From Nitratireductor sp. XY-223 (GTDB taxonomy: Bacteria; Pseudomonadota; Alphaproteobacteria; Rhizobiales; Rhizobiaceae), in NCBI RefSeq assembly GCF_004959855.1, contig NZ_SPNT01000004.1, forward strand, positions 310,001-374,000: DNA of 64,000 nucleotides, given 5' to 3'. Of the stretch, positions 1 through 64,000 are shown piece by piece. The notes below the pieces were generated by a model. The model was not told where the DNA came from. It saw nothing but the letters and a program-made list of their open reading frames with translations, and made no database searches. The translations under genes and the position numbers were made by a program. Within the stretch, counting starts at the first letter, position 1; each line of letters starts with the position of its first letter.

Positions 1-1
1 A

Positions 2-934
2 TTTGAAAACCCGGCACACGCCTGCACGGCCGTGTTCTCGAACCTTGTGACATCAGGGACCAATGGAAGTGTTACCGTTGAGGTATTCGGCTCAAACCAG
101 CTTGGTTCGGCTGCCGAGCATGTCCAGCAGATGCGCGACGGGATCATTCAGGCAACGTTGACGTCAACCGGGGCCCTGGCCAGCTACTATCCGCGAATCG
201 ACGTCCTGAACCTGCCGTTTGCGTTCTCGGGCAACGCCTCGACCTACGAGGTCTTCGACGGTGAATTCGGGACAGAACTTGCAGCGGACATCGAGGCCAC
301 CCTCGGAGACGTTGTCGTCCTGGGGTTCCCCGACACCGGCGGTTTCTTTGCCGTCACCAACTCACAGCGCCCGATCGCGGATCTTGCTGATTTCGATGGC
401 ATCCGCATCCGGACCATGACCCTGCCCTCGCACCAGAAAATCGTGCAATCGCTCGGCGCGGAAGCTTATCCGCTGGCGTGGGGCGAGGTCTATTCCGGTC
501 TTCAGACCGGAGTGATCGACGGTCAAATGAACCCGGTACCGATCATTTCGTTCGCGAACTTCTCGGAAGTGCAGAAATACATGACGCTGACGAACCACCT
601 GTTTTCACCCTACACGTTCATGATGAACAAGGCTTTCTACGATGGGCTTTCGGATGATGAGCGTGCGACGATCCACACCGCAGCCGAGAACTGTGTTGCG
701 GCAAGCCGTGGACTGAGCCGGATTATCGAAGCCTCCGATCGTGGCCTGGCCGGGTTGATGGACAAGATGGAAGTCACGGCGCTTTCCGACGATCAGCGCA
801 AGGCCATGGCCAGTGCTGCTCAGCCGGCATTCGAGGCACACGTTCGCGAAAACCTGGACGAAAAAGCGGTTTCGTTGCTGGCCACTTTCAAGTCTGCGGT
901 CGCAGCCGCCAACGCCGCGACCTATCTCGACTAA
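2..934 (+). CDS. TRAP transporter substrate-binding protein, DctP family (5' end cut by window)
   Basis: The open frame runs off the left edge. The visible 310 residues begin within the usual DctP N-terminal region (ENPAH, then VTVEVFGSNQLG), so only the signal peptide and first residues are missing. The protein would be periplasmic and deliver a small carboxylate-type ligand to TRAP membrane subunits. The segment GIRIRTM, about residues 130-136, carries the arginine that in this family binds the ligand carboxylate, and GVIDGQMNP matches the family's conserved GxxDG region. No TRAP membrane subunits follow, so they probably lie upstream, outside the window. The next genes (M81 hydrolase, PLP enzyme, RidA) suggest an amino-acid-like or peptide-like ligand; that is inference. 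Confidence 0.9.
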   Translation, partial: FENPAHACTAVFSNLVTSGTNGSVTVEVFGSNQLGSAAEHVQQMRDGIIQATLTSTGALASYYPRIDVLNLPFAFSGNASTYEVFDGEFGTELAADIEATLGDVVVLGFPDTGGFFAVTNSQRPIADLADFDGIRIRTMTLPSHQKIVQSLGAEAYPLAWGEVYSGLQTGVIDGQMNPVPIISFANFSEVQKYMTLTNHLFSPYTFMMNKAFYDGLSDDERATIHTAAENCVAASRGLSRIIEASDRGLAGLMDKMEVTALSDDQRKAMASAAQPAFEAHVRENLDEKAVSLLATFKSAVAAANAATYLD

Positions 935-1024
935 TCCTCCCGGCGGGCCGACAGGCTCGTCGAGTAAATGCTGGCGGGCCATGGACCGGCCTGCCAGCAT
1001 TCAAACCGAGCTGGACCCGACATA

Positions 1025-2491
1025 ATGCGTGTTTTCTGTGCTTCCATCGCGACGGAAACCAACACATTTTCGCCTCTGCGTACGGATTTCACCGATTTCC
1101 TGCAGAGTTTTTACGCGCCTCCCGGTGAGCACCCGAAGACCCCGACCTTGTGCAGCGCGGTCTTTCCGGTTTTGCGCGCCCGTGCCACGCAGGGTGAGAT
1201 TGAACTGATCGAGGGCACAGCCACCTGGGCCGAACCCGGCGGTCTCATAAATGCCCGCACGTGGGACCGACTGAAGGCCGAAGTACTGGATCAACTCGAG
1301 GCCGCCATGCCGGTTGATGCCGTCATTCTGGGCCTCCACGGTGCGATGATCGCCAATGGCTGCAACGACTGCGAAGGCGCATTGATCGAGGCCGCACGAA
1401 AAATCGTCGGACCCCGTGCCAAGATAGGCGTCACTTTCGATCCACACAGCCATCTGAGCGACAAGCGGGTCAGGAATGCGGATATCATCACGGTATTCAA
1501 GGAGTTCCCGCACACGGACTTCGTCGAAACGGCTGAAAATTGCATCGACCTGACACTGCGGGCTGCAAGGGGGGAAATTGCACCCGCCATGGAGGTTTTC
1601 GACGTCCGCATGATCGACATGCTGCCGACCAGCCGCGAACCGATGCGCAGCTTTGTCGATCGTATGCTTGCTTACGAAGCTGATGGCCGTGCACTGTCGT
1701 TGTCCGTCATCCATGGCTTCATTGCAGGCGACTCACCCGATCTGGGCACAAAGATGATTGCGATCACGAACGGCAATTCTGATACAGCGCGGCGCCTGGC
1801 CCGCGATTTGGGAATGGAGCTGTTTTCCTTTCGCGGCCGCGCGGCGCCCGATTTCCTGCCGGCGCGGACGGCACTGGAACGGGCCGCACAAGCACCATGC
1901 AAGCCGGTCGTTGTCGCCGACGTCTGGGACAATCCCGGCGGCGGTGTGGCGGGCGACAGTACAATCATGTTGCGAGAGGCCATCCGGATCGGACTGACCG
2001 ATGCAGCGTTCGGCACGATTTGGGACCCGATGGCCGTCCGGCTTTGTCATGCCGCCGGTGAAGGCGCGTCTATTCCGTTGCGTTTCGGCGGCAAGACATC
2101 CGCTGATGCCGGTGATCCGATCGACGCGGAAGTCGAGGTGCTGAAGCTTAAACGAAACGCGGCGCAAAGTTTTGGCGAGTCGGTTGTTCCATTGGGCGAC
2201 TGTGCGGTCATTCGGGTGGCGGGAATCGAAATCGTCCTGAACTCCAATCGCGCACAGGTGTTCTCACCCGACCTGTTCTCCAACCTCGGGATCGATCCCT
2301 CCTCGCGGCAGGTGTTGGTGGTGAAGTCCACCAACCATTTCCACGGTGCGTTCGCATCCATCGCGTCGGAAATCCTGTATGCTGCGGTGGATGGCCCCTA
2401 CCCCAACGATCCCCGCCACAACGCCTACACAAATCTGACCAGAGAAATATGGCCCATCGTCAAAAACCCGCATGGGACGAAAGCAGCGTAA
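1025..2491 (+). CDS. M81 family metallopeptidase (MlrC-like)
   Basis: 488 residues. The family includes MlrC, which cleaves linearised microcystin fragments; most members act on unknown amide or peptide bonds and need zinc. Visible family blocks are GLHGAMIAN, FDPHSHLS and FKEFPHTD in the N-terminal half (histidine/aspartate metal-site candidates) and DVWDNPGGGVAGDST in the C-terminal half. A longer frame begins at 968, but homologues start at the MRVF segment, so ATG 1025 was chosen. The TAA stop shares its last A with the next gene's ATG (TAATG at 2489-2493), indicating translational coupling. Substrate unknown. Confidence 0.88.
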   Translation: MRVFCASIATETNTFSPLRTDFTDFLQSFYAPPGEHPKTPTLCSAVFPVLRARATQGEIELIEGTATWAEPGGLINARTWDRLKAEVLDQLEAAMPVDAVILGLHGAMIANGCNDCEGALIEAARKIVGPRAKIGVTFDPHSHLSDKRVRNADIITVFKEFPHTDFVETAENCIDLTLRAARGEIAPAMEVFDVRMIDMLPTSREPMRSFVDRMLAYEADGRALSLSVIHGFIAGDSPDLGTKMIAITNGNSDTARRLARDLGMELFSFRGRAAPDFLPARTALERAAQAPCKPVVVADVWDNPGGGVAGDSTIMLREAIRIGLTDAAFGTIWDPMAVRLCHAAGEGASIPLRFGGKTSADAGDPIDAEVEVLKLKRNAAQSFGESVVPLGDCAVIRVAGIEIVLNSNRAQVFSPDLFSNLGIDPSSRQVLVVKSTNHFHGAFASIASEILYAAVDGPYPNDPRHNAYTNLTREIWPIVKNPHGTKAA

Positions 2492-3543
2492 TGTTCGAAG
2501 AAATTGACACTCCAGCGGTCTTGGTCGACCTCGATATCGCGGAAGCAAACATCAGCCGGTTCCAGGCACATTGCGATGCACACGGGCTGGCCGTGCGCCC
2601 TCACATAAAGACGCACAAACTGCCTTATCTGGCTGCCCGGCAGATCGCAGCCGGAGCCACTGGCATCACCTGCCAGAAAATCAGTGAGGCCGAGGCGATG
2701 ATCGCCGGGGGCGGTATCGACGATGTGCTTCTGACCTACAATGTGATCGGGAAATCCAAGCTCGCACGGCTTCGTGGACTGGCAGATCGTGTCAGGCTTA
2801 CCGTGGTAGCGGATAATCCCGTCATCGTTGCGGGTCTTTCCGAGGCATTCACCGAAAGTGCAGACCCTTTGCGGGTGCTTGTCGAATGCGATACGGGCGC
2901 CGCGCGATGCGGCGTGCCGACACCCGAAGCGGCCGCGGAACTGGCAGACTGCATCTCCACCGCTCCGGGCCTGCATTTCGCCGGGCTGATGACATATCCT
3001 CCGGTGGGACGCGAGGAGGCAGTTCAGGACTGGCTGGCCCGCGCGAAGGCGCTGATCGAGGCGCAGGGGCAAAATGTCGAGGTGGTTTCGAACGGCGGAT
3101 CACCCGGAATGTGGAAAGCCGAAGCCGTATCAATCGCAACCGAGTATCGGATCGGCACATACGTATACATGGACCGGTCGCTCGTCGAGCAGGGCGTGTG
3201 CCAGTGGGGCGATTGCGCACTGACGGTGCTGGCAACGGTGGTTTCTGTGCCGGCGACGGACCGCGCGGTCATCGATGCAGGTTCGAAAGTCCTGACCTCC
3301 GACCTACTGGGGCTTGAAGGCCATGGCCATGTCGTCGAACGGCCAGACATCCTGGTCGCGAACTTGTCGGAAGAGCACGGTGTGCTGACCGCACCGGAGA
3401 TTGGATTGAAAGTCGGCGACCGCATCAGGATTGTCCCCAACCATGCCTGCGTCGTGTCCAATATGCTCGATTGTGTCGAATTGATCCGCGGAACCAGACA
3501 TCAGGAACGAATGCCGGTGCAAGCGCGCGGGCAGGTCTGGTGA
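2491..3543 (+). CDS. PLP-dependent D-threonine aldolase / D-serine dehydratase-like protein
   Basis: 350 residues, alanine-racemase fold type III. The PLP lysine is in RPHIKTHK near the N-terminus, the standard motif of D-threonine aldolases and eukaryote-type D-serine dehydratases. Near the C-terminus PNHAC gives a His-x-Cys pair. From memory, His-x-Cys is the zinc pair of D-serine dehydratase, whereas D-threonine aldolase uses His-x-Asp, so a dehydratase or another D-3-hydroxyamino acid activity is possible. Start ATG 2491 overlaps the upstream stop; an in-frame ATG at 2449 lies inside the M81 gene and is disfavoured. Operon with the M81 protein and RidA fits turnover of a D-amino-acid-containing compound. 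Confidence 0.85.
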   Translation: MFEEIDTPAVLVDLDIAEANISRFQAHCDAHGLAVRPHIKTHKLPYLAARQIAAGATGITCQKISEAEAMIAGGGIDDVLLTYNVIGKSKLARLRGLADRVRLTVVADNPVIVAGLSEAFTESADPLRVLVECDTGAARCGVPTPEAAAELADCISTAPGLHFAGLMTYPPVGREEAVQDWLARAKALIEAQGQNVEVVSNGGSPGMWKAEAVSIATEYRIGTYVYMDRSLVEQGVCQWGDCALTVLATVVSVPATDRAVIDAGSKVLTSDLLGLEGHGHVVERPDILVANLSEEHGVLTAPEIGLKVGDRIRIVPNHACVVSNMLDCVELIRGTRHQERMPVQARGQVW

Positions 3544-3577
3544 GCGTGTCGCTTGCCTTGAGGAAAGGGATACCAGG

Positions 3578-3967
3578 ATGACCATTGAACGCATTGGCAA
3601 CGATCGCACTGGCGCCGGAGGCCAACCGCTGCCGTTTTCCCCGGCCGTCCGGGCGGGCGACTTTGTCTATGTCTCGGGACAGATTGCCATGAATGAACGC
3701 GGTGAAGTCGAACCCGGCGGAATTGAGGCGCAAACACGTCGCACGTTGGAAAATGTGCGAAATGTCCTGAAGACAGCAGGCTGCACCCTTGATGAAGTGG
3801 TAAAAGCCAATTGCTGGCTGGACGATCCTCGCGACTTTTGGACCTTCAACAAAGTCTACGCCGAGTTTTTTCCCAACGGCGGTCCGGCGCGATCCACCGT
3901 GCGTTCACAGTTGATGGTGGACGCCAAGGTCGAGATCGACGTGATCGCATACAAACCTACAGGCTAA
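3578..3967 (+). CDS. RidA family (enamine/imine deaminase) protein
   Basis: 129 residues, normal for YjgF/YER057c/UK114 proteins. Features seen are SPAVRAGDFVYVSGQIA near the N-terminus, the central ANCWLDD stretch, and GPARSTVRSQLM near the C-terminus, which contains the arginine that binds the substrate carboxylate in RidA. RidA hydrolyses 2-aminoacrylate and related enamines released by PLP dehydratases. It follows the PLP enzyme by 34 bases, so a role in clearing that enzyme's product is a natural inference. Its stop is 23 bases from the convergent regulator gene. Confidence 0.92.
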   Translation: MTIERIGNDRTGAGGQPLPFSPAVRAGDFVYVSGQIAMNERGEVEPGGIEAQTRRTLENVRNVLKTAGCTLDEVVKANCWLDDPRDFWTFNKVYAEFFPNGGPARSTVRSQLMVDAKVEIDVIAYKPTG

Positions 3968-3990
3968 GTCGGCGGCACCAACCACCTGCC

Positions 3991-4635
3991 TCACCGGTCT
4001 GCGCCCTTCTCGCCCGAGAGCTGTGAGGAATAGTAGTAGACAATTGCCTGCGCCCGGTTTTTGACGGACAGCTTTTCGTAGATGTTCGAAAGGTGGAACT
4101 TCACCGTGTTGGTCGAGATCTGCAGCGATTTCGACAGTTCGCGGTTGGACAGGCCGTTGGACAAGGCCTCCAATATGGCGCGTTCCTTGCGCGACAGGCT
4201 GTAAATCGGGTCCTGCTGCATCTGGCGAACGTCGACAAACGGAAACACCATCTTTCCGGCAGCCACGTCGGCGCAGGTTTCCAGCAATCCCTCGACCTCG
4301 CCGGACCGTGGGGCGAAACCAGCCGCTCCGGCCTGCATCGCGAGTCTCGGAAAGTCTCCCGTGGCTTCGCCATAGACCACAAAACGAGGCGCGTTTTCGT
4401 GTTCGCGCAGCACCTCGATCAGCTTTGCCGCGCCCAGGACCGGCAGGTTCCAGTCAATCACACCAACCTGTACAGGCACCCGCATCACGATGCCGAGAAA
4501 GCCCTCGGCGGTTGCGGACGTGGCCACCAGAGAGAAGCGCGGATCCCGCTCGAATATCTCGGACATGGCCGAAAGGACCAGCGGATTGCTGTCTGCGAGC
4601 ATGATGTTGATCGGTGTCCCGGGATTCTCAACCAT
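3991..4635 (-). CDS. LuxR/NarL-type response regulator with a degenerate receiver domain
   Basis: 214 residues. Residues 8-125 look like a CheY-type receiver and residues 145-200 form a LuxR helix-turn-helix (LSRKERAILEALSNG, then ISTNTVKFHLSNIYEKL). The receiver keeps Asp61 (VIDWN) as phospho-acceptor candidate. The usual acidic pair is D15-S16, the conserved Thr/Ser after beta-4 is missing (VVYGEATG), and the beta-5 lysine is replaced by arginine (GFAPRSG). Phosphorylation-independent or atypical signalling is therefore likely. It is divergent from the serine-cycle operon and is the obvious candidate regulator of it. No kinase gene is nearby. Confidence 0.85.
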   Translation of the reverse strand: MVENPGTPINIMLADSNPLVLSAMSEIFERDPRFSLVATSATAEGFLGIVMRVPVQVGVIDWNLPVLGAAKLIEVLREHENAPRFVVYGEATGDFPRLAMQAGAAGFAPRSGEVEGLLETCADVAAGKMVFPFVDVRQMQQDPIYSLSRKERAILEALSNGLSNRELSKSLQISTNTVKFHLSNIYEKLSVKNRAQAIVYYYSSQLSGEKGADR

Positions 4636-4662
4636 TTGTTTTCACGCCAGTATTTTCCAAAA

Positions 4663-4725
4663 ACCTACCCATATGTGCGGGTCTTTAAAAGCTATAATGT
4701 GAATATACTACCTAAATTGGTAGGT
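4663..4725 (+). promoter_or_regulatory. Candidate sgaA promoter with ACCTACC-type regulator sites
   Basis: AT-rich stretch in the 219-base divergent gap. It contains ACCTACC at 4663-4669, a perfect TATAAT at 4693-4698, and an inverted repeat CTACC-N6-GGTAG at 4708-4723 that extends to GGTAGGT (the reverse complement of ACCTACC) at 4719-4725. No good -35 lies 17 bases before TATAAT, as expected for an activator-dependent promoter. Binding by the neighbouring LuxR-type protein is inferred. Confidence 0.45.
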
Positions 4726-4854
4726 AATTCACTCCCCAATTAGATACCCAAAGGCAGTAGTAACTTACGTTGTGTCACCGGGCAAGCCTGGGTTTTTCTG
4801 GATGTCACGATGACAAACGGGGCCGAACGGTCCCTAAGTGGAGGACATCGACTG

Positions 4855-6099
4855 ATGACAATTCAGATCTTTCCCCGGCTCGAGATCCCTGAGACGCTTG
4901 CTGCGGGCCCCGGCCCCGGCAACACCGATGCGCGCGTCCTTCAAGCCTTCGCCGGTGCAGGCGTGGCCGATCACATGCAGGCTGACGTCCTGAGGGGGAT
5001 GATCGAATGCAAGCACATGCTGCGCGACATCTGGGGCACCCAGAACACCTACACCTTTGCCGTCGCAGGCACCGGCTGGAGCGGTCTGGACGCAATGTTC
5101 TCCGCGGTTATGCCGGGTGACAAGGTTGTCGCCTTCTCGAACGGCACCTTCTCCGGCATCGATTCACTCACGCTCAGGATCAAGGCCGCGACCCAGGCCG
5201 AACTGGCTGCCGATTCCCTGAACCCGCAGGCAGCGAGCGTTACCGTGATCGAGGTGCCGCACGGCCAGTCGGTGTCCGCCGAAACGGTCGACGCCGCATT
5301 GGCCGAGCACAAGCCGAAATGGGCCTTCATGGCACACTGGGAGACAGGGTCGGGCCGTGTCAACGATATCCGCGGCTTCTCGGATGCCTGCGAACGCCAC
5401 GGCGTCATGGGGCTGGTCGATGCCGTCTCGTCCCTCGGCGTCGCGGATTTCTCGATCGACGATTATCCGGGCATCGCCGGATGGGCGTCCTGCCCGCAAA
5501 AGGGACTGTGCTGCCTTCCCCTGACCTACGCCCCCGTCAGCTTTCGCGAGGAGTACGTCCACTCCCTCAAGGCGACCGGGGCCTACACCTACGTGCACAA
5601 TCCGATTTTCGAGGCGCGCCACTGGGGCATCGTCGACGGGGCCGACGTCGAAAAGGGCTCCTATCACCGAACCCATTCCGGCTATGCGGTTGCCGCGTTC
5701 CATGAATCGCTGCGCCTGACCCTTCAGGAAGGGCGTGCCAACCGCGCCGAATCCTACCGGATGCACGAAGCTGCCTTGCGTGACGCGGTCACGGCGATGG
5801 GCTGCAAGGTGACGTCGAACATGACCAGCCTCGTCGTTCTGAACCTGCCGGACGACCTGGCCGGTCGCGAGATGGAACTGGTGCAGAACTGCCGCGCCGA
5901 AGGCTTCGGCATCTGGCCCACCCTGTCGGCACCCGTACAGATCCGCATCGGCATACTGAACCAGCTGCGCCCCTCGGCCATCTGGGAAATCGTCGGGCGC
6001 TTCGCCGATGCGATGCGGGCACTGGGTGCGGATGTGGACCAGGCCGCGGTCGACGCGATCCTCGACCAGCACTATGCGCCGGCTGTCGCGGCGCAATAG
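4855..6099 (+). CDS. sgaA: Serine-glyoxylate aminotransferase
   Basis: 414 residues, class V aminotransferase. It converts serine plus glyoxylate to hydroxypyruvate plus glycine, the entry step of the serine cycle. AAGPGPGNTD at the N-terminus and SCPQKGLCCLPL, with the probable PLP lysine, match the family; LVDAVSSLG is the cofactor aspartate region. ATG 4855 was chosen over ATG 4810 because TGGAGG at 4839-4844 is correctly spaced before it. It is the first gene of an eight-gene co-directional cluster holding mtkAB, hprA, ppc, glyA, mcl and gck, which supports the serine-cycle assignment over a photorespiratory-like role. Confidence 0.95.
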   Translation: MTIQIFPRLEIPETLAAGPGPGNTDARVLQAFAGAGVADHMQADVLRGMIECKHMLRDIWGTQNTYTFAVAGTGWSGLDAMFSAVMPGDKVVAFSNGTFSGIDSLTLRIKAATQAELAADSLNPQAASVTVIEVPHGQSVSAETVDAALAEHKPKWAFMAHWETGSGRVNDIRGFSDACERHGVMGLVDAVSSLGVADFSIDDYPGIAGWASCPQKGLCCLPLTYAPVSFREEYVHSLKATGAYTYVHNPIFEARHWGIVDGADVEKGSYHRTHSGYAVAAFHESLRLTLQEGRANRAESYRMHEAALRDAVTAMGCKVTSNMTSLVVLNLPDDLAGREMELVQNCRAEGFGIWPTLSAPVQIRIGILNQLRPSAIWEIVGRFADAMRALGADVDQAAVDAILDQHYAPAVAAQ

Positions 6100-6108
6100 G
6101 AGGGACCC

Positions 6109-7305
6109 ATGGATATCCACGAATACCAAGCCAAGGAAATCCTCTCGAATTTCGGCGTCGAGGTGCCGACGGGCGCATTGGCGTACAGCCCCGAACAGGC
6201 GGCCTATCGCGCCCGGGAACTGGGGGGCGACAGCTGGATCGTCAAGGCCCAGGTCCATGCCGGTGGCCGCGGCAAGGCGGGCGGCGTCAAGCTGTGCCAC
6301 TCCCAGGACGCGATCTACGAGGCTTGCGACGCCATGTTCGGGCGCAAGCTGGTCACCCATCAGACAGGCCCGGAAGGCAAGGGCATCTACCGTGTTTACG
6401 TCGAATCCACGGTGCAGATCGATCGTGAAATCTATCTGGGTTTCGTTCTGGACCGGTCCAGCCAGCGTGTGATGATCGTCGCTTCCTCCGAGGGCGGCAT
6501 GGAGATCGAGGAGATCTCGGCCGAACGACCGGACAGCATCGTCCGCTCGACCGTTGAACCGGCGGTCGGCCTGCAGGAGTTTCAGGCGCGTGAGATCGCC
6601 TTCAGCCTGGGGATTGATCCGGCGCTGATTCCGAACATGGCGCGCACGTTGCATGGCTGTTATCGCGCCTTCCGCGATTTCGATGCGACCATGGTCGAGA
6701 TCAACCCGCTCGTCATTACCGGCGACAACAGGGTGCTGGCCCTGGACGCCAAGATGAGCTTCGACGACAACGCGCTGTTTCGCCATCCGCAGATCAGCGA
6801 GCTGCGCGACAAGTCGCAGGAAGATCCGCGTGAAAGCCGCGCCGCCGACCGTGGCCTGTCCTATGTCGGGCTGGATGGAAATATCGGCTGCATCGTCAAC
6901 GGCGCCGGTCTGGCAATGGCAACGATGGACACGATCAAGCTCGCCGGAGGCGAGCCCGCGAACTTCCTCGACATCGGTGGAGGCGCGTCCCCGGAACGGG
7001 TGGCCAAGGCGTTCCGTCTGGTTCTTTCGGACAGCAACGTGCAGGCGGTTCTGGTCAACATTTTTGCCGGCATCAACCGCTGCGACTGGGTGGCCGAAGG
7101 GGTCGTGCATGCGCTGAAGGAGCTTCAGATCGACATTCCCGTCGTGGTCCGGCTGGCCGGCACCAATGTCGAGGAAGGACAGAAAATCCTCGCCAAATCC
7201 GGATTGCCCATCATCCGCGCGACGACGCTGATGGAGGCCGCCGAGCGCGCCGTTGCCGCCTGGCAGAACGATCTTACCCAGGGCACCAAAATAAGGGCAG
7301 TGTAA
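6109..7305 (+). CDS. mtkA: Malate-CoA ligase (malate thiokinase) beta subunit
   Basis: 398 residues, the length of SucC-type ATP-grasp subunits. It begins [12 protein letters not shown], the family N-terminus, with ATP-grasp residues in [16 protein letters not shown] and metal/nucleotide segments VEINPLVI and [10 protein letters not shown]. With MtkB it makes malyl-CoA from malate, ATP and CoA. It resembles succinyl-CoA synthetase, but its place between sgaA and hprA, with malyl-CoA lyase downstream, makes malate the likely substrate. AGGAGG at 6099-6104 precedes the ATG. The TAA stop overlaps the mtkB start (TAATG). Confidence 0.94.
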
Positions 7306-8195
7306 TGAGCATTCTTCTAGATCGTGACTCCCGTGTCATCGTTCAGGGGATCACCGGGCGCATGGCCCGTTTCCACACCAAGGACATGCTGCAATACGGC
7401 ACCAACGTCGTCGGTGGCGTGGTGCCCGGCAAGGGCGGCGAATCCGTTGAAGGCGTGCCGGTTTTCGACACGGTGAAACAGGCCGTCGAGGCAACCGGCG
7501 CGGACGCAAGCCTGGTTTTCGTGCCGCCGCCCTTTGCCGCGGATTCGATCATGGAGGCGGCAGACGGCGGCATTCGCTACTGCGTGTGCATTACCGACGG
7601 CATCCCCGCTCAGGACATGATCCGCGTGAAGCGATACATGTACCGCTATCCGCGCGACAGGCGCATGGTCCTGACGGGGCCGAACTGCGCCGGCACGATC
7701 AGCCCCGGAAAGGCACTTTTGGGAATCATGCCCGGTCATATCTATCTGCCGGGCCATGTGGGCATCATCGGCCGCTCCGGCACGCTTGGCTACGAAGCTG
7801 CGGCACAGCTCAAGGAGCACGGCATCGGCGTTTCCACAAGCGTCGGCATAGGCGGCGACCCCATCAACGGGTCGTCCTTCAAGGACATTCTCGAGCGCTT
7901 CGAGCAGGACGATGAGACCCACACGATCGCCATGATCGGCGAGATCGGCGGCCCTCAGGAAGCCGAGGCCGCCGAGTATATCCGCGACCATGTCACCAAG
8001 CCCGTGGTGGCCTATGTGGCCGGAATGACCGCCCCGAAGGGCCGCACGATGGGTCATGCCGGCGCGATTATCTCCGCCTTCGGCGAGAGCGCGTCGGAAA
8101 AGGTCGAAATCCTCTCCGCGGTCGGTGTGACGGTGGCCGAGAACCCTGCCGTTATCGGCGACACGATCGCCCAGGTCATGAAAGAGGCTGCGTGA
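7305..8195 (+). CDS. mtkB: Malate-CoA ligase alpha subunit
   Basis: 296 residues, typical of SucD-like subunits. It has an N-terminal CoA-binding Rossmann region (VQGITGRMARFHTKDM), GPNCAGTISPG and GRSGTLGYEAA for CoA binding, and the active-site histidine in GHAGAIIS, which is transiently phosphorylated in this family. It forms the malyl-CoA-forming enzyme with MtkA. The start overlaps mtkA by one base, and its TGA overlaps the ATG of hprA, so three successive genes are translationally coupled. Confidence 0.94.
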   Translation: MSILLDRDSRVIVQGITGRMARFHTKDMLQYGTNVVGGVVPGKGGESVEGVPVFDTVKQAVEATGADASLVFVPPPFAADSIMEAADGGIRYCVCITDGIPAQDMIRVKRYMYRYPRDRRMVLTGPNCAGTISPGKALLGIMPGHIYLPGHVGIIGRSGTLGYEAAAQLKEHGIGVSTSVGIGGDPINGSSFKDILERFEQDDETHTIAMIGEIGGPQEAEAAEYIRDHVTKPVVAYVAGMTAPKGRTMGHAGAIISAFGESASEKVEILSAVGVTVAENPAVIGDTIAQVMKEAA

Positions 8196-9166
8196 TGGCC
8201 AGGCCTTCGGTAATGGTAACGCGCCGCTGGCCGGCGGCCGTCGAGGCCCGACTGGCGGAAAATTACGATGCGGTGCTCAATACGGGCGACAAGCCGCTTT
8301 CGCCGGCGGAGTTCCGGCAGGCACTCAAGACCTACGATGCGGTGTTGCCCACCGTGACCGACCGGTTGAACGCCGAGGCCCTGGACGTGCCCGCCACCAG
8401 GACGAGGATCCTTGCCAACTACGGTGTCGGCTACAGCCACATCTGCGAGCAGACCGCGCGCAGCCTGGGACTGACCGTGACCAACACCCCTGACGTCCTG
8501 TCCGAATGCACCGCGGATCTGGCCATGACGCTGCTTCTGATGGCCGCCCGCCGCGCCGGCGAAGGCGAGCGCGAGCTTCGCGCCGGCGGCTGGACCGGCT
8601 GGCGTCCGACGCATCTGGTAGGAACCAAGGTCAGCGGCAAGACCCTCGGCATCATCGGTTACGGCCGCATCGGTCAGGAAATGGCCCGCCGCGCGCATCA
8701 CGGTTTCGGCATGACAATCATCGTGCAAAACCGCAGCCGCGTCGATCCGTCCATCCTGGCGCATTGCAACGCGACTCAGGTCGACAGTGTCGAAGAGCTT
8801 TTGCCGCAATGCGATTTCGTTTCCCTGCACTGTCCCGGCGGCGACGGGAACCGGCACCTCATCAACGCGGCCCGGCTGGATCTGATGAAGCCCGGCGCCT
8901 TCCTGATTAACACGGCGCGCGGAGAGGTTGTCGACGAACGCGCACTGATCCAGGCGCTGATGTTCGAAACAATTGGCGGCGCGGCACTGGATGTCTTTGA
9001 CGGCGAGCCGCGCATCAACCCCGACCTCATGCAATGCGACAACGTGGTGATGCTGCCGCACCTGGGCAGCGCAACCCGGGAGGCAAGAGAGGCCATGGGA
9101 TTCCGTGTTCTCGACAACCTGGGTGACTTCTTCGAGGGGCGCGATCCGCGGGATCGTGTGATCTGA
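8195..9166 (+). CDS. hprA: Hydroxypyruvate reductase / glycerate dehydrogenase
   Basis: 323 residues, D-isomer-specific 2-hydroxyacid dehydrogenase. The NAD(P) site GYGRIGQEMARRA, the INTARGEVVDE segment with its catalytic-domain arginine, and the catalytic histidine in MLPHLGSATREA are all visible. It reduces hydroxypyruvate from SgaA to glycerate. ATG 8195 sits in a TGATG overlap with mtkB; a GTG directly before it (8192) is an alternative. Its TGA again overlaps the ppc ATG. Confidence 0.93.
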   Translation: MARPSVMVTRRWPAAVEARLAENYDAVLNTGDKPLSPAEFRQALKTYDAVLPTVTDRLNAEALDVPATRTRILANYGVGYSHICEQTARSLGLTVTNTPDVLSECTADLAMTLLLMAARRAGEGERELRAGGWTGWRPTHLVGTKVSGKTLGIIGYGRIGQEMARRAHHGFGMTIIVQNRSRVDPSILAHCNATQVDSVEELLPQCDFVSLHCPGGDGNRHLINAARLDLMKPGAFLINTARGEVVDERALIQALMFETIGGAALDVFDGEPRINPDLMQCDNVVMLPHLGSATREAREAMGFRVLDNLGDFFEGRDPRDRVI

Positions 9167-11805
9167 TGCACGTTGCGGTTCAGGATGATCTGCGTTCGAT
9201 AGCAGAAGACCGGACAGCCTATGCCGACGGCCTGTGGGCGGAACTGCGCATTCTGTGGCGCAATATCCTGCTCAAGCGCGCCCCGCATGTTGCATCCTGG
9301 GCCGATGCCCCCTCCCCGACCGCCATCCCCTTGGGAAAAGAGGCCACGCCCTACCTTCAGGCACTGTCCATCTGGTTTCAACTGCAGCGTATCATCGAAG
9401 AAAACGCGGCCGTTCGCGACAGGCGCATGACCGAAACCATTCGGGGACCGGAAGCCGTCGAGGGCGGCTTCGCCGAAGCCCTGTCCTCCAACGCGATCAC
9501 CGCCGAACGTTTTCGGGACGTCGCCGGTGCCCTTTCTGTCGGCCCGACCCTGACCGCGCACCCGACGGAAGCCAAGCGTGTAACCGTGCTGGAGATTCAC
9601 CGCCGGATTTACCGTTGTCTCGTCAGCCTCGAGTCCCAACGATGGACCCCGACCGAAAGAGCCGAGCTGCTGCACGACATCGAAGCGGAAATCGACCTGC
9701 TTTGGCTTACCGGCGAGCTTCGCTTGACGCGTCCCAGTTTGAACGACGAGATCGAGTGGGGCTTCCAGTTTTTCCGCGACAGCATTTTCGAAGCGGTGCC
9801 GCAGGTTTTGGAACGCTTCGACCAGGCGACAAAACAGGCCTTTGGCGAAGCCGCCGATACCACACCGGAAATCCGCCTTCACAGCTGGATCGGCGGAGAT
9901 CGTGACGGCAATCCGAATGTCACGACGGAAATTACCGCCCAGGCGATACGGCGTGGCCGTGAACTTGCGCTCGAGCTTTATCAAAATTCGCTTGCCAAGG
10001 CCGCCGGCCGGCTCAGCATAAGCGATCAGATTCTGTCGCTTCCGGAGCCCCACCGGTCGCAGGTGCAGGCCTTGATAGAAGGCGGCCCCCAGACCGGCCG
10101 CAATCCCAACGAGCTCTTCCGGCAGGCCGCGTCGGCGATCGGGGACCGTTTGCAAAACGGGTCCTATGTGCATATCGGTCAGTTCCTCTCCGACCTCGAC
10201 ACGCTGGACGCGGCGCTGTGTGCCGTGGATGCCGAACCCCTGGCACGGCGTTATATCCGCCGGCTGCGCAGGTCCGCGTCGGTATTCGGTTTCCGGACCG
10301 CGACGCTGGATATCCGCCAGAATTCGACGGTCACGACCGCCGTCCTCTCGGAGATCTGGGAAAAACAGCCGGGCGCGGCACCGATCTACGGGACGAGCGC
10401 GTGGTCGGCGCGCCTGCGCCGGGAACTCGCTGACCCTGATTTGCAACGCCTCGACCCGGCCGGGCTGACGGATCAGGGGCGGGAACTGCTTCAGCTTCTG
10501 GCGCTGATGAATTCCATCTGCACAGAGCCGGATCCGAAGGCCGTCGGTCCTTTCATCCTGTCCATGACACGGTCCGCCGATGATATTCTCGGTGTCTACC
10601 TGCTCGCGCGTTATGCCGGCTTTGGGGCCGAAACGCTGGATCTTGCGGTCGTGCCGCTGTTCGAAACGATCGACGATCTGCGCAACGCTCCGTCCATCCT
10701 TCTGACCCTGCTTGACGTTCCGCTTGCCCGGCGCAGCCTCAAAACCAGGGGGCAGACAATCGAGGTCATGCTCGGCTATTCCGACAGCGGCAAGGATGGC
10801 GGTTTCTTCTGCTCGACCTGGGAGCTGGACCGGGCGCAGCGGAAAATCGCCTCGGCCCTGAAAACGCAAGGGTTTCACGCAGCCTTTTTCCACGGCCGCG
10901 GCGGGTCTGTCAGTCGTGGCGGCGCCCCCGCCGGTCGGGCCATAGCGGCGCAGCCCGCAGGAACGATATCGGGCCGGCTGCGTGTTACCGAACAGGGCGA
11001 GGTCGTCTCGGCGCAATATGCCAACCGCGGTACGGCCGCGGCGCATCTGGAGCTTTTGCTCGCCCATACGCTTCGGCACTCGGCCGAGCCCTGCGATACG
11101 CCTGCCCGTCCCGAATTCGAAGATGCGCTGGATGCGCTGTCGGGCCTGTCTCAGACGACCTATGTCTCGCTTCTCCAGATGCCGGGTTTCCTGAGCTATT
11201 TCCAGGAGGCGAGCCCGGTCGAGGAAATGGCGCGGCTGAAGATAGGTTCACGCCCTGCCCGCCGCTTCGGTGCCCAGAGCCTTGACGATCTGCGCGCCAT
11301 CCCGTGGGTGTTCGCCTGGTCGCAAAATCGCCACCTGATCACCGGCTGGTACGGCTTTGGTGCGGCGGTCCACAATTTTCGGCGTTTCCGCGGCGCGCGC
11401 GGCGACCAGGTCCTGCAAGATCTGCTGCGGGAATCGAGACTGTTCAGACTCATCGTCGACGAGATCGAAAAGGCGCTTTACCAGACGGACATGGCGATTG
11501 CCGGCGAGTACGCCTCACTGGTTGCCGACCCCAAAACACGCGAGACCATATTCGGTGCGATCAAGGCCGAATACGAACGGGCCTGCGACAGCGTGCGTTT
11601 CCTGACCAAGTCGCGGGCGATCGGGCGCCGTTTCCCCCGGTTTTGCGAAAGCTTTGACCGCAAACGCGCCGATCTTGACCGGATTAACGCCCTGCAGGTG
11701 GCGCTGCTGCGCGAATCGCGCGGCGGCGCCCAAGGCACCGCTGTGCCGGTGCCGCTCCTGCAATCCATGAACGCCGTATCGGCCGGCCTTGGCTGGACCG
11801 GCTAA
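9166..11805 (+). CDS. ppc: Phosphoenolpyruvate carboxylase
   Basis: 879 residues, full length for bacterial PEP carboxylase. Signature regions seen are LTAHPTEAKR (catalytic histidine region), HSWIGGDRDGNPNV, VMLGYSDSGKDGG, FHGRGGSVSRGGAP and the RAIPWVFAWSQNR block. It carboxylates PEP to oxaloacetate, the carbon-fixing step of the serine cycle between glycerate kinase/enolase and malate. It is coupled to hprA by a TGATG overlap. Serine-cycle PEPCs are often insensitive to acetyl-CoA; that is a family trait and cannot be judged here. Confidence 0.96.
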   Translation: MHVAVQDDLRSIAEDRTAYADGLWAELRILWRNILLKRAPHVASWADAPSPTAIPLGKEATPYLQALSIWFQLQRIIEENAAVRDRRMTETIRGPEAVEGGFAEALSSNAITAERFRDVAGALSVGPTLTAHPTEAKRVTVLEIHRRIYRCLVSLESQRWTPTERAELLHDIEAEIDLLWLTGELRLTRPSLNDEIEWGFQFFRDSIFEAVPQVLERFDQATKQAFGEAADTTPEIRLHSWIGGDRDGNPNVTTEITAQAIRRGRELALELYQNSLAKAAGRLSISDQILSLPEPHRSQVQALIEGGPQTGRNPNELFRQAASAIGDRLQNGSYVHIGQFLSDLDTLDAALCAVDAEPLARRYIRRLRRSASVFGFRTATLDIRQNSTVTTAVLSEIWEKQPGAAPIYGTSAWSARLRRELADPDLQRLDPAGLTDQGRELLQLLALMNSICTEPDPKAVGPFILSMTRSADDILGVYLLARYAGFGAETLDLAVVPLFETIDDLRNAPSILLTLLDVPLARRSLKTRGQTIEVMLGYSDSGKDGGFFCSTWELDRAQRKIASALKTQGFHAAFFHGRGGSVSRGGAPAGRAIAAQPAGTISGRLRVTEQGEVVSAQYANRGTAAAHLELLLAHTLRHSAEPCDTPARPEFEDALDALSGLSQTTYVSLLQMPGFLSYFQEASPVEEMARLKIGSRPARRFGAQSLDDLRAIPWVFAWSQNRHLITGWYGFGAAVHNFRRFRGARGDQVLQDLLRESRLFRLIVDEIEKALYQTDMAIAGEYASLVADPKTRETIFGAIKAEYERACDSVRFLTKSRAIGRRFPRFCESFDRKRADLDRINALQVALLRESRGGAQGTAVPVPLLQSMNAVSAGLGWTG

Positions 11806-11826
11806 CAAATGCAGGAGGCCTGTACC

Positions 11827-13137
11827 GTGAATACACACCACCGTTTCGATGGCTTTTTCACCGAATCCCTCGCTAGCCGCGACCCCGAGCTTCAGGCCGC
11901 GATCATGGGCGAGCTTGGCCGGCAACGCGACGAGATCGAGCTGATCGCATCGGAGAACATCGTTTCCGCAGCCGTCATGGAAGCCCAGGGCTCGGTTCTG
12001 ACCAACAAATATGCCGAAGGCTATCCCGGCCGGCGCTACTATGGCGGCTGCAAATATGTCGACGTGGCCGAGAACCTGGCCATCGACCGCGCCAAGCAGC
12101 TGTTCGGCTGCGAGTTCGCCAATGTGCAGCCCAATTCCGGCTCGCAAGCCAACCAGGGCGTGTTCCTGGCCCTGCTGCAGCCGGGCGACACCATCCTCGG
12201 CATGAATCTCGCTTCCGGCGGCCACCTGACCCACGGTGCCGCGCCGAACCAGTCGGGCAAGTGGTTCAATTCCGTGCAATACGGCGTGCGCCGCGAAGAC
12301 AACCTGATCGACTATGACGAGATCGAAGCGCTGGCGAGGGGGCACTTCCCGAAGCTAATCATCGCCGGCGGCTCGGCTATTCCGCGCGTCATCGACTTTG
12401 CCCGCATGCGCGAGATCGCCGACATGGTCGGCGCCTACCTGCTCGTCGACATGGCCCACTTTGCCGGGCTGGTCGCCGCCGGCGAGCACCCTTCGCCATT
12501 CCCCCACGCCCATGTGGCGACCACCACCACCCACAAAACCCTGCGCGGTCCGCGCGGCGGGATGATCCTGACCAATGACGAGACCATCGCCAAAAAGGTC
12601 AATTCGGCGATCTTTCCGGGCATCCAGGGCGGCCCGCTGATGCATGTGATCGCGGCCAAGGCGGCGGCCTTCGGCGAGGCGCTGCGCCCCGAGTTCAAGG
12701 ATTACATGCGCCAGGTGCGCGCAAATGCCGACGCACTGGCCGACCAGCTGATCAAGGGCGGTCTGGACATCGTCACCGGCGGCACGGACACGCACGTAAT
12801 GCTGGTTGACCTGCGGCCCAAGGGCGTGACCGGCAACATCGCGGACAAGGCTCTCGGCCGCGCCAATATCACCACCAACAAGAACGGAATCCCGTTTGAC
12901 CCGGAAAAGCCGACAGTGACCTCGGGCATCCGCCTGGGCACCCCCGCGGGCACGACCCGCGGCTTCGGCCAGGCGGAATTTCGCGAGATTGCCGATCTGA
13001 TCGTCGAAGTGCTCGACGGCCTGGCCGTCAACGGCGAAGACGGCAACGCGGACGTCGAGGCACGTGTGCGCGCCAAGGTGGCTGACCTGTGCGCGCGCTT
13101 CCCGATCTATGAGCAAGCGCAATTCCGAGGAGCCTGA
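11827..13137 (+). CDS. glyA: Serine hydroxymethyltransferase
   Basis: 436 residues. It transfers a C1 unit from methylene-tetrahydrofolate to glycine, giving serine, the C1 entry point of the cycle. Family segments are [35 protein letters not shown] and the PLP lysine in [17 protein letters not shown] 11827 is preferred because AGGAGG at 11813-11818 lies eight bases upstream; an upstream in-frame ATG at 11809 sits before that site. A housekeeping copy may exist elsewhere; this one is embedded in the C1 operon. Confidence 0.95.
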
Positions 13138-13140
13138 AAC

Positions 13141-14118
13141 ATGAGTTTTTTTGCCGTCGAGCAGGCGCCCGCGCGCCTTAATCGCAGTGAACTGGCCGTT
13201 CCGGGCAGCCAACCGCAAATGTTTGAAAAGGCGGCACAATCCGATGCCGATGTCATTTTTCTCGATCTCGAGGATGCGGTGGCGCCCGATGAAAAGGAAC
13301 AGGCGCGCAGGAACATCATTCAGGCCCTGAACGAAGTCGACTGGGGCAGCAAGACCATGTCGATCCGCATCAACGGCCTCGATACGCACTACATGTACCG
13401 GGACGTGGTGGATATCGTCGAACAGGCCGGCGAGCGCCTGGACCTCATCATGATCCCCAAGGTGGGAACCGCGGCCGATGTCTATGCAGTCGACATGATG
13501 GTCACCCAGATCGAAGACGCCAAGGGCTACAAGAAGCGGATCGGTTTCGAGCACATCATCGAGACCGCGCTCGGCATGCAGAATGTGAATGAGATCGCCT
13601 CGGCGTCGAAGCGCAACGAAAGCCTGCATTTCGGCGTCGCCGATTATGCCGCCAGCACGCGTGCCCGCACCACGATCATCGGCGGCGTCAATCCCGACTA
13701 TTCAGTGCTGACCGATCCCGCCAACGACGGCAGCCGCGACGTGCACTGGGGCGACATGTGGCATTATGCGCTGGCTCGAATGGTCGTTGCGGCGCGCGCC
13801 AACGGTCTGCGCCCGATCGACGGACCGTTCGGCGATTTCCAGGACCCCGACGGTTATCGTGCGGCCGCCCGGCGTGCCGCCGTATTGGGCTGTGAAGGCA
13901 AGTGGGCCATCCACCCCAGCCAGATCGCGCTTGCCAACGGGGTGATGAGCCCGTCTGACGCCGAGGTCACCAAGGCCCACCGCATCCTGGAAGCCATGGC
14001 GGAGGCCGAAGCGGCCGGCAGGGGCGCGGTGTCGCTGGACGGTCGCCTGATCGACTACGCATCCATCCGGCAGGCCGAGGTGATGGTCGAGAAATCCCGC
14101 CAGATCGCCGCCGGCTGA
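13141..14118 (+). CDS. mcl: L-malyl-CoA/beta-methylmalyl-CoA lyase
   Basis: 325 residues, HpcH/HpaI-CitE superfamily. It cleaves malyl-CoA to acetyl-CoA and glyoxylate, closing the serine cycle. Motifs include the start of the TIM barrel (RSELAVPGSQPQM), the metal-binding FLDLEDAVAPDEK, LDLIMIPKVG, FEHIIETALG and the CoA-contact region GKWAIHPSQI. GAGGAG at 13127-13132 precedes the ATG, three bases after the glyA stop. Its place beside mtkAB fixes malyl-CoA lyase rather than citrate lyase activity. Confidence 0.94.
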   Translation: MSFFAVEQAPARLNRSELAVPGSQPQMFEKAAQSDADVIFLDLEDAVAPDEKEQARRNIIQALNEVDWGSKTMSIRINGLDTHYMYRDVVDIVEQAGERLDLIMIPKVGTAADVYAVDMMVTQIEDAKGYKKRIGFEHIIETALGMQNVNEIASASKRNESLHFGVADYAASTRARTTIIGGVNPDYSVLTDPANDGSRDVHWGDMWHYALARMVVAARANGLRPIDGPFGDFQDPDGYRAAARRAAVLGCEGKWAIHPSQIALANGVMSPSDAEVTKAHRILEAMAEAEAAGRGAVSLDGRLIDYASIRQAEVMVEKSRQIAAG

Positions 14119-14140
14119 TCCGCGCGTCGCGGTGCGGAAG

Positions 14141-15400
14141 ATGGTCGATCTTCGCGGCAGGGCCCGGGCGATCTTCGACCGGGCGGTCGAGGCCGCGAAC
14201 CCGTCACTTGCCTTGCGAAACCGATTGGCATCGCAACCGTTTCCGGTGCCGGCAAGCGGTGGGCGTACCATATTGATCGCCATCGGCAAGGCCGCGCCCG
14301 CCATGCTTTCGGAGGCCCTCGACCACGTGGCCGGCGAGCGCGAGGCGATTGCCGTTACCAATTACGAGAACGACGTGCAGGTGCCGGGCGCCACCGTCAT
14401 CCGGGCCGGACATCCCGTGCCGGACCAAAACGGACTGTCGGCGGGCCGGCACATAATCGGCCTGCTTTCTTCCGCGACGTCCAAGGATCACGTGATTGCA
14501 CTCATCTCCGGCGGGGGCTCCGCGCTGGTTCCGGCGCCTGTGGACGGCGTCAGCCTTGAAGACAAGGCGGAGGTTAACCGGCTGCTGCTGTCCTGCGGGA
14601 TGGATATTGTGGCCATGAACCTCGTCCGTCAGCAACTGAGCAGGCTGAAGGGCGGCGGCCTGCCAAGGCTTGCGGCACCCGCTGCGGTGACGGCCTATAT
14701 CCTTTCCGATGTGATCGGCGATGACCTGCGCGCAGTCGCCAGCGGCCCGACCGTTTCGCCGATCGGCACACGGGCCGAGGCGCGGCAAGCCTGCAAAGAG
14801 GCGGGTATCTGGAACGGCCTGCCCGCATCCGTGCGCGCTCACCTGGAGCGAGACGAAGAGAAAATGAACTCCTTTCCCGAGGCCGGCAACCATCTGATCG
14901 GGTCCAACCGCCTCAGCCTGATGGCCGCCCGGAGCGAAGCCGGGAAGGACTTCGAGGCAAGGATCGTGTCCGACCGCCTGACAGGTGACGTGTCGATTGC
15001 CGCCGATACGATCATGCAGGCGGTTCGCACCGCGCCAACCGGAACGCCCCTCGCCCTCCTTTTTGGCGGCGAGACCACGGTGCAGGTCACCGGCAACGGA
15101 ACCGGCGGGCGAAATCAGGAGCTGGCGCTGCGCATCGCAATGCTGGCCGACACACTCGGCGAAGACAGGGACTGGGTTTTCCTGAGCGGCGGAACCGACG
15201 GGCGGGACGGACCGACCGAGGCCGCCGGTGGTTTTGTCGATGCGCAAACCTGCGCGCGCATTATCGGATCGGGCTGGGATCCGGCAGCGATGCTTGCAAA
15301 AAATGACAGCAACGCGGCGCTGGCCGCGGCGAATGATCTTTTGCTGACCGGCTCGACCGGTACCAACGTCGCCGACATTCAAGTGTTTTTGCGGACGTGA
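14141..15400 (+). CDS. gck: Glycerate 2-kinase (MOFRL/GckA type)
   Basis: 419 residues from ATG 14141; an in-frame GTG at 14132 is also possible and neither has a strong ribosome site. Family marks are AIGKAAPAML, the glycine-rich LISGGGSALVPAP, LSRLKGGGLPRLA, and the C-terminal MOFRL region FGGETTVQVTGNGTGGRNQELALR followed by SGGTDGRDGPTEAAGGFVD. It phosphorylates glycerate from HprA to 2-phosphoglycerate, leading via enolase to PEP for Ppc. It is the last recognisable serine-cycle gene here. Confidence 0.93.
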   Translation: MVDLRGRARAIFDRAVEAANPSLALRNRLASQPFPVPASGGRTILIAIGKAAPAMLSEALDHVAGEREAIAVTNYENDVQVPGATVIRAGHPVPDQNGLSAGRHIIGLLSSATSKDHVIALISGGGSALVPAPVDGVSLEDKAEVNRLLLSCGMDIVAMNLVRQQLSRLKGGGLPRLAAPAAVTAYILSDVIGDDLRAVASGPTVSPIGTRAEARQACKEAGIWNGLPASVRAHLERDEEKMNSFPEAGNHLIGSNRLSLMAARSEAGKDFEARIVSDRLTGDVSIAADTIMQAVRTAPTGTPLALLFGGETTVQVTGNGTGGRNQELALRIAMLADTLGEDRDWVFLSGGTDGRDGPTEAAGGFVDAQTCARIIGSGWDPAAMLAKNDSNAALAAANDLLLTGSTGTNVADIQVFLRT

Positions 15401-15429
15401 GAGAATCTGGAAATCAGTGGGAGGCATCG

Positions 15430-15846
15430 ATGACAATTGCGCAGATGAACTGGGGCCGGATGAGATATGCACCGGACGATCCGCGATTGGCCGAGTTCAT
15501 GGACAGTCTTGAATCCGTCTACCGGAAGGCGGAAGCGCATCCCGGGTTTATCTGGCGCATGCCGGATGAGGAAGCCGCCAGTCAGCTCGCCGCATTGGGC
15601 TATGACGATCGCTTTTCCGCGACGGTATCGGTCTGGCGGTCTGTCGAAGATCTTCGTGATTACACATTCGGCCCGGACCACGGCTCGTTCTTCGAGAGGC
15701 GGGCGGAATGGTTTGAGGATATCGATGAACCGCGCCTGGTTATCTGGGAGGTGGAAGAAACGGCGCGGCCGAGCTTCAAGGATGCATTCGACCGCCTGGA
15801 ATTGCTGAAGACCGGCGGAGCTTCCGGTGAGGCATACGCGTGGTAG
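15430..15846 (+). CDS. DUF3291 domain protein
   Basis: 138 residues with the DUF3291 pattern: a first strand IAQMNWGRMR, HPGFIWRMP, a variable part, then SVWRSVEDLRDYTFGPDHGSFFERRAEWFE. The fold is predicted to be dimeric alpha/beta barrel-like (related to antibiotic biosynthesis monooxygenases), with unknown function. ATG 15430 has GGGAGG just before it. It follows gck closely (29 bases), so it may be the operon's last member or a passenger. Confidence 0.8.
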   Translation: MTIAQMNWGRMRYAPDDPRLAEFMDSLESVYRKAEAHPGFIWRMPDEEAASQLAALGYDDRFSATVSVWRSVEDLRDYTFGPDHGSFFERRAEWFEDIDEPRLVIWEVEETARPSFKDAFDRLELLKTGGASGEAYAW

Positions 15847-15973
15847 AGCGACGGAGCCACGCTTTATCTGTCCGATCCGTCGAAAAACAAACGGAACGCG
15901 TGGCGCCTCTTGCAGCAACGCACGGCAACGGAGCAAATTGACATTCACTGCGACCGTAAAGGGGCCGCAATCG

Positions 15974-16729
15974 TCAAATCATCAATGCCTTGCTCACCAT
16001 CGCTTGCTTGTTCGGATATTGTGAAACGTCGACGCCATGGTCCGCCAGCGCATCACTGAGTTCTTGTTCGCTCAAGGCTTCTATCGCCTCAGTCGTCATT
16101 TTCATGAAGTTGATGCGGCGTTTGAGCGGGCCGTTTGTCTCACCGAAAATATGCCGATCCTCAAACGCGAACTCATCCGCGTATTTGGTCATGAAGTAAG
16201 CGAGAAATGTGTTGATGCTGGTTCGGACGCGGGGATCAGCCGACATTAAATCAGATGAGGCATCAAGCGTATTGCGCATCAGAGTAACCCACCGCTCCGC
16301 CCCATTGTCGTTCATCAGCGCCATCGCATTGTGCATGTGATGAAAGCTCAGTCGGAACTCCGCGCCGTGATAGTAGGGCCCGCCGCCCATCACATCGATC
16401 CACATCGACGCCTGGGTGCTTACATGATGGCCAAGTCCGCCAACGCGCTCGAAAACTGAAGTAAACCAGGGCTCATCCGCAAAGACCCGTTCGTAGAACC
16501 GAAGCACGATGCCGACAATCGGGTCTTGCCCGAGGACAGAGTAGAGCTGCCAAAACTGAATAGGCTTCGAGACGTCGCTGGGGGCAGTCAGCGAGACGAT
16601 TTCGGGCAGCCGATGCGCATCTGACGGCAGCAACCCCTTCTCGATTGCCGCAGTGATATAGGCCTGCTGAATCTTCTCGCTCATGTAGCCATGGCGGGTA
16701 GGAAATTTAGGAAGGTCAACACCGGTCAT
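15974..16729 (-). CDS. Truncated-hemoglobin-like protein
   Basis: 251 residues from ATG 16729; the frame extends to 16921, but that extension is Arg/Ser-rich and looks non-coding, and ATG 16684 is another choice. The core, about residues 55-185, resembles group II truncated globins: FWQLYSVLGQDPIVGIVLRFYERVFADEPWF, then GGGPYYHG and a His-rich segment FHHMHNAM holding the probable proximal haem histidine. The roughly 60-residue C-terminal tail is longer than in most truncated globins. Downstream of DUF924 and probably in the same leftward operon. Oxygen or NO chemistry for the upstream catabolic genes is a guess. Confidence 0.75.
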   Translation of the reverse strand: MTGVDLPKFPTRHGYMSEKIQQAYITAAIEKGLLPSDAHRLPEIVSLTAPSDVSKPIQFWQLYSVLGQDPIVGIVLRFYERVFADEPWFTSVFERVGGLGHHVSTQASMWIDVMGGGPYYHGAEFRLSFHHMHNAMALMNDNGAERWVTLMRNTLDASSDLMSADPRVRTSINTFLAYFMTKYADEFAFEDRHIFGETNGPLKRRINFMKMTTEAIEALSEQELSDALADHGVDVSQYPNKQAMVSKALMI

Positions 16730-16811
16730 GAGGTGGTTTCCAAGAGCTTCACGGCCATGATCATCGGGAGATCGCTGGCCGCTGCCGGACAACAGGTAAT
16801 GCTTCGCACAA

Positions 16812-17450
16812 TCAGGCCTCTGCCTTCGGGAGATGCGGAAAGTCTCCCTTCTCGATGTAGATCTCCTCCTCGGCACTCGAAACTCTGCCAAGATGCGCAT
16901 TCCTGTGAGGGTGCCGCCCAAAGCGTTCGATCACAGACCGGACGTGTGCATTTTGCCCGCGCAACCGTTCAGCGATTTCTGAGAGCTGCGGTGGAATCTC
17001 CGCAATCACGACCTCCGTCAGTTTTTCCATAAGGGCGATTCGATCCAAATGATCGGGCCCCTCGCAGTGACTGAGCGCGATGAGGTAGAACATCTTTTTC
17101 CAGGGTTTGACAGCCGCGAAATGCCCCATTTCGATCCCCTCCAGAATAAGCAGATTCGCCTTGATGTCCTGGGCATAGGCCGCCGGCGTATCCCGCCACA
17201 GGGATCGCGGAAACTGGTCCAGTGCAATGAGAAGCGCCACCCTTCCCTCCGCCGTCTCCGTCCAGTGGTCCAATTCACTCCGTGCGGCGGCAAGCGTCAA
17301 ATCGGCAAAATCGCGTGCGATAATCTGGTCCATTCCGCCATACATGCGAACTTTGATCCACTCGGAAAATCGCTCCGCGCTCTCCCAGAAGGGTTCATTT
17401 GGAAACCAAAGGTCCAGGACCGGTTCTGGCCGATAATCTTCATTGTCCAT
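16812..17450 (-). CDS. DUF924 family protein
   Basis: 212 residues matching DUF924: VLDLWFP at the N-terminus, ALLIALDQFPRSLWRDTPAAYAQD in the middle, KMFYLIALSHCEG, and the C-terminal RFGRHPHRNAHLGRVSSAEE. The fold is helical and TPR-like; no biochemical function is established. It lies 82 bases upstream of the globin on the same strand. Unusually for the family, the middle block reads LIALSHCEG where family members usually have a Pro-x-x-His-Ser-Glu type sequence. Confidence 0.82.
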   Translation of the reverse strand: MDNEDYRPEPVLDLWFPNEPFWESAERFSEWIKVRMYGGMDQIIARDFADLTLAAARSELDHWTETAEGRVALLIALDQFPRSLWRDTPAAYAQDIKANLLILEGIEMGHFAAVKPWKKMFYLIALSHCEGPDHLDRIALMEKLTEVVIAEIPPQLSEIAERLRGQNAHVRSVIERFGRHPHRNAHLGRVSSAEEEIYIEKGDFPHLPKAEA

Positions 17451-17509
17451 TGTTCAAGTGTCCTTCGGGGAGAACCTGCAATGACGCCCCATTACCTGTG
17501 AAAAGACCC

Positions 17510-17613
17510 CATGTCTTTGGGCCGTGTTCGGATAAAGCCCAGCGAGGTATCGACTGTCGGATGTCGCGATGCCCTCCGGCCCCTGCAATAGCCAAACAGC
17601 AAAAGCCCTGACC
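17510..17613 (-). pseudogene. Decayed C-terminal remnant of a VOC-family gene
   Basis: The bases between the thioesterase and DUF924 genes align by eye with 18158-18280, the 3' end of the intact VOC gene at 18112-18642. They share ATG(C)TTTTGGGCCG-type sequence, GAGGTATCGAC-GTCGGAT, CCGGCCC-TGCAATAG and CAGCAAAAGCC/CAGCAGAAGCC, with small substitutions and a gap of about 25 bases. Translated on the minus strand it still reads PTVDTS, as in the intact protein, but the frame is broken and the N-terminal part is gone. It is best read as the relic of a duplicated neighbour. Confidence 0.7.
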
Positions 17614-17615
17614 GC

Positions 17616-18086
17616 TCAAGCGTCCAGGACCAAACAAGTCGTGCTTGCGTGCGCATAGATTGTTCCATGCTTGTCCAGCAGGCGTGCTTCGGCAGTGCCG
17701 GTCCGTCCACCGACATGCACGGCGTGTGCTTCGCAGTGAAAGGTATCTGCGCCAGGGTGAATGGCGCGCACCATGTTAACTTTGGTTTCAAGCGTGGTGA
17801 ACACCTTTCCGGCCGGCAACTTTGTCTGAACGGCCGCACCCAATGCAGAGTCGACTACGGTCATCGCCCAACCACCATGCACAACACCTAGATGGTTCAA
17901 GTGACAGTCATCCGGCACACAATCCAAGACAACCCTGCCATCCTCAACCGTCGCCAGCTTGAAGTTCATGTTCCGCGCCATGTTGGGCTGCGGAAACCCG
18001 CGCTCCATGGCGTGTTCAAGAAATTCAAGGCCAGAAAGTTCTTTCATGGCTTCCGCAAAATTTGTGACTTGGGAAGAATTGGTCAT
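17616..18086 (-). CDS. PaaI-family hotdog thioesterase
   Basis: 156 residues from ATG 18086; the frame runs further upstream but through the spacer after the VOC gene. The hotdog motif NHLGVVHGGWAMTVVDSALGAAV contains the typical His-Gly-Gly and the catalytic Asp region of PaaI-like enzymes, and RTGTAEARLLD closes the sheet. It hydrolyses acyl-CoA or aryl-CoA esters. It lies 25 bases after the VOC gene in the same direction and probably works with the acyl-CoA synthetase of this regulon, removing CoA from products or dead-end esters. Confidence 0.85.
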   Translation of the reverse strand: MTNSSQVTNFAEAMKELSGLEFLEHAMERGFPQPNMARNMNFKLATVEDGRVVLDCVPDDCHLNHLGVVHGGWAMTVVDSALGAAVQTKLPAGKVFTTLETKVNMVRAIHPGADTFHCEAHAVHVGGRTGTAEARLLDKHGTIYAHASTTCLVLDA

Positions 18087-18111
18087 TCTGGATTTCCCAT
18101 GTTGTGTGCGT

Positions 18112-18642
18112 TCAAGAATAACTGCTAAGCCGTTGCATCTCTGACACAGAAACCCCATGCTTTTGGGCCGTTTTCGGGTCGAGCCAGGGTGAGGTATCGA
18201 CCGTCGGATCGTGGTCGGTGGCAAACTCGAAAACTATGCCTTCCGGCCCTTTGCAATAGGCGGAATAGCAGAAGCCGTGATCGAGTGGGCCTATGACCCA
18301 GATTCCGTTGCGCCTTATTCGCGCGACCAGACGGTCCAGGGCATCGCGATCAGGACAGGTAAATGCAAGATGCTGCAGCGCCCCCGGCGCGATGACGCCA
18401 ATCGGGTCTCTTGGTTCCGACACGTCTACAACCGGCGCTGACGCGGCGATGGCCTCGTCAAAGTACAGGCTGAAGGTGGACTCATCACTTTCCTCACCGA
18501 TCCGCATGACCACACGTATGCCGGATTTCTCACGCTGGATAGCGATGAGCGAAAACCCAAGGACCTCGCTGTAAAAGCGGATGGTTTCGCGCGGGTTGCC
18601 CGTTGCGAGGGAGACGCTCTGTGCTTTGTTTATGTTGATCAT
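18112..18642 (-). CDS. VOC (glyoxalase/bleomycin resistance) family protein
   Basis: 176 residues. It shows one VOC module pair: INKAQSVSLATGNPRETIRFYSEVLGFSL at the N-terminus and LQHLAFTCPDRDALDRLVARI, then GFCYSAYCKGPEGIVFEFATD with the last metal-ligand Glu. The first strand has Ser where many VOC enzymes have His, so the metal site may be altered. The ATG overlaps the stop of the upstream VOC gene by four bases. Function could be ring-cleaving dioxygenase-like, isomerase or lyase. Confidence 0.8.
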   Translation of the reverse strand: MININKAQSVSLATGNPRETIRFYSEVLGFSLIAIQREKSGIRVVMRIGEESDESTFSLYFDEAIAASAPVVDVSEPRDPIGVIAPGALQHLAFTCPDRDALDRLVARIRRNGIWVIGPLDHGFCYSAYCKGPEGIVFEFATDHDPTVDTSPWLDPKTAQKHGVSVSEMQRLSSYS

Positions 18643-19445
18643 TGCGTCACCCTCAGCTTGCCTTGGAGTTTCAGGAGAAGAATGCGCGGCAGGGCGACCG
18701 CCATCTTTTTGAGATTCGAAACTATTGCCTTGAGCGATCGGGATTGGTCGGCCGGTATCGTCTCCGTCATCAACCAGTTGAGAAGATTGATTGGCAAGTG
18801 CGGGATAAAGGCCGTGTCCTTCGTCAGGCCGAACCGATATTTGCTGTCGTAGAAATCGGGGTTCGGTGTTGCGATGTACTCATCCGGCTCCGGCGAGGGT
18901 GACATGGCCGCCAGCACCTCCGCCTCTGAAAGACCCAGCTCATTCGCCGCCTCCATGTCGATCAGGTCCCGCTGCCCTGTTCTGACGCCCCCATCGACAG
19001 CAATGCGGAACAGCATTTCGTGCGGGCCCTTCAGCGAGAACGACTTCTCATAGCCGCGATCCTCGATATCGCTGACCGAGTATCCTTTAGCCTCGATATG
19101 AGCCCGTGCCGCGTTCAAGTCTTCTTCTGAGGCGACGTGAAAGCTGATGGATTGCATCGCGCCTGGCGCAACCGTGTCCGACTGGCCCGTGGGTGAAGTC
19201 AGACCCGGAACCGGCGTCAGCTTGTTCATTTCAGGCCTGTTGCAGAGGCTGAAAAACCCCGAATTGCGCTCATCGCCGTAGGCGATCAAGGCGTGGTCGG
19301 AGTCCTTGGACCCGTGCATGAGGTACCAGGCCACCATGCGCATGCCGAAGACTTCGTGAAAGAAGTTGAGCGCGGTTGGATAGTCGGTTGTGCCGACATT
19401 GGGGTGGTGGATACCGGTTATCAGGTTGAGCGCTTTGCCTGTCAT
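18639..19445 (-). CDS. VOC family protein, extradiol dioxygenase-like
   Basis: 268 residues. The N-terminal VOC domain (about 1-150) carries candidate metal ligands in TGIHHPNVG, QSISFHVA and PHEMLFRIA. The C-terminal part, about 110 residues (from GQRDLIDMEAANELGLSEAEVLAAM), resembles the tails seen in ring-cleaving dioxygenase-like VOC proteins, and it ends in a basic helix. It is translated just after the FAH-family gene (10-base gap). An aromatic or lactone breakdown role is inferred from that pairing. Confidence 0.78.
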   Translation of the reverse strand: MTGKALNLITGIHHPNVGTTDYPTALNFFHEVFGMRMVAWYLMHGSKDSDHALIAYGDERNSGFFSLCNRPEMNKLTPVPGLTSPTGQSDTVAPGAMQSISFHVASEEDLNAARAHIEAKGYSVSDIEDRGYEKSFSLKGPHEMLFRIAVDGGVRTGQRDLIDMEAANELGLSEAEVLAAMSPSPEPDEYIATPNPDFYDSKYRFGLTKDTAFIPHLPINLLNWLMTETIPADQSRSLKAIVSNLKKMAVALPRILLLKLQGKLRVTQ

Positions 19446-19455
19446 GATAGCCTCC

Positions 19456-20328
19456 TCAAGAACCTCCGGCTGCGCCGCTGTCGCGCATCACCGGGTTTTC
19501 CAGATTGCCGAGAGGGCCGCCGCGCACGACGACCTGGTCGCCTTCCTTCATCCAAAGGTAGGGGTCGTGGAACGCGCCGACGCCTTCGGGCGAGCCGGTC
19601 ACAATCACGTCGCCCGGGCGCAGGTCAGTCACCTCGGAGCAATAGGCGATGATGTCCGGGATCGGGATGATCAGATCATCAAGGGTCAGTGTCTGGAGCA
19701 CGCTCCCGTTCAGTACGAGCTCCAGCTTGATGTCTTCCATTGCCGGCGCTTCATCAAGCGTCGTCATCCAGGGACCGAACCCGCCGGTTGCCGGGAAAAT
19801 CTTGCCTGCGGTGATTTGCGGTGTGTGGATTTGGTAGTCGCGTATGCTCGCATCGTTGAATGGCGCGAAGCCGGCGACATAGGACATGGCGTCTTCTGCG
19901 GAGACGTTTCGAGCATGCTTTCCGATGACCACGGCAAGCTCCGCCTCGTAGTCAAGCGCTTCCGAAACACTTGGTAACAGGATTGGTTGATCATGCCCGA
20001 CAAGAGAATCGGTCGTCCGCACGAACAGCCAGGGTTTGGCGGGATGTTCCTTTAGGCCTGTGTAATCGCGGGATTCCTCGAAGTGTGACTTGGTGTTGAT
20101 GCCGACGCAAATAACTTTGGACGGATTGGGAATGACCGGGTCGAAAACGACAGCACTGATAGGCACCGCTTCGGCAGATTCAGCTTGTTCGGCGATCCAA
20201 TCGAGACCGTTTTCCAGTGCTTCACGAAGTGTCGGAACACTGCTGGCCGCGCCGATGTCCAGTATTTTATCGGCCTTGACCACGCCGTAGCTTGAGGTTT
20301 CCGCTGTATGAAAGCTTGCCAGTTGCAT
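19456..20328 (-). CDS. Fumarylacetoacetate hydrolase (FAH) family protein
   Basis: 290 residues. The C-terminal FAH catalytic domain spans about 80-285. LDYEAELAVVIGKHARNVSAEDAMSYVAGFAPFNDASIRDYQ holds the Glu/Glu/Asp metal ligands, and DVIVTGSPEGVG closes the active site. Family members hydrolyse or decarboxylate acylpyruvates from ring cleavage. With VOC proteins and an acyl-CoA synthetase in one regulon, it most likely handles a cyclic or aromatic-derived intermediate; the substrate is unknown. Confidence 0.88.
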   Translation of the reverse strand: MQLASFHTAETSSYGVVKADKILDIGAASSVPTLREALENGLDWIAEQAESAEAVPISAVVFDPVIPNPSKVICVGINTKSHFEESRDYTGLKEHPAKPWLFVRTTDSLVGHDQPILLPSVSEALDYEAELAVVIGKHARNVSAEDAMSYVAGFAPFNDASIRDYQIHTPQITAGKIFPATGGFGPWMTTLDEAPAMEDIKLELVLNGSVLQTLTLDDLIIPIPDIIAYCSEVTDLRPGDVIVTGSPEGVGAFHDPYLWMKEGDQVVVRGGPLGNLENPVMRDSGAAGGS

Positions 20329-20389
20329 GGCTTTTTTCCTTTTCGATGATCGATGGATTGTTGTTGCTCGGATTTACCGATTGCCCGTG

Positions 20390-21184
20390 TCAGGCATGCT
20401 GCAAGGCGGCGATATCCGCACAGCGCGCAGTGGCAACATCGCCCTGACGGGCGAGGTCAGCGATGAACTGCTCGAAAAGCTGCATCCGATCTTCGTCCAA
20501 CGCCAACATGTAGGGATGGAAGATGAGCGTCTTCACTTCATCCTGCTGAGCAGCGGGGTTTAAATGCTTGGCAAGATTATCGGCCCAAACCGACAGTGGG
20601 CCGACCGCACCTTTACCTCCTCCGAGAACAGCCTCACGCAACGGAGCCATCAAAGGCTCAAACCAAAATGCGTCAACGTCGCTCCACGCAAAGGGGATGT
20701 TGGCGAGCGTGTTGGTTGGCAGTTCGATGTGGGCAGCTGGGGAAATATGGGTGGCGCCCTGTTCGGCGAGCAATTCCACGGTCTGTTGCGTGATGCCCCC
20801 TCCCGGAGGCCTGAACCCCACCGGATTCAATCCCAGATCACGGAAGGCCTTGAAGGAGCGATCCAGGAGTTCCTTTTCTCTTTCGGCCGCAACGTCCGCC
20901 CAGTTCTCATGGCGCCAACCATGCAGCGCCAGCTCGTGCCCGCCCTCGACAACGCTCTCCAGAACCTTCGGATAGGTGCCTGCATTCCAACCCTCAAAGA
21001 AGAAAGTCGCCTGAACGCCGTTGCTACTCAGAATATCGAGGATGCGCGGCATGACATTTGCGGAAACATGATCTCCGGCTGGTGTGTCGGGAGGCAGCAA
21101 GCCAAACTCAATCTCCGCTGCCTCACCGAGATTATCAAACGTCACGCACAGAGTTTTTTTGCGTGCAGCGCTCCGATCCATCAT
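20390..21184 (-). CDS. Polysaccharide deacetylase family protein
   Basis: 264 residues of the NodB-homology fold. CVTFDNLGEAAE carries the first Asp, ATFFFEGWNA a strand, HELALHGWRHENW a His-x3-His metal pair, and VGFRPPGGGI the Arg/Pro motif. There is no signal peptide, so it is cytoplasmic and more likely an amidase or deformylase-like enzyme, as in allantoinase PuuE, than a cell-wall deacetylase. The second codon is also ATG, so the start could be 21181. It is the first gene of the leftward operon, under the TetR operator. Confidence 0.82.
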   Translation of the reverse strand: MMDRSAARKKTLCVTFDNLGEAAEIEFGLLPPDTPAGDHVSANVMPRILDILSSNGVQATFFFEGWNAGTYPKVLESVVEGGHELALHGWRHENWADVAAEREKELLDRSFKAFRDLGLNPVGFRPPGGGITQQTVELLAEQGATHISPAAHIELPTNTLANIPFAWSDVDAFWFEPLMAPLREAVLGGGKGAVGPLSVWADNLAKHLNPAAQQDEVKTLIFHPYMLALDEDRMQLFEQFIADLARQGDVATARCADIAALQHA

Positions 21185-21218
21185 TGGGATCTCCTCCGAA
21201 TATCGAACTCGAGTTAGA

Positions 21219-21247
21219 CATATTGTTCAATTTGAATTATTTGTCAA
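21219..21247 (-). promoter_or_regulatory. Leftward promoter with TetR operator in the spacer
   Basis: On the minus strand: TTGACA (21247-21242), 17-base spacer, then AATATG (21224-21219). The spacer ends in TTCAAATTGAAC, part of an imperfect palindrome (TGTTCAA-T-TTGAATT at 21224-21238). The same layout occurs before the acyl-CoA synthetase gene at 21980-22008. The site sits between the divergent deacetylase and tetR genes. Confidence 0.65.
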
Positions 21248-21308
21248 CCCCACTTTATTTTTCCAACACAACCGCTACAGTGGTGGCGAATCTTGGAGGC
21301 ATACGGCG

Positions 21309-21983
21309 ATGCAGCGCGAAGTGGACTTGGTCAGACGAGCGGAAATTGGACGAGAGCGCCGAGCTCGCACGAGGTCTGCGATCATTCAGGCCGCCATTGA
21401 AGTGATTGCCGAAAAGGGAGAGGAATCCGTCACCACACAAGACTTCATGGACAGGGCCGGTGTCTCCCGCGGAACTTTCTACAATTACTTCGATGCGAAA
21501 ACGAGCGTGCTATCGGCAATTGCTGACGACCTCATGGACAGTTTGAACGCCCAGATCATTGAAGAATCGCAAGATATTGAAAACGCTGATGAAAGATTGG
21601 CCTGGATCCTGCACAGAGTGTTGGAACGGGCAGATAGAGACCCGACCTGGGCGAATGCACTCCTGGTTGCCGTGTGGCGAAATGCACCGAACATCGTGGG
21701 CGAAACGACCATGGGTTATCTACTAGCGGATCTGAACCTGGGCCGCGACCAGGGCTTGTTTTCGGTGATGGACGACACGGTTTCCGCAAGCATTATTTTC
21801 GGATCCATGATGTTTGGAATGCGCGCGGTTCTCGATCAACAGTATGGCGTGGAGCAAAGACGGCAATTGGTATCCCAGATACTCGTCGCCCTTGGCGCCC
21901 AGCAGCGTCGCGCGGAAATAGTCAGTGAGTCCATCCACAAGCGCTGTCAGGCTGCGATGGCAAATTTTACGTCTGAGTATTGA
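21309..21983 (+). CDS. TetR/AcrR family transcriptional regulator
   Basis: 224 residues from ATG 21309, which has GGAGG at 21295-21299; the frame extends upstream to 21084 across the promoter, which is not credible. The N-terminal DNA-binding domain is clear: ARTRSAIIQAAIEVIAEKGEESVTTQDFMDRAGVSRGTFYNYFDAKTSVLSAI. The C-terminal ligand domain is not diagnostic. It lies between the leftward operon and the rightward acyl-CoA synthetase, and a matching palindrome lies at both promoters, so it most likely represses both; an acyl-CoA or aromatic effector is plausible. Confidence 0.9.
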   Translation: MQREVDLVRRAEIGRERRARTRSAIIQAAIEVIAEKGEESVTTQDFMDRAGVSRGTFYNYFDAKTSVLSAIADDLMDSLNAQIIEESQDIENADERLAWILHRVLERADRDPTWANALLVAVWRNAPNIVGETTMGYLLADLNLGRDQGLFSVMDDTVSASIIFGSMMFGMRAVLDQQYGVEQRRQLVSQILVALGAQQRRAEIVSESIHKRCQAAMANFTSEY

Positions 21984-22008
21984 CATTCTGTTCAAATTGA
22001 ACAAATAG
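21980..22008 (+). promoter_or_regulatory. Rightward promoter with TetR operator in the spacer
   Basis: TTGACA at 21980-21985 overlaps the tetR stop codon. A 17-base spacer follows, then AAATAG at 22003-22008. The perfect palindrome TGTTCAA-A-TTGAACA spans 21989-22003. The last 12 spacer bases are identical to those of the leftward promoter at the same distance from TTGACA. Repression by blocking RNA polymerase is the natural reading. Confidence 0.7.
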
Positions 22009-22070
22009 TCCAATTTATGTAGCCAAGCCGCATGAGCATTGGCCAATTGTGCGCCTAGGAGGGCCCACAG

Positions 22071-23984
22071 ATGAATTGGACCGGAGACGACACGCAGCAG
22101 AACGGCTGGAGGATCGCATCCAAAGCGGATGTGTTACGCGTAGAAAACCGGCCGTTGGAAGCTGAGCTTGAATACCAAACAACCTGGGATCTTTTGCTGC
22201 GCTGTGAACGAGAGTTTGCGGATCTTCCTGCACTGAGTTTTCTGTTGACCGGTGAGGTGGATGAAGAACCGCGCACCTGGACCTATTCAGAGTTTGTCGG
22301 AGAGGTTCGCCGCGCCGCCAATCTGATTAGCGATCTGAGTACGGCTCCCGCAGCCGCGGTGTCCCTCGTGTTGCCGAACCTGCCCGAGACGCATTTTCTG
22401 ATTTGGGGTGCGGAAGCCGTTGGAGCGGCGAACCCTATCAACCCGTTTCTGGAAGAGAATTACATTGCCAACATTATGCGCGAAGCAGGGTCGGAGACCG
22501 CTGTAACCGTCGCGGAACATGTCTCGCGCGATCTCTTTGCGAAAGTCCGTGGCGCTGCAGAGGCGAGCGGATGCGTGAAACGTTTGGTGACCGTAGATCT
22601 GGCTCGTTACTTGGGAGCAGCCGTATCGGAGGGAGCCTCGACCAAGGTTCTGCCTTCAGGCCTGGAGGTTATTTCGTACGAACACGTTTCGGGAAACTAC
22701 TCTCCGTCGGTTCCCAACTTTGAGCGGGAAACTGGACCCGACACGATAGCAAGCTTGTTCCACACGGGGGGCACGACAGGCTTGCCGAAACTTGCGAAGC
22801 GCAGCCACCTGAACGAGGCCTATCAGGGTTGGGTCGTTTCCAATTTTGCAGGATACAAACGCCAAGACACGATATTGTGCGGTCTGCCTCTTTTCCATGT
22901 CAATGCGAGCATTGTGACGGGTCTCGCCGCGTTCGTCTCCGGCAGCCATGTGCTTTTGACCACGCCCGAAGGTTACCGAAACCGGACGTTTATGGCCAAC
23001 ATCTGGAAGATAATCGAGCGGCACAATGTCACGGCGATTTCCGGTGTGCCGACTCTCTATGCAGCCCTGTTGGATATTCCGCGGGGAAGCGCTGATATTT
23101 CGTCTTTAAAAACAGGATTCTGCGGCGCGGCGCCCATTTCACCTGAGCTCTTTCGCAAGGTTGAAGACGCCTTGGGATTGCGCATTGTCGAGGCTTACGG
23201 CCTGACTGAGGGCGGATGTGTGTCCACGGCGAATCCAGTTTTTGGCGAGGCGAAGATTGGGTCTGTAGGGATCGCTCTGCCGTTTCAGGAAGTTGCCGTT
23301 GCGGAGCTGTCCGCTGACGGTGAAATTGCCGACTTTCACGGAACGAATGAGGTTGGTTCTGTCGTTGTAAGGGGCCCAAACGTTTTCCCGGGATACACAG
23401 AGGAACGTCGTAACCGGGGCGTTCTCACTGGGGACGGATGGCTGATAACAGGCGATCTGGGGAAAATCGATGAGGATGGATTTCTTTGGCTGACCGGGCG
23501 CGCGAAGGATCTGATCATACGCGGCGGCCATAACATCGATCCGGCCTCAATTGAGGATCCGCTCTCCGCACACCCAGACGTAGCGCTGGCCGCAGCCGTT
23601 GGCCGACCGGACAGCTATGCGGGAGAACTGCCGGTCGCATTTGTCCAGCTTCGCCAGGGCGCGGATGCCGATAGGGAAACACTCGGGACCTGGTTGCGTG
23701 ATCAGATATCCGAAAAGGCTGCGCGACCGGTCAGAATAGACATTTTGGATGCGATGCCGCTCACGACGGTCGGCAAGACTTTCAAACCTACTCTCCGGGT
23801 GAAGGCTGTAGAGCAGGCCTTGTCCGATCATTTGGCCGCGCACAACATCAATACGGCGGAGTACGAAGTCACCATCAATAGCAATGGTCAAATCACAGCG
23901 ACGCTGAGCTTTGGTGGCAAATCCCCGGTTTCTGAACTGTGTGACGAAGTGTCTGCCTGGCCTATTCCAGTCGACATTCACTAG
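22071..23984 (+). CDS. Acyl-CoA synthetase (AMP-binding, ANL superfamily)
   Basis: 637 residues. The AMP-binding P-loop is FHTGGTTGLPKLAKRSH, with GLPLFHVNASIV, the adenine motif VEAYGLTEGG, ITGDLGKIDEDGFLWLTGRAKDLIIRGG and the C-terminal catalytic lysine in TVGKTFKP. It activates a carboxylate as its CoA thioester. The chain extends about 50 residues past the lysine, slightly longer than usual. GGAGGG precedes the ATG by a few bases. Its own promoter carries the TetR operator. An organic acid linked to the deacetylase/FAH/VOC operon is the inferred substrate. Confidence 0.92.
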   Translation: MNWTGDDTQQNGWRIASKADVLRVENRPLEAELEYQTTWDLLLRCEREFADLPALSFLLTGEVDEEPRTWTYSEFVGEVRRAANLISDLSTAPAAAVSLVLPNLPETHFLIWGAEAVGAANPINPFLEENYIANIMREAGSETAVTVAEHVSRDLFAKVRGAAEASGCVKRLVTVDLARYLGAAVSEGASTKVLPSGLEVISYEHVSGNYSPSVPNFERETGPDTIASLFHTGGTTGLPKLAKRSHLNEAYQGWVVSNFAGYKRQDTILCGLPLFHVNASIVTGLAAFVSGSHVLLTTPEGYRNRTFMANIWKIIERHNVTAISGVPTLYAALLDIPRGSADISSLKTGFCGAAPISPELFRKVEDALGLRIVEAYGLTEGGCVSTANPVFGEAKIGSVGIALPFQEVAVAELSADGEIADFHGTNEVGSVVVRGPNVFPGYTEERRNRGVLTGDGWLITGDLGKIDEDGFLWLTGRAKDLIIRGGHNIDPASIEDPLSAHPDVALAAAVGRPDSYAGELPVAFVQLRQGADADRETLGTWLRDQISEKAARPVRIDILDAMPLTTVGKTFKPTLRVKAVEQALSDHLAAHNINTAEYEVTINSNGQITATLSFGGKSPVSELCDEVSAWPIPVDIH

Positions 23985-24058
23985 ATGCGCGCGCTGATGG
24001 CGTACATCCGGAGGCAGTCGTGCGGCTTGGCACTGATGCCCAACTTAGGACGAAGACT

Positions 24059-25135
24059 ATGAAAAAGAGAATCGCAATTGTTGGCGGTGGTTTTGCAGGT
24101 GCGGAACTGGCCAAGTCATTGGAAGAAAAAGCGGATGTGACGCTCATCGAGCAGAATACTCATTTTGTTCATACGCCCGCCATGGTGAGAGCGACCGTTG
24201 ATCCATCGTTGCTGGACCGGGCACTCATCCCGTACGAAAAACTGCTGAAAAAAGGACGGATTGTGCACGGACGGGCCCAAAGCGTGGATGCAACCGGGGT
24301 CACAATGGACGACGGTGAGCAGATCGAGGCCGACTACACCGTTATCGCAACAGGTTCGGCCTATGCCGCTCCTTTCAAGGCGAAGGATGGTGAAATCGAT
24401 GGGCTGCGAGCTGCCAACGCTCAGATCAACCGCAAACTACGCAACGCAAAAACGATTGCGATTGTTGGCGCCGGTGCCGTGGGGACCGAATTGGCTGGTG
24501 AGATAAAGCACGCCATGCCCGACAAGAAAGTGACTTTGATCTCGGCGGATAAAACACTCTTTCCTGGATTTCCGGACAAGCTCGGAAATCAATTAGGGAG
24601 CAAGCTCAGGGCCGCTGGCGTAGATGTAATCTTGGGAGCGATGGCAGAGAACCTGAAAAGCTTGACGGAGCCTTATGCCGGATCGCTGACACTGGACAAC
24701 GGGCAACACGTTGACGCGGATCTCATCTTTCCGGTTGTCGGATCACGCGCGCGGCCCGAGCTGCTGGAATCACTTCCAGGCGCAAAAAAGAGCAGCTCCA
24801 ACCGGATAAAGGTTGATCAGTGGATGCGTCCGTCCGATTTGCCCAATGTCTTTGCAGTAGGGGATGTCGCGGACAATGGTGATCCGATGACGGTTGTGGC
24901 GATTAACCGGCAGGAACCCTGGCTTTCGAAAACCCTGCTGGCATTGGCCAAAGGAGCGAAAGTGGAGAACCAAAGACCCTACACGGCTGCGAACAAATCC
25001 ATGATCCTCATCCCTCTCGGACCCAATATCGGCAATTCATTCCTTGCAGTTGCGACAGTGGGCAACTTTCTAACACGGTTGTTCAAGGGCAAGGATTTGT
25101 TCCTGACCAAGTATAACAATTCCTTCGGCCGATAG
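24059..25135 (+). CDS. FAD-dependent pyridine nucleotide oxidoreductase (AIF/FSP1/Ndh2-like)
   Basis: 358 residues from ATG 24059; an alternative GTG at 24020 has a good GGAGG and would add 13 residues. The FAD site IAIVGGGFAGAELAKSLE opens the protein, the NAD(P) site TIAIVGAGAVGTELAGEI is central, and the FAD contact VFAVGDVADNG lies near the C-terminus. The overall pattern is that of AIFM2/FSP1 and type II NADH dehydrogenase relatives, which pass electrons to quinones. It follows the acyl-CoA synthetase by 74 bases and probably shares its promoter. Confidence 0.85.
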   Translation: MKKRIAIVGGGFAGAELAKSLEEKADVTLIEQNTHFVHTPAMVRATVDPSLLDRALIPYEKLLKKGRIVHGRAQSVDATGVTMDDGEQIEADYTVIATGSAYAAPFKAKDGEIDGLRAANAQINRKLRNAKTIAIVGAGAVGTELAGEIKHAMPDKKVTLISADKTLFPGFPDKLGNQLGSKLRAAGVDVILGAMAENLKSLTEPYAGSLTLDNGQHVDADLIFPVVGSRARPELLESLPGAKKSSSNRIKVDQWMRPSDLPNVFAVGDVADNGDPMTVVAINRQEPWLSKTLLALAKGAKVENQRPYTAANKSMILIPLGPNIGNSFLAVATVGNFLTRLFKGKDLFLTKYNNSFGR

Positions 25136-25173
25136 GAGCATTAGGCCTGTAGGCGATATCCCGAACCCACGCC

Positions 25174-25207
25174 GCCAAATTGAGGATGATTTCCTCGCCA
25201 ATTTGGC
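25174..25207 (+). terminator. Stem-loop after the FAD oxidoreductase gene
   Basis: GCCAAATTGAGGA (25174-25186) pairs with TCCTC...AATTTGGC (25192-25207), with a three-base bulge and a short loop. No strong T-run follows, so it may be a weak or Rho-assisted terminator or mRNA end protection. It lies between the last gene of the island and the tRNA. Confidence 0.4.
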
Positions 25208-25235
25208 AGAAATATCTCTAACTCATTGAAAAAAT

Positions 25236-25312
<77 letters not shown>

Positions 25313-25474
25313 CAGGCGCCGAAGCGCGAACACGACAAGCTGGATAACCGATGTCAGCCGCCACTGCAATGGAAATTACCGTGCGGCCGGGAAACTCAGA
25401 TTGGTCCGGCTGGTGCATCTTTGCGCCGGTAAAACAAATTCCATCGGATCCTTCAACGCCGCCGCGGGGCGGGC

Positions 25475-26092
25475 TCAGTTGTAGGCCGGCATGAACAATA
25501 GTTTCAGATAGGAGCGGAAGAGCAGGATCTGCTTGGACAGTTCCTGCGGCGCCTCCAGTGCCCGCGACAGGACGATGCCGCCCTCGACGATGCCGGTCAC
25601 CATGTCGGCCACCGCCTCCAGGTCCACATCGTCCTTCGGCGGATAGATGGCAGCGATCTTTTCCAGCTCTGCCAGAAAGCGCCGGCGCCATTTGAGCAGC
25701 GCGTGCTTGTTCAGCTCGCGCACGTCGGAATCAAACAGGCGCTCATTGTAGCAGCAGGTCGCCACCAGGCAGCCGGGATGCCCCTTGGGCAGATCCGCCA
25801 TCATCTCGGCAAACAGCTTGAGGCCGATCAGAAAAGCGTGCAACGGATCGTCGTGCAGCTCCCGTGCCCGGGCGAAGAGATCGTCGAGCAGTTCGTCCTC
25901 GCGGTCGACATAGCGCTGCAGAAGCGCCAGCGCCAGCTGGTTCTTGTCCCTGAAATGATAGAAAAAGCCGCTCTTGGTGATCTCCGCCTCGGCGATGATC
26001 TCGTCGATCGAGGTGGCGCCGAAACCCTTGGTCAGCACCGACGCCTCGGCGATGTCCATCAAGCGCTCGCGCGTTTCCTGCCCCTTGCCCAT
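25475..26092 (-). CDS. TetR/AcrR family regulator
   Basis: 205 residues. The DNA-binding domain is at residues 5-50 (TRERLMDIAEASVLTKGFGATSIDEIIAEAEITKSGFFYHFRDKNQLALALL). The C-terminal half contains GCLVATCCYNERLF, resembling the AcuR/NemR-type ligand domain with its Gly-Cys-Leu motif, so a reactive or thiol-sensed ligand is possible. It is divergent from the homocysteine methyltransferase gene, with a perfect palindrome in the shared gap. Confidence 0.9.
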   Translation of the reverse strand: MGKGQETRERLMDIAEASVLTKGFGATSIDEIIAEAEITKSGFFYHFRDKNQLALALLQRYVDREDELLDDLFARARELHDDPLHAFLIGLKLFAEMMADLPKGHPGCLVATCCYNERLFDSDVRELNKHALLKWRRRFLAELEKIAAIYPPKDDVDLEAVADMVTGIVEGGIVLSRALEAPQELSKQILLFRSYLKLLFMPAYN

Positions 26093-26117
26093 ATTCAGTC
26101 CCGTTTTGCTTTACCGC

Positions 26118-26130
26118 CGGTACAGTACCG
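26118..26130. promoter_or_regulatory. Candidate TetR operator, palindrome CGGTAC-A-GTACCG
   Basis: A perfect 13-base inverted repeat lies in the 200-base divergent gap, 26 bases from the tetR start. Related GTAC-containing bases (TACCGC before, CAGTACAG after) extend it. Autoregulation and control of the methyltransferase gene are inferred. Confidence 0.55.
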
Positions 26131-26292
26131 TCAGTACAGTTTCTGGTCCGATCTAAACGCCGTGACAGATGCCTTCATTCCAACCAATTGATATTGCTGC
26201 TTAAAATTTTTCGCAACGACCGTACCGCAAACTTTCTATCGGCATTGACCAAATCATTTCATGTTTCCGTCCTCAAAAAAGAGGACCGATCC

Positions 26293-27252
26293 ATGACCGA
26301 AGCAAAATATAGACTGAAACTGCCGCAACTCAATGGACATATACTGCTGACCGACAGCGGTATGGAAACAACCCTGGTGTTTCACGACGGGTACGACTTG
26401 CCGTATTTTGCCGCATTCGACCTGTTGCGCAGCCGCAAGGGCACCGACTGGCTGAAGGCCTATTACAGCCGGCACGCCGCGCTTGCGGTCGAACAGGGTT
26501 ACGGTTTCGTGCTCGAGACGCCGACCTGGCGGGCCAATCCCGACTGGGCCGAACTGATGGGCTACAGTCCGGATGCGCTCCGCGCGGTCTATCATGACGC
26601 TGCCGAAATGCTGTTCGACCTGCGCGCGAAGCACGAGAGGCCCGGCATGCCGTTCGTCGTCAGCGGCAATCTCGGACCGCGCGGCGACGGCTATTGCGTG
26701 TCGTCCAAAATGAGCGCCGCGGAGGCCGAGGCCTATCACGGCGCCCAGATCGCGGCCCTTGCGGCCGCCGGCGTCGACATGATCTCGGCGCTGACCATCA
26801 ATTACGCGGAGGAGGCAGAAGGCATCGTGCGGGCAGCGCATACGCACGGGGTTCCGGCGGCGATATCATTCACGCTGGAGACCGACGGGCGGCTGCCATC
26901 CGGGCAGAGCCTGGAAGACGCCATTTTGCAGCTTGACGGCAGCGGCGACACCCGGCCCGCCTATTTCATGCTCAACTGCGTGCATCCGGAGCACTTCCAG
27001 GACGTGATCGCCCGCGGCGGCAACTGGACGCGGCGCATTCGCGGCCTGCGCGCCAATGCCTCGCGCATGAGCCATGCGGAACTGGACAATTGCGAGACGC
27101 TCGACGACGGCGATCCGGTGGAACTCGGCAACCAGTATCGCGCCCTTCTGGAGCTGATGCCGAATCTTTCGGTTTTAGGCGGTTGTTGTGGCACAGACCA
27201 CAGACATGTGTGCGCCATCGGCTATTCCTGCAGGCACCAGGCCGCTGCATGA
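26293..27252 (+). CDS. Homocysteine S-methyltransferase family protein
   Basis: 319 residues from ATG 26293 (GAGGA eight bases upstream; the frame before it is leader). The TIM-barrel start ILLTDSGMETTLVFHDG, the first zinc cysteine in LNCVHPEHF and the cysteine pair in GGCCGTDHRHV define the family, which moves a methyl group from S-methylmethionine or a similar donor to homocysteine; some members demethylate other thioethers. The C-terminus after GGCCGT is short and extra-Cys (GYSCRH). Divergent from a TetR regulator and followed by a GNAT gene 23 bases on. Confidence 0.88.
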   Translation: MTEAKYRLKLPQLNGHILLTDSGMETTLVFHDGYDLPYFAAFDLLRSRKGTDWLKAYYSRHAALAVEQGYGFVLETPTWRANPDWAELMGYSPDALRAVYHDAAEMLFDLRAKHERPGMPFVVSGNLGPRGDGYCVSSKMSAAEAEAYHGAQIAALAAAGVDMISALTINYAEEAEGIVRAAHTHGVPAAISFTLETDGRLPSGQSLEDAILQLDGSGDTRPAYFMLNCVHPEHFQDVIARGGNWTRRIRGLRANASRMSHAELDNCETLDDGDPVELGNQYRALLELMPNLSVLGGCCGTDHRHVCAIGYSCRHQAAA

Positions 27253-27275
27253 CACATGCTTGAATGGAGATCGAA

Positions 27276-27860
27276 ATGTTGAACGCAGCATTCACATCGA
27301 GACCGGCAACCTACGAAGATGCGCGTCATCTTGCGAGGCTGGTCAACCTTGCCGGCGACGGTCTTGCCTACTACCACTGGCAGACCCTGGCCGCGGGTTA
27401 CGGTGACGACATCGACCCCTGGGCCATCGGCATCCGCCGTGCCGCCAGCGACACAGCCGGCTTCTCGTACACCAAATCGCTGGTCGCCGAGATGGACGGC
27501 AAGGTCACCGGGTGCGTATCGAGCTACATGATCGAGGCGCCGACGGCGCCGGAAGACCATGCCGGCGTGCCGCCGGTGTTCCGGCCGCTGCTGGAGCTGG
27601 AGGACATGGTCGTCGGCTCGCACCACGTGAACGTCCTCGCCGTTTACCCCGAACACCGCGGGAAAGGCATCGGCAGCAGGCTCCTGACGCAGGCCGAGGG
27701 CCTGGTCGAGGGCGCCACGATGAGCCTGATCGTCTCGAATGCGAACCGCGACGCACGCCGGCTCTACGAGCGGCTCGGCTACCGCAGACATGCAAGCCGG
27801 CCGAAGATCAAGGGAGACTGGAATGGGCCCGGAGAGGCCTGGATCCTGCTGGTGAAATAA
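27276..27860 (+). CDS. GNAT family N-acetyltransferase
   Basis: 194 residues from ATG 27276, which has GGAG at 27265-27268; ATG 27264 is the alternative. The acetyl-CoA site is VNVLAVYPEHRGKGIGSRLL (the R-G-K-G-I-G loop), followed by ANRDARRLYERLGY. The substrate is unknown. It forms a probable two-gene operon with the methyltransferase and ends four bases before a strong terminator hairpin. Confidence 0.87.
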   Translation: MLNAAFTSRPATYEDARHLARLVNLAGDGLAYYHWQTLAAGYGDDIDPWAIGIRRAASDTAGFSYTKSLVAEMDGKVTGCVSSYMIEAPTAPEDHAGVPPVFRPLLELEDMVVGSHHVNVLAVYPEHRGKGIGSRLLTQAEGLVEGATMSLIVSNANRDARRLYERLGYRRHASRPKIKGDWNGPGEAWILLVK

Positions 27861-27864
27861 AGGA

Positions 27865-27892
27865 GGGCCGCCTGAAATCAGGCGGCCCTTTT
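27865..27892 (+). terminator. Rho-independent terminator
   Basis: GGGCCGCCTGA (27865-27875) pairs perfectly with TCAGGCGGCCC (27878-27888), followed by TTTT. It sits between two convergent genes. T-rich sequence follows on the plus strand, so it mainly serves the GNAT gene. Confidence 0.88.
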
Positions 27893-27898
27893 CTTTGA

Positions 27899-29212
27899 CT
27901 ACTCGCCCTTTGCCTTGCGCATGAGGCTGAGACCCTTGGCCGTCCGGTTCGGAAAACCGGTCCAGTAAGTGTGTTCGGGCTTCAGGGTCCCGTCTTCTTC
28001 CACCGCATAGACGCCGTCGCCGGATTTCTCGACAACGTCGAGATAGGCGCTCATCTCGCCATCGCCCTTCAGGTACTGGCCGAAGAACGCGGAGACGAAA
28101 TGCTGGGTGATGTTGTTCATGCGGGTGTTGTCCCACACGGCGTCGGCATAATGGTCGAAGGGGATGAAATCCAGGTGCTCGGACGGTTGCCAGGCCTCCG
28201 TCGGCGCCGGGATCGGCGCGCCGGCATTGTGGTTGGCGTATTCGAAGGTCAGCAGATAACGGTCGGTGCCGGTGCTGAGATCGAAGATCGCCTTGGTGCC
28301 GTTCTCATAGCCCGACACGTCGTCGTCGCTGCCGGCGATGAAGAACATCGGAATGCGCACGCCGGAGAGGCCCGCGGCATCCCAGAAACCGGTATTCATG
28401 CCCCAGGGCGCAACGGCGACGGCGGCCTTGATGCGCGGGTCGATCAGCGCCTCGTGGGTATCGCTGCCGGCCAAGTGCACCTGCAGCGTGCCGGCGGGCG
28501 CGCCCCATTCATATTCGGTGCTCGCCTGGGTAACGCCGCCGCCGGCGGTGATCACCGCACCGTAGCCGCCCATGGAATAGCCGATCAGACCGGTGTCATC
28601 GGCATTGATGAGCCCGTTGAAGAAATTGCCGTCCTCCTTCGACATCCTGTCGACCGCGTCGACGACGAAGGTCTGGTCGATGGACCGGTTGACGAGGGTC
28701 GAGCCGAATGCGGCCCTGTTGTCATAGGTGCTTTCGGTGTGGTCGATGGAAACGACCACATAGCCCTTGGTGGCCAGATTCTCTCCGAGATGGCTCATCA
28801 GGAACCGGTTGCCCGGATAGCCGTGCGAGACAACGATCAGCGGATAAGCGGATTCCGGCTTGGCCGGCTCGGCGTCACGCACCGCCCGGCCCTTCAGATC
28901 GACCTTGGTCACGCCATCACGAAGAAGCACGTCCTTGTAGACGCCCTCGTAACCGGTGCCGATCGCGGCCGGATACCACACCTCCAGCGTCAGGGGCCGG
29001 TCGTAGCGCGGCAGGTCCTTGCCGTCCTCCACCTTGAGGATATCGATCTGTCCGGGGTTGGTTATCTGAACCGTGCGCACGCCGATGGGGCTGTCCCCGT
29101 GGGCGGCCAGCGCCGGCGCGTCCGGCCGGATCAAATCGACGCGATTGTCCTCGGCGAGCGCCGCCGTGCACAGCAGTCCGGTAATGGCTGCCACCCCTAT
29201 TGCATGTTTCAT
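27899..29212 (-). CDS. Secreted alpha/beta hydrolase, PAF-acetylhydrolase-like
   Basis: 437 residues from ATG 29212. A signal peptide (MKHAIGVAAITGLLCTAALA) directs export. The oxyanion region VVSHGYPGNRF and the nucleophile elbow GYSMGGYGA fit the PAF-AH/dienelactone hydrolase-like family; FFIAGSDDD is the usual Asp region and FANHNAG-like sequence (FEYANHNAG) offers a candidate His. It probably cleaves short-chain esters or lipids in the periplasm. An isolated gene; CTACTGAGTAG, a small palindrome, lies 58 bases upstream. Confidence 0.83.
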   Translation of the reverse strand: MKHAIGVAAITGLLCTAALAEDNRVDLIRPDAPALAAHGDSPIGVRTVQITNPGQIDILKVEDGKDLPRYDRPLTLEVWYPAAIGTGYEGVYKDVLLRDGVTKVDLKGRAVRDAEPAKPESAYPLIVVSHGYPGNRFLMSHLGENLATKGYVVVSIDHTESTYDNRAAFGSTLVNRSIDQTFVVDAVDRMSKEDGNFFNGLINADDTGLIGYSMGGYGAVITAGGGVTQASTEYEWGAPAGTLQVHLAGSDTHEALIDPRIKAAVAVAPWGMNTGFWDAAGLSGVRIPMFFIAGSDDDVSGYENGTKAIFDLSTGTDRYLLTFEYANHNAGAPIPAPTEAWQPSEHLDFIPFDHYADAVWDNTRMNNITQHFVSAFFGQYLKGDGEMSAYLDVVEKSGDGVYAVEEDGTLKPEHTYWTGFPNRTAKGLSLMRKAKGE

Positions 29213-29381
29213 AGCGTATCCCTGTCTTCGCGTTTCCAATTGCCGTTACGGGAACGGACGTCAACCATACTACTGAGTAGGTTTGTCTTCCAGCCATAAC
29301 ACATGTCGGCAACGCGATTGTGACACCGGCCGCACGAGGACGTGCAAACAGGGTCCCGGTAAAGAGCCTGTTGGCTGCTTG

Positions 29382-31094
29382 TTATTGTCCGGTGATGCGG
29401 TAGAGGGTGATCGAAAGGCGCCGGCCCTTCGAGTAGTTGAAGCCGGAAATCGGCTCGCCGCCTTCGGCCCGTGCGCCGCTGGCGCTGAGTGCGGTCAGGA
29501 AGGCGGGCGCATCCTCCTCCGGAACGGCAGCAATGGCGCATTCGGGATCCCTCAAAAGATGCTCCGCGGCGCTGCCGGGACCAGTCAGAAGCGTCTTCGT
29601 TCCGGCCAGGAAGACAAGGCTCGGCTCGTGATAGGTCACCGAGGCAAGCACGGAGTCGGTGCAGGCCTTTTCGGCCTCGAACCGATCGACGATCTGCCGG
29701 CTTACCCACATCTCGTCCACCTGCGGAAGGATGGCGGCGTAGGCAAGCCCGTAGGCCGTCGTTGCCGTCAGCGTCGCCACCAGCACCCGGCGCACCGGGG
29801 CAAGCTCCAGCCCGTAGCCGAGGCTGAACCAGCAGGCCATGACGAGCAGCAGCACCACCGGAATGCTCCAGAACGAGAAGCTGCCGGCGATGTAAACCGG
29901 CACGATGATCGCCAGCGACGCAAAGGCGATGGTCACGACGATGACGCCGAAGCCGGTGAAACCGTGCAGGATCCGCTGCCACAGCAGCGGTTTGGGGGCA
30001 TCGCTGGCGGCAAGGCTCAGGAACCAGCCGCCGAGCAGCAGGATCGCCGGATAGGACGGCAGGATATAGTGCGGCAGCTTGGTGGGTATCAGTTCGAATA
30101 ACAGCCACAGCGGCAGATACCAGGCGACGCAGAACATCATGCGCGGATCGACGAACATGCGCCTGAGCGCATGGGTGCCGCCGATGACGGCGATCAGCCC
30201 GAACGGCCACATCAGCAGGGAATAGGTAATGACATAGTATCCCGGCGGTGCCCCGTGCGATTCCTGACCCGAGGCGATCTTCGACAGCATGTCGCGGCCG
30301 ACCGCCTCCTGCCAGAAGGCGGCGCCGCTTTTCCAGGTGATCAGCATCAGCCAGGGCAGCGCGATCAGCACCATGAGTGCAATGCCGCGCAGCGGCTTGA
30401 GATCGGCCAGCCATGCGCGGGGCCGGTTGCGGTCGAAAATGACGATGAACAGCACCGTCAGGGCGCTGACGAGCGGCGTGATCGGCCCCTTGACGAGGAT
30501 CGACGCGCCCTGCGCGATCCAGAATATCCACACGATGGCGCCGGGAACGGGCTTTTCCTCGCGGTTCGCCACATAGATGCGTGCCAGGCAGCCCTGCGCC
30601 AAGATGGTGAGCAACAGCAGGACGGAATCGGTCTTCGCCAGCCGGCCCTCGAAGCCGGCACCGAACATGCCGGCCAGCATCAGGGCGGCAATCAGCCCGG
30701 CCGTGTGGCCGAACAGGGCCTGTCCGACCCAGTAAAGCACCGCAACCGAGGCGGCGACCGCGACGACCGAGACCACGCGATAGGCCGCGATCGGCGCTTC
30801 GGCCCCCTCGCCCGTCAGGCCGACGGTCAGCGACTGCAGCCAGTAGACACCGATCGGTTTCTTGTAGCGCGGATGGTTCTGGAACCTGATGTCGACGTAA
30901 TCGCCGCTCTCGACCATCTGCTTGGTCGACTGGACATAACGGGCCTCGTCACGGTCGATCGGCGGCAACTGGCCGATTCCGGGCACCAGCACCGCAAGGC
31001 CCAGCAAAAAGAGCAATACATAACGAAGCACGCCCGCCCTTCCGTCTGCCGCGCCCAGCCGAATGAACCGATTCTGCTCCGTCAAATGCTTCAA
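29382..31094 (-). CDS. ArnT-like glycosyltransferase (GT39/GT83, lipid-linked sugar donor)
   Basis: 570 residues with roughly a dozen hydrophobic spans. The first periplasmic loop has IDRDEARYVQSTKQM, with the Asp/Glu pair typical of ArnT and PMT enzymes, followed by HPRYKKPIGVYWLQS. ArnT enzymes move an amino sugar from undecaprenyl phosphate to lipid A in the inner membrane. The start is TTG 31094 with weak signals; GTG 31031 is possible. It is third in a row after the GT2 and LABN genes, 17 bases from the latter. Confidence 0.88.
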   Translation of the reverse strand: MKHLTEQNRFIRLGAADGRAGVLRYVLLFLLGLAVLVPGIGQLPPIDRDEARYVQSTKQMVESGDYVDIRFQNHPRYKKPIGVYWLQSLTVGLTGEGAEAPIAAYRVVSVVAVAASVAVLYWVGQALFGHTAGLIAALMLAGMFGAGFEGRLAKTDSVLLLLTILAQGCLARIYVANREEKPVPGAIVWIFWIAQGASILVKGPITPLVSALTVLFIVIFDRNRPRAWLADLKPLRGIALMVLIALPWLMLITWKSGAAFWQEAVGRDMLSKIASGQESHGAPPGYYVITYSLLMWPFGLIAVIGGTHALRRMFVDPRMMFCVAWYLPLWLLFELIPTKLPHYILPSYPAILLLGGWFLSLAASDAPKPLLWQRILHGFTGFGVIVVTIAFASLAIIVPVYIAGSFSFWSIPVVLLLVMACWFSLGYGLELAPVRRVLVATLTATTAYGLAYAAILPQVDEMWVSRQIVDRFEAEKACTDSVLASVTYHEPSLVFLAGTKTLLTGPGSAAEHLLRDPECAIAAVPEEDAPAFLTALSASGARAEGGEPISGFNYSKGRRLSITLYRITGQ

Positions 31095-31111
31095 CTCGAT
31101 CCGATCTTTTG

Positions 31112-31444
31112 TCAGTCAGTCTGGGCCATTGCGGCCTTTCGTTCGTTGGCTATCAGCCAGAGATTGCGAATATAGATGATCAAACCCATGCCCTGCCCGG
31201 CGATAAACACCGGATCCTGCCGCTGAATCGCATAAATGAATAGCATGCCTCCGCCAAACAGGGAAAAAAACCAGAAGGCAATCGGTACAACCGACCGTTT
31301 TGCGCGCTCCGACGCGATCCACTGTACGACGAAACGCATGGTAAAACAGGCCTGCGCCAGGAAACCGAGCAGCACCCAGGCGTCGAACTGTTCGATGAAG
31401 ACGACCCGGAACCAGTCGATCAGCGGTGCAAACACCTCAGTCAT
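31112..31444 (-). CDS. Lipid-A-disaccharide synthase N-terminal-like (LABN) membrane protein
   Basis: 110 residues from ATG 31444. It has three to four hydrophobic helices (VLLGFLAQACFTMRFVVQW, then AFWFFSLFGGGMLFIYAI, then VFIAGQGMGLIIYIRNLWLI). This is the LABN domain, homologous to the membrane segment fused to some LpxB proteins and related to PQ-loop helices. Standing alone between a GT2 and an ArnT-like gene, it is a common partner; a role in flipping the lipid-linked sugar has been suggested for similar small proteins and is inference here. It overlaps the GT2 gene by eight bases. Confidence 0.85.
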   Translation of the reverse strand: MTEVFAPLIDWFRVVFIEQFDAWVLLGFLAQACFTMRFVVQWIASERAKRSVVPIAFWFFSLFGGGMLFIYAIQRQDPVFIAGQGMGLIIYIRNLWLIANERKAAMAQTD

Positions 31445-32159
31445 AACGTATTTCCTCAACATCTGGCATCAATTTGCGGCGGCGCTTCAGCCACCAAACG
31501 CCGAACAGGTCCAGCGCGCCGCGCAGACCACGGTCCAGGATGCCGTAATTGGACTTGCCGAACCGGCGCGGCCGGTCCAGGACGTCGATGGCGACGACGT
31601 CGAAACCTTCCTGGATCACAAGGGCCGGCAGGAACCGGTGGGTGCCGTTGAAAAACGGCAGGCGCCGAAATATATCCGCGTGCACGGCTTTCAGCCCGCA
31701 ACCGGAATCGCGGGTCCGGTCATTCAATATTGACCCGCGCAGCCAATTGGCGAAGCGCGACGAGAGCTGCTTGATCCTGGTGTCCTTGCGCTTGATGCGC
31801 TGGCCGCAGGCGATGCCGGTCAGCGGGCCTGCCTCGACCAGCGTGTCGACCAGCGGGCCGATATATTTCGGATCGTTCTGGCCGTCGCCGTCAATCGTCG
31901 CAATGACCGTGCCGGCAGCCGCCAGCACGCCGCTGCGCAGCGACAGGCTCTGGCCGACGGACGATGTGTGGCGAAGATGGCGGACCGGAAATTTGTGCCG
32001 GGCGGCCTCTGCGGCCAGCACCTCGGGCGTATTGTCGGTCGAGCCGTCATTGACGACGATCACCTCGATTTCGCGGTCGCCGAGATGCTCGGCAATCTCG
32101 TCCAAGAGCGGCGGAATATTCTGCGCTTCGTTCTTGCAGGGAATGACGATGGATATCAT
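31437..32159 (-). CDS. GT2 family glycosyltransferase, DPM1/ArnC-like
   Basis: 240 residues from ATG 32159; the longer frame upstream is Arg-rich leader. The GT-A fold starts ISIVIPCKNEAQNIPPLL, then VIVVNDGSTDNT, the nucleotide/metal DxD in TIDGDGQNDPKYI, and the acceptor-side region RDSGCGLKAVHADIFRRLPFF. It lacks C-terminal membrane helices, like DPM1. It probably makes an undecaprenyl-phosphate sugar for the ArnT-like protein two genes down. Confidence 0.88.
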   Translation of the reverse strand: MISIVIPCKNEAQNIPPLLDEIAEHLGDREIEVIVVNDGSTDNTPEVLAAEAARHKFPVRHLRHTSSVGQSLSLRSGVLAAAGTVIATIDGDGQNDPKYIGPLVDTLVEAGPLTGIACGQRIKRKDTRIKQLSSRFANWLRGSILNDRTRDSGCGLKAVHADIFRRLPFFNGTHRFLPALVIQEGFDVVAIDVLDRPRRFGKSNYGILDRGLRGALDLFGVWWLKRRRKLMPDVEEIRYD

Positions 32160-32435
32160 GGACGTGCCTTGGAGCGGTGCTCCGTATTCGAGCCGAAGTG
32201 AGAGCCGAAACAGATATTTGCAGGGAAACCGCCGGAATGCCCGGCACCTGCCGATTTTCAACCGTTTGCGCGCGGACGCCTTAGCAAGGCGGCGCTGGCG
32301 AAGCAAGTTCTTTGTCCCGGACCGCATCCGGTGCGAAGGGCAATTAAACGACCGGTGATCCCTTTACTGCGGAGCGAAGAACGCCATACTCTGACCGGTA
32401 AAAACCAGCCGTCGGAATTCGGGAGGAAAATCAAC

Positions 32436-34064
32436 ATGAAGGGACTGATGCAGGACTGGCCGCTGTTGTGTCACAAGATCATCGACCACGCAGCCACCTA
32501 CCACGGGGAACGGGAGATCGTTTCGCGATCGGTCGAGGGACCGATGCATCGCACCAACTACCGCGCCATCGGCAACCGGGCGCGCCAGGTCGCCAAACGC
32601 CTCGAGAAAGACGGCATCGCATTCGGCGACCGGGTTGCGACGATGGCCTGGAACACGTGGCGGCATATGGAGGTCTGGTACGGCATCCTGGGTCTCGGCG
32701 CGGTTTATCACACGCTCAATCCGCGACTGTTCCCGGACCAGATCGCGTGGATCATGAACGACGCCGAAGACCGGTTCCTGTTCGTCGACCTGACGTTCCT
32801 TCCGGTGGTCGAGGCCGTCGCCGACAAGGTGCCGAGCCTTGAGAAGGTGGTGGTGCTGACCGACGCGGCCCACATGCCCGAAACGAAGATCAGGAATGCG
32901 GTGGCCTATGAGGACTGGGTGTCCGAGGCCGACGATGACTTCGCCTGGCGCGAATTCGACGAAACGACGGCTGCCGGCATGTGCTACACCTCTGGCACGA
33001 CCGGCGATCCGAAAGGCGTCGTCTATTCGCACCGCTCGAATGTGCTTCACGCCATGGCAGCCTCGCAGCCGGACATGCTCAACCTGTCCTCCCGCGACCG
33101 CATGATGCCGGTCGTGCCGCTGTTCCATGCCAACGGCTGGTCCACGGCATTCGTTTGCCCGATGGTCGGCTCGAGCATGGTGCTTCCGGGCGCCGGCATG
33201 GACGGTGAATCGATCTACCAGATCCTGACCGAGGAACGGGTGACGATGACGGCGGCGGTGCCGACCGTGTGGCTGATGCTCCTGCAGCACCTCGAGGCGG
33301 TGGGCGGTTCACTGCCGGACCTTGAAAATGTCGTCATCGGCGGCTCGGCCTGCCCGCGGGCGATCACCCAGGCGTTCCAGGACAAATACGGCGTCAACGT
33401 CATCCATGCCTGGGGCATGACGGAAATGAGCCCGCTGGGCACGCTGTGTTCGATCAAGCCGGAATACGCGCATCTCGAAGGCGACGGCAAGCTGGACCTG
33501 CAGGCCAAACAGGGCCACCCGCCCTTTACCGTCGAGATGAAGGTCACCGACGACGACAACAATGCCCTGCCGTGGGACGGCGAGACGTTCGGAAGGCTCA
33601 AGGTGCGCGGACCGGCAATCTCCGCCTCCTACTACAAGGGGCGCGGCGCCGAGCAGTTCGACGACGAGAACTGGTTCGACACCGGCGATGTCGCCCACAT
33701 CGACCCGCACGGCTACATGGAGATCACCGACCGCGCAAAGGATGTGATCAAATCCGGCGGCGAGTGGATCTCGTCCATCGAGCTTGAGAACCTGGCGGTC
33801 GGCCACGACGATGTCGCGGAGGCCGCGGTCATCGGAATCGCGCACCCGAAATGGGATGAAAGACCGCTGCTCGTCATCGTCCGCAAGGACGGCCGCGACC
33901 CGAGCAAGGACGACATCCTGGATTTCATGCGCGGCAATGTCGCGAAGTGGTGGATGCCGGACGACGTTGCGTTTGTCGACGAGATACCGCACACGGCGAC
34001 CGGCAAAATCCAGAAGACGGTGCTGCGCGACCAGTTCAAGGACTACCGCTTTCCCGACGCCTGA
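32436..34064 (+). CDS. Medium/long-chain fatty acyl-CoA synthetase
   Basis: 542 residues from ATG 32436 (GGGAGG nine bases upstream); the frame before it is untranslated. P-loop [69 protein letters not shown] and the terminal lysine in [10 protein letters not shown] are all intact. It activates fatty acids for beta-oxidation or lipid use. It is a single gene after a 276-base gap in which I see no convincing promoter; TGATCC occurs at 32356, but no proper -10 follows at N18. Confidence 0.92.
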
Positions 34065-34098
34065 GCCGGCCGGGCCGGCGGTCGGTCGCGCGACCCGG

Positions 34099-34506
34099 TC
34101 AGCCGGCCCAATAGGTGCGGGTCAATGCATAGCCGCTCGCGGAGGCTGCCGCGGTGAGCGCCATGCCCCAGACGATATCCACCACGAGCACGGTAAGCGG
34201 CCAGTTGCGCAGCGTCGCATAATTGGTGACGTCGTAGGTGCCGTAGGCAACAAGGCCGAGCAGTGCGCCGAGCATCAGCGCGGTCAGCAAGGACTGCTCC
34301 TTCAGCGCCGGCAACACCGCGAAGACAACGATGCCCGCCACGTAAAGAACGTAAAAGACCGCGGCCACACCAAGCCGCGGCTGGTCGAGCATGTAGGCGC
34401 CGAGCTGGCTGCGGTAAAAACCGCCGGCAATATAGGCCAGCCACAGATAGTCGATCACGAAAAAGACAAGCGCCGTCACGAGATAGGCTTTGATGAAAAG
34501 CTGCAT
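34099..34506 (-). CDS. DUF2177 family membrane protein
   Basis: 135 residues and four hydrophobic helices (YLVTALVFFVIDYLWLAYIAGGFY is typical). The frame could start at GTG 34521, but the sigma-E promoter -10 at 34540-34535 puts the transcript start within a few bases of it, so ATG 34506, which also matches the family N-terminus, is preferred. The family commonly sits in clusters with FAD amine oxidase, DUF1365 and ChrR, as here. Role unknown; membrane lipid change under photooxidative stress is inferred from context. Confidence 0.82.
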   Translation of the reverse strand: MQLFIKAYLVTALVFFVIDYLWLAYIAGGFYRSQLGAYMLDQPRLGVAAVFYVLYVAGIVVFAVLPALKEQSLLTALMLGALLGLVAYGTYDVTNYATLRNWPLTVLVVDIVWGMALTAAASASGYALTRTYWAG

Positions 34507-34534
34507 GGCGTTCCAGTTCACCGTTTATTTCCCT

Positions 34535-34564
34535 TTTTTACGGGTTGCCGGCGGGTTCGGATCA
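34535..34564 (-). promoter_or_regulatory. Sigma-E promoter of the DUF2177 gene
   Basis: On the minus strand TGATCC (34564-34559), 18 bases, then TAAAAA (34540-34535). It matches the TGATCC-N18-TA pattern seen at three other places in this region and the known Rhodobacter sphaeroides sigma-E consensus. Confidence 0.78.
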
Positions 34565-34601
34565 CATGGCCGAGAGCAGCGCTGAAATTCCGCATCGCAA
34601 G

Positions 34602-34631
34602 TGATCCGAGCGTGCCGGGCGCCCGTATGAA
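34602..34631 (+). promoter_or_regulatory. Sigma-E promoter of the amine oxidase operon
   Basis: TGATCC at 34602-34607, 18 bases, then TATGAA at 34626-34631. The predicted transcript start is about 30 bases before the TTG start codon at 34668. The ATG at 34627 lies inside the -10 and cannot be a start. Divergent from the DUF2177 promoter. Confidence 0.75.
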
Positions 34632-34667
34632 GTCCGTAGAACAGAGCGGCAAAAACGGGAGACACCG

Positions 34668-35993
34668 TTGCGTAAACAGAACATAGCGGTCATCGGCGGC
34701 GGGGTATCGGGGCTCTCGGCCGCCTGGTTGTTGAGCAAGGGGCACAATGTCACGCTTTTCGAGCGCGGCAACAGCCTCGGCGGCCACGCCCACACGGTGG
34801 ATGTCGAAACCGCGGACGGAACGGTGCCCGTCGACACGGGATTCATCGTCTTCAACAAGGCGAACTACCCCAATCTGTGCGCCCTGTTTCGCCACCTCGA
34901 TGTCGAATGCGCGACGACGGAGATGAGCTTTTCGCTCACCCACGATTTCGGCCGGTACGAATATGCCGGTCACGGCTCCGGATATTTCGGGCAAAGGCGC
35001 AACATCGCCAATGTCCAGCACTGGATGCTTTTGAAGGAAATCAACCGTTTTTTCCGCAATGCGCGGCGCCGGATCGCCCTTTATCACACCGACACGACAC
35101 TCGGTGAATTTCTCGAGCGCGAACACTATTCGCGCGACTTCATCGACGACCACATCATCCCCATGGGCGCCGCCATCTGGTCGACATCCATGGACCGGAT
35201 GCTCGAGTTTCCGGCGCGCGCCTTTGTCGACTTCTACGCCAATCACGGCATGCTGCAGTTCAAGAACCGGCCCGACTGGAACACGGTCGCGGGCGGCAGC
35301 CGTACCTATGTGAACAAGCTTGTCGCCGATGGCCGGTTCCACACCGTGCTCGGCGCGGACATCAAGACCGTCGCCCGCCGGCCGGACCGGGTGCTGATCA
35401 CAATGCGGGACGGGGTCACCCAGCTCTTCGACCACGTGGTCATGGCGACGCATGCCGACCAGGCGCTGGCGCTGCTCGGCGACCGGGATGCCGCCGAAGC
35501 GGCCCTCCTGAGCGCCTTTCCCTACCAGGAAAACACCGCGTTTCTGCACTGCGACGAACGGTGGATGCCGAAGCGCAACAGGCTGTGGTCGAGCTGGAAC
35601 TACATCAAGGCGGGCCGAAAATCGGCCGACGAACTGTGCGTCAGCTACTGGATGAACCGGCTGCAGTCGCTGCCGACGCGCGACAACATCTTCGTCACGC
35701 TCAACCCGATCCGCGAGATCGCGTCCGAGACGATCATCCGGGAAATGCGTTACGAACATCCGGTCTTCACCGCGGAGGCCTTCCGGGCCCAGGAGAACAT
35801 GCCGACGCTGCAGGGATACCGGCGCACCTGGTATTGCGGCAGCTATCTGGGCTACGGTTTCCACGAGGACGGCCTGGCCAGCGGCCTCGCGGTCGCGGAA
35901 AAGCTCGGCGGCCTGGCGAGGCCGTGGGCGAGCGATCCGGCGTTCGACCTGCGCCGCAGCGGTTTCGAGGAGTACCTGCAGGTGGCGGAATGA
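34668..35993 (+). CDS. FAD/NAD(P)-dependent amine-oxidase-like protein of the sigma-E cluster
   Basis: 441 residues. The FAD fold opens the protein (IAVIGGGVSGLSAAWLLSKGHNVTLFERGNSLGGHAHT), and DTGFIVFNKANYPNL follows. The start codon is TTG with GGGAG just upstream; no better start exists downstream of the promoter. Family members cluster with DUF1365, often a CFA-type methyltransferase, and ChrR/sigma-E. In Rhodobacter similar genes are sigma-E dependent and linked to fatty-acid modification, from memory. The gene ends with an ATGA overlap into DUF1365. Confidence 0.86.
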   Translation: MRKQNIAVIGGGVSGLSAAWLLSKGHNVTLFERGNSLGGHAHTVDVETADGTVPVDTGFIVFNKANYPNLCALFRHLDVECATTEMSFSLTHDFGRYEYAGHGSGYFGQRRNIANVQHWMLLKEINRFFRNARRRIALYHTDTTLGEFLEREHYSRDFIDDHIIPMGAAIWSTSMDRMLEFPARAFVDFYANHGMLQFKNRPDWNTVAGGSRTYVNKLVADGRFHTVLGADIKTVARRPDRVLITMRDGVTQLFDHVVMATHADQALALLGDRDAAEAALLSAFPYQENTAFLHCDERWMPKRNRLWSSWNYIKAGRKSADELCVSYWMNRLQSLPTRDNIFVTLNPIREIASETIIREMRYEHPVFTAEAFRAQENMPTLQGYRRTWYCGSYLGYGFHEDGLASGLAVAEKLGGLARPWASDPAFDLRRSGFEEYLQVAE

Positions 35994-36784
35994 CAAAACC
36001 CAGCGACGCGATCTATGTCGGCACGGTCATGCACCGGCGCCTGCGGCCGAAGCCGCACGGCTTTCGCTATTCCGTGTTCTCGTTGCTGGTCGACGTCGAC
36101 CACCTTCCCGGCCTCGGCCGGAAGCTGCGCCTGTTTTCCCACAACCGGTTCAACCTGTACGCGGTGCATGAAAGCGACCTCGGGAACGGCGGCGCCCTGA
36201 AACCCCATCTTGAAGGGATGGCGGCACAGGCGCTCGGCGCAAACCGCACGCGGCGATTTCTGATGCAGTGCTATCCGCGCGTCCTCGGTTACGTGTTCAA
36301 CCCGCTGACTGTTTATTACGGCCTCGACGCGCAGGATCGCACGACCGTCGTGATCTACGAGGTAACCAACACCTTCGGCGAGCGGCACAGCTATGCGATC
36401 CCGGTCGATCCCGCCGACAAAGGATGCATCCGGCAGAGTTGCGAAAAGGTGCTGCACGTATCGCCCTTCAACGCGGTGCGCGGCCGCTACGCCTTCAGGA
36501 CCCGCCTGCCGGGCCAAAGGGCGAATGTCGCGATCCTGCTCAAGGATGAGGACGGCCCGCTGCTCGCGGCGCAGTTCAGCGGCGAGCGCGTTCCGCTTTC
36601 CGATGCTTGGCTGGCACGCCTCGCCGTCACCCACGGTTTCATGACGGCGAAGGTCTGGCTCGGGATCCACTACGAGGCCCTGAAGCTCTGGAGCAAGCGG
36701 CTTCGTTTCTTTAAGAAACCGGCGCCGCCGACCGCTGCCGTTACCGTTCCGGTCGCGCACAAGAACCGGCGGATCGCGGCCTAG
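35990..36784 (+). CDS. DUF1365 family protein
   Basis: 264 residues from ATG 35990; the longer frame to 35561 lies inside the previous gene. Family marks are the N-terminal GTVMHRRLRPKPHGFRYSVFSLLVD, CYPRVLGYVFNPLTVYYG, and VLHVSPFN with FMTAKVWLGIHYEALKLW at the end. Function unknown; it nearly always pairs with the FAD amine-oxidase-like gene. Its TAG stop shares CTAG with the stop of the convergent SDR gene. Confidence 0.88.
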   Translation: MTKPSDAIYVGTVMHRRLRPKPHGFRYSVFSLLVDVDHLPGLGRKLRLFSHNRFNLYAVHESDLGNGGALKPHLEGMAAQALGANRTRRFLMQCYPRVLGYVFNPLTVYYGLDAQDRTTVVIYEVTNTFGERHSYAIPVDPADKGCIRQSCEKVLHVSPFNAVRGRYAFRTRLPGQRANVAILLKDEDGPLLAAQFSGERVPLSDAWLARLAVTHGFMTAKVWLGIHYEALKLWSKRLRFFKKPAPPTAAVTVPVAHKNRRIAA

Positions 36785-37560
36785 TCTTTCTGCTTTCCGG
36801 CTCCGGTCAGGCGTCTGATCAGCCAATAATAAAGCGCCGTCGGCAGGAAATTCGTCAACCGGATGATCGTCGTAAAACCGAACGGAAAGAAGATCGCCGA
36901 CTTGCGCCGGACGATGCCGTCGAGGAGCTTTTGCGCCGCCATGTCGGCGCTGATGAGCCCCGGCATCCTGAACCGGTTGACCCGCGCCATGGGCGTGTCG
37001 ACAAATCCCGGATTGACGATGGTTACCTCGATGCCCCATTCGTGCAACTCGAGCGCCAGCGTTTCGACCAGGTTGATCAGCGCCGCCTTTGTGGGCCCGT
37101 AGGCAACGGATGTCGGCAGGCCGCGGTAGCCGGCAACGGAGGCCACGACGACAATGCGGCCGCCGCCGCGCGCCTTCATGCCGGGCAGCAGCGCGTTGAC
37201 CGCGTTGACGACACCGAAATAGTTGATGTCCATCGCCTGGCGCATCCTCGATGTGTCCATCGCGTCCGCGGCCATCGGCAGCCAGATACCGGCGCAAAGA
37301 ACGGCAAGATCGATGCCGGAAAACTGCGCTTCGATGTCCTTGACGACCGCAGCGGTCGTCGCCTCATCGGAAATGTCGGCAGGAAAATCAAAGAGCCTTT
37401 CGCTGCCGAGCCGCATCTCCTGGAGTTTTTCCGCCGAGCGCGCCGTTATCGCGACCTTGTCAGCCCGGTCCTCGATCAGCCGGGCCAGGCTCGCTCCGAT
37501 GCCCGAACTCGCACCGACGATCCAGACATTGCCCAGTCCGGGCTTGTTGGAATAGGTCAT
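36781..37560 (-). CDS. SDR family NAD(P)-dependent oxidoreductase, third gene of rpoE-chrR operon
   Basis: 259 residues, classical short-chain dehydrogenase. Cofactor motif VGASSGIGASLARLIE, a catalytic Ser in VVASVAGYRGLPTSVAYGPTKAAL with Tyr and Lys in YxxxK (YGPTK), and a hydrophobic C-terminal stretch that may bind the membrane (IFFPFGFTTIIRLTNFLPTALYYWLI). It lies 19 bases after chrR and is presumably transcribed from the rpoE promoter. The substrate may be a lipid aldehyde or ketone; unproven. Confidence 0.86.
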   Translation of the reverse strand: MTYSNKPGLGNVWIVGASSGIGASLARLIEDRADKVAITARSAEKLQEMRLGSERLFDFPADISDEATTAAVVKDIEAQFSGIDLAVLCAGIWLPMAADAMDTSRMRQAMDINYFGVVNAVNALLPGMKARGGGRIVVVASVAGYRGLPTSVAYGPTKAALINLVETLALELHEWGIEVTIVNPGFVDTPMARVNRFRMPGLISADMAAQKLLDGIVRRKSAIFFPFGFTTIIRLTNFLPTALYYWLIRRLTGAGKQKD

Positions 37561-37579
37561 TGCGGGGTGCGGATCCGGT

Positions 37580-38248
37580 TCAGATGCCGACCAGCGGCTG
37601 CATCAGCCGGCTGACGATGCCCTTGAAGCGGGTCGGCTCCTCGGTCGCGACCAGGCAAATGCAGGGATCGTCCGAATCGACGACGGGCTGGTGTTCCACA
37701 TGCTCATCGAGATCGGCGATGTCGCCACGGGCGAAGCGGCCGATCGCGTCGCGGTAGGAGCCGCGCAGGATCAGGGTCATCTCGGTGCCGCCATGGCCGT
37801 GTTCCGGCATTTTCCTGCCCGGACCGATCTTCAGCATGAACAGCGACGAGCGGGTATCGGCGAGTTCGATGCGGTGCCTGTAGACGCCCGGCACCACGAG
37901 GCGCCACTGCAATTCGTCGAGCGACTTGCCGACCAGGCTGCTCAATGGCAGCGGCACATCGGCGGCGGGGTCGTTTGCCGGCGGCGGCGGCGCGGCCGGA
38001 TGCTCGTCGTTCGATCCGGTATCGGCATCGATCATCCGGGACAGGCGGGTAAAGGAGCCGTCGGACAGCGCCGCCTCCGGCATATCGGAAAGGCACGCAC
38101 CGCCAACGGCCTCGGCTACGCGCACCGCCTGCCGGCACTCGTCGCACATCGCAAGATGCGAGGCGACGACCACCGCGAAGGCGGGGTCGAGATCGCCGGC
38201 CGCATAGCGCATCAGCGATGCAGCATCCAGATGGTGATGAATGCTCAT
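37580..38248 (-). CDS. chrR: ChrR-type cupin anti-sigma factor
   Basis: 222 residues. The N-terminal zinc-binding anti-sigma domain has H31-x3-C35-x2-C38 (HLAMCDEC) and an earlier His cluster at 4-6. The C-terminal cupin has H150, H152, E156 (PEHGHGGTE) and H186, plus C196-x-C198. These are each nine residues past the residues I recall as the cupin zinc ligands and redox-sensitive pair of Rhodobacter ChrR (141, 143, 147, 177, 187, 189). It holds sigma-E inactive until singlet oxygen or peroxide signals release. ATGA overlap with rpoE. Confidence 0.93.
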   Translation of the reverse strand: MSIHHHLDAASLMRYAAGDLDPAFAVVVASHLAMCDECRQAVRVAEAVGGACLSDMPEAALSDGSFTRLSRMIDADTGSNDEHPAAPPPPANDPAADVPLPLSSLVGKSLDELQWRLVVPGVYRHRIELADTRSSLFMLKIGPGRKMPEHGHGGTEMTLILRGSYRDAIGRFARGDIADLDEHVEHQPVVDSDDPCICLVATEEPTRFKGIVSRLMQPLVGI

Positions 38249-38844
38249 CTCAAATCCTCGAGGTTTTCCTTCAGTTTCTTGTAGGCCAGCCGGGTGCGGG
38301 ACTTCACCGTGCCGATGGGCAGGTCCAGCTTCCTGGCAATCTCGCTCTGCGGCATATACTGGTTGAACGCCAATTCGATCACATCCCGCTGTTCCTTCGG
38401 CAAACGCTGCAGCGCCTCGCGGACCAGTTCGCCGCGCTGGCCGGTTATCATTTCCGCTTCTGCGCTCGGCGCGTCACTGGCGATCGAAACGGTCTCGACA
38501 TCCACATAGGGCTGGACGGGCTGCCGCCGCAGCCGGTCGATACGCGCGTTGCGCGCTATGGTGAATATCCAGGTCGAAACTGTGCCGCGCTCAGGCGCAT
38601 AGAGCGCGGCCTTGCGCCAAACCGTCAACATGACTTCCTGCATCAGGTCCTCCGCAAGGTCTTGGCTCGCCCCTGAGCCGAGCATCATTCCCTTGATCCT
38701 TGGGCCGAACCGGACGAACAGGGTTTCGAAAGCCGATTTGTCGCGTTGGACGGCGACGGCCGATATCAGCGCCTCGAATTGCGCCTGATCCGTTTTTTGT
38801 CCCGGATCCTCGGTCGGTTCTTCCATCCGCAAGACTTTCAGCAT
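38245..38844 (-). CDS. rpoE: Sigma-E (ECF RpoE) sigma factor, ChrR-controlled
   Basis: 199 residues from ATG 38844. Sigma region 2 is at about 30-105 (FETLFVRFGPRIKGMML, DLMQEVMLTVWRKA, TWIFTIARNARIDRLRR) and region 4 at about 140-195 (LPKEQRDVIELAFNQ, SEIARKLDLPIGTVKSRTRLAYKKL). The frame also has ATG 38874, but that codon is part of the promoter's -10 (TAATGG), so it cannot be translated from this transcript; ATG 38826 is a further alternative. It directs RNA polymerase to the TGATCC-N18-TA promoters nearby, including its own. Confidence 0.93.
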   Translation of the reverse strand: MLKVLRMEEPTEDPGQKTDQAQFEALISAVAVQRDKSAFETLFVRFGPRIKGMMLGSGASQDLAEDLMQEVMLTVWRKAALYAPERGTVSTWIFTIARNARIDRLRRQPVQPYVDVETVSIASDAPSAEAEMITGQRGELVREALQRLPKEQRDVIELAFNQYMPQSEIARKLDLPIGTVKSRTRLAYKKLKENLEDLR

Positions 38845-38870
38845 CGTCCGGCCTTTTGTTTTAACCGGAA

Positions 38871-38900
38871 CCATTACGTCGGCCGCACGTCATCGGATCA
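38871..38900 (-). promoter_or_regulatory. Autoregulated sigma-E promoter of rpoE-chrR-SDR
   Basis: On the minus strand TGATCC (38900-38895), 18 bases, then TAATGG (38876-38871). The same layout occurs at 34535, 34602 and 38959. Autoregulation of rpoE from such a promoter is established in Rhodobacter. Confidence 0.8.
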
Positions 38901-38958
38901 CGGCCGTTGAAAATTTATCAGCATTTTCTGCGTGAAGGGCAATTTTCTCCATCACCGG

Positions 38959-38988
38959 TGATCCGTTGAGGGCGTGACGGCGTAACCC
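38959..38988 (+). promoter_or_regulatory. Sigma-E promoter of the fasciclin gene
   Basis: TGATCC at 38959-38964, 18 bases, then TAACCC at 38983-38988. The start codon at 39053 follows after about 60 bases of leader. Divergent from the rpoE promoter. Confidence 0.72.
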
Positions 38989-39052
38989 TTGCCAGCTAGC
39001 AACCCGGACCATCCGGCGGTCGACTGTCTGTCCACCTTCACAGGAGTTGAAC

Positions 39053-39541
39053 ATGCAGAAAATGATTATCGCGGCATCCGTCGCAATGGGAATCGCAGCA
39101 GCCGCACCCGCGCATGCCGCGAACATCGTTGAAACCGCGCAGGGCGCCGGCACCTTCAACACGCTTCTTGCCGCGGCACAGGCCGCGGGGCTTGCAGACG
39201 CATTGGCAACCGGCGAGAACCTGACCGTCTTCGCACCCACGGACGAGGCCTTCGCGGCGCTTCCGGCCGGCACCGTCGAGAACCTGTTGAAGCCGGAGAA
39301 CAAGGACCAGCTGATTGCCATCCTCAGCTACCATGTGCTGCCGCGCAAGCTGATGTCCACCGACCTTCCGGGCCGGCGCATTCACGTCAAGACGCTGAAA
39401 ACTGCCGGTGACAAGACGCTTTCGGTCGAAAAATCCTCCGCCGGCGTGACGGTGGACAACGCCAATGTCGTTTCCGCCGACATTATCGCCGATAACGGCG
39501 TCATCCACGTTATCGACACTGTCGTACTCCCCTCCAACTGA
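39053..39541 (+). CDS. Secreted fasciclin (FAS1) domain protein
   Basis: 162 residues. An N-terminal signal peptide, MQKMIIAASVAMGIAAAAPAHA, ends at Ala-x-Ala. A single FAS1 domain follows: H1 motif TVFAPTDEAFAALP, the YH motif in LSYHVLP, and H2 motif NGVIHVIDTVVLP. GGAG at 39043-39046 precedes ATG 39053. FAS1 proteins are adhesion-like; similar small secreted ones belong to sigma-E regulons in Rhodobacter as I recall. The promoter here agrees, so it is likely made in the photooxidative stress response. A strong terminator follows. Confidence 0.92.
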   Translation: MQKMIIAASVAMGIAAAAPAHAANIVETAQGAGTFNTLLAAAQAAGLADALATGENLTVFAPTDEAFAALPAGTVENLLKPENKDQLIAILSYHVLPRKLMSTDLPGRRIHVKTLKTAGDKTLSVEKSSAGVTVDNANVVSADIIADNGVIHVIDTVVLPSN

Positions 39542-39580
39542 CCGTCGATAACCGCGCGTCCCCATCTCCGGACGCGCTCT

Positions 39581-39612
39581 GGGCGCGCAATCCAGACTGC
39601 GCGCCCTTTTTT
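39581..39612 (+). terminator. Rho-independent terminator after the fasciclin gene
   Basis: GGGCGCGCA (39581-39589) pairs with TGCGCGCCC (39598-39606), with an 8-base loop and TTTTTT following at 39607-39612. Confidence 0.9.
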
Positions 39613-39698
39613 GCTTCCTGACGGAACACAAACACCCCGATCCGGCGTAAGGGATTGCAACCATCAGGCGCTGCCCGAATTGCAATCAACTTACGAAA

Positions 39699-39727
39699 GA
39701 ATATTGCGTATTCAAATAGTTCGCGAA
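39699..39727. promoter_or_regulatory. Inverted repeats upstream of the cyclase gene
   Basis: In the AT-rich gap before the cyclase gene, GAATA-N5-TATTC (39699-39713) is followed by the perfect palindrome TTCGCGAA (39720-39727), 75 bases before the start codon. Regulator unknown; it could be a chance feature. Confidence 0.3.
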
Positions 39728-39801
39728 TGTAGTTTATTTCACTGTACGGTCCTTATTTACTGCTAGAGTGACGGCAACTGTTCAAGAGCAGGTGAAAGTA
39801 C

Positions 39802-41592
39802 TTGGGCGCACAACTGTCACTGCCGCGTATGAATATAGACTGGCGATTGAGTGCATTGGCATTTGCCGATGTCGCCGGTTATTCACGCCTGATGGCCAAT
39901 GACAGCGCCGGCACTGTTGCCCTGTGGAACAGGATAAGAAAAGAAATCCTCTATCCGCACATGGAACGCCATGACGGACGCATGGTCGAAAGTCCCGGCG
40001 ATGCGGTCCTGGTCGAATTCCCGGGCGCGGTCAGCGCGGTGAGCTGGGCGGTGGACGTTCAGCAATCGATACTGGAAAACCAGGGAAAATCCCTCGACAG
40101 CGATGCGATGCAGCTGCGGATCGGCATCAATGTGGACGATGTCATCGACGAGAACGGCTCGCTCTATTCCGACGGCGTGAACATTGCCTCGCGCATCCAT
40201 CAACTCGCGGAACCCGGCGAAATCGTCCTGACAGGAACGGTGCGCGAGCTGATCGGCAACCGGCTTCCGAATTCCTATCGCTATGTCGGCGCGCCGCCGC
40301 TCAAGAACATCGATCGCCCGATCCACATCTACGCCGTGGAGCCGCAGGCTGGTGCCGTCGAGAAAAGCCAGATCGTAAGCCCCTATCTGAACTGGTCGTC
40401 CCGGCCGACGCTCGCCGTCCTGCCGTTCCGCAACATGGACGCATCGGAGGAAAACCGCTATTTCGGCGAGGGCATAACCGAAGACATCATCGCCGGCGTA
40501 TCGCGGAGCCGCACGTTCTTCGTCATCGCCCGCAGCTCGACACTGCAGTTCGGCGAGGCGACCAAGAACCCGCAGGAGATCGCGAGCGCGCTCGGCGTCA
40601 AATACCTGCTGACGGGCAGCGTGCGGCGCCAGGACAAGCGCCTGCGCATCAATGCGGAGCTCGTCGAGACCGGGCAATCACGCACCATCTGGGCCGAACG
40701 CTATGACGGCGAAGCCGAAGACCTGTTCGAATTTCAGGACCGGATCGTCTCGAACATCGTGGCTGCCCTTGAGCCGCAGGTGCGTGCGGTCGAGACCGCG
40801 CGGATCGGCAACCGCCCGACAGACAGCCTGGACGCCTATGACTGCGTCCTGCGGGCGCTGTCGGACCTTTACCAGTTCACCTCCGAAAGTTACGGCGAAT
40901 CCCGCACGCTCCTGCAGCGGGCGGTAAAGCTTGACCCCAGCTATGCGCGCGCCCACGCCTATCTCGCGTGGTTTCTGAATTTCTGGATCGGTGAAGGCCA
41001 TTCCCGCAACATCGAGGACGACCGGAAGGAAGCCGTCGCGGCCGCGCGGCGCGCCGTGGCTCTGGATCCCGACGATGCGGTTTGCCTCTCGGTCGGCGGC
41101 CACGTCATGGCTTTTATCGAGGGCAAGCCCGAAAGCGCCCTCGAACTCTTCCAGCAAGCACTGGAACACGACGAGAATTCGCCGCTTGCATGGGGCCTGA
41201 GCGCCACCTGCCACGCCTATCTGGGCAACGGCGACGAGGCGCGCGAACGGTTGCGCAACGTCTGGCGGCTGGCGCCGTACGACCCGCACAATTTCTTCTT
41301 CTGGACGGCCGCCGGTATCGGCGAGTTCGTCGCCGGTCGCTACGAGGACGCCATCGCGTGGCTGCGGAAATCCTACCGGGTCAAGCCGCAACTGGTCGCG
41401 ACCCTGCGCCTGCTGGCCGCCACGCTCGGCCTGAAGGGCGACATCGAAGAAGCGCAAAGCATTGCTGCCGAATTACTTGCTGCGGAGCCCGGTTTCAAAA
41501 TATCGGACTTTATGGCATGGTATCCGCTGCAGAAACAGGAGGATCGGGACAAGTTGACGGAAGGTCTTCGCAGGGCAAAACTGCCGGAATAG
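39802..41592 (+). CDS. Class III nucleotide cyclase with TolB-like and TPR regions
   Basis: 596 residues from TTG 39802, which has AGGTGA upstream; ATG 39829 is the alternative. Residues 15-180 form the cyclase domain: metal Asp23 (FADVAGYSRLM) and Asp67 (GDAVLVEF), Asn127 and Arg131 in SDGVNIASR. The position that in adenylyl cyclases is usually Lys, four residues before Asp67, is Glu63; Glu at this site is typical of guanylyl cyclases, so substrate is uncertain. A FlgO/TolB-like segment (TLAVLPFRNMDASEENRYFGEGITEDI) follows and TPR helices fill the C-terminal third. No membrane helix. Signal is unknown. Confidence 0.85.
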   Translation: MGAQLSLPRMNIDWRLSALAFADVAGYSRLMANDSAGTVALWNRIRKEILYPHMERHDGRMVESPGDAVLVEFPGAVSAVSWAVDVQQSILENQGKSLDSDAMQLRIGINVDDVIDENGSLYSDGVNIASRIHQLAEPGEIVLTGTVRELIGNRLPNSYRYVGAPPLKNIDRPIHIYAVEPQAGAVEKSQIVSPYLNWSSRPTLAVLPFRNMDASEENRYFGEGITEDIIAGVSRSRTFFVIARSSTLQFGEATKNPQEIASALGVKYLLTGSVRRQDKRLRINAELVETGQSRTIWAERYDGEAEDLFEFQDRIVSNIVAALEPQVRAVETARIGNRPTDSLDAYDCVLRALSDLYQFTSESYGESRTLLQRAVKLDPSYARAHAYLAWFLNFWIGEGHSRNIEDDRKEAVAAARRAVALDPDDAVCLSVGGHVMAFIEGKPESALELFQQALEHDENSPLAWGLSATCHAYLGNGDEARERLRNVWRLAPYDPHNFFFWTAAGIGEFVAGRYEDAIAWLRKSYRVKPQLVATLRLLAATLGLKGDIEEAQSIAAELLAAEPGFKISDFMAWYPLQKQEDRDKLTEGLRRAKLPE

Positions 41593-41699
41593 TTCCGCGT
41601 TGCAATCCGATCATAATAAAAAGCCAATATTCAAAGCTCCAAACGGCGAAATCATAAATGCAATAAAGCGCCCCTTCAATTTTCCAGGAGGATTGCACC

Positions 41700-43040
41700 A
41701 TGAATGCCCCGCCCGAAGACAGTGGATCGGACCGTAACAGTTCACGGGGATTGGGGCTCGGGCTGGGCCTTGGTCTCGGCCTCGGCAATTCGCGCCGCAC
41801 CGAAGCCGATTCGTCGGGCGGCCTCGGGCTTGGGACCGGCCTGGGGCTCGGCAGCGGCCTCGGCCTGGGGCTCGGTTCCGGATTGGGGCTCGGACTGGGA
41901 CTGGGCCTCGGCAGCACCTTCGATCCCGGAAAGGATGCCGGCGCCGGCGGCGGTATCGGCACCATCCGCAGCTATTACGCGACTCCTTACGAATTGCGGC
42001 AGATTCCCTGGACGCTGGACTTCACGCCCGACAATAGCGGCGCCACGCCGTTTCCGCTCGCTTACCTGATCAACCCCTACCAGCTCGCCGGCGACCCGCT
42101 TTTATGGACAACGGAGGACTGGGATCCGGCGCTGCGATTCTGGTCGCTGCCCTACGATCCGCACCTGACGGAATGGCTGCGCGCCGCCGACCGGACGGAG
42201 CCGGCCACCCTCGCGGCGCTCGAATTCGGCGGCCAGCCGGACAAGTGGCATCCGGACCTGATCGACCCGGAAGCGTTCCGGTGGCTGGAAAAAACCGATC
42301 TGGACTGGATGGAAGGCAGGCCCGCAGTCGGAGCGGAGCCCGTCGGGTTCGCCTTTATCAAGGCCGAGCTCGAACAGTTGAAGATCTACATGGAGGACGA
42401 CCGCGCCCGCTACCTGTTCGAGAGCGACGTGCAGGCGGACGGCTTGCCGGATTACCTGATCCATTTCCTCGGTGCCGATTCCATCAGCCATCCCTGGACC
42501 CTGGAACTGATCAATTGCGGCCTGTCGATCGGAAACGTCGCCTACATGGTCTACAAGGAGCACTACAAACGCGTGCGCCCCTCGGTGCTGCGGCCGGGGC
42601 TGACGGTTCCGTTCGGTCCGCCGGCGCACCCGGCCTACCCCAGCGGCCATTCGTTCCTGGCGCATTTCATCGCTCTGCTGCTGCTGGAAATTCCCGGCAT
42701 CTACCAGCGCTTCGGCGTGCTGCCGGACGGCCAGCCGGCCGACAACGGGGGTATCCTGCGAAAGCCCGAATGGCGTGACCTGAACGGGACCAATCCGATC
42801 CCCTCGCCGCTGCTGAACATCGCGCATCGCATCGCCGTCAACCGCGAACGCATCGGTGTGCATTATCCGTCGGATTCGACCGGCAGCCGGCACCTCGCCG
42901 CCGGCATCTGGGACGCGCTGATCAACCGCGGCCTGCAGAATGTTCCGGGCCGCGGCGGTGCGCAGCCGCAGCCGATCGATGCGCCGACACTGATGCGCGT
43001 CATCGATCACGCGAAGACGGAGTGGCCGACGCCCTGGTGA
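41700..43040 (+). CDS. PAP2 / vanadium-dependent haloperoxidase family protein with Gly-Leu repeat N-terminus
   Basis: 446 residues. Residues 17-71 are almost only Gly-Leu repeats, broken by a polar linker. The PAP2/haloperoxidase domain fills about 110-440 with the three vanadate/phosphate motifs in order: K-x6-RP (KEHYKRVRP), PSGH (YPSGHSFLAH) and R-x4-HYPSD (RERIGVHYPSD). It could be a bromo/iodoperoxidase or a phosphatase. It lacks a normal signal peptide. AGGAGG precedes the ATG. Convergent with the large HEFGH protein, 27 bases away. Confidence 0.85.
   Translation: MNAPPEDSGSDRNSSRGLGLGLGLGLGLGNSRRTEADSSGGLGLGTGLGLGSGLGLGLGSGLGLGLGLGLGSTFDPGKDAGAGGGIGTIRSYYATPYELRQIPWTLDFTPDNSGATPFPLAYLINPYQLAGDPLLWTTEDWDPALRFWSLPYDPHLTEWLRAADRTEPATLAALEFGGQPDKWHPDLIDPEAFRWLEKTDLDWMEGRPAVGAEPVGFAFIKAELEQLKIYMEDDRARYLFESDVQADGLPDYLIHFLGADSISHPWTLELINCGLSIGNVAYMVYKEHYKRVRPSVLRPGLTVPFGPPAHPAYPSGHSFLAHFIALLLLEIPGIYQRFGVLPDGQPADNGGILRKPEWRDLNGTNPIPSPLLNIAHRIAVNRERIGVHYPSDSTGSRHLAAGIWDALINRGLQNVPGRGGAQPQPIDAPTLMRVIDHAKTEWPTPW
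41748..41912 (+). repeat. Gly-Leu dipeptide repeat coding tract
   Basis: Codes for two blocks of alternating Gly and Leu (residues 17-29 and 40-71 of the haloperoxidase-like protein) joined by an Asn/Ser/Arg/Glu linker. Codons for both residues vary (GGA, GGG, GGC, GGT; TTG, CTC, CTG, CTT), so the pattern is kept at protein level rather than being a simple DNA microsatellite. Confidence 0.9.
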
Positions 43041-43067
43041 TGCCAGGCTTGCGGACAGATCAGTCGC

Positions 43068-45902
43068 CTAGACCGGACGGCTCATCCAAAGCGCGATGTT
43101 GTTGTCGTTCGCCACGATGTCGGCGACGAAACGCGGCGCCTGCGGCGGCATGCCGGTGATCGCACAGGCAAGGCCGGGGGACGGGTGCGAAACCGCCGGA
43201 TCGTCCGGGCACGAGGACTCGACCATGACGACGAGGAACTCACCGGCGCACAGGGACACCTGATCCGTGTCGTATTCCAAAACCGCCTCTGCCGTTCCGT
43301 CGGCGTCAATCTGGTTCGCCACGACCGCCTGCATCGCGAATACCCAGTTGATCGAATCGTCCAGGTCCCAGCCTTCATCGGCCGGATTGCCGCTGGCAAT
43401 GCCGACCCAGCCCCTGACCTCGACACCGGTCGCCGGATCGGAGCCGCGATTGCCGATCCGCAACGACACCGACGCTGCGGCCTCATCGACGTCCAGGAAT
43501 CCCGCCGCCGCCTGCCAGAGGCGCTCGCCGTCCCAGTCCAGCGACACCGGCACATAGGCGCCCGGAGCGTAGGAAACCAGACCGCCTTCGACCTTTTCCT
43601 CAAGCGGCCTGTTGTCGCCGATGAAGATATCGACATCCAGGGGCAGTCCGGGCGCGTTGTGGTTGATATCTATCGAGGGCGAGAACATGCCCTGCGCCTC
43701 GAAAGCCCAGCGGGCGACCTTGGTGCCCTGACCGCCGAGCCAGCGGTCGAGAGCGGCGCCGGTCTGCGGAACGCCGAATATCGAATTGATGTAGAGCGGA
43801 TTGACGAGGTTCGCGTCGGCCGCCTCCATGTCCGACTGCAGCGAATCGGCGGTGGAGGGCGACTGCGCCATGGTCCGGATTGCCTCCAGCAGCAGATAGA
43901 GCGTGACATAGGACGCCCGCTCGCGCATGGAGAAATCCGGCCCACCGTCGGCGCTCACCGTGTCCCCGCCAATGACCCGGTAGAGCCGGAACAGGGTCGT
44001 CGACAGGATCTGTTCGGAGACATAGCCCTTCAAATTGTCGCGCAGCGACGCCGGGGCGTTGATCAGCGAACGGTTCAGCGAACCGCCCCAGGCCCAGCCG
44101 AGGCAGACATTGCGGTCGTGACGGCGGGTGGTAAACACCCAGGGGAAAGTGATGCCGCGGAAACTCTCGGCGACACCACCGCGCGGGTCGGCCAGGCGCG
44201 AATAGGGATCGGACCAGATGGCGGCCATCGCATCGCCGGCGCTGTGGGCGAAATCGAATTCCAGCTTGCCGAGACGCGCCGCCAGGACAACATGGCCGAA
44301 TTCGTGCAGCATCCAGCGCCCGCTTGTGGCAATTCCGAGCGGCTGCGCCCAGGCCGGATCGTAGATCGTGCCGTCCCAGCGGCCGCGGTGGGATAGGTTG
44401 CCGAGCGCCAGATGCATCTCGACGGTCGGCGTCTTTTTGGCGAATATCGCAAGGCCGTCCCCCGGGCAGTCTTCTTCCGGCGGCGGCTTGATGGTGACGC
44501 GGGCATTGACGGTCTGTCCGTCCTTTCCGGGGCCGGGAATGATGCCCGAACGGTAGTGGACCTGCAGCTCGCGCTTCGTGGCGACCGAAAAATTCGGCAG
44601 GTCGAAGCCGAACCCGTCCAGCAACGCATAGAACTCGAAACAGTTGTAGTAGGCGCTCAGCGCCGAATAATCGTTGTAACGGACCGGCAGGAACGCATCG
44701 GCCGGAAGCGGCACCGTCTTGGCATTCGGCGTATCCGGATCGCCGGGCACATAGGCCGGGCAGTTGCGGACCTTGAAATCCGGCGTTTCCAGGACCGCCG
44801 GATCGTTCTGGCTGATTGCAACGGTCGTGCGGAAGCGCTCGAACTCTTCTTCGCTGCGCGTCGGCCGGCGCATTGACCATTGATAGTCCCCCGGGGCGTT
44901 GCCCAGCGCCGCGAGGTCGCGCCAGGAAGGCGGGTCCTGGCGAAACAGTTCGGCTTCGCCCTGCGCCGTCATATGGGTGACGAGAAGGTGCTTGCTGGAG
45001 CCGCCGGGAACCAGTTGCCCATCCTGCAGGAGCAGGTCCATGACAAAGGAATGGGGAAGCCTCTCCGGCCCTCTCTCGAAGGCGCTCAGCCCCTTGCCGT
45101 GCAGTTCGAGCGCCCCGACTTCGGCCTCCGGTTTTTCACTGTCCATGCGCAGGCGCAAATCGTCGTATTGCAGGCTGTCGGGAGAGAGCTGCTGGCCGGC
45201 TGCAATGGCCGCCGAGATGATGCCGTCGTCCACCAATCCGACCATCTGGCCGATCAGGCTGCCGATGTCGTAATCGTCAAGCTGGTTGCCCGCCGCGCGG
45301 ACGCGCGACGCCAGCTCGGTGAAGCTGATATAGCGCCCGTAGGGCAGTTCGGCCGACATCGAGCGTATGGCCACCGAGTACGGCCCGTCCGGATGCCCCC
45401 TGATCGCCATCGGAATACGCAGGCCGAAATCAAGCCCGACCGGTTCATCGCCATTGACGGGCAGAATCTCGGCGGCGACAAGAACAATGGTGATGTCCTT
45501 GACCTCTTCGCCTCCCTTCGGCCTGACATGGCGAACGAGGTGCCAGGAGGCAAGGCGCGGCGTGCGGTCGTCGTCCGCCGGCGCCCCAAACGGGGGCCAG
45601 ATGTCGAGCCAGCGCAACGGCGGGGGCCTGCCGTTGCCGGCTTTCGGATCGAGTGCCTCCATCCAACCGGGCGGCAGACCCAGATTTCTGCGCCCAATGG
45701 CGAGAAAGTCCTCGAGCCGTTTCAGATACTGGTAGCCGATCTCCCGGAACCCGTTTTCATCCAGGCTTCGGATGTCATCGACTTCGACAACAAACGGAGC
45801 GGCGCTGTGCTGGACGATGCGCGAAGCACGCGCGTTGCCGGGATCGAAGCGCTGGTAATGGACGGCATGCGGTCCCGGATCCCATTTAAACTTGAAGGCC
45901 AT
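43068..45902 (-). CDS. Large putative zinc metalloprotein with HEFGH motif, family unrecognised
   Basis: 944 residues from ATG 45902 (TTG 45932 is the upstream option). I do not recognise the family. Residues 533-537 read HEFGH, within RWMLHEFGHVVLAARLG, the HExxH core of zincin metalloproteases. Twenty to thirty residues on, DFAHSAGDAMAAIWSD offers His553 or Asp557 as third ligand, roughly where thermolysin-like proteases have Glu in NEAISD. No signal peptide or membrane span is obvious. The C-terminal 200 residues (VPVSLDWDGERLW, SVSLRIGNRGSDPATGVEVRGWVG) look beta-rich, like an Ig/CARDB-type domain. Convergent with the haloperoxidase-like gene. Confidence 0.7.
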   Translation of the reverse strand: MAFKFKWDPGPHAVHYQRFDPGNARASRIVQHSAAPFVVEVDDIRSLDENGFREIGYQYLKRLEDFLAIGRRNLGLPPGWMEALDPKAGNGRPPPLRWLDIWPPFGAPADDDRTPRLASWHLVRHVRPKGGEEVKDITIVLVAAEILPVNGDEPVGLDFGLRIPMAIRGHPDGPYSVAIRSMSAELPYGRYISFTELASRVRAAGNQLDDYDIGSLIGQMVGLVDDGIISAAIAAGQQLSPDSLQYDDLRLRMDSEKPEAEVGALELHGKGLSAFERGPERLPHSFVMDLLLQDGQLVPGGSSKHLLVTHMTAQGEAELFRQDPPSWRDLAALGNAPGDYQWSMRRPTRSEEEFERFRTTVAISQNDPAVLETPDFKVRNCPAYVPGDPDTPNAKTVPLPADAFLPVRYNDYSALSAYYNCFEFYALLDGFGFDLPNFSVATKRELQVHYRSGIIPGPGKDGQTVNARVTIKPPPEEDCPGDGLAIFAKKTPTVEMHLALGNLSHRGRWDGTIYDPAWAQPLGIATSGRWMLHEFGHVVLAARLGKLEFDFAHSAGDAMAAIWSDPYSRLADPRGGVAESFRGITFPWVFTTRRHDRNVCLGWAWGGSLNRSLINAPASLRDNLKGYVSEQILSTTLFRLYRVIGGDTVSADGGPDFSMRERASYVTLYLLLEAIRTMAQSPSTADSLQSDMEAADANLVNPLYINSIFGVPQTGAALDRWLGGQGTKVARWAFEAQGMFSPSIDINHNAPGLPLDVDIFIGDNRPLEEKVEGGLVSYAPGAYVPVSLDWDGERLWQAAAGFLDVDEAAASVSLRIGNRGSDPATGVEVRGWVGIASGNPADEGWDLDDSINWVFAMQAVVANQIDADGTAEAVLEYDTDQVSLCAGEFLVVMVESSCPDDPAVSHPSPGLACAITGMPPQAPRFVADIVANDNNIALWMSRPV

Positions 45903-46102
45903 GAGAACAAAACCTGTTTTGTCAGACGTCAAGACGGGAGTACAAATACAGTACCCCGAAATATTTCCCGAGTCACAGGTTTATTCTTGAACAGAGCTTG
46001 TCGACACTGTCCTTTTGAAGGCATTTCCTGCCGCCGCAAATCACGGCGGCGTGCGAACACGGACGGAAATCCGGGTGTCGGCGGGTAAAGCAGCAACCGG
46101 CG

Positions 46103-46120
46103 CCGCAGTGGCTGCTGCGG
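46103..46120 (-). terminator. Weak stem-loop after the ABC ATPase gene
   Basis: CCGCAG-N6-CTGCGG lies seven bases beyond the ATPase stop on its strand. No T-run follows, so termination strength is doubtful. Confidence 0.3.
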
Positions 46121-46126
46121 GGCGGA

Positions 46127-47185
46127 CTACCGAATGCGGGCTTCGGTTTCCCTGTCGAACAGCATGGCCCGGCCGGGCTCGAACTTGATCGAGACCCGGG
46201 AGCCCTCCGTCGAGCGCTCGTCGCCACGCTCCTCGACGATGATCTTTTCGCCGCTGTCCGCAATGAGATAGTCGTATGACGTGCCGCCAAGCGCTTCGGT
46301 CAGGTCGACAGACAGGGTGTCGCCCGCCCGGTCGATCTCGATGTGTTCGGGCCTCACGCCCAAAATGACGGGCGTGCCGGCCGCCGGCATGGTCACCGGC
46401 AGCGTGACGTTGCTTTTCAGGGCCGGAACCTCGATCGAATCGCCTTTACTGGTTCCTTCGAGGAAGTTCATGGCGGGCGAGCCGATGAACCCGGCCACGA
46501 ATTTGTTGTCCGGATCGCGATAAAGGTCCAGCGGCGCGCCGACCTGCTCGATGTGGCCGCCGCGCAGGACAACGATCTTGTCCGCCAGCGTCATGGCCTC
46601 GACCTGATCGTGCGTCACGTATATCATGGTGGCGCCGATTTCCTTGTGAAGGCGGGCGATCTCGACGCGCATTTCAACGCGCAGCTCTGCGTCGAGGTTC
46701 GAGAGCGGCTCGTCAAACAGGAAGACCTCCGGCCCGCGAACGATGGCGCGGCCGATGGAAACACGCTGGCGCTGTCCGCCGGAGAGCGCCGAGGGCTTGC
46801 GGTTGAGATACTGGTCCAGCTTGAGGATCCGGGTCGCCTCGGCAACCTTCTCCTCGATCTCGGCCTTCGGGTGGCCGTTCATCTTCAACCCGAAACCCAT
46901 GTTCTCCTTGACCGTCATGTGCGGATAGAGCGCATAGGTCTGAAAGACCATCGCGACACCGCGCTGCGCCGGGTCCATCCTGGTGACATCGCGGGTGCCG
47001 ATGGAGATCTTGCCTTCGGTGGTTTCCTCCAACCCGGCCACCATGCGCAGCAGTGTCGATTTTCCGCAGCCGGACGGACCGACAAAGACGCAGAACTCGC
47101 CATCGTCAATGTGAAGGTTCACACCGTGGATCACCTGAACATCACTGTACCGCTTGACAACTTCCTGAAGTGCTACACCTGACAT
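46127..47185 (-). CDS. UgpC/MsmK-type sugar ABC transporter ATPase
   Basis: 352 residues. Walker A GPSGCGKST, signature LSGGQRQRVSIGRAIV, Walker B VFLFDEPLSNLD, and a switch His in YVTHDQVEAMTLAD; the C-terminal TOBE region (about 235-350) is regulatory as in MalK/UgpC. It is the only ATPase near the binding protein and two permeases at 48131-51294, though coded on the other strand downstream of the IclR gene, so it most likely energises that importer. Confidence 0.93.
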   Translation of the reverse strand: MSGVALQEVVKRYSDVQVIHGVNLHIDDGEFCVFVGPSGCGKSTLLRMVAGLEETTEGKISIGTRDVTRMDPAQRGVAMVFQTYALYPHMTVKENMGFGLKMNGHPKAEIEEKVAEATRILKLDQYLNRKPSALSGGQRQRVSIGRAIVRGPEVFLFDEPLSNLDAELRVEMRVEIARLHKEIGATMIYVTHDQVEAMTLADKIVVLRGGHIEQVGAPLDLYRDPDNKFVAGFIGSPAMNFLEGTSKGDSIEVPALKSNVTLPVTMPAAGTPVILGVRPEHIEIDRAGDTLSVDLTEALGGTSYDYLIADSGEKIIVEERGDERSTEGSRVSIKFEPGRAMLFDRETEARIR

Positions 47186-47189
47186 TACC

Positions 47190-47999
47190 TTAGATCTCCA
47201 TCTTTTCGGGCGTTCCCTGGTTGTCGGGGAAGCGCCAGTATTCGGCAGCCGCGGCGACCTGCGAAGCCGCGTGCTGCAAATCCGGGACGAACTTTTTCAG
47301 CTTGTTGAGAGACGTCCTTGCAGACGTGCTCGTAATGGATATTGCGCCCATCAACTGGCTGGACCTGGACAGGACAGGAACCGCCACGCAAATGATGCCG
47401 GGCTCGTGGTCCTCGCGGTCGAGGGCAAACCCGTCCTGCCTGATCTGCTGCAGCTCTACGGTCAGTTCCTGCTGGGAGCAGATCGTCGACGGCGTATACC
47501 GATGATAGGACTGCTGCGGCAGAATGCGGTCCAGTTCATCCGCCGACAAGTGCGCCAGCATCGCCTTTCCGACACCGGTGCAATAGGCGGGGCCGACCTT
47601 GCCGGCCTCGGAGAACATGTTGACGCGGCGTTTGGCGTCCCGCTTGTCGAGGTAAAGGACATGCGGCCCGTCGAGCTGGGCAAGATGAATGGTCTCGCCG
47701 GTGGCCTGGCTCAGCGCCGTCAGATGCGGCCTTGCGACCGGCGCCAGGGACGATTGCGTCCAGGCCGAATGCGCCAGGCGAACCAGGCGGACGCCGAGCG
47801 CATAGGTCTGCCATTCCCGGTCGAAAGCCAGAACGCCCTCCGTCACCAGGTTCTGCAGGATTCGGTAAAGCGTCGCCTTGGGATACGGGGAAACTTCGAG
47901 CACGTCGTTGAACCGCACCGGGCGCTCAAAAGACGCTACGAGGTCAAGCACGCTCAGTGCCTTGCCCACAGTCCCGCTCGACTTGCGTACGGTGTCCAA
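47190..47999 (-). CDS. IclR family transcriptional regulator
   Basis: 269 residues from TTG 47999, chosen because GGGGAGG lies seven bases upstream; the longer TTG frame at 48056 lacks this. The N-terminal winged helix is SSGTVGKALSVLDLVASFERPVRFNDVLEVSPYPKATLYRILQNLV and the C-terminal GAF-like effector domain runs from about 95 on (LVRLAHSAWTQSSLAPVARPHL, CTGVGKAMLAHL). It is transcribed with the ABC ATPase and divergent from the transporter operon, so it probably controls both in response to galactose or a galactonate derivative. Confidence 0.9.
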   Translation of the reverse strand: MDTVRKSSGTVGKALSVLDLVASFERPVRFNDVLEVSPYPKATLYRILQNLVTEGVLAFDREWQTYALGVRLVRLAHSAWTQSSLAPVARPHLTALSQATGETIHLAQLDGPHVLYLDKRDAKRRVNMFSEAGKVGPAYCTGVGKAMLAHLSADELDRILPQQSYHRYTPSTICSQQELTVELQQIRQDGFALDREDHEPGIICVAVPVLSRSSQLMGAISITSTSARTSLNKLKKFVPDLQHAASQVAAAAEYWRFPDNQGTPEKMEI

Positions 48000-48049
48000 T
48001 TTGGTTCCTCCCCGTCCTCCGCCGACGCAATTTACCGGCGAGGATATTC

Positions 48050-48114
48050 TTGACAAGCGTAGGTCAATCGTGTTCCAATTTCAATATGTAAATTATAGTT
48101 TCATTATTCGGAAC
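48050..48114. promoter_or_regulatory. Control region of the galactoside ABC operon
   Basis: The 131-base gap between iclR and the binding-protein gene holds TTGACA at 48050-48055, AATTT-N8-AAATT at 48077-48094, and GTTCC (48072-48076) facing GGAAC (48110-48114). Any of these could be IclR sites. No clear -10 was assigned. Confidence 0.4.
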
Positions 48115-48130
48115 TCAAAGGGAGGATACC

Positions 48131-49387
48131 ATGCGTTCCATTTTGAAGGCGTCGGCCATGGCGCTCGTGACCAGTGCCGCGCTGGCAACCGGGGCATTTG
48201 CCGATGGCCACCAACTCAGCGGGGAGATGAAAATTTTCCTCGATACGTCCAACCCGGCACCTCGCGCGACCTTCGAAGGCGTCATCGCCCAGTTTGATGA
48301 AATGCATCCTAACCTGAAGATCGAGACGACGATCATCGACCGTGAAGCCTACAAGACGCAGATCAGGAACTTCCTCACCGCCAATCCGCCGGATGTGGCC
48401 ACCTGGTACGCCGGCAACCGTATGCTGCCATACGTATCGACAGGCCTGTTCGACGACGTTTCGGACCTGTGGACCGGCGAATTGGCCGAAGAACTGGCAT
48501 CGACCAAGGCGGCGATGACCATTGACGGCAAGCAATGGGGCGTCCCCTACTCCTACTATCAGTGGGGCGTTTACTACCGCAAAGACATCTTCGACGAGCT
48601 CGGCCTGAGCGTTCCGACCAACTGGGAGGAAGAAAAGGCCAATTGCCAGAAGATCGTCGATTCCGGACGCAAGTGCTACACGATCGGCACCAAGTTCCTT
48701 TGGACCGCGGCCGGCTGGTTCGACTATCTGAACTTGCGCACCAACGGCTATGAGTTCCACATTGCCCTGACGGCCGGCCAGGAAAGCTGGACCGACGACC
48801 GCGTGAAAAAGACCATGGCCAACTGGCGCGAGCTGATCGACATGGGCGCCTTCATCGACGACCACACGGCCTACAGCTGGCAGGAAGCCATTCCGTTCCT
48901 CGTCGACGGCCAGGCAACGGCCTACCTCATGGGCAACTTCGCCGTCGATCCGATCAAGGATGCGGGTCTCACCGACGACCAGTTGGACTTCTACCAATTC
49001 CCGCTGATCACCGAGGGCATTCCGATGTCGGAAGAAGCGCCGACCGATACGCTGCACATCCCGTCGGGCGCAGCGAACAAGGAAGCCGCCCGTGCATTCC
49101 TGAAGTTCGTCGCTTCCCCGGAAGTGCAGACGTCGATGAATGCGAGCCTCGGACAGCTGCCGGTCAACAACAAGTCCAGCGTCAACACGGACGACAAGTT
49201 CGCAAAGGCCGGCTTCGAAATGCTGAACAAGGCGCATGCCCTTGCCCAGTTCTTCGACCGTGACGCACCGGCTGAAATGGCCAAGGTCGGCATGGAGGGC
49301 TTCCAGGAATTCATGGTCCGTCCGGACAATGTGGACCAGATCCTGCAGCGCCTGGAGAAAGCGCGCGAGCGTATCTACAAAAACTGA
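48131..49387 (+). CDS. Sugar ABC transporter substrate-binding protein
   Basis: 418 residues. Signal peptide MRSILKASAMALVTSAALATGAFA, then an extracellular solute-binding family 1 fold (GEMKIFLDTSNPAPRATFEGVIAQFDEMHPNLKIE, VPYSYYQWGVYYRKDIFDELG, AYLMGNFAVDPIKDAG). GGGAGG precedes the ATG. With downstream alpha- and beta-galactosidases, the ligand is probably a galactoside such as raffinose-type or lactose-like oligosaccharide, which is inferred. A stem-loop follows the stop. Confidence 0.93.
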   Translation: MRSILKASAMALVTSAALATGAFADGHQLSGEMKIFLDTSNPAPRATFEGVIAQFDEMHPNLKIETTIIDREAYKTQIRNFLTANPPDVATWYAGNRMLPYVSTGLFDDVSDLWTGELAEELASTKAAMTIDGKQWGVPYSYYQWGVYYRKDIFDELGLSVPTNWEEEKANCQKIVDSGRKCYTIGTKFLWTAAGWFDYLNLRTNGYEFHIALTAGQESWTDDRVKKTMANWRELIDMGAFIDDHTAYSWQEAIPFLVDGQATAYLMGNFAVDPIKDAGLTDDQLDFYQFPLITEGIPMSEEAPTDTLHIPSGAANKEAARAFLKFVASPEVQTSMNASLGQLPVNNKSSVNTDDKFAKAGFEMLNKAHALAQFFDRDAPAEMAKVGMEGFQEFMVRPDNVDQILQRLEKARERIYKN

Positions 49388-49394
49388 GTGAATT

Positions 49395-49420
49395 CGGGGC
49401 GGGCCTGACGGCTCGCCCCG
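49395..49420 (+). terminator. Stem-loop between binding-protein and permease genes
   Basis: CGGGGCGGGCC (49395-49405) pairs with GGCTCGCCCCG (49410-49420), one G-T pair, loop TGAC. Only a short T-rich run follows. Likely it stabilises or partly terminates the transcript so more binding protein than permease is made, as is common in such operons. Confidence 0.65.
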
Positions 49421-49514
49421 ACCTTCTTTCGGACCGTCCGACCGCCCGCAAGCTGACCTTTTCATCAGCCGGCCACCAGAGAGCCGCGAGCGGATTTAAG
49501 AAACGAGGTTCGCG

Positions 49515-50444
49515 ATGTCGACTGCCAGCCTAGCCAGATCCGAATACGCACCGGAAAACAGATCCTGGTACAAACGCAACGAGATCAGCGTCACGCCGTG
49601 GCTGTTCATGGCCCCGGCCATCCTGTTTTTTCTCGTCTACGTCATCATTCCCATCTTCCAGAGCTTCGAGATCTCGCTGTTCAGCTGGGACGGGCTCGGT
49701 CCGCGCGAATATATCGGCACCGAGAACTATGTGGAACTGTGGGACGACCCGGCATTCTACACGTCGCTGAAGAACAATGTGATCTGGCTGATCCTCTACC
49801 TTCTGGCGATCCCGGCCGGGTTGTTCATCGCGCTGTTCCTGAACCAGACCGTTTTCGGCATCAGGCTCTACAAGTCGCTGTTTTTCTTCCCGTTCGTCAT
49901 CAGCCAGGTCGTCGTCGGCCTGGTGTTCACCTGGTTCTACGACCCGACCTTCGGCCTGTTCAACACGATCATCGGCTGGGTGGGACTGGGACCCATCAAC
50001 GTTCTCGGCGATCCGACCTACGTGACCTACGGCATCATTGCCGCGGGCCTGTGGCCGCAGACCGCCTACTGCATGATCCTGTACCTGACCGGTCTCAATG
50101 CCGTTGATCCCGAACAGATCGAAGCGGCGCGGCTCGACGGCGCCAAGGGCTGGAAGATGCTCTGGTATGTCGTTGTCCCGCAGCTCAAGCCGGCGACCTT
50201 CATCGCGTTCGTCGTGACCATCATCGGCGCGTTGCGGTCCTTCGACCTGATTTCGGTGATGACCAATGGCGGACCGTTCGGCGAAAGCCGGGTCCTGAGC
50301 TTCTACATGTTCGAGGTCGCCCTTTCCGAATACGGGTTCCGCATGGGTTATGGCGCCGCCATCGCGGTGGTGCTGTTCATCATCATGCTGTTCTTCATCT
50401 CGTACTTCCTCTACTCGATGTACAAAGACGAAAGGGGGCGCTGA
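49515..50444 (+). CDS. Sugar ABC transporter permease 1
   Basis: 309 residues with about six hydrophobic helices, preceded by a short cytoplasmic N-terminus (first helix WLFMAPAILFFLVYVIIPIFQSF). The cytoplasmic EAA loop, EQIEAARLDGAKGWKMLWYVVVPQLKP, contacts the ATPase. MalF/UgpA type (CUT1). It follows the binding protein by 127 bases and overlaps closely with permease 2. Confidence 0.93.
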   Translation: MSTASLARSEYAPENRSWYKRNEISVTPWLFMAPAILFFLVYVIIPIFQSFEISLFSWDGLGPREYIGTENYVELWDDPAFYTSLKNNVIWLILYLLAIPAGLFIALFLNQTVFGIRLYKSLFFFPFVISQVVVGLVFTWFYDPTFGLFNTIIGWVGLGPINVLGDPTYVTYGIIAAGLWPQTAYCMILYLTGLNAVDPEQIEAARLDGAKGWKMLWYVVVPQLKPATFIAFVVTIIGALRSFDLISVMTNGGPFGESRVLSFYMFEVALSEYGFRMGYGAAIAVVLFIIMLFFISYFLYSMYKDERGR

Positions 50445-50445
50445 G

Positions 50446-51294
50446 ATGTTTCCGACTCCCATTCAAAAGACGCCGCGCCGCTGGCAGATCACCTACCAGT
50501 CCTTCCTGCCGCTCGCGCTCATCATGTGGCTGCTGCCGCTGATTGCTGTCGGCATATTCTCGGTCAAGCCGGAAGGCGACTTTTCGGCGGGCCAGTACTG
50601 GTCCCTGCCCTCGACCTTCGGTGGGTTCGAGAACTACGGCAAGGTGTTCTTCCAGTCTGACATGCCGCGCTACCTGCTCAACTCGCTGTTGATCACGGTG
50701 CCGACGGCGATCGGGGCCGTGGCGCTCGCCTGCATGGCCGGGTTTGCGCTCGGCATCTACAAGTTCAAGCTGAACCTGTGGATCTTTTTCCTGTTTGTCG
50801 CCGGCAATTTCGTGCCCTTCCAGATCCTGATGGTTCCGGTGCGCGACCTGACCGTCGATATGGGGCTGTACAACACGAAGACCGGCCTGGTGCTCTTCCA
50901 CATCGCGTTCCAGACCGGCTTCTGCACGCTGTTCATGCGCAATTTCATCAAGGGACTGCCCTATGCGCTCATCGAAGCGGCGCGGGTCGAGGGAATCGCC
51001 GAATGGCGGATCTTCGTCTATATCGTGCTGCCCCTGATGAAGCCGGCGATCGCCGCGCTGAGCGTGCTGATCTTCACCTTCATCTGGAACGACTATTTCT
51101 GGGCGATCGTTCTGACGCAGGGCGTTGAATCGCAGCCGGTCACGGCGGGCATCACATCCTTCAACGCGCAATTCCGTGCCGCCTATCACCTGATGAGCGC
51201 CGGTGCCATCGTGGCAGCGCTGCCGCCGGTTGCGATGTTCTTCCTGATGCAGAAACACTTTATCGCCGGTCTTACACTCGGAGCAGTCAAATGA
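50446..51294 (+). CDS. Sugar ABC transporter permease 2
   Basis: 282 residues from ATG 50446, one base after the permease 1 stop. MalG/UgpE-type CUT1 permease, with hydrophobic segments starting FLPLALIMWLLPLIAVGIFSV and EAA loop ALIEAARVEGIAEWRIFVYIVLPLMKP. The C-terminal HFIAGLTLGAVK ending is characteristic of the type. Confidence 0.93.
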   Translation: MFPTPIQKTPRRWQITYQSFLPLALIMWLLPLIAVGIFSVKPEGDFSAGQYWSLPSTFGGFENYGKVFFQSDMPRYLLNSLLITVPTAIGAVALACMAGFALGIYKFKLNLWIFFLFVAGNFVPFQILMVPVRDLTVDMGLYNTKTGLVLFHIAFQTGFCTLFMRNFIKGLPYALIEAARVEGIAEWRIFVYIVLPLMKPAIAALSVLIFTFIWNDYFWAIVLTQGVESQPVTAGITSFNAQFRAAYHLMSAGAIVAALPPVAMFFLMQKHFIAGLTLGAVK

Positions 51295-51322
51295 TGCCAT
51301 GCCTGAGCACAGGAAGGCGGCC

Positions 51323-53407
51323 ATGATCCAATGCTGGCGGCTGGATGACAGGCGTCAGACTCTGGTTCTCGGCTCCCACAGGGATCACCTCGCCGAGGTG
51401 ATCTACTGGGGGCCGAGACTTCCGGACGATGAAGATCTGAATACCCTTTTTACAGTCCATGCCATCGACGTCACCGGTGGCATGCTCGATCTCAACCCCG
51501 AGCTTTCCGTATCTCCCGAAGCGACGCGCACTTTTCCGGGCCAGCCCGGACTGATCGTGCGCGCCCGCGATGGCACCCAGCTCCTGACGAAGTTCTGCCT
51601 TGTCAAAGCCAACGAGGAACGCGGGAAGCTCAGCCTCGTCTACACCGATGAAAACAACGGCCTCACCTATACCGCCCGTTTCGCGATCAACACGCGCACC
51701 CATGTGATCGAGGCGCAGGCGTCACTCGAGGCCGACCAGCCCGTCCACCTGCACTGGATGTCGGCGCCGGTGATCCCCGCGCCGCAACTGTCCGACGAGA
51801 TGATCGACTTCGCCGGGCGCTGGTGCGGCGAATTCCAGCTCAACCGGACCGCCTGGTCGCCGGGCATGCGGTTTCGCGAGAACCGGACGGGGCGAACCGG
51901 TCACGAGCATTTTCCGGGACTGATCATTCCCTGCCGGGGTGCGACGAACACCCAGGGCCACGCCTATGCCTTCCACTACGGCTGGTCGGGCGGGCACAAG
52001 ATGATCGCCGAGGAGTTGCCGGACGGCCGGCGGCAGATCCAGTTCGGTCACGCCGAACGCATGGAGGTCGCCCCGCAGACCCGGTTCCAGACGGCGCCGC
52101 TCTACATCACATTCTCCGATGACGGGCTGAACGGCTGCGCCGTGGCCTTCCAGCGGCACCTGCGCGACGAAATCGTGCACATGCCGGATGTCGCGCGGCC
52201 GCGGCCGGTGCATTTCAATTGCTGGGAAGCGGTCTATTTCGACCACAACCTGCCGACGCTCAAGGAGATCGCGAGCCGCGCCGCGGCACTGGGCGCTGAA
52301 CGCTTCGTGCTCGACGACGGATGGTTCGGGCGACGCGACGACGACACCCGGGCGCTCTCCGACTGGGAGGTGGACCCGCGCAAATACCCGGACGGGCTGA
52401 ACCCGCTGATCGACCACGTCCACGGCCTCGGCATGACTTTCGGCCTGTGGTTCGAGCCGGAAATGATCAACCCGGATTCCGACATACACCGGGCGCATCC
52501 CGACTGGGCGCTCGGCGGCGAGGACCAGATCCTCGGCCGCAATCAGAAGGCGCTCAACATGGCGCTTGCCGAAGTCCAGGATTTCCTGTTCGACCGCATA
52601 GCGTCGGTGCTGCGCGACCACGCCATCGAATACATCAAATGGGATCACAACCGTGTCCTGCCGATGCCCGATGCAGACCAGACGCGCGGTTCCTACGCCC
52701 TGATGGACCGGTTGCGGGCCGAGTTTCCGCATGTGGAAATCGAAAGCTGCGCCTCGGGCGGCGGCCGCATCGATTTCGGCATTTTGAAGCGCACCCACCG
52801 GATCTGGCTCAGCGACAGCAACGATGCCCTCGAGCGGCTGAAGATGCAGCACAATGCGGCGCTGTTCCTGCCCGCCGCGGTGACCGGCAGTCATGTCGGT
52901 CCGCGAAAGTGCCACACGTCGGGCCGCATCCTGGACATGTCCTTCCGCGCATGGGTCGCCGCGCAGCGGCACATGGGCATCGAGATGGACCCGCGCGAGC
53001 TGACCGATGATGAGGCGGGCACGCTCGAAACCGTCATCGGCTGGTGGAAGGAAAACCGCGGCTGGATGATGGATGCCGACATATTGCGGCTCGAAAGCCC
53101 CGACCCGGCCGTGGTCGCAGAACAGCAGCTGGCGGCGGACCACGCCCGGTTCGTGGTGTTTGCCGGCAAGGCCGCGACCAGCAGCCAGATCGCGCCCAGA
53201 CCGCTGCGCCTGACCCGGCTGGACCCGCAGGCGCGCTACCGCGTCACCCTGATCAACCGCGACAGCGCCGGCAGCCTGTCGCGCGGAACACAGACACTGA
53301 AATCGGAATCCGTAGACCTGAGCGGCACCTACCTGATGAACCACGGATTGACGCTGCCGTGGAGCTTCCCCGAGACGATGTGGGTCATCGAGGGGCTGCG
53401 GCGGTGA
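51323..53407 (+). CDS. Alpha-galactosidase, GH36
   Basis: 694 residues from ATG 51323, which has AGGAAGG just upstream; ATG 51299 is a weaker option. The N-terminal beta-sandwich is followed by the TIM barrel with FVLDDGWFGRR, the nucleophile Asp in YIKWDHNR, ESCASGGGRID, and the acid/base Asp in LSDSND; a small beta-domain ends the protein. It removes alpha-linked galactose from imported oligosaccharides in the cytoplasm (no signal peptide). In operon with the importer. Confidence 0.94.
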   Translation: MIQCWRLDDRRQTLVLGSHRDHLAEVIYWGPRLPDDEDLNTLFTVHAIDVTGGMLDLNPELSVSPEATRTFPGQPGLIVRARDGTQLLTKFCLVKANEERGKLSLVYTDENNGLTYTARFAINTRTHVIEAQASLEADQPVHLHWMSAPVIPAPQLSDEMIDFAGRWCGEFQLNRTAWSPGMRFRENRTGRTGHEHFPGLIIPCRGATNTQGHAYAFHYGWSGGHKMIAEELPDGRRQIQFGHAERMEVAPQTRFQTAPLYITFSDDGLNGCAVAFQRHLRDEIVHMPDVARPRPVHFNCWEAVYFDHNLPTLKEIASRAAALGAERFVLDDGWFGRRDDDTRALSDWEVDPRKYPDGLNPLIDHVHGLGMTFGLWFEPEMINPDSDIHRAHPDWALGGEDQILGRNQKALNMALAEVQDFLFDRIASVLRDHAIEYIKWDHNRVLPMPDADQTRGSYALMDRLRAEFPHVEIESCASGGGRIDFGILKRTHRIWLSDSNDALERLKMQHNAALFLPAAVTGSHVGPRKCHTSGRILDMSFRAWVAAQRHMGIEMDPRELTDDEAGTLETVIGWWKENRGWMMDADILRLESPDPAVVAEQQLAADHARFVVFAGKAATSSQIAPRPLRLTRLDPQARYRVTLINRDSAGSLSRGTQTLKSESVDLSGTYLMNHGLTLPWSFPETMWVIEGLRR

Positions 53408-53456
53408 GTGCGTATCGTTTCGGCCGGCGCCGGAATCATATTGGAGTAAGTTGGAA

Positions 53457-54227
53457 ATGAAACTGAATGCGCAATTCAACGATCTGAAGGACCAGTCCGT
53501 GTTCATTACCGGCGGCGGATCGGGCATCGGCGCGTGGCTGACGGAGGGCTTCGTCGCCCAGGGGGCGAAGGTTGCATTCGTGCAGCGATCCGACGCGACG
53601 GAACTGTGCGATCGGCTTGACGCCGAATACGGCAACAGGCCGAAATTCATGGCCTGCGACATCACCGATATCGAAGCCCTGATGGCGACGATCGGCGAGG
53701 CGCGCGCCGCCAACGGCCCGATTACGGTGCTGGTCAACAATGCCGCCTCGGACAACCGCCACAGCCTTCACGAGTTCTCGGTCGAGGACTGGGACAGGGC
53801 GATCAACATCAACCTGCGGCCGCATTTCTTCACCGCCCAGGAAACCGCCAAGGACATGCGCGCAGCCGGACACGGCTCGATCATCAATTTCTCGTCGATA
53901 TCATACATGATGGGCAATGAGGGCTATCCGGCCTATGTCGCCTCGAAATCGGCGATCACCGGCCTGACCCGGGGACTAGCGCGCGAACTCGGCAAGGACA
54001 ATATCCGCGTCAATGCGGTGATGCCCGGCTGGGTTCTGACGGACCGCCAGAAGGACCTGTGGGTAACCGACGAGACCCTGGCGGCGCATATTGACCGACA
54101 GTGCCTGAAAGAGGAGATTGCACCGCTCGACATCGTCGAGCCGACACTTTTCCTCGCTTCATCGGCATCGAGAATGATCACCAGCCAGGCTCTGGTCGTC
54201 GACGGCGGCGTCGTATTCACGGGATAG
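53457..54227 (+). CDS. SDR dehydrogenase, candidate D-galactose 1-dehydrogenase
   Basis: 256 residues from ATG 53457, GGAG about ten bases upstream. Cofactor motif FITGGGSGIGAWLTEGF, NNAASDNRHS, catalytic INFSSISYMMGNEGYPAYVASKSAI (Ser, Tyr-x3-Lys). The family is too broad to name the substrate, but between an alpha-galactosidase and the galactonate pathway genes, oxidation of D-galactose to galactonolactone is the best guess. Confidence 0.82.
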   Translation: MKLNAQFNDLKDQSVFITGGGSGIGAWLTEGFVAQGAKVAFVQRSDATELCDRLDAEYGNRPKFMACDITDIEALMATIGEARAANGPITVLVNNAASDNRHSLHEFSVEDWDRAININLRPHFFTAQETAKDMRAAGHGSIINFSSISYMMGNEGYPAYVASKSAITGLTRGLARELGKDNIRVNAVMPGWVLTDRQKDLWVTDETLAAHIDRQCLKEEIAPLDIVEPTLFLASSASRMITSQALVVDGGVVFTG

Positions 54228-54231
54228 GAAA

Positions 54232-55179
54232 TTGCAGCTTTTTTGCGCAGCCATTGATTGGGGCACCACGAGTTTTCGCATCTGGCTACTGTCGGAAGGC
54301 GGCAGCGTCCTGGCGGAACGGCGCAGCCATGAGGGCATGACGGTGGCAGCGGAAACCGGATTCGAAACGGTTCTGGAATCGCATCTGCAGGTGCTGAAAG
54401 CGCCGGCTTCCCTGCCGGTGGTGATCTGCGGCATGGCCGGATCGCGCCAGGGCTGGCAGGAGGCCCGCTACCTGACTGTCCCGGCGCTTCTGTCGGAGGT
54501 GGTTGCCCGGGCCGTCCACGTGGACGGACCAAGCCGCGACATCCGTATCCTGCCGGGACTGGCACGGCGCGACACAAAGCGGCCGGACGTCATGCGCGGG
54601 GAAGAGACGCAGCTCCTGGGCGCCTTCTCCGGAACACGCACGTCGGGGCTTGCCTGCATGCCCGGAACACACTCGAAATGGGTAACGGTCGGCAAACGGT
54701 CGGTGACCGATTTTTCCACCTACATGACCGGAGAACTTTTCGGCCTTGTGGCGCGCCGGTCCATTTTGCGCCATGCCGTCGGCGACGCGGATCACTGCGA
54801 TCCGGGAAGCAGCGATTTCCTGGAAGCGGTCGCCGATGCCCATGCCAACCCCGCCGACCTGTCGCGCCTGTTGTTTTCCATTCGCGGCGGCCAGTTGCTG
54901 CACGGGCGCGAGGTGACAAGCAGCTATGAACGACTGTCGGGGCTGCTTATCGGTTCCGAGATCGGCGCCGCGCTCGCGAATGGCGATGCCGACGGACCGG
55001 TCCATCTCATAGCGTCGGGAAAGCTCGCCGGCCTCTACGGAGCCGCTTTCGCGTCGCTCGGTCTGGAGATTGAAGACATTGACGCGGACGAAGCCGTGCT
55101 AAAAGGACTCTACACCGGTGCGCGGCACTTTTGGCCGACCATGAACACGCAAGCGGATTACGGACAGATAAAGGCATGA
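54232..55179 (+). CDS. dgoK: 2-dehydro-3-deoxygalactonokinase
   Basis: 315 residues. It phosphorylates KDGal at C6. Sugar-kinase fold start AAIDWGTTSFRIWLLSEG, then CGMAGSRQGWQEA, GEETQLLGAF and CMPGTHSKWV, all typical of DgoK. The start is TTG 54232, close behind a GGGATAGG site and five bases after the SDR stop; the position is uncertain by a few codons. It overlaps the aldolase gene by ATGA. Confidence 0.9.
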   Translation: MQLFCAAIDWGTTSFRIWLLSEGGSVLAERRSHEGMTVAAETGFETVLESHLQVLKAPASLPVVICGMAGSRQGWQEARYLTVPALLSEVVARAVHVDGPSRDIRILPGLARRDTKRPDVMRGEETQLLGAFSGTRTSGLACMPGTHSKWVTVGKRSVTDFSTYMTGELFGLVARRSILRHAVGDADHCDPGSSDFLEAVADAHANPADLSRLLFSIRGGQLLHGREVTSSYERLSGLLIGSEIGAALANGDADGPVHLIASGKLAGLYGAAFASLGLEIEDIDADEAVLKGLYTGARHFWPTMNTQADYGQIKA

Positions 55180-55811
55180 GAGAGCATATCCCCTGGCCAT
55201 CGATGCGGCGCTCGCTGGTCGCCATCCTGCGCGGCCTGCAAACGCACGAGACAGCCGCCACCATCGGCGCGCTGGTCGAAGCCGGTTTCGAGGCCATCGA
55301 AATCCCCCTGAACTCGCCTGACCCGTTCGAGTCGATTCGCGTCGCGGTCGACAATGCGCCGCCGGATTGCCTGATCGGCGCCGGAACGGTGCTGACGCTC
55401 GCCGATGTCGAGCGCCTTGCCGAAGCCGGCGGGCGCCTCATGGTCAGCCCCAATGTCGATCCCGAGATCATCGCCGCCGCGGCCGACTGCGAGATGGTGA
55501 CCATGCCGGGCGTTTTCACGCCGACCGAGGCACTCAGCGCCGTCGCCGCCGGCGCCTCGGGGCTGAAGTTCTTTCCGGCAAACGTTCTTGGACCCTCCGG
55601 CATATCGGCGATCCGTGCCGTGCTGCCGAACGATATTGAGATCGGCGCCGTCGGCGGCGTTTCGCATGACTCCTTCGAAGCCTACAAGAAGGTCGGCGTG
55701 CGCACGTTCGGCCTCGGGTCGAGCCTTTACAAACCGGGCATGAATGTGGATGAAGTCGCGGAACGCGCCCGCATATCGGTTGCGGCCTATGACGCCGTTT
55801 TCGGAGGCTGA
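55176..55811 (+). CDS. dgoA: 2-dehydro-3-deoxy-6-phosphogalactonate aldolase
   Basis: 211 residues from ATG 55176 (ATGA overlap; the frame before is dgoK). Class I KDPG/KDPGal aldolase fold: VAILRGLQTHETAATIGALVEAGFEAIEIPLNS, GAGTVLT, and the Schiff-base lysine in GLKFFPAN. It cleaves KDPGal to pyruvate and glyceraldehyde 3-phosphate. Its GGAGG-containing end (55803-55807) serves as ribosome site for the next gene. Confidence 0.91.
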   Translation: MREHIPWPSMRRSLVAILRGLQTHETAATIGALVEAGFEAIEIPLNSPDPFESIRVAVDNAPPDCLIGAGTVLTLADVERLAEAGGRLMVSPNVDPEIIAAAADCEMVTMPGVFTPTEALSAVAAGASGLKFFPANVLGPSGISAIRAVLPNDIEIGAVGGVSHDSFEAYKKVGVRTFGLGSSLYKPGMNVDEVAERARISVAAYDAVFGG

Positions 55812-55812
55812 A

Positions 55813-56700
55813 GTGGATCTGAACGGATTCGACTGCACCATACTGGACAGCACGAATTGCCTGCTCGGCGAGGGGCCGACCTACGACCCCGAGACCGACA
55901 CGCTGTGGTGGTTCGACATCACCGGCAGGAAGCTCCTGGAGCGCCGGCTCGACGACGATCGCTCGACGGTCCACGACCTGCCGTTCCTGTGCAGCGCCCT
56001 CGCGGTGATCGAACCCGGGCGGCAGCTTGTGGCCACGGAACACGGGCTCTACGAACGGGCGCTTGCGGACGGTTCGCTGACCGAGGTCATCGGTATCGAA
56101 TCCGACAATCCGACAACCCGTTCGAACGACAGCCGTGTGCATCCCTGCGGCGCGTTCTGGATCGGCACGATGAGCAAGACCGGCGCCGAGAAAGCCGGAT
56201 CGATCTATCACTATTTTCGCGGCGAGCTGAAACGCCTCTATACCGACATCACCGTCACGAACGCCATGTGCTTCTCGGCCGACGGTTCGGTCGGATATTT
56301 TACCGACACGCCCACCGGAAAGGTCATGCGGGTGGCGCTCGATCCGCAAAACGGCCTGCCAACCGGGACCCCGGAAGAATTCATCGTCCGCACCCCCGAT
56401 CACCCGGGCTGGGCCGACGGCGCAGTCATCGACGCGGACGGGCTAATGTGGATCGCGCGGTGGGACGGGTCATGCGTTCAGGCCTATGACGCATCCGGAT
56501 CGGTCGTGGAGACCATCGGCCTGCCGGCGACCCAGATCACATGCCCGGCCTTTGTCGGCAAGGACGCATCGCGTATGATCCTAACATCGGCCGCTGAGGG
56601 CATCAGCGAGAAACGCCTTATCGAACAACCCCATGCGGGTATGAGTTTTTTGCTCGACCGCCGCGTAAACGGCAGGTTGGAGCCAAGAGTCGCAGTTTAA
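55813..56700 (+). CDS. SMP-30/gluconolactonase family sugar lactonase
   Basis: 295 residues from GTG 55813, with GGAGG five bases upstream and directly after the aldolase stop; a longer frame from 55744 lies inside dgoA. Six-bladed propeller motifs: LLGEGPTYDPETDTLWWFDI (metal Glu), TRSNDSRVHPCGAFWIGTM (metal Asn), ITVTNAMCFSADGSVGYFTDT and WADGAVIDADGLMWIARW (metal Asp). It should open galactono-lactone made by the SDR enzyme. Confidence 0.9.
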   Translation: MDLNGFDCTILDSTNCLLGEGPTYDPETDTLWWFDITGRKLLERRLDDDRSTVHDLPFLCSALAVIEPGRQLVATEHGLYERALADGSLTEVIGIESDNPTTRSNDSRVHPCGAFWIGTMSKTGAEKAGSIYHYFRGELKRLYTDITVTNAMCFSADGSVGYFTDTPTGKVMRVALDPQNGLPTGTPEEFIVRTPDHPGWADGAVIDADGLMWIARWDGSCVQAYDASGSVVETIGLPATQITCPAFVGKDASRMILTSAAEGISEKRLIEQPHAGMSFLLDRRVNGRLEPRVAV

Positions 56701-56707
56701 CACCACC

Positions 56708-58666
56708 ATGAAAAACAAACCTGAAATCGGCGTGTGTTACTATCCGGAGCACTGGCCGGAAACGCACTGGCGCGAAGACGCGCGACGCATGGCGGCCCTC
56801 GGCATCGCCTATGTCCGCATCGGAGAATTTGCCTGGTCGCGCCTTGAGCCCGAGCGCGGCGACCTGCGCCTGGAGTGGCTGGAACGCGCCATCGAGGTGC
56901 TACACGATGCCGGTCTCAAGGTGATCCTGGGAACGCCGTCGGCGACACCGCCGAAATGGCTTGTCGACGAAATGCCCGACCTGCTGCCGGTCGACCGGGA
57001 GGGCAAGATACTGGGCTTCGGTTCCCGCCGCCATTACTGCTTCTCCCATCCAGGCTACCGGAACGAATGCCTGCGCATCGTCAAGGCGCTCGGCGAGCGT
57101 TTCGGCGAGCATCCCGCCGTCGCCGGCTGGCAGGTGGACAACGAATATGGCTGCCACGACACCGCGCGGTCCTGGTCCGAGGCGTCCCTGACGGCCTTCC
57201 GCCAGTGGCTGAAGGACAAATACGGCTCCATCGAGCGGCTCAACGCTGCGTGGGGCAATGTCTTCTGGTCAAAGGAATATTCGGGCTTTTTCTCAATCGA
57301 CCTGCCGGGGCTGGCACCGGCGGAAATCAATCCGGCGCACCGGATGGATTTCTACCGCTTCTCGTCCGACCAGGTCGTCGAATTCAACCGCCTGCAGGCC
57401 GACCTGCTGCGCCAACTCTCACCGGGCCGTGACATCATCCACAATTTCATGGGACGGACACTCACATTCGACCATTTCGCGCTCGGAGCGGACCTGGATG
57501 TCTCGAGCTGGGATTCCTACCCGCTCGGCTTCCTCGAGGACCGCTCGGATGCCGGTGATGACTGGCGGCGGCGCTTTGCCCGCGCCGGCGACCCGGACTT
57601 CCAGGCCTTTCATCACGATCTTTACCGAGCAACGTCGGCGGGACGCTGGTGGGTGATGGAGCAGCAGCCAGGCCCGGTGAACTGGGCCGACCACAACCCT
57701 GCCCCGCGTGACGGCATGGTGCGGCTGTGGACCCTAGAGGCCGTCGCCCATGGCGCGGAGGTCGTCAGCTATTTCCGCTGGAAGCAGGCACCCTTTGCGC
57801 AGGAGCAGATGCATTCGGGACTGTTGCGCCCGGACGGTGTGGAGGCAGAGGGATATTTCGAGGCTGAAAGCGCGGTCGAGGACCTGTCGAAGATCGGCAG
57901 CGCAAAAGTCGCGGCGGCAGACGCCGCGATCGTCTTCGACTACCCTTCGGCCTGGGCCTGGGAGGTGCAGCCGCAAGGCCGGGAGTTCGAATACTTCCGG
58001 CTGGTCTTCGATCACTACCGGGCGCTGCGGCGCAAGGGCCTGTCCGTCGATATCATTCCCGCGGACACCGGCGATCTGTCCGCGTACGGGCTGGTGATGA
58101 TCCCGGGGCTGTTTACCTGGAACGCCGCGCTCGTCTCGGCGCTGCGCACTTTCAAGGGCGTTGCGCTGATCGGGCCGCGAACCGGTTCGAAAACGGCCGA
58201 TTTCTGCATTCCGGACACCCTGCCGCCGGATCTGCCCAAGGACCTTGCGGATGTCGTGGTCAGCCGCGTCGAGAGCCTGCGGCCGGACTGCCCGGTCGAA
58301 ATTGCCGGGGAAAACGGAACCATCAAGTTCTGGCGTGAGTTCCTGGTGACAAGCGGATCGTGCCAGACCGAGATGTTCAGCGAGGACGGGTGGCCCGTTC
58401 TGGTGCGGCAGGGAACGCTCCATTATCTGGGCGGCTGGCCGGACGATCCGTTGCTCGATGCGGTGGTGGCACGGCTGGCCTCCGCTGCGGGGCTTTCGAC
58501 CGTGGACCTGCCGGAAGGCGTCCGGCTGCGACGCCACGGCGACCTGACCTTCGTGTTCAACTATGGCGAAACGGACGCGGATCTCGGCGCACTCGGCATC
58601 GCCGGGCCTGTCGTGATCGGCGGCAACGCGCTTCCGCCCTCGGGCGTATCTGCGGTGCGCAACTGA
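56708..58666 (+). CDS. Beta-galactosidase, GH42
   Basis: 652 residues, the usual GH42 size. N-terminal GVCYYPEHWPETHWREDARRMAALGIAYVRIGEFAWSRLEP, acid/base Glu in WQVDNEYGCHDTARSW, nucleophile Glu in WVMEQQPGPVNW, then the trimerisation and C-terminal domains. It releases beta-linked galactose from intracellular oligosaccharides. It follows the lactonase by seven bases. Confidence 0.94.
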   Translation: MKNKPEIGVCYYPEHWPETHWREDARRMAALGIAYVRIGEFAWSRLEPERGDLRLEWLERAIEVLHDAGLKVILGTPSATPPKWLVDEMPDLLPVDREGKILGFGSRRHYCFSHPGYRNECLRIVKALGERFGEHPAVAGWQVDNEYGCHDTARSWSEASLTAFRQWLKDKYGSIERLNAAWGNVFWSKEYSGFFSIDLPGLAPAEINPAHRMDFYRFSSDQVVEFNRLQADLLRQLSPGRDIIHNFMGRTLTFDHFALGADLDVSSWDSYPLGFLEDRSDAGDDWRRRFARAGDPDFQAFHHDLYRATSAGRWWVMEQQPGPVNWADHNPAPRDGMVRLWTLEAVAHGAEVVSYFRWKQAPFAQEQMHSGLLRPDGVEAEGYFEAESAVEDLSKIGSAKVAAADAAIVFDYPSAWAWEVQPQGREFEYFRLVFDHYRALRRKGLSVDIIPADTGDLSAYGLVMIPGLFTWNAALVSALRTFKGVALIGPRTGSKTADFCIPDTLPPDLPKDLADVVVSRVESLRPDCPVEIAGENGTIKFWREFLVTSGSCQTEMFSEDGWPVLVRQGTLHYLGGWPDDPLLDAVVARLASAAGLSTVDLPEGVRLRRHGDLTFVFNYGETDADLGALGIAGPVVIGGNALPPSGVSAVRN

Positions 58667-58763
58667 TTGCATCCCATTCGCCGCACCGCGGCTGTTGTTT
58701 CCGCCCCGGCGCGGTGGTATCGCAAGCCATGCCGATCACCGACTGCACTGGAAACTCCCGACC

Positions 58764-60122
58764 ATGAGCTCAGCCTTCAAAGCCTACGATGTCCGCGGCG
58801 AAATTCCTGGACAGGTCAACGTGCCGTTCGCCTACCGATTCGGGCAGGCCGTCGCCGCCCAGCAGCCGCGCCGCAGCGTGGTTGTCGGCCACGACATGCG
58901 GCAGGACAGCCCGGCGCTCGCATCCGCCATCGCGCAGGGGCTGCTCGACAGCGGTGTCGATGTCCTGCCGCTCGGCCAATGCGGGACGGAGGAGGTCTAT
59001 TTCCACACCGACCACAGCGGCGCCGATGCCGGGCTCATGGTGACGGCCAGCCACAATCCACGGGACTACAATGGCATCAAGATGGTGCTGGACGGCGCGC
59101 GCGCCGCCACGCGCGACAATGCGCTCAAACCGCTCGAGGACCTTGTCTATTCCGAGCGCAAGTTCCCGGTCGTCGGCGACTACGCCAAGCGCGGGACGCT
59201 GGCGCCGCTGCTCGGCAAGGACGCCTATGTGGAGCGGCTCCTGAAACAGGTCGAGGGGCTGGACCTGAAGCCGCTCAAGATCGTCTGCCACGCCGGCAAC
59301 GGCTGCGCCGGGCCGGTCATCGACCTGCTCGAGGAACACCTGCCGTTCGAATTCATCAAGGTCGACCACGCGCCCGACCCGTCGCTGCCCAACGGCATCC
59401 CGAACCCGCTTTTGCCGGAAAGACGCGAACGCGCCAGCCGCGCCGTCATCGAACACGGCGCCGATCTCGGCCTGGCCTGGGACGGAGACTTCGACCGCTG
59501 CTTCTTCTACGACGAGCACGGCGATTTCGTCGAAGGCTACTATCTTGTCGGGCTGATCGCGCAGACCATGCTGCGCACCCATCCGGGAGGCACCATCCTC
59601 TACGATCCGCGCCTTACCTGGAACACCATCGACACGGTCGAGAAAGCGGGCGGGGTGGCCATGATCTGCCGCACCGGCCACGCGTTTTTCAAGCAGATGC
59701 TGCGCGACGAGGACGCCGTCTATGGCGGCGAGATGAGCGCCCACCACTATTTCCGCGACTTCAGCTATTGCGACACCGGCATGCTGCCCTGGCTCGCGGT
59801 GGTCGCCGAAATGTCGTCGAACGGCGCGAAGCTCAGCGAAATGGTCGCGGCGCGGATCAAGGCCTTCCCCTGCTCCGGGGAGATCAATTTTACCGTGTCC
59901 GACGCGAACGCGGTGCTCAAGAAGATCGCCGACCACTTCGACAGGGCCAATCCGGCCGTCGAGACCATCGACGGACTCAGCATGGCGTTCGACGACTGGC
60001 GCTTCAATGTGCGCGCATCGAACACGGAGCCCCTGTTGCGGCTCAATGTCGAAGCGCGCGGCGATGCCGGTCTCGTCGCCTCCAGGGTCAAGGAAATAAC
60101 GGCGCTCATCGAAGCCGCATAG
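58764..60122 (+). CDS. Phosphomannomutase/phosphoglucomutase
   Basis: 452 residues from ATG 58764; upstream frame sequence is spacer. Alpha-D-phosphohexomutase motifs in order: YDVRGEIPGQV, catalytic Ser in VTASHNPRDYNG, metal loop AWDGDFDRCFFYDE, sugar loop YGGEMSAHHYFRDF and phosphate loop RASNTEPLLRLNVE. It interconverts hexose 1- and 6-phosphates. Its place after GH42 suggests supply of sugar phosphates from galactoside breakdown. Ends six bases from the convergent tungstate operon. Confidence 0.92.
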   Translation: MSSAFKAYDVRGEIPGQVNVPFAYRFGQAVAAQQPRRSVVVGHDMRQDSPALASAIAQGLLDSGVDVLPLGQCGTEEVYFHTDHSGADAGLMVTASHNPRDYNGIKMVLDGARAATRDNALKPLEDLVYSERKFPVVGDYAKRGTLAPLLGKDAYVERLLKQVEGLDLKPLKIVCHAGNGCAGPVIDLLEEHLPFEFIKVDHAPDPSLPNGIPNPLLPERRERASRAVIEHGADLGLAWDGDFDRCFFYDEHGDFVEGYYLVGLIAQTMLRTHPGGTILYDPRLTWNTIDTVEKAGGVAMICRTGHAFFKQMLRDEDAVYGGEMSAHHYFRDFSYCDTGMLPWLAVVAEMSSNGAKLSEMVAARIKAFPCSGEINFTVSDANAVLKKIADHFDRANPAVETIDGLSMAFDDWRFNVRASNTEPLLRLNVEARGDAGLVASRVKEITALIEAA

Positions 60123-60128
60123 AATGCG

Positions 60129-60959
60129 CTAGCTGTCACCGTCCCCGGCATTGGGATAAAAAAGCTGCTGACCGCCCAGGCGGAAGCCGGCAATGGCCGC
60201 CTGGCCCTCGGGTCCCAAGAGCCAGTCGACAAAGCGCTTCGCCTCGGCCTGCCTGACATTCGGGCAATGGTCCGGATCGATGGTGACGACACCGTACTGG
60301 TTGAACAGCGAGGGGTCGCCCTCGAACAGGATTTCATGGCCGGCACGATTGCCGAAACTGATCCAGGTCGCCCGGTCGGTCAGCACATAGGCGTCCATGC
60401 CGACAGCGGCATTCAGCGTCGCGCCCATTCCGGAACCCGTTTCGCGGTACCAGCCGCCGCTGTACTGAACCGGATCGATCCCGATCCCGCTCCACAGCGA
60501 GAGTTCCTTCTTATGGGTTCCTGAATCATCGCCACGCGATACAAAGGCGCTTCGCGAGGCCGCGATCTTTTCGAGCGCCGTTCCGGCATCCGCCCCACCG
60601 CCAATCCCTGCCGGATCGGCGGATGGTCCAACAAGCACGAAATCGTTGTACATGACGTCGCGCCGTTCCTTGCCGCCGCCTTCGGCCACAAAGGCCTCCT
60701 CCGCAGCCCTTGCGTGAACCAGAAGCAGGTCGCCATCGCAATTGCCGGCGTTCTTGATCGCCTGGCCGGTACCGACGGCCACGACCCGCACCTGGATGCC
60801 GGTCTTTTCCTCGAACGCGGGCAGCAGATGTTCATAGAGGCCGGAATTCTGGGTCGATGTCGTCGACTGCAGGAGTATGAAGTCGCCCGCCATGGCGGTG
60901 CCGGCCGCGAACAGGCAAGCCAATGGCACACAAAACCAATTCCGCGCAGTCTTAAGCAT
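60129..60959 (-). CDS. tupA: Tungstate ABC transporter substrate-binding protein
   Basis: 276 residues from ATG 60959, with GGGAGG five bases upstream. Signal peptide MLKTARNWFCVPLACLFAAGTAMA; the oxyanion-binding LQSTTSTQNSGLYEHLLPAFE is the TupA TTTS-type motif that binds tungstate, and DDSGTHKKE the second ligand loop. It supplies tungsten for enzymes such as tungsten-containing formate dehydrogenase, which would fit a C1-using organism. Unlike the usual order it is last of the three genes. Confidence 0.9.
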   Translation of the reverse strand: MLKTARNWFCVPLACLFAAGTAMAGDFILLQSTTSTQNSGLYEHLLPAFEEKTGIQVRVVAVGTGQAIKNAGNCDGDLLLVHARAAEEAFVAEGGGKERRDVMYNDFVLVGPSADPAGIGGGADAGTALEKIAASRSAFVSRGDDSGTHKKELSLWSGIGIDPVQYSGGWYRETGSGMGATLNAAVGMDAYVLTDRATWISFGNRAGHEILFEGDPSLFNQYGVVTIDPDHCPNVRQAEAKRFVDWLLGPEGQAAIAGFRLGGQQLFYPNAGDGDS

Positions 60960-60976
60960 AGAACCTCCCGACATGC

Positions 60977-61732
60977 CTATATCAGTATCTTTCCGGCGAT
61001 GAAGTCTTTCGCCTCCGGCGAAGCGGGCGCTCCGAAGAACCGGTCGGTCGGGGCGTGCTCGACGATCTTTCCGCGGTGCATGAATATGATCTCGTCGCCG
61101 AGGCGCCGCGCCTGCGCGAGGTCATGGGCGATCAGAACGATGCGCATGCCATCCTCGCTGGCGCTTTTGACCATGGCCTCGATGGTCTGCATCGATGCCG
61201 GGTCGAGGCTGGAGGTCGGTTCGTCGAGAAACAGCAGATCCGGCCCGGTCGCGAGCGCCCGGGTGAGCGCCAGGCGCTGCATTTCGCCGCCCGACAACAC
61301 CCGCGCCGATGCGTTGGCAAGCGCCAGCAGGCCGGCGCCTTCCAGCGCCCGATCGGCTTCGGCACGCGCCTGCCCGGCCGAGGTACCGACCGCACGCAGC
61401 GCGTATTCGACATTTGCGCGAACCGACCGCCGGAGCAGAACCGGCCGCTGCAGGACCATGCCGAAACGACCGTAGCGCTGACGGTTCGGCGGCTCCGCGT
61501 TCCACAGGACGCGCCCGGAATCCGGCGCCCGCAAACCCGCCATCACGTTCAGCAGCAGCGACTTTCCGGCGCCGTTCGGACCGACGAGCACCGTCGTGCC
61601 GCGGCCGCCGATCGTCAGCGCCTCGACATCGAGCAGCACCCTGCCCTTGCGGCGCACGAAAAGGCGTTCCGCGGTGACGGGAAGGATCGGCTTCGTCGCC
61701 GTCTGCTGACCGAAGCGGACCGGCTCATGCAT
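60977..61732 (-). CDS. tupC: Tungstate ABC transporter ATPase
   Basis: 251 residues from ATG 61732; the frame to 61786 runs into tupB. Walker A GPNGAGKSLLLN, signature LSGGEMQRLALTRAL, Walker B DLLFLDEPTSSLD, switch IAHDLAQARRLGD. No C-terminal Mop/TOBE domain, unlike ModC. It overlaps tupB by eight bases and is 17 bases from tupA. Confidence 0.91.
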   Translation of the reverse strand: MHEPVRFGQQTATKPILPVTAERLFVRRKGRVLLDVEALTIGGRGTTVLVGPNGAGKSLLLNVMAGLRAPDSGRVLWNAEPPNRQRYGRFGMVLQRPVLLRRSVRANVEYALRAVGTSAGQARAEADRALEGAGLLALANASARVLSGGEMQRLALTRALATGPDLLFLDEPTSSLDPASMQTIEAMVKSASEDGMRIVLIAHDLAQARRLGDEIIFMHRGKIVEHAPTDRFFGAPASPEAKDFIAGKILI

Positions 61733-62432
61733 AGGCAGACCTTTCGGCCGCGGCCCGCAGCAGGAAGACGAGGGCGTTGACGGCAAAGGCTATGATCAAA
61801 AGGATCAGGCCGAGGCCGAGCGCCAGCGCCAGGTTGCCCTTTGATGTTTCCAGCGCAATCGCCGTCGTCATGACGCGGGTGACGTGGTTGATATTGCCGC
61901 CGACGATGATCACCGCGCCGACCTCGGCGACCGCCCGCCCGAAACCGGCCAGCAGTGCGGTCATCAGGCTGTAGCGCCCCTCCCACAGCAGTGTGCGAAG
62001 ACGCGCCAGCGAACCGAGGCCGAAGAGCATGAGCTGATCGCGGTATTCGCCGTTGAGGTCCTCCAGCGTCTGCCGGGCGAGCGCGGCGATGATCGGCACG
62101 ACCAGGATCGTCTGAGCGATGATCATGGCGGTCGGCGTATAGAGCAACTGCAACGGACCGAGCGCGCCGGCATTCGACAGCAGGAGGTAGACGACGAGGC
62201 CGACGACCACCGGAGGCAGCCCCATCAGGGCGGTCACGGTGACAATGACAATGCTGCGCCCCGGGAATCGCGTGACCGCCAGGAACGCGCCCAGCGGCAA
62301 GCCGATGACCGTGGCAATGAAAACAGCCGTGATGCTGACTTTCAGTGACAGCCAGACGATCTCGATCAGCCCGGAATCAAGTCCCGCGACAAGCCGGAAG
62401 GCCTCGAAAAATGATGCGGCGAAGTCCTGCAT
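61725..62432 (-). CDS. tupB: Tungstate ABC transporter permease
   Basis: 235 residues with about five to six hydrophobic segments. It has the early EIVWLSLKVSITAVFIATVIGLPLGAFLAV and the cytoplasmic loop GSLARLRTLLWEGRYSLMTALLAGFGRAVAEVGAVIIVGGNI, typical of TupB and other oxyanion permeases. First gene of the leftward tup operon; its start at 62432 has little ribosome-site support visible. Confidence 0.9.
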   Translation of the reverse strand: MQDFAASFFEAFRLVAGLDSGLIEIVWLSLKVSITAVFIATVIGLPLGAFLAVTRFPGRSIVIVTVTALMGLPPVVVGLVVYLLLSNAGALGPLQLLYTPTAMIIAQTILVVPIIAALARQTLEDLNGEYRDQLMLFGLGSLARLRTLLWEGRYSLMTALLAGFGRAVAEVGAVIIVGGNINHVTRVMTTAIALETSKGNLALALGLGLILLIIAFAVNALVFLLRAAAERSAYA

Positions 62433-62554
62433 GGTTCAGTGCGGCCCGGTCGATTTGGCGTTTCGGGCGCATTAAATACGGCAAGATGCGCCTGCTTCAT
62501 ACCCAAAACGGCAATTTTGCAGGCACCGGCGTCAGACAAGAGCAGGCGGAAGGG

Positions 62555-63901
62555 CTATTGGGCGGCCTGTTCGGGCGCCGCCGCGCTGATGAACAGCTCG
62601 ACCTGGTCGGCGGCCATCGGACGCCCATAAAAATAGCCCTGGCCGATCGAGCAGCCCAGTTCCAGCAGCTTGCCGGCCTGTTCCGCCGTTTCGATGCCCT
62701 CGGCGACGACCTCCAGATCGAGGCCCTCGCACAGCGCGATGATCGCCTTGATGATGTGTTCGGACGGGCGGTCACGGGTGATCTCGGAAACAAAGGCGCG
62801 GTCGATCTTGACCTTGTCGAGCGCGATTTCGCGCAGCCGGCCGAGACTCGACTGGCCGGTGCCGAAATCGTCCAGGGAAATCGAAACGCCTTCCGCTCGC
62901 AGGCTGTCGATGATGCTGTTGGCAATTTCCGGATCGGCCATCATTGCGGTCTCGGTGATCTCAAGGCCGAGCCGGAGCGGATCAAAACCGACCGTGTTGA
63001 GGATCGCCATGATCTTGTCGTGGGTCGAAGGATCCAGAAGCTGGGCCGAGGACAGGTTGAAGGACAGGAACATCTCTGCCGGCCAGCTCAACGCCGTTCT
63101 CGTGGCCTTCCGCAGCATCGTCTCGGTGAGCGGTTCGATGATGCCGCGCTCCTCGGCCAGGGGTATGAACGTGGCCGGAGACACGAAGCCGAGTTCGGTG
63201 TCGTGCCAGCGCGCCAGCGCCTCGAAACCGACCGGGATGCCGTTGCGCAAGTCGACGATGGGCTGGAAGTGCACGTCCACCTCGTCGGCGATGATGGCGC
63301 GCCGCAGCGCCTGCTCCAGCTGTGTCGCGCGCTTCATCTCCTCGGCGATATCGACCGAATAGACCGTCACCTGACCGCGGCCGCGCCGCTTCGACCGGTA
63401 AAGCGCCGTGTCGACGCTCTCCATGAGCGTGCCGTAGTCCTCTCCGGCGTAGGGATAGATGGCAAATCCGAAGGATGAGGACAGGCGCACCGTGCGCTTG
63501 CCCAGATCGTACGGCGCCGACAGCACATCCTTGAAGACGTCGCTGACCTTTTCCGCGCCCCGCTGATCAAAGACCAGGGGCAGAACGAACGCGAAGGCGT
63601 CGTTCTCAAGGCGCACCGCCACCGCGCCGGGTGGCATGCAGGCGCGCAACCGGTGCGCTACCTGGCACAGGATGTCGTCGCCGGCGGTGTGGCCGAACAG
63701 GTCGTTGATCGGCCTGAAACCGTCGAGATTGACCAGCCCGACCGTGAACGGCGCCGGATCGAGCGAGCGCTCGCGCACCAGCTTGGTGATCTTGTCCCGC
63801 AGCCTTGCCCGGTTGCCTAAACCGGTCAGCGGGTCGGTGTAGGATACAGTCTCTGCCCCGCCCGTGGTCCTTCTGCGACCGGTGGCCAGTTCAACTGACA
63901 T
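62555..63901 (-). CDS. EAL cyclic-di-GMP phosphodiesterase with degenerate GGDEF domain
   Basis: 448 residues. The GGDEF domain (about 15-180) starts DPLTGLGNRARLRDKI, but the active site GGDEF reads ENDAF (residues 99-103), so diguanylate synthesis is unlikely. The EAL domain (about 195-435) keeps E227-A-L, NLSSAQL, LEITET, DDFGTGQSSL, KIDRAFV and EGIET, so it should hydrolyse c-di-GMP; the GGDEF part may sense GTP. No membrane helix or sensor domain. AAGGAAG precedes the ATG. Confidence 0.9.
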   Translation of the reverse strand: MSVELATGRRRTTGGAETVSYTDPLTGLGNRARLRDKITKLVRERSLDPAPFTVGLVNLDGFRPINDLFGHTAGDDILCQVAHRLRACMPPGAVAVRLENDAFAFVLPLVFDQRGAEKVSDVFKDVLSAPYDLGKRTVRLSSSFGFAIYPYAGEDYGTLMESVDTALYRSKRRGRGQVTVYSVDIAEEMKRATQLEQALRRAIIADEVDVHFQPIVDLRNGIPVGFEALARWHDTELGFVSPATFIPLAEERGIIEPLTETMLRKATRTALSWPAEMFLSFNLSSAQLLDPSTHDKIMAILNTVGFDPLRLGLEITETAMMADPEIANSIIDSLRAEGVSISLDDFGTGQSSLGRLREIALDKVKIDRAFVSEITRDRPSEHIIKAIIALCEGLDLEVVAEGIETAEQAGKLLELGCSIGQGYFYGRPMAADQVELFISAAAPEQAAQ

Positions 63902-64000
63902 TACATCTTCCTTGCGCCCAAATGGTGGAGGAACACCATATTCATCCGCAAGGATCGCGCGGTTTCGTTAAGAAACACCTATCGGCGAGCCGTACAATCT

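Follow-up and report, generated by a model that had tools for sequence, protein, structure and literature searches.

A predicted sigma-E/ChrR (ECF11) regulon served by four matching promoters in a Rhizobiaceae genome

A gene cluster in the window, by which the whole analysed stretch of 64,000 nucleotides is meant, very probably represents an ECF11 sigma-E/ChrR regulon directed at singlet oxygen and organic peroxide in an Allohoeflea/Hoeflea-like bacterium (Table 1). A local sigma-E/ChrR singlet-oxygen regulon had been proposed in a first-pass annotation; the proposal was supported by the sigma factor, ChrR, the promoter consensus, the gene set and the promoters at orthologous places, with the signal predicted from homologues. 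In the proposed mechanism, ChrR would keep RpoE inactive, and singlet oxygen or its lipid products would lead to degradation of ChrR. The freed RpoE would then transcribe its own operon rpoE-chrR-SDR, ufaD-ufaO, DUF2177 and the fasciclin gene from four promoters, as well as an RpoH-type sigma gene elsewhere, by which the response would be spread, and furan fatty acids would feed back by aiding ChrR turnover. The local gene set, with its likely genes for furan fatty acids of protective function, is probably turned on against light-generated oxygen damage. The system is of a well-known kind in a new host, the SDR (short-chain dehydrogenase/reductase), UfaD/UfaO and fasciclin targets being already known from R. 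sphaeroides. With it, a light-stress regulon already studied in depth reaches a Rhizobiaceae lineage in which photosynthesis genes are not detectable and singlet oxygen has no obvious source; a clean set of orthologous promoters is gained as well.

Table 1. Genes and predicted promoters of the cluster (positions in the window).
Feature	Position	Strand	Evidence
DUF2177 predicted membrane protein	34099..34506 (ATG 34506; GTG 34521 possible)	-	PF09945 E=6.6e-45
Predicted sigma-E type promoter TGATCC-N16-CGTA, DUF2177	34539..34564	-	motif; orthologous site in 8/8 genus genomes (own included)
Predicted sigma-E type promoter TGATCC-N16-CGTA, ufaD-ufaO	34602..34627	+	motif; orthologous site in 8/8 genus genomes (own included)
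FAD-dependent amine-oxidase-like protein, likely UfaD (RSP_1091 type)	34668..35993	+	PF01593
DUF1365 protein, likely UfaO (RSP_1090 type)	35990..36784	+	PF07103 E=4.9e-74
SDR	36781..37560	-	PF00106; 19 bases after chrR, same strand
ChrR zinc anti-sigma factor, cupin-like domain	37580..38248	-	TIGR02451; PDB 2z2s_B E=2e-43; zinc ligands
RpoE, ECF11-type sigma factor	38245..38844 (ATG at 38844)	-	Sigma70_r2 and r4; PDB 2q1z_A E=7.1e-37
Predicted sigma-E type promoter TGATCC-N16-CGTA, rpoE-chrR-SDR (autoregulation)	38875..38900	-	motif; 8/8 genus genomes (own included), TGATCT in 3
Predicted sigma-E type promoter TGATCC-N16-CGTA, fasciclin gene	38959..38984	+	motif; 5/6 genus genomes with fasciclin here
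FAS1 (fasciclin domain) protein	39053..39541	+	PF02469 E=6.5e-36; ATG after AGGAG

The four TGATCC-N18-TA sites reported earlier were recovered at the promoter positions of Table 1, with the -10 hexamers as then read: TAAAAA (DUF2177), TATGAA (amine oxidase), TAATGG (rpoE) and TAACCC (fasciclin). All four shared a tighter form, GTGATCCG-N15-CGTA, i.e. TGATCC-N16-CGTA. From base composition, 0.09 occurrences of TGATCC-N16-CGTA were expected in 64 kb; four were found, all upstream of genes. The loose TGATCC-N18-TA pattern matched five times in the window (mean of 0.88 in 100 shuffles), the fifth match (24880-24905, +) being without CG before the TA. Over the whole genome, a spacer of 16 yielded 18 sites, compared with 149 summed over 24 other spacers (mean 6.2; Poisson p 9e-5). 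Chance matching within GC-rich intergenic sequence, to which the one shuffle in 100 that reached five loose matches lends something, was rejected because of this spacer control and the orthologous sites, and with the tight motif recurring in relatives its probability is close to nil. The genome-wide search for TGATCC-N18-TA suggested in the first-pass annotation gave 66 matches, of which 18 had CG before TA; the loose pattern proved a poor detector. Seven of these 18 sites were located inside long reading frames, without an evident promoter role.

Eight genomes of the genus, the own genome included, were compared. The form TGATC[C/T] was present at the orthologous places of DUF2177, ufaD (the FAD oxidase) and rpoE in every one of them, and the spacers had drifted between orthologous sites (mean pairwise identity 0.28-0.31). 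Elsewhere, the motif was found upstream of an RpoH-type sigma gene (6/6 genomes examined), and both fasciclin genes found in the genome, the one in the cluster and one elsewhere, were preceded by it. Across the loci of 20 relatives, exact N16 sites numbered 35, one of them within ufaD; there were two N15 sites, both within ufaO, and no N17 site. The exact site was absent from the loci of six of these relatives; of these six, two carried TGATCT forms upstream of either rpoE or the DUF2177 and ufaD genes, while a ChrR match was missing in two.

Since the case for the four sites is one of sequence, the boxes might be conserved without all being working promoters, the DUF2177 or fasciclin site for example being weak or having another role. 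In P. syringae, 66 of 87 motif-bearing ChIP peaks were inside or antisense to genes. Here, all four sites are intergenic, with distances from TA to the likely start codon of 32 (DUF2177), 40 (ufaD), 30 (rpoE) and 68 bases (fasciclin), and they are kept at orthologous places despite the spacer drift, so that this alternative is judged improbable and transcription from all four sites is predicted.

Domain and PDB matches bore out the earlier reading that the cluster codes for a sigma factor and its ChrR anti-sigma factor. Among solved structures, RpoE was closest to R. sphaeroides RpoE (2q1z_A), the next match having E=1.4e-16. The longest rpoE reading frame begins at ATG 38874; because this codon overlaps the -10 element, the ATG at 38844 is the more likely start. 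The adjacent ChrR, with zinc anti-sigma and cupin-like domains, scored 200 bits against TIGR02451 (cut-off 124.5, passed) and 168.7 bits against the ChrR equivalog NF051881 (cut-off 300, below). Its best PDB match, like that of RpoE, was to the solved R. sphaeroides complex (2z2s). All eight zinc ligands were kept (H6, H31, C35, C38 and H150, H152, E156, H186), aligned with the published ligands. The SDR gene is probably the third gene of the rpoE-chrR operon, and RSP_1087 belongs to the same broad family.

Judged by family and position, the FAD oxidase is likely UfaD and the DUF1365 protein likely UfaO; the two genes are adjacent and overlap by 4 bases. According to PMC7380195, the furan fatty acids that ChrR turnover requires are made by UfaD (RSP_1091) and by UfaO, which carries DUF1365; furan fatty acid synthesis is predicted for this organism as well. 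The P. syringae UfaD counterpart is annotated as a flavin-containing amine oxidase. In the first-pass annotation these proteins had been grouped with others of unknown function into one stress response; the grouping into one stress regulon was supported, but for two of them, the DUF1365 protein (UfaO) and the FAD oxidase (UfaD), the label is outdated (PMC7380195). A single match for the DUF1365 gene was found in the genome; a separate contig scan with the DUF1365 protein gave two loci.

As a UfaM candidate, a CFA-synthase-family gene (G000:C11:1079542) was 39-54% identical to the ufaO-adjacent copies in the loci of six other genomes. Three other strong CFA-family copies in the genome were 28-35% identical to the same ufaO-adjacent proteins. 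The candidate fell below every NCBIfam cut-off, the C33 copy passed as CFA synthase, and none of the three CFA-family proteins given, from the genome's four strong copies, was named UfaM by NCBIfam. Photolyase and UfaM counterparts are listed as regulon members in R. sphaeroides in the part of PMC7074977 consulted; such photolyase and cfaS/ufaM targets are frequent but do not define the sigma/anti-sigma pair. The genome has genes of both types. In scans of 10-14 kb around them allowing one -35 mismatch, in which weaker sites could escape, no motif was found near photolyase and no exact motif before the UfaM candidate, the nearest forms to the latter being two with one mismatch 4-7 kb off, neither preceding the gene.

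The cluster resembles the R. sphaeroides sigma-E/ChrR (ECF11) system in its homologues of RpoE and of ChrR, the latter with its full set of eight zinc ligands, in the ufaD-ufaO type genes beside rpoE, and in the SDR, fasciclin and RpoH-type sigma genes as predicted targets; the R. sphaeroides RpoE regulon table, in the portion of PMC7074977 consulted, includes SDR, UfaD/UfaO and fasciclin counterparts. In that portion DUF2177 does not appear by name, and two proteins (RSP_1088, RSP_6222) are listed as hypothetical. Unlike in R. sphaeroides, fasciclin and DUF2177 are located within the cluster, the SDR gene lies behind chrR rather than inside the RSP_1087-1091 operon, photolyase and the UfaM candidate have no exact motif in the scanned regions, and no reaction-centre gene was found. 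The likeness of the consensus to a characterised ECF11 system, noted earlier, held: TGATCC-N16-CGTA is the published ChIP-Seq consensus of the P. syringae PSPTO_1043/1042 regulon, which also comprises SDR, UfaO and UfaD homologues. There, however, the lipid genes are in the phrB locus (PSPTO_1121-1114) away from the sigma gene, whereas here they lie beside rpoE with divergent promoters. The Bradyrhizobium paper PMC3420878, in the part seen, concerns other ECF groups.

No match to a photosynthetic reaction-centre gene (Photo_RC) was obtained in any of the eight genus genomes; an internal source of singlet oxygen is therefore not evident, and singlet oxygen as the signal is a prediction. The same ECF11 regulon could accordingly answer organic hydroperoxide, UV-A, metals or another stress by nature. 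According to the ECF11 review, the R. sphaeroides system can be activated by t-BOOH too, and in Caulobacter the system responds to singlet oxygen and organic hydroperoxides, with a slower response to other inducers. Yet ufaD-ufaO type genes, whose link with ChrR turnover in R. sphaeroides concerns its singlet-oxygen branch, have a site in all genus genomes examined, and external photosensitisers are plausible sources of singlet oxygen. Another natural signal is thus possible but rather unlikely, and singlet oxygen remains the preferred one.

The predicted model of DUF2177 has five helices (pLDDT 95.8). DUF2177 co-occurred with DUF1365 in 29 of 31 DUF2177 genomes, compared with 113 of 258 (Fisher p 3.5e-8, the genomes being related and not independent). 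Class-wide, TGATC[C/T]-N16-[C/T]GTA was found at 5 of 30 DUF2177 loci (30 of the 31 matching genomes, the window's own counted), the scan starting 400 bases before the gene and ending 40 bases into it; DUF2177 as a universal sigma-E target was therefore unsupported across the class. The ECF11 review counts the route by which the signal leads to ChrR turnover among the open questions, and DUF2177 is a candidate, open to testing, for what connects membrane lipid oxidation with ChrR loss. DUF2177 is mentioned in PMC4067076, and a DUF2177 gene of Chlamydomonas is induced by singlet oxygen. The SAK1-dependent singlet-oxygen acclimation genes of this alga code for the same protein families (CFA1/CFA2, a fasciclin-like protein, DUF1365 and DUF2177), but under a eukaryotic regulator; the resemblance is at family level. 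Quite tentatively, and with doubt outweighing belief, DUF2177 might be an unrecognised working part of a furan-fatty-acid/singlet-oxygen module, e.g. a membrane component handling or sensing oxidised furan lipids and linking them to ChrR turnover, and might form, with a CFA-type methylase, DUF1365 and fasciclin, a toolkit common to proteobacteria and the green alga. By eye, the N-terminus of the FAS1 protein resembles a signal segment.

TGATCC followed by 18 bases and TA, which the first-pass annotation had placed at four positions in the window, was present at all four. The sites shared the form GTGATCCG-N15-CGTA and fell into two divergent pairs: one lay between DUF2177 and the FAD oxidase gene, the other between rpoE and the fasciclin gene. 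From base composition (window GC 61.5%), the tight motif TGATCC-N16-CGTA was expected 0.09 times in the window and 9.0 times in the genome; 18 sites were observed genome-wide, four of them in the window. An internal control counted TGATCC-N(6 to 30)-CGTA genome-wide at each of these spacers. The scan gave a total of 167 sites, 149 of which were spread over the 24 spacers other than 16 (mean 6.2 vs. 18 at spacer 16, Poisson p 9e-5). The observation is confirmed and sharpened, and its interpretation as a sigma-E/ChrR regulon is supported in silico.

Among PDB entries, RpoE was matched best by R. sphaeroides RpoE (E 7.1e-37; next match 1.4e-16) and ChrR matched 2z2s/2q1z. ChrR scored above the cut-off of TIGR02451 and below that of the ChrR equivalog model NF051881. 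Residues H6, H31, C35 and C38 of its anti-sigma domain and H150, H152, E156 and H186 of its cupin-like domain aligned with the published ligands.

Orthologous places were scored in the genus genomes, the window's own included, using TGATC[C/T]-N16-CGTA. A site was found before ufaD and before rpoE (TGATCT in three) in 8/8 genomes each, as before DUF2177, and before the fasciclin gene in five of the six genomes having it at that place; the sixth carried a TGATCT form ~370 bases upstream. Since the motif letters served to select the sites, their conservation is no evidence; the evidence is that a site was found in each place despite drifted spacers (mean pairwise identity 0.28-0.31 for the four window promoters). 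The unselected letter G preceded TGATC in 35/35 aligned sites of these promoters and the RpoH-type one, and was missing from some other genome sites. Twenty relatives' loci (7 from the genus, 13 others) held 35 exact sites at spacer 16 (one inside ufaD, L079), two at spacer 15 (both inside ufaO) and none at spacer 17. Six of these loci lacked an exact site (L070, L072, L073, L075, L081 and L082). L072 carried a TGATCT form before rpoE, and L073 carried such forms before DUF2177 and ufaD; L081 and L082, where ChrR was not matched, may carry different sigma factors.

Features of the putative regulon and its surroundings (G000, the window's own genome; C, contig; L, extracted locus)
Feature	Position	Strand	Remark
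DUF2177 promoter	window 34539-34564	-	
ufaD-ufaO promoter	window 34602-34627	+	
rpoE-chrR-SDR promoter	window 38875-38900	-	
Fasciclin promoter	window 38959-38984	+	
DUF1365/UfaO gene	window 35990-36784	+	
Region upstream of RpoH-type sigma gene	L014:2457-2700 (G000:C22)		orthologues in 5 genus genomes
Second fasciclin gene (of 2 in genome)	L021:2528-3079, G000:C56:97327 on		TGATCC-N16-CGTA just upstream
99-residue protein, signal-like N-terminus by eye, no Pfam match	L011:2508-2866		motif 36 bases upstream
110-residue protein, no Pfam match	L016:2205-2600		motif 40 bases upstream
Frame ~6 kb from UfaM candidate	L086:12494-13783		presumably lycopene cyclase-like

Elsewhere in the genome, the site of the second fasciclin gene recurred in 3/5 further genus genomes scanned, that of the 99-residue protein before a homologue in G007 (39 bases upstream) and that of the 110-residue protein before homologues in G004 and G006. 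One site lay upstream of a PadR regulator gene, followed by a frame which we take to be HlyD-like; sites at larger distances preceded genes for an Inh (protease inhibitor) protein (121 bases) and a LuxR-type regulator (140 bases). Seven of the 18 sites fell within long mechanical reading frames (L009, L010, L012, L017, L018, L019 and L020) and are probably not promoters; those of L012 and L018 recurred in relatives with similar spacers. Some of the remaining sites likewise overlapped mechanical frames. In all, ~9 to 11 of the 18 look like promoters, in agreement with the excess of ~12 over the spacer control.

One further site preceded a sigma gene with Pfam sigma regions 2 and 4, which from its sequence we take to be RpoH-type. 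It was found in all six of the eight genus genomes that were scanned for it (own, G001, G003, G004, G006 and G007). Here the spacer itself was conserved (mean pairwise identity 0.88 vs. 0.28-0.31), as were the ~40 bases just upstream, holding a similar CGATTG element; this conservation suggests that a second regulator acts at the promoter.

The published consensus from P. syringae ChIP-Seq is TGATCC-N16-CGTA (PMC5507510). The R. sphaeroides RpoE regulon table includes, among others, rpoE, chrR, cfaS, phrA, RSP_1087 to 1091, rpoHII and the fasciclin gene RSP_1409 (PMC7074977), and in Azospirillum brasilense RpoE-ChrR has been reported to control fasciclin (cited in PMC10949492). The window regulon therefore belongs to a known type, and the lipid, SDR and fasciclin genes in it are already known as members. 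In R. sphaeroides, UfaD (RSP1091) and the DUF1365 protein UfaO (RSP1090) are both required for methylated furan fatty acid synthesis, for which RSP1087-1089 are dispensable (PMC7380195); ChrR turnover in singlet oxygen requires the proteins making these fatty acids (PMC6852236). By family and position, the FAD oxidase and DUF1365 genes of the window, which overlap by four bases, likely correspond to ufaD and ufaO. The DUF1365/UfaO model formed a beta barrel with weak similarity to nitrobindin and to fatty-acid-binding proteins, with scores within the range of common arrangements; such a barrel would suit an enzyme acting on lipid chains.

Compared with that of R. sphaeroides, the regulon described here has fasciclin and DUF2177 inside the cluster, and scans around the photolyase and UfaM candidate genes found no exact motif. 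Two one-mismatch forms lay 4-7 kb from the UfaM candidate, neither preceding the gene. A further difference is that no reaction-centre gene was found (0/8 genus genomes, in a search whose control genomes matched only in Synechococcus and which may miss purple-bacterial proteins).

DUF2177, preceded by a sigma-E site in 8/8 genus genomes, lay after chrR (L074 and L076) or had its own exact site (L078 and L079) in other genera of the family. In two further families, L080 carried an exact site for it and L073 a TGATCT form. Across the class, it was found in 31/289 genomes, with the motif directly upstream in only 5/30 loci. DUF1365 occurred in 29 of these 31 genomes vs. 113/258 without DUF2177, the two lying within ~5 kb in 9/29 (tallied from listed coordinates). 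A Chlamydomonas table of SAK1-dependent singlet-oxygen genes contains CFA1, CFA2, a fasciclin-like protein, DUF1365 and DUF2177; in the passages available, its comparison with R. sphaeroides covers only the CFA genes (PMC4067076). The DUF2177 structure model was confident (pLDDT 95.8, five helices) and structure comparison matched it to no solved fold. Residues D19, W22, Y52, Y88, N95, D110 and W113 were fully or almost fully conserved across 43 sequences.

Elsewhere in the window, a GLGLGLG-rich low-complexity stretch (41700-41930) opened a 446-residue reading frame, presumably PAP2-like.
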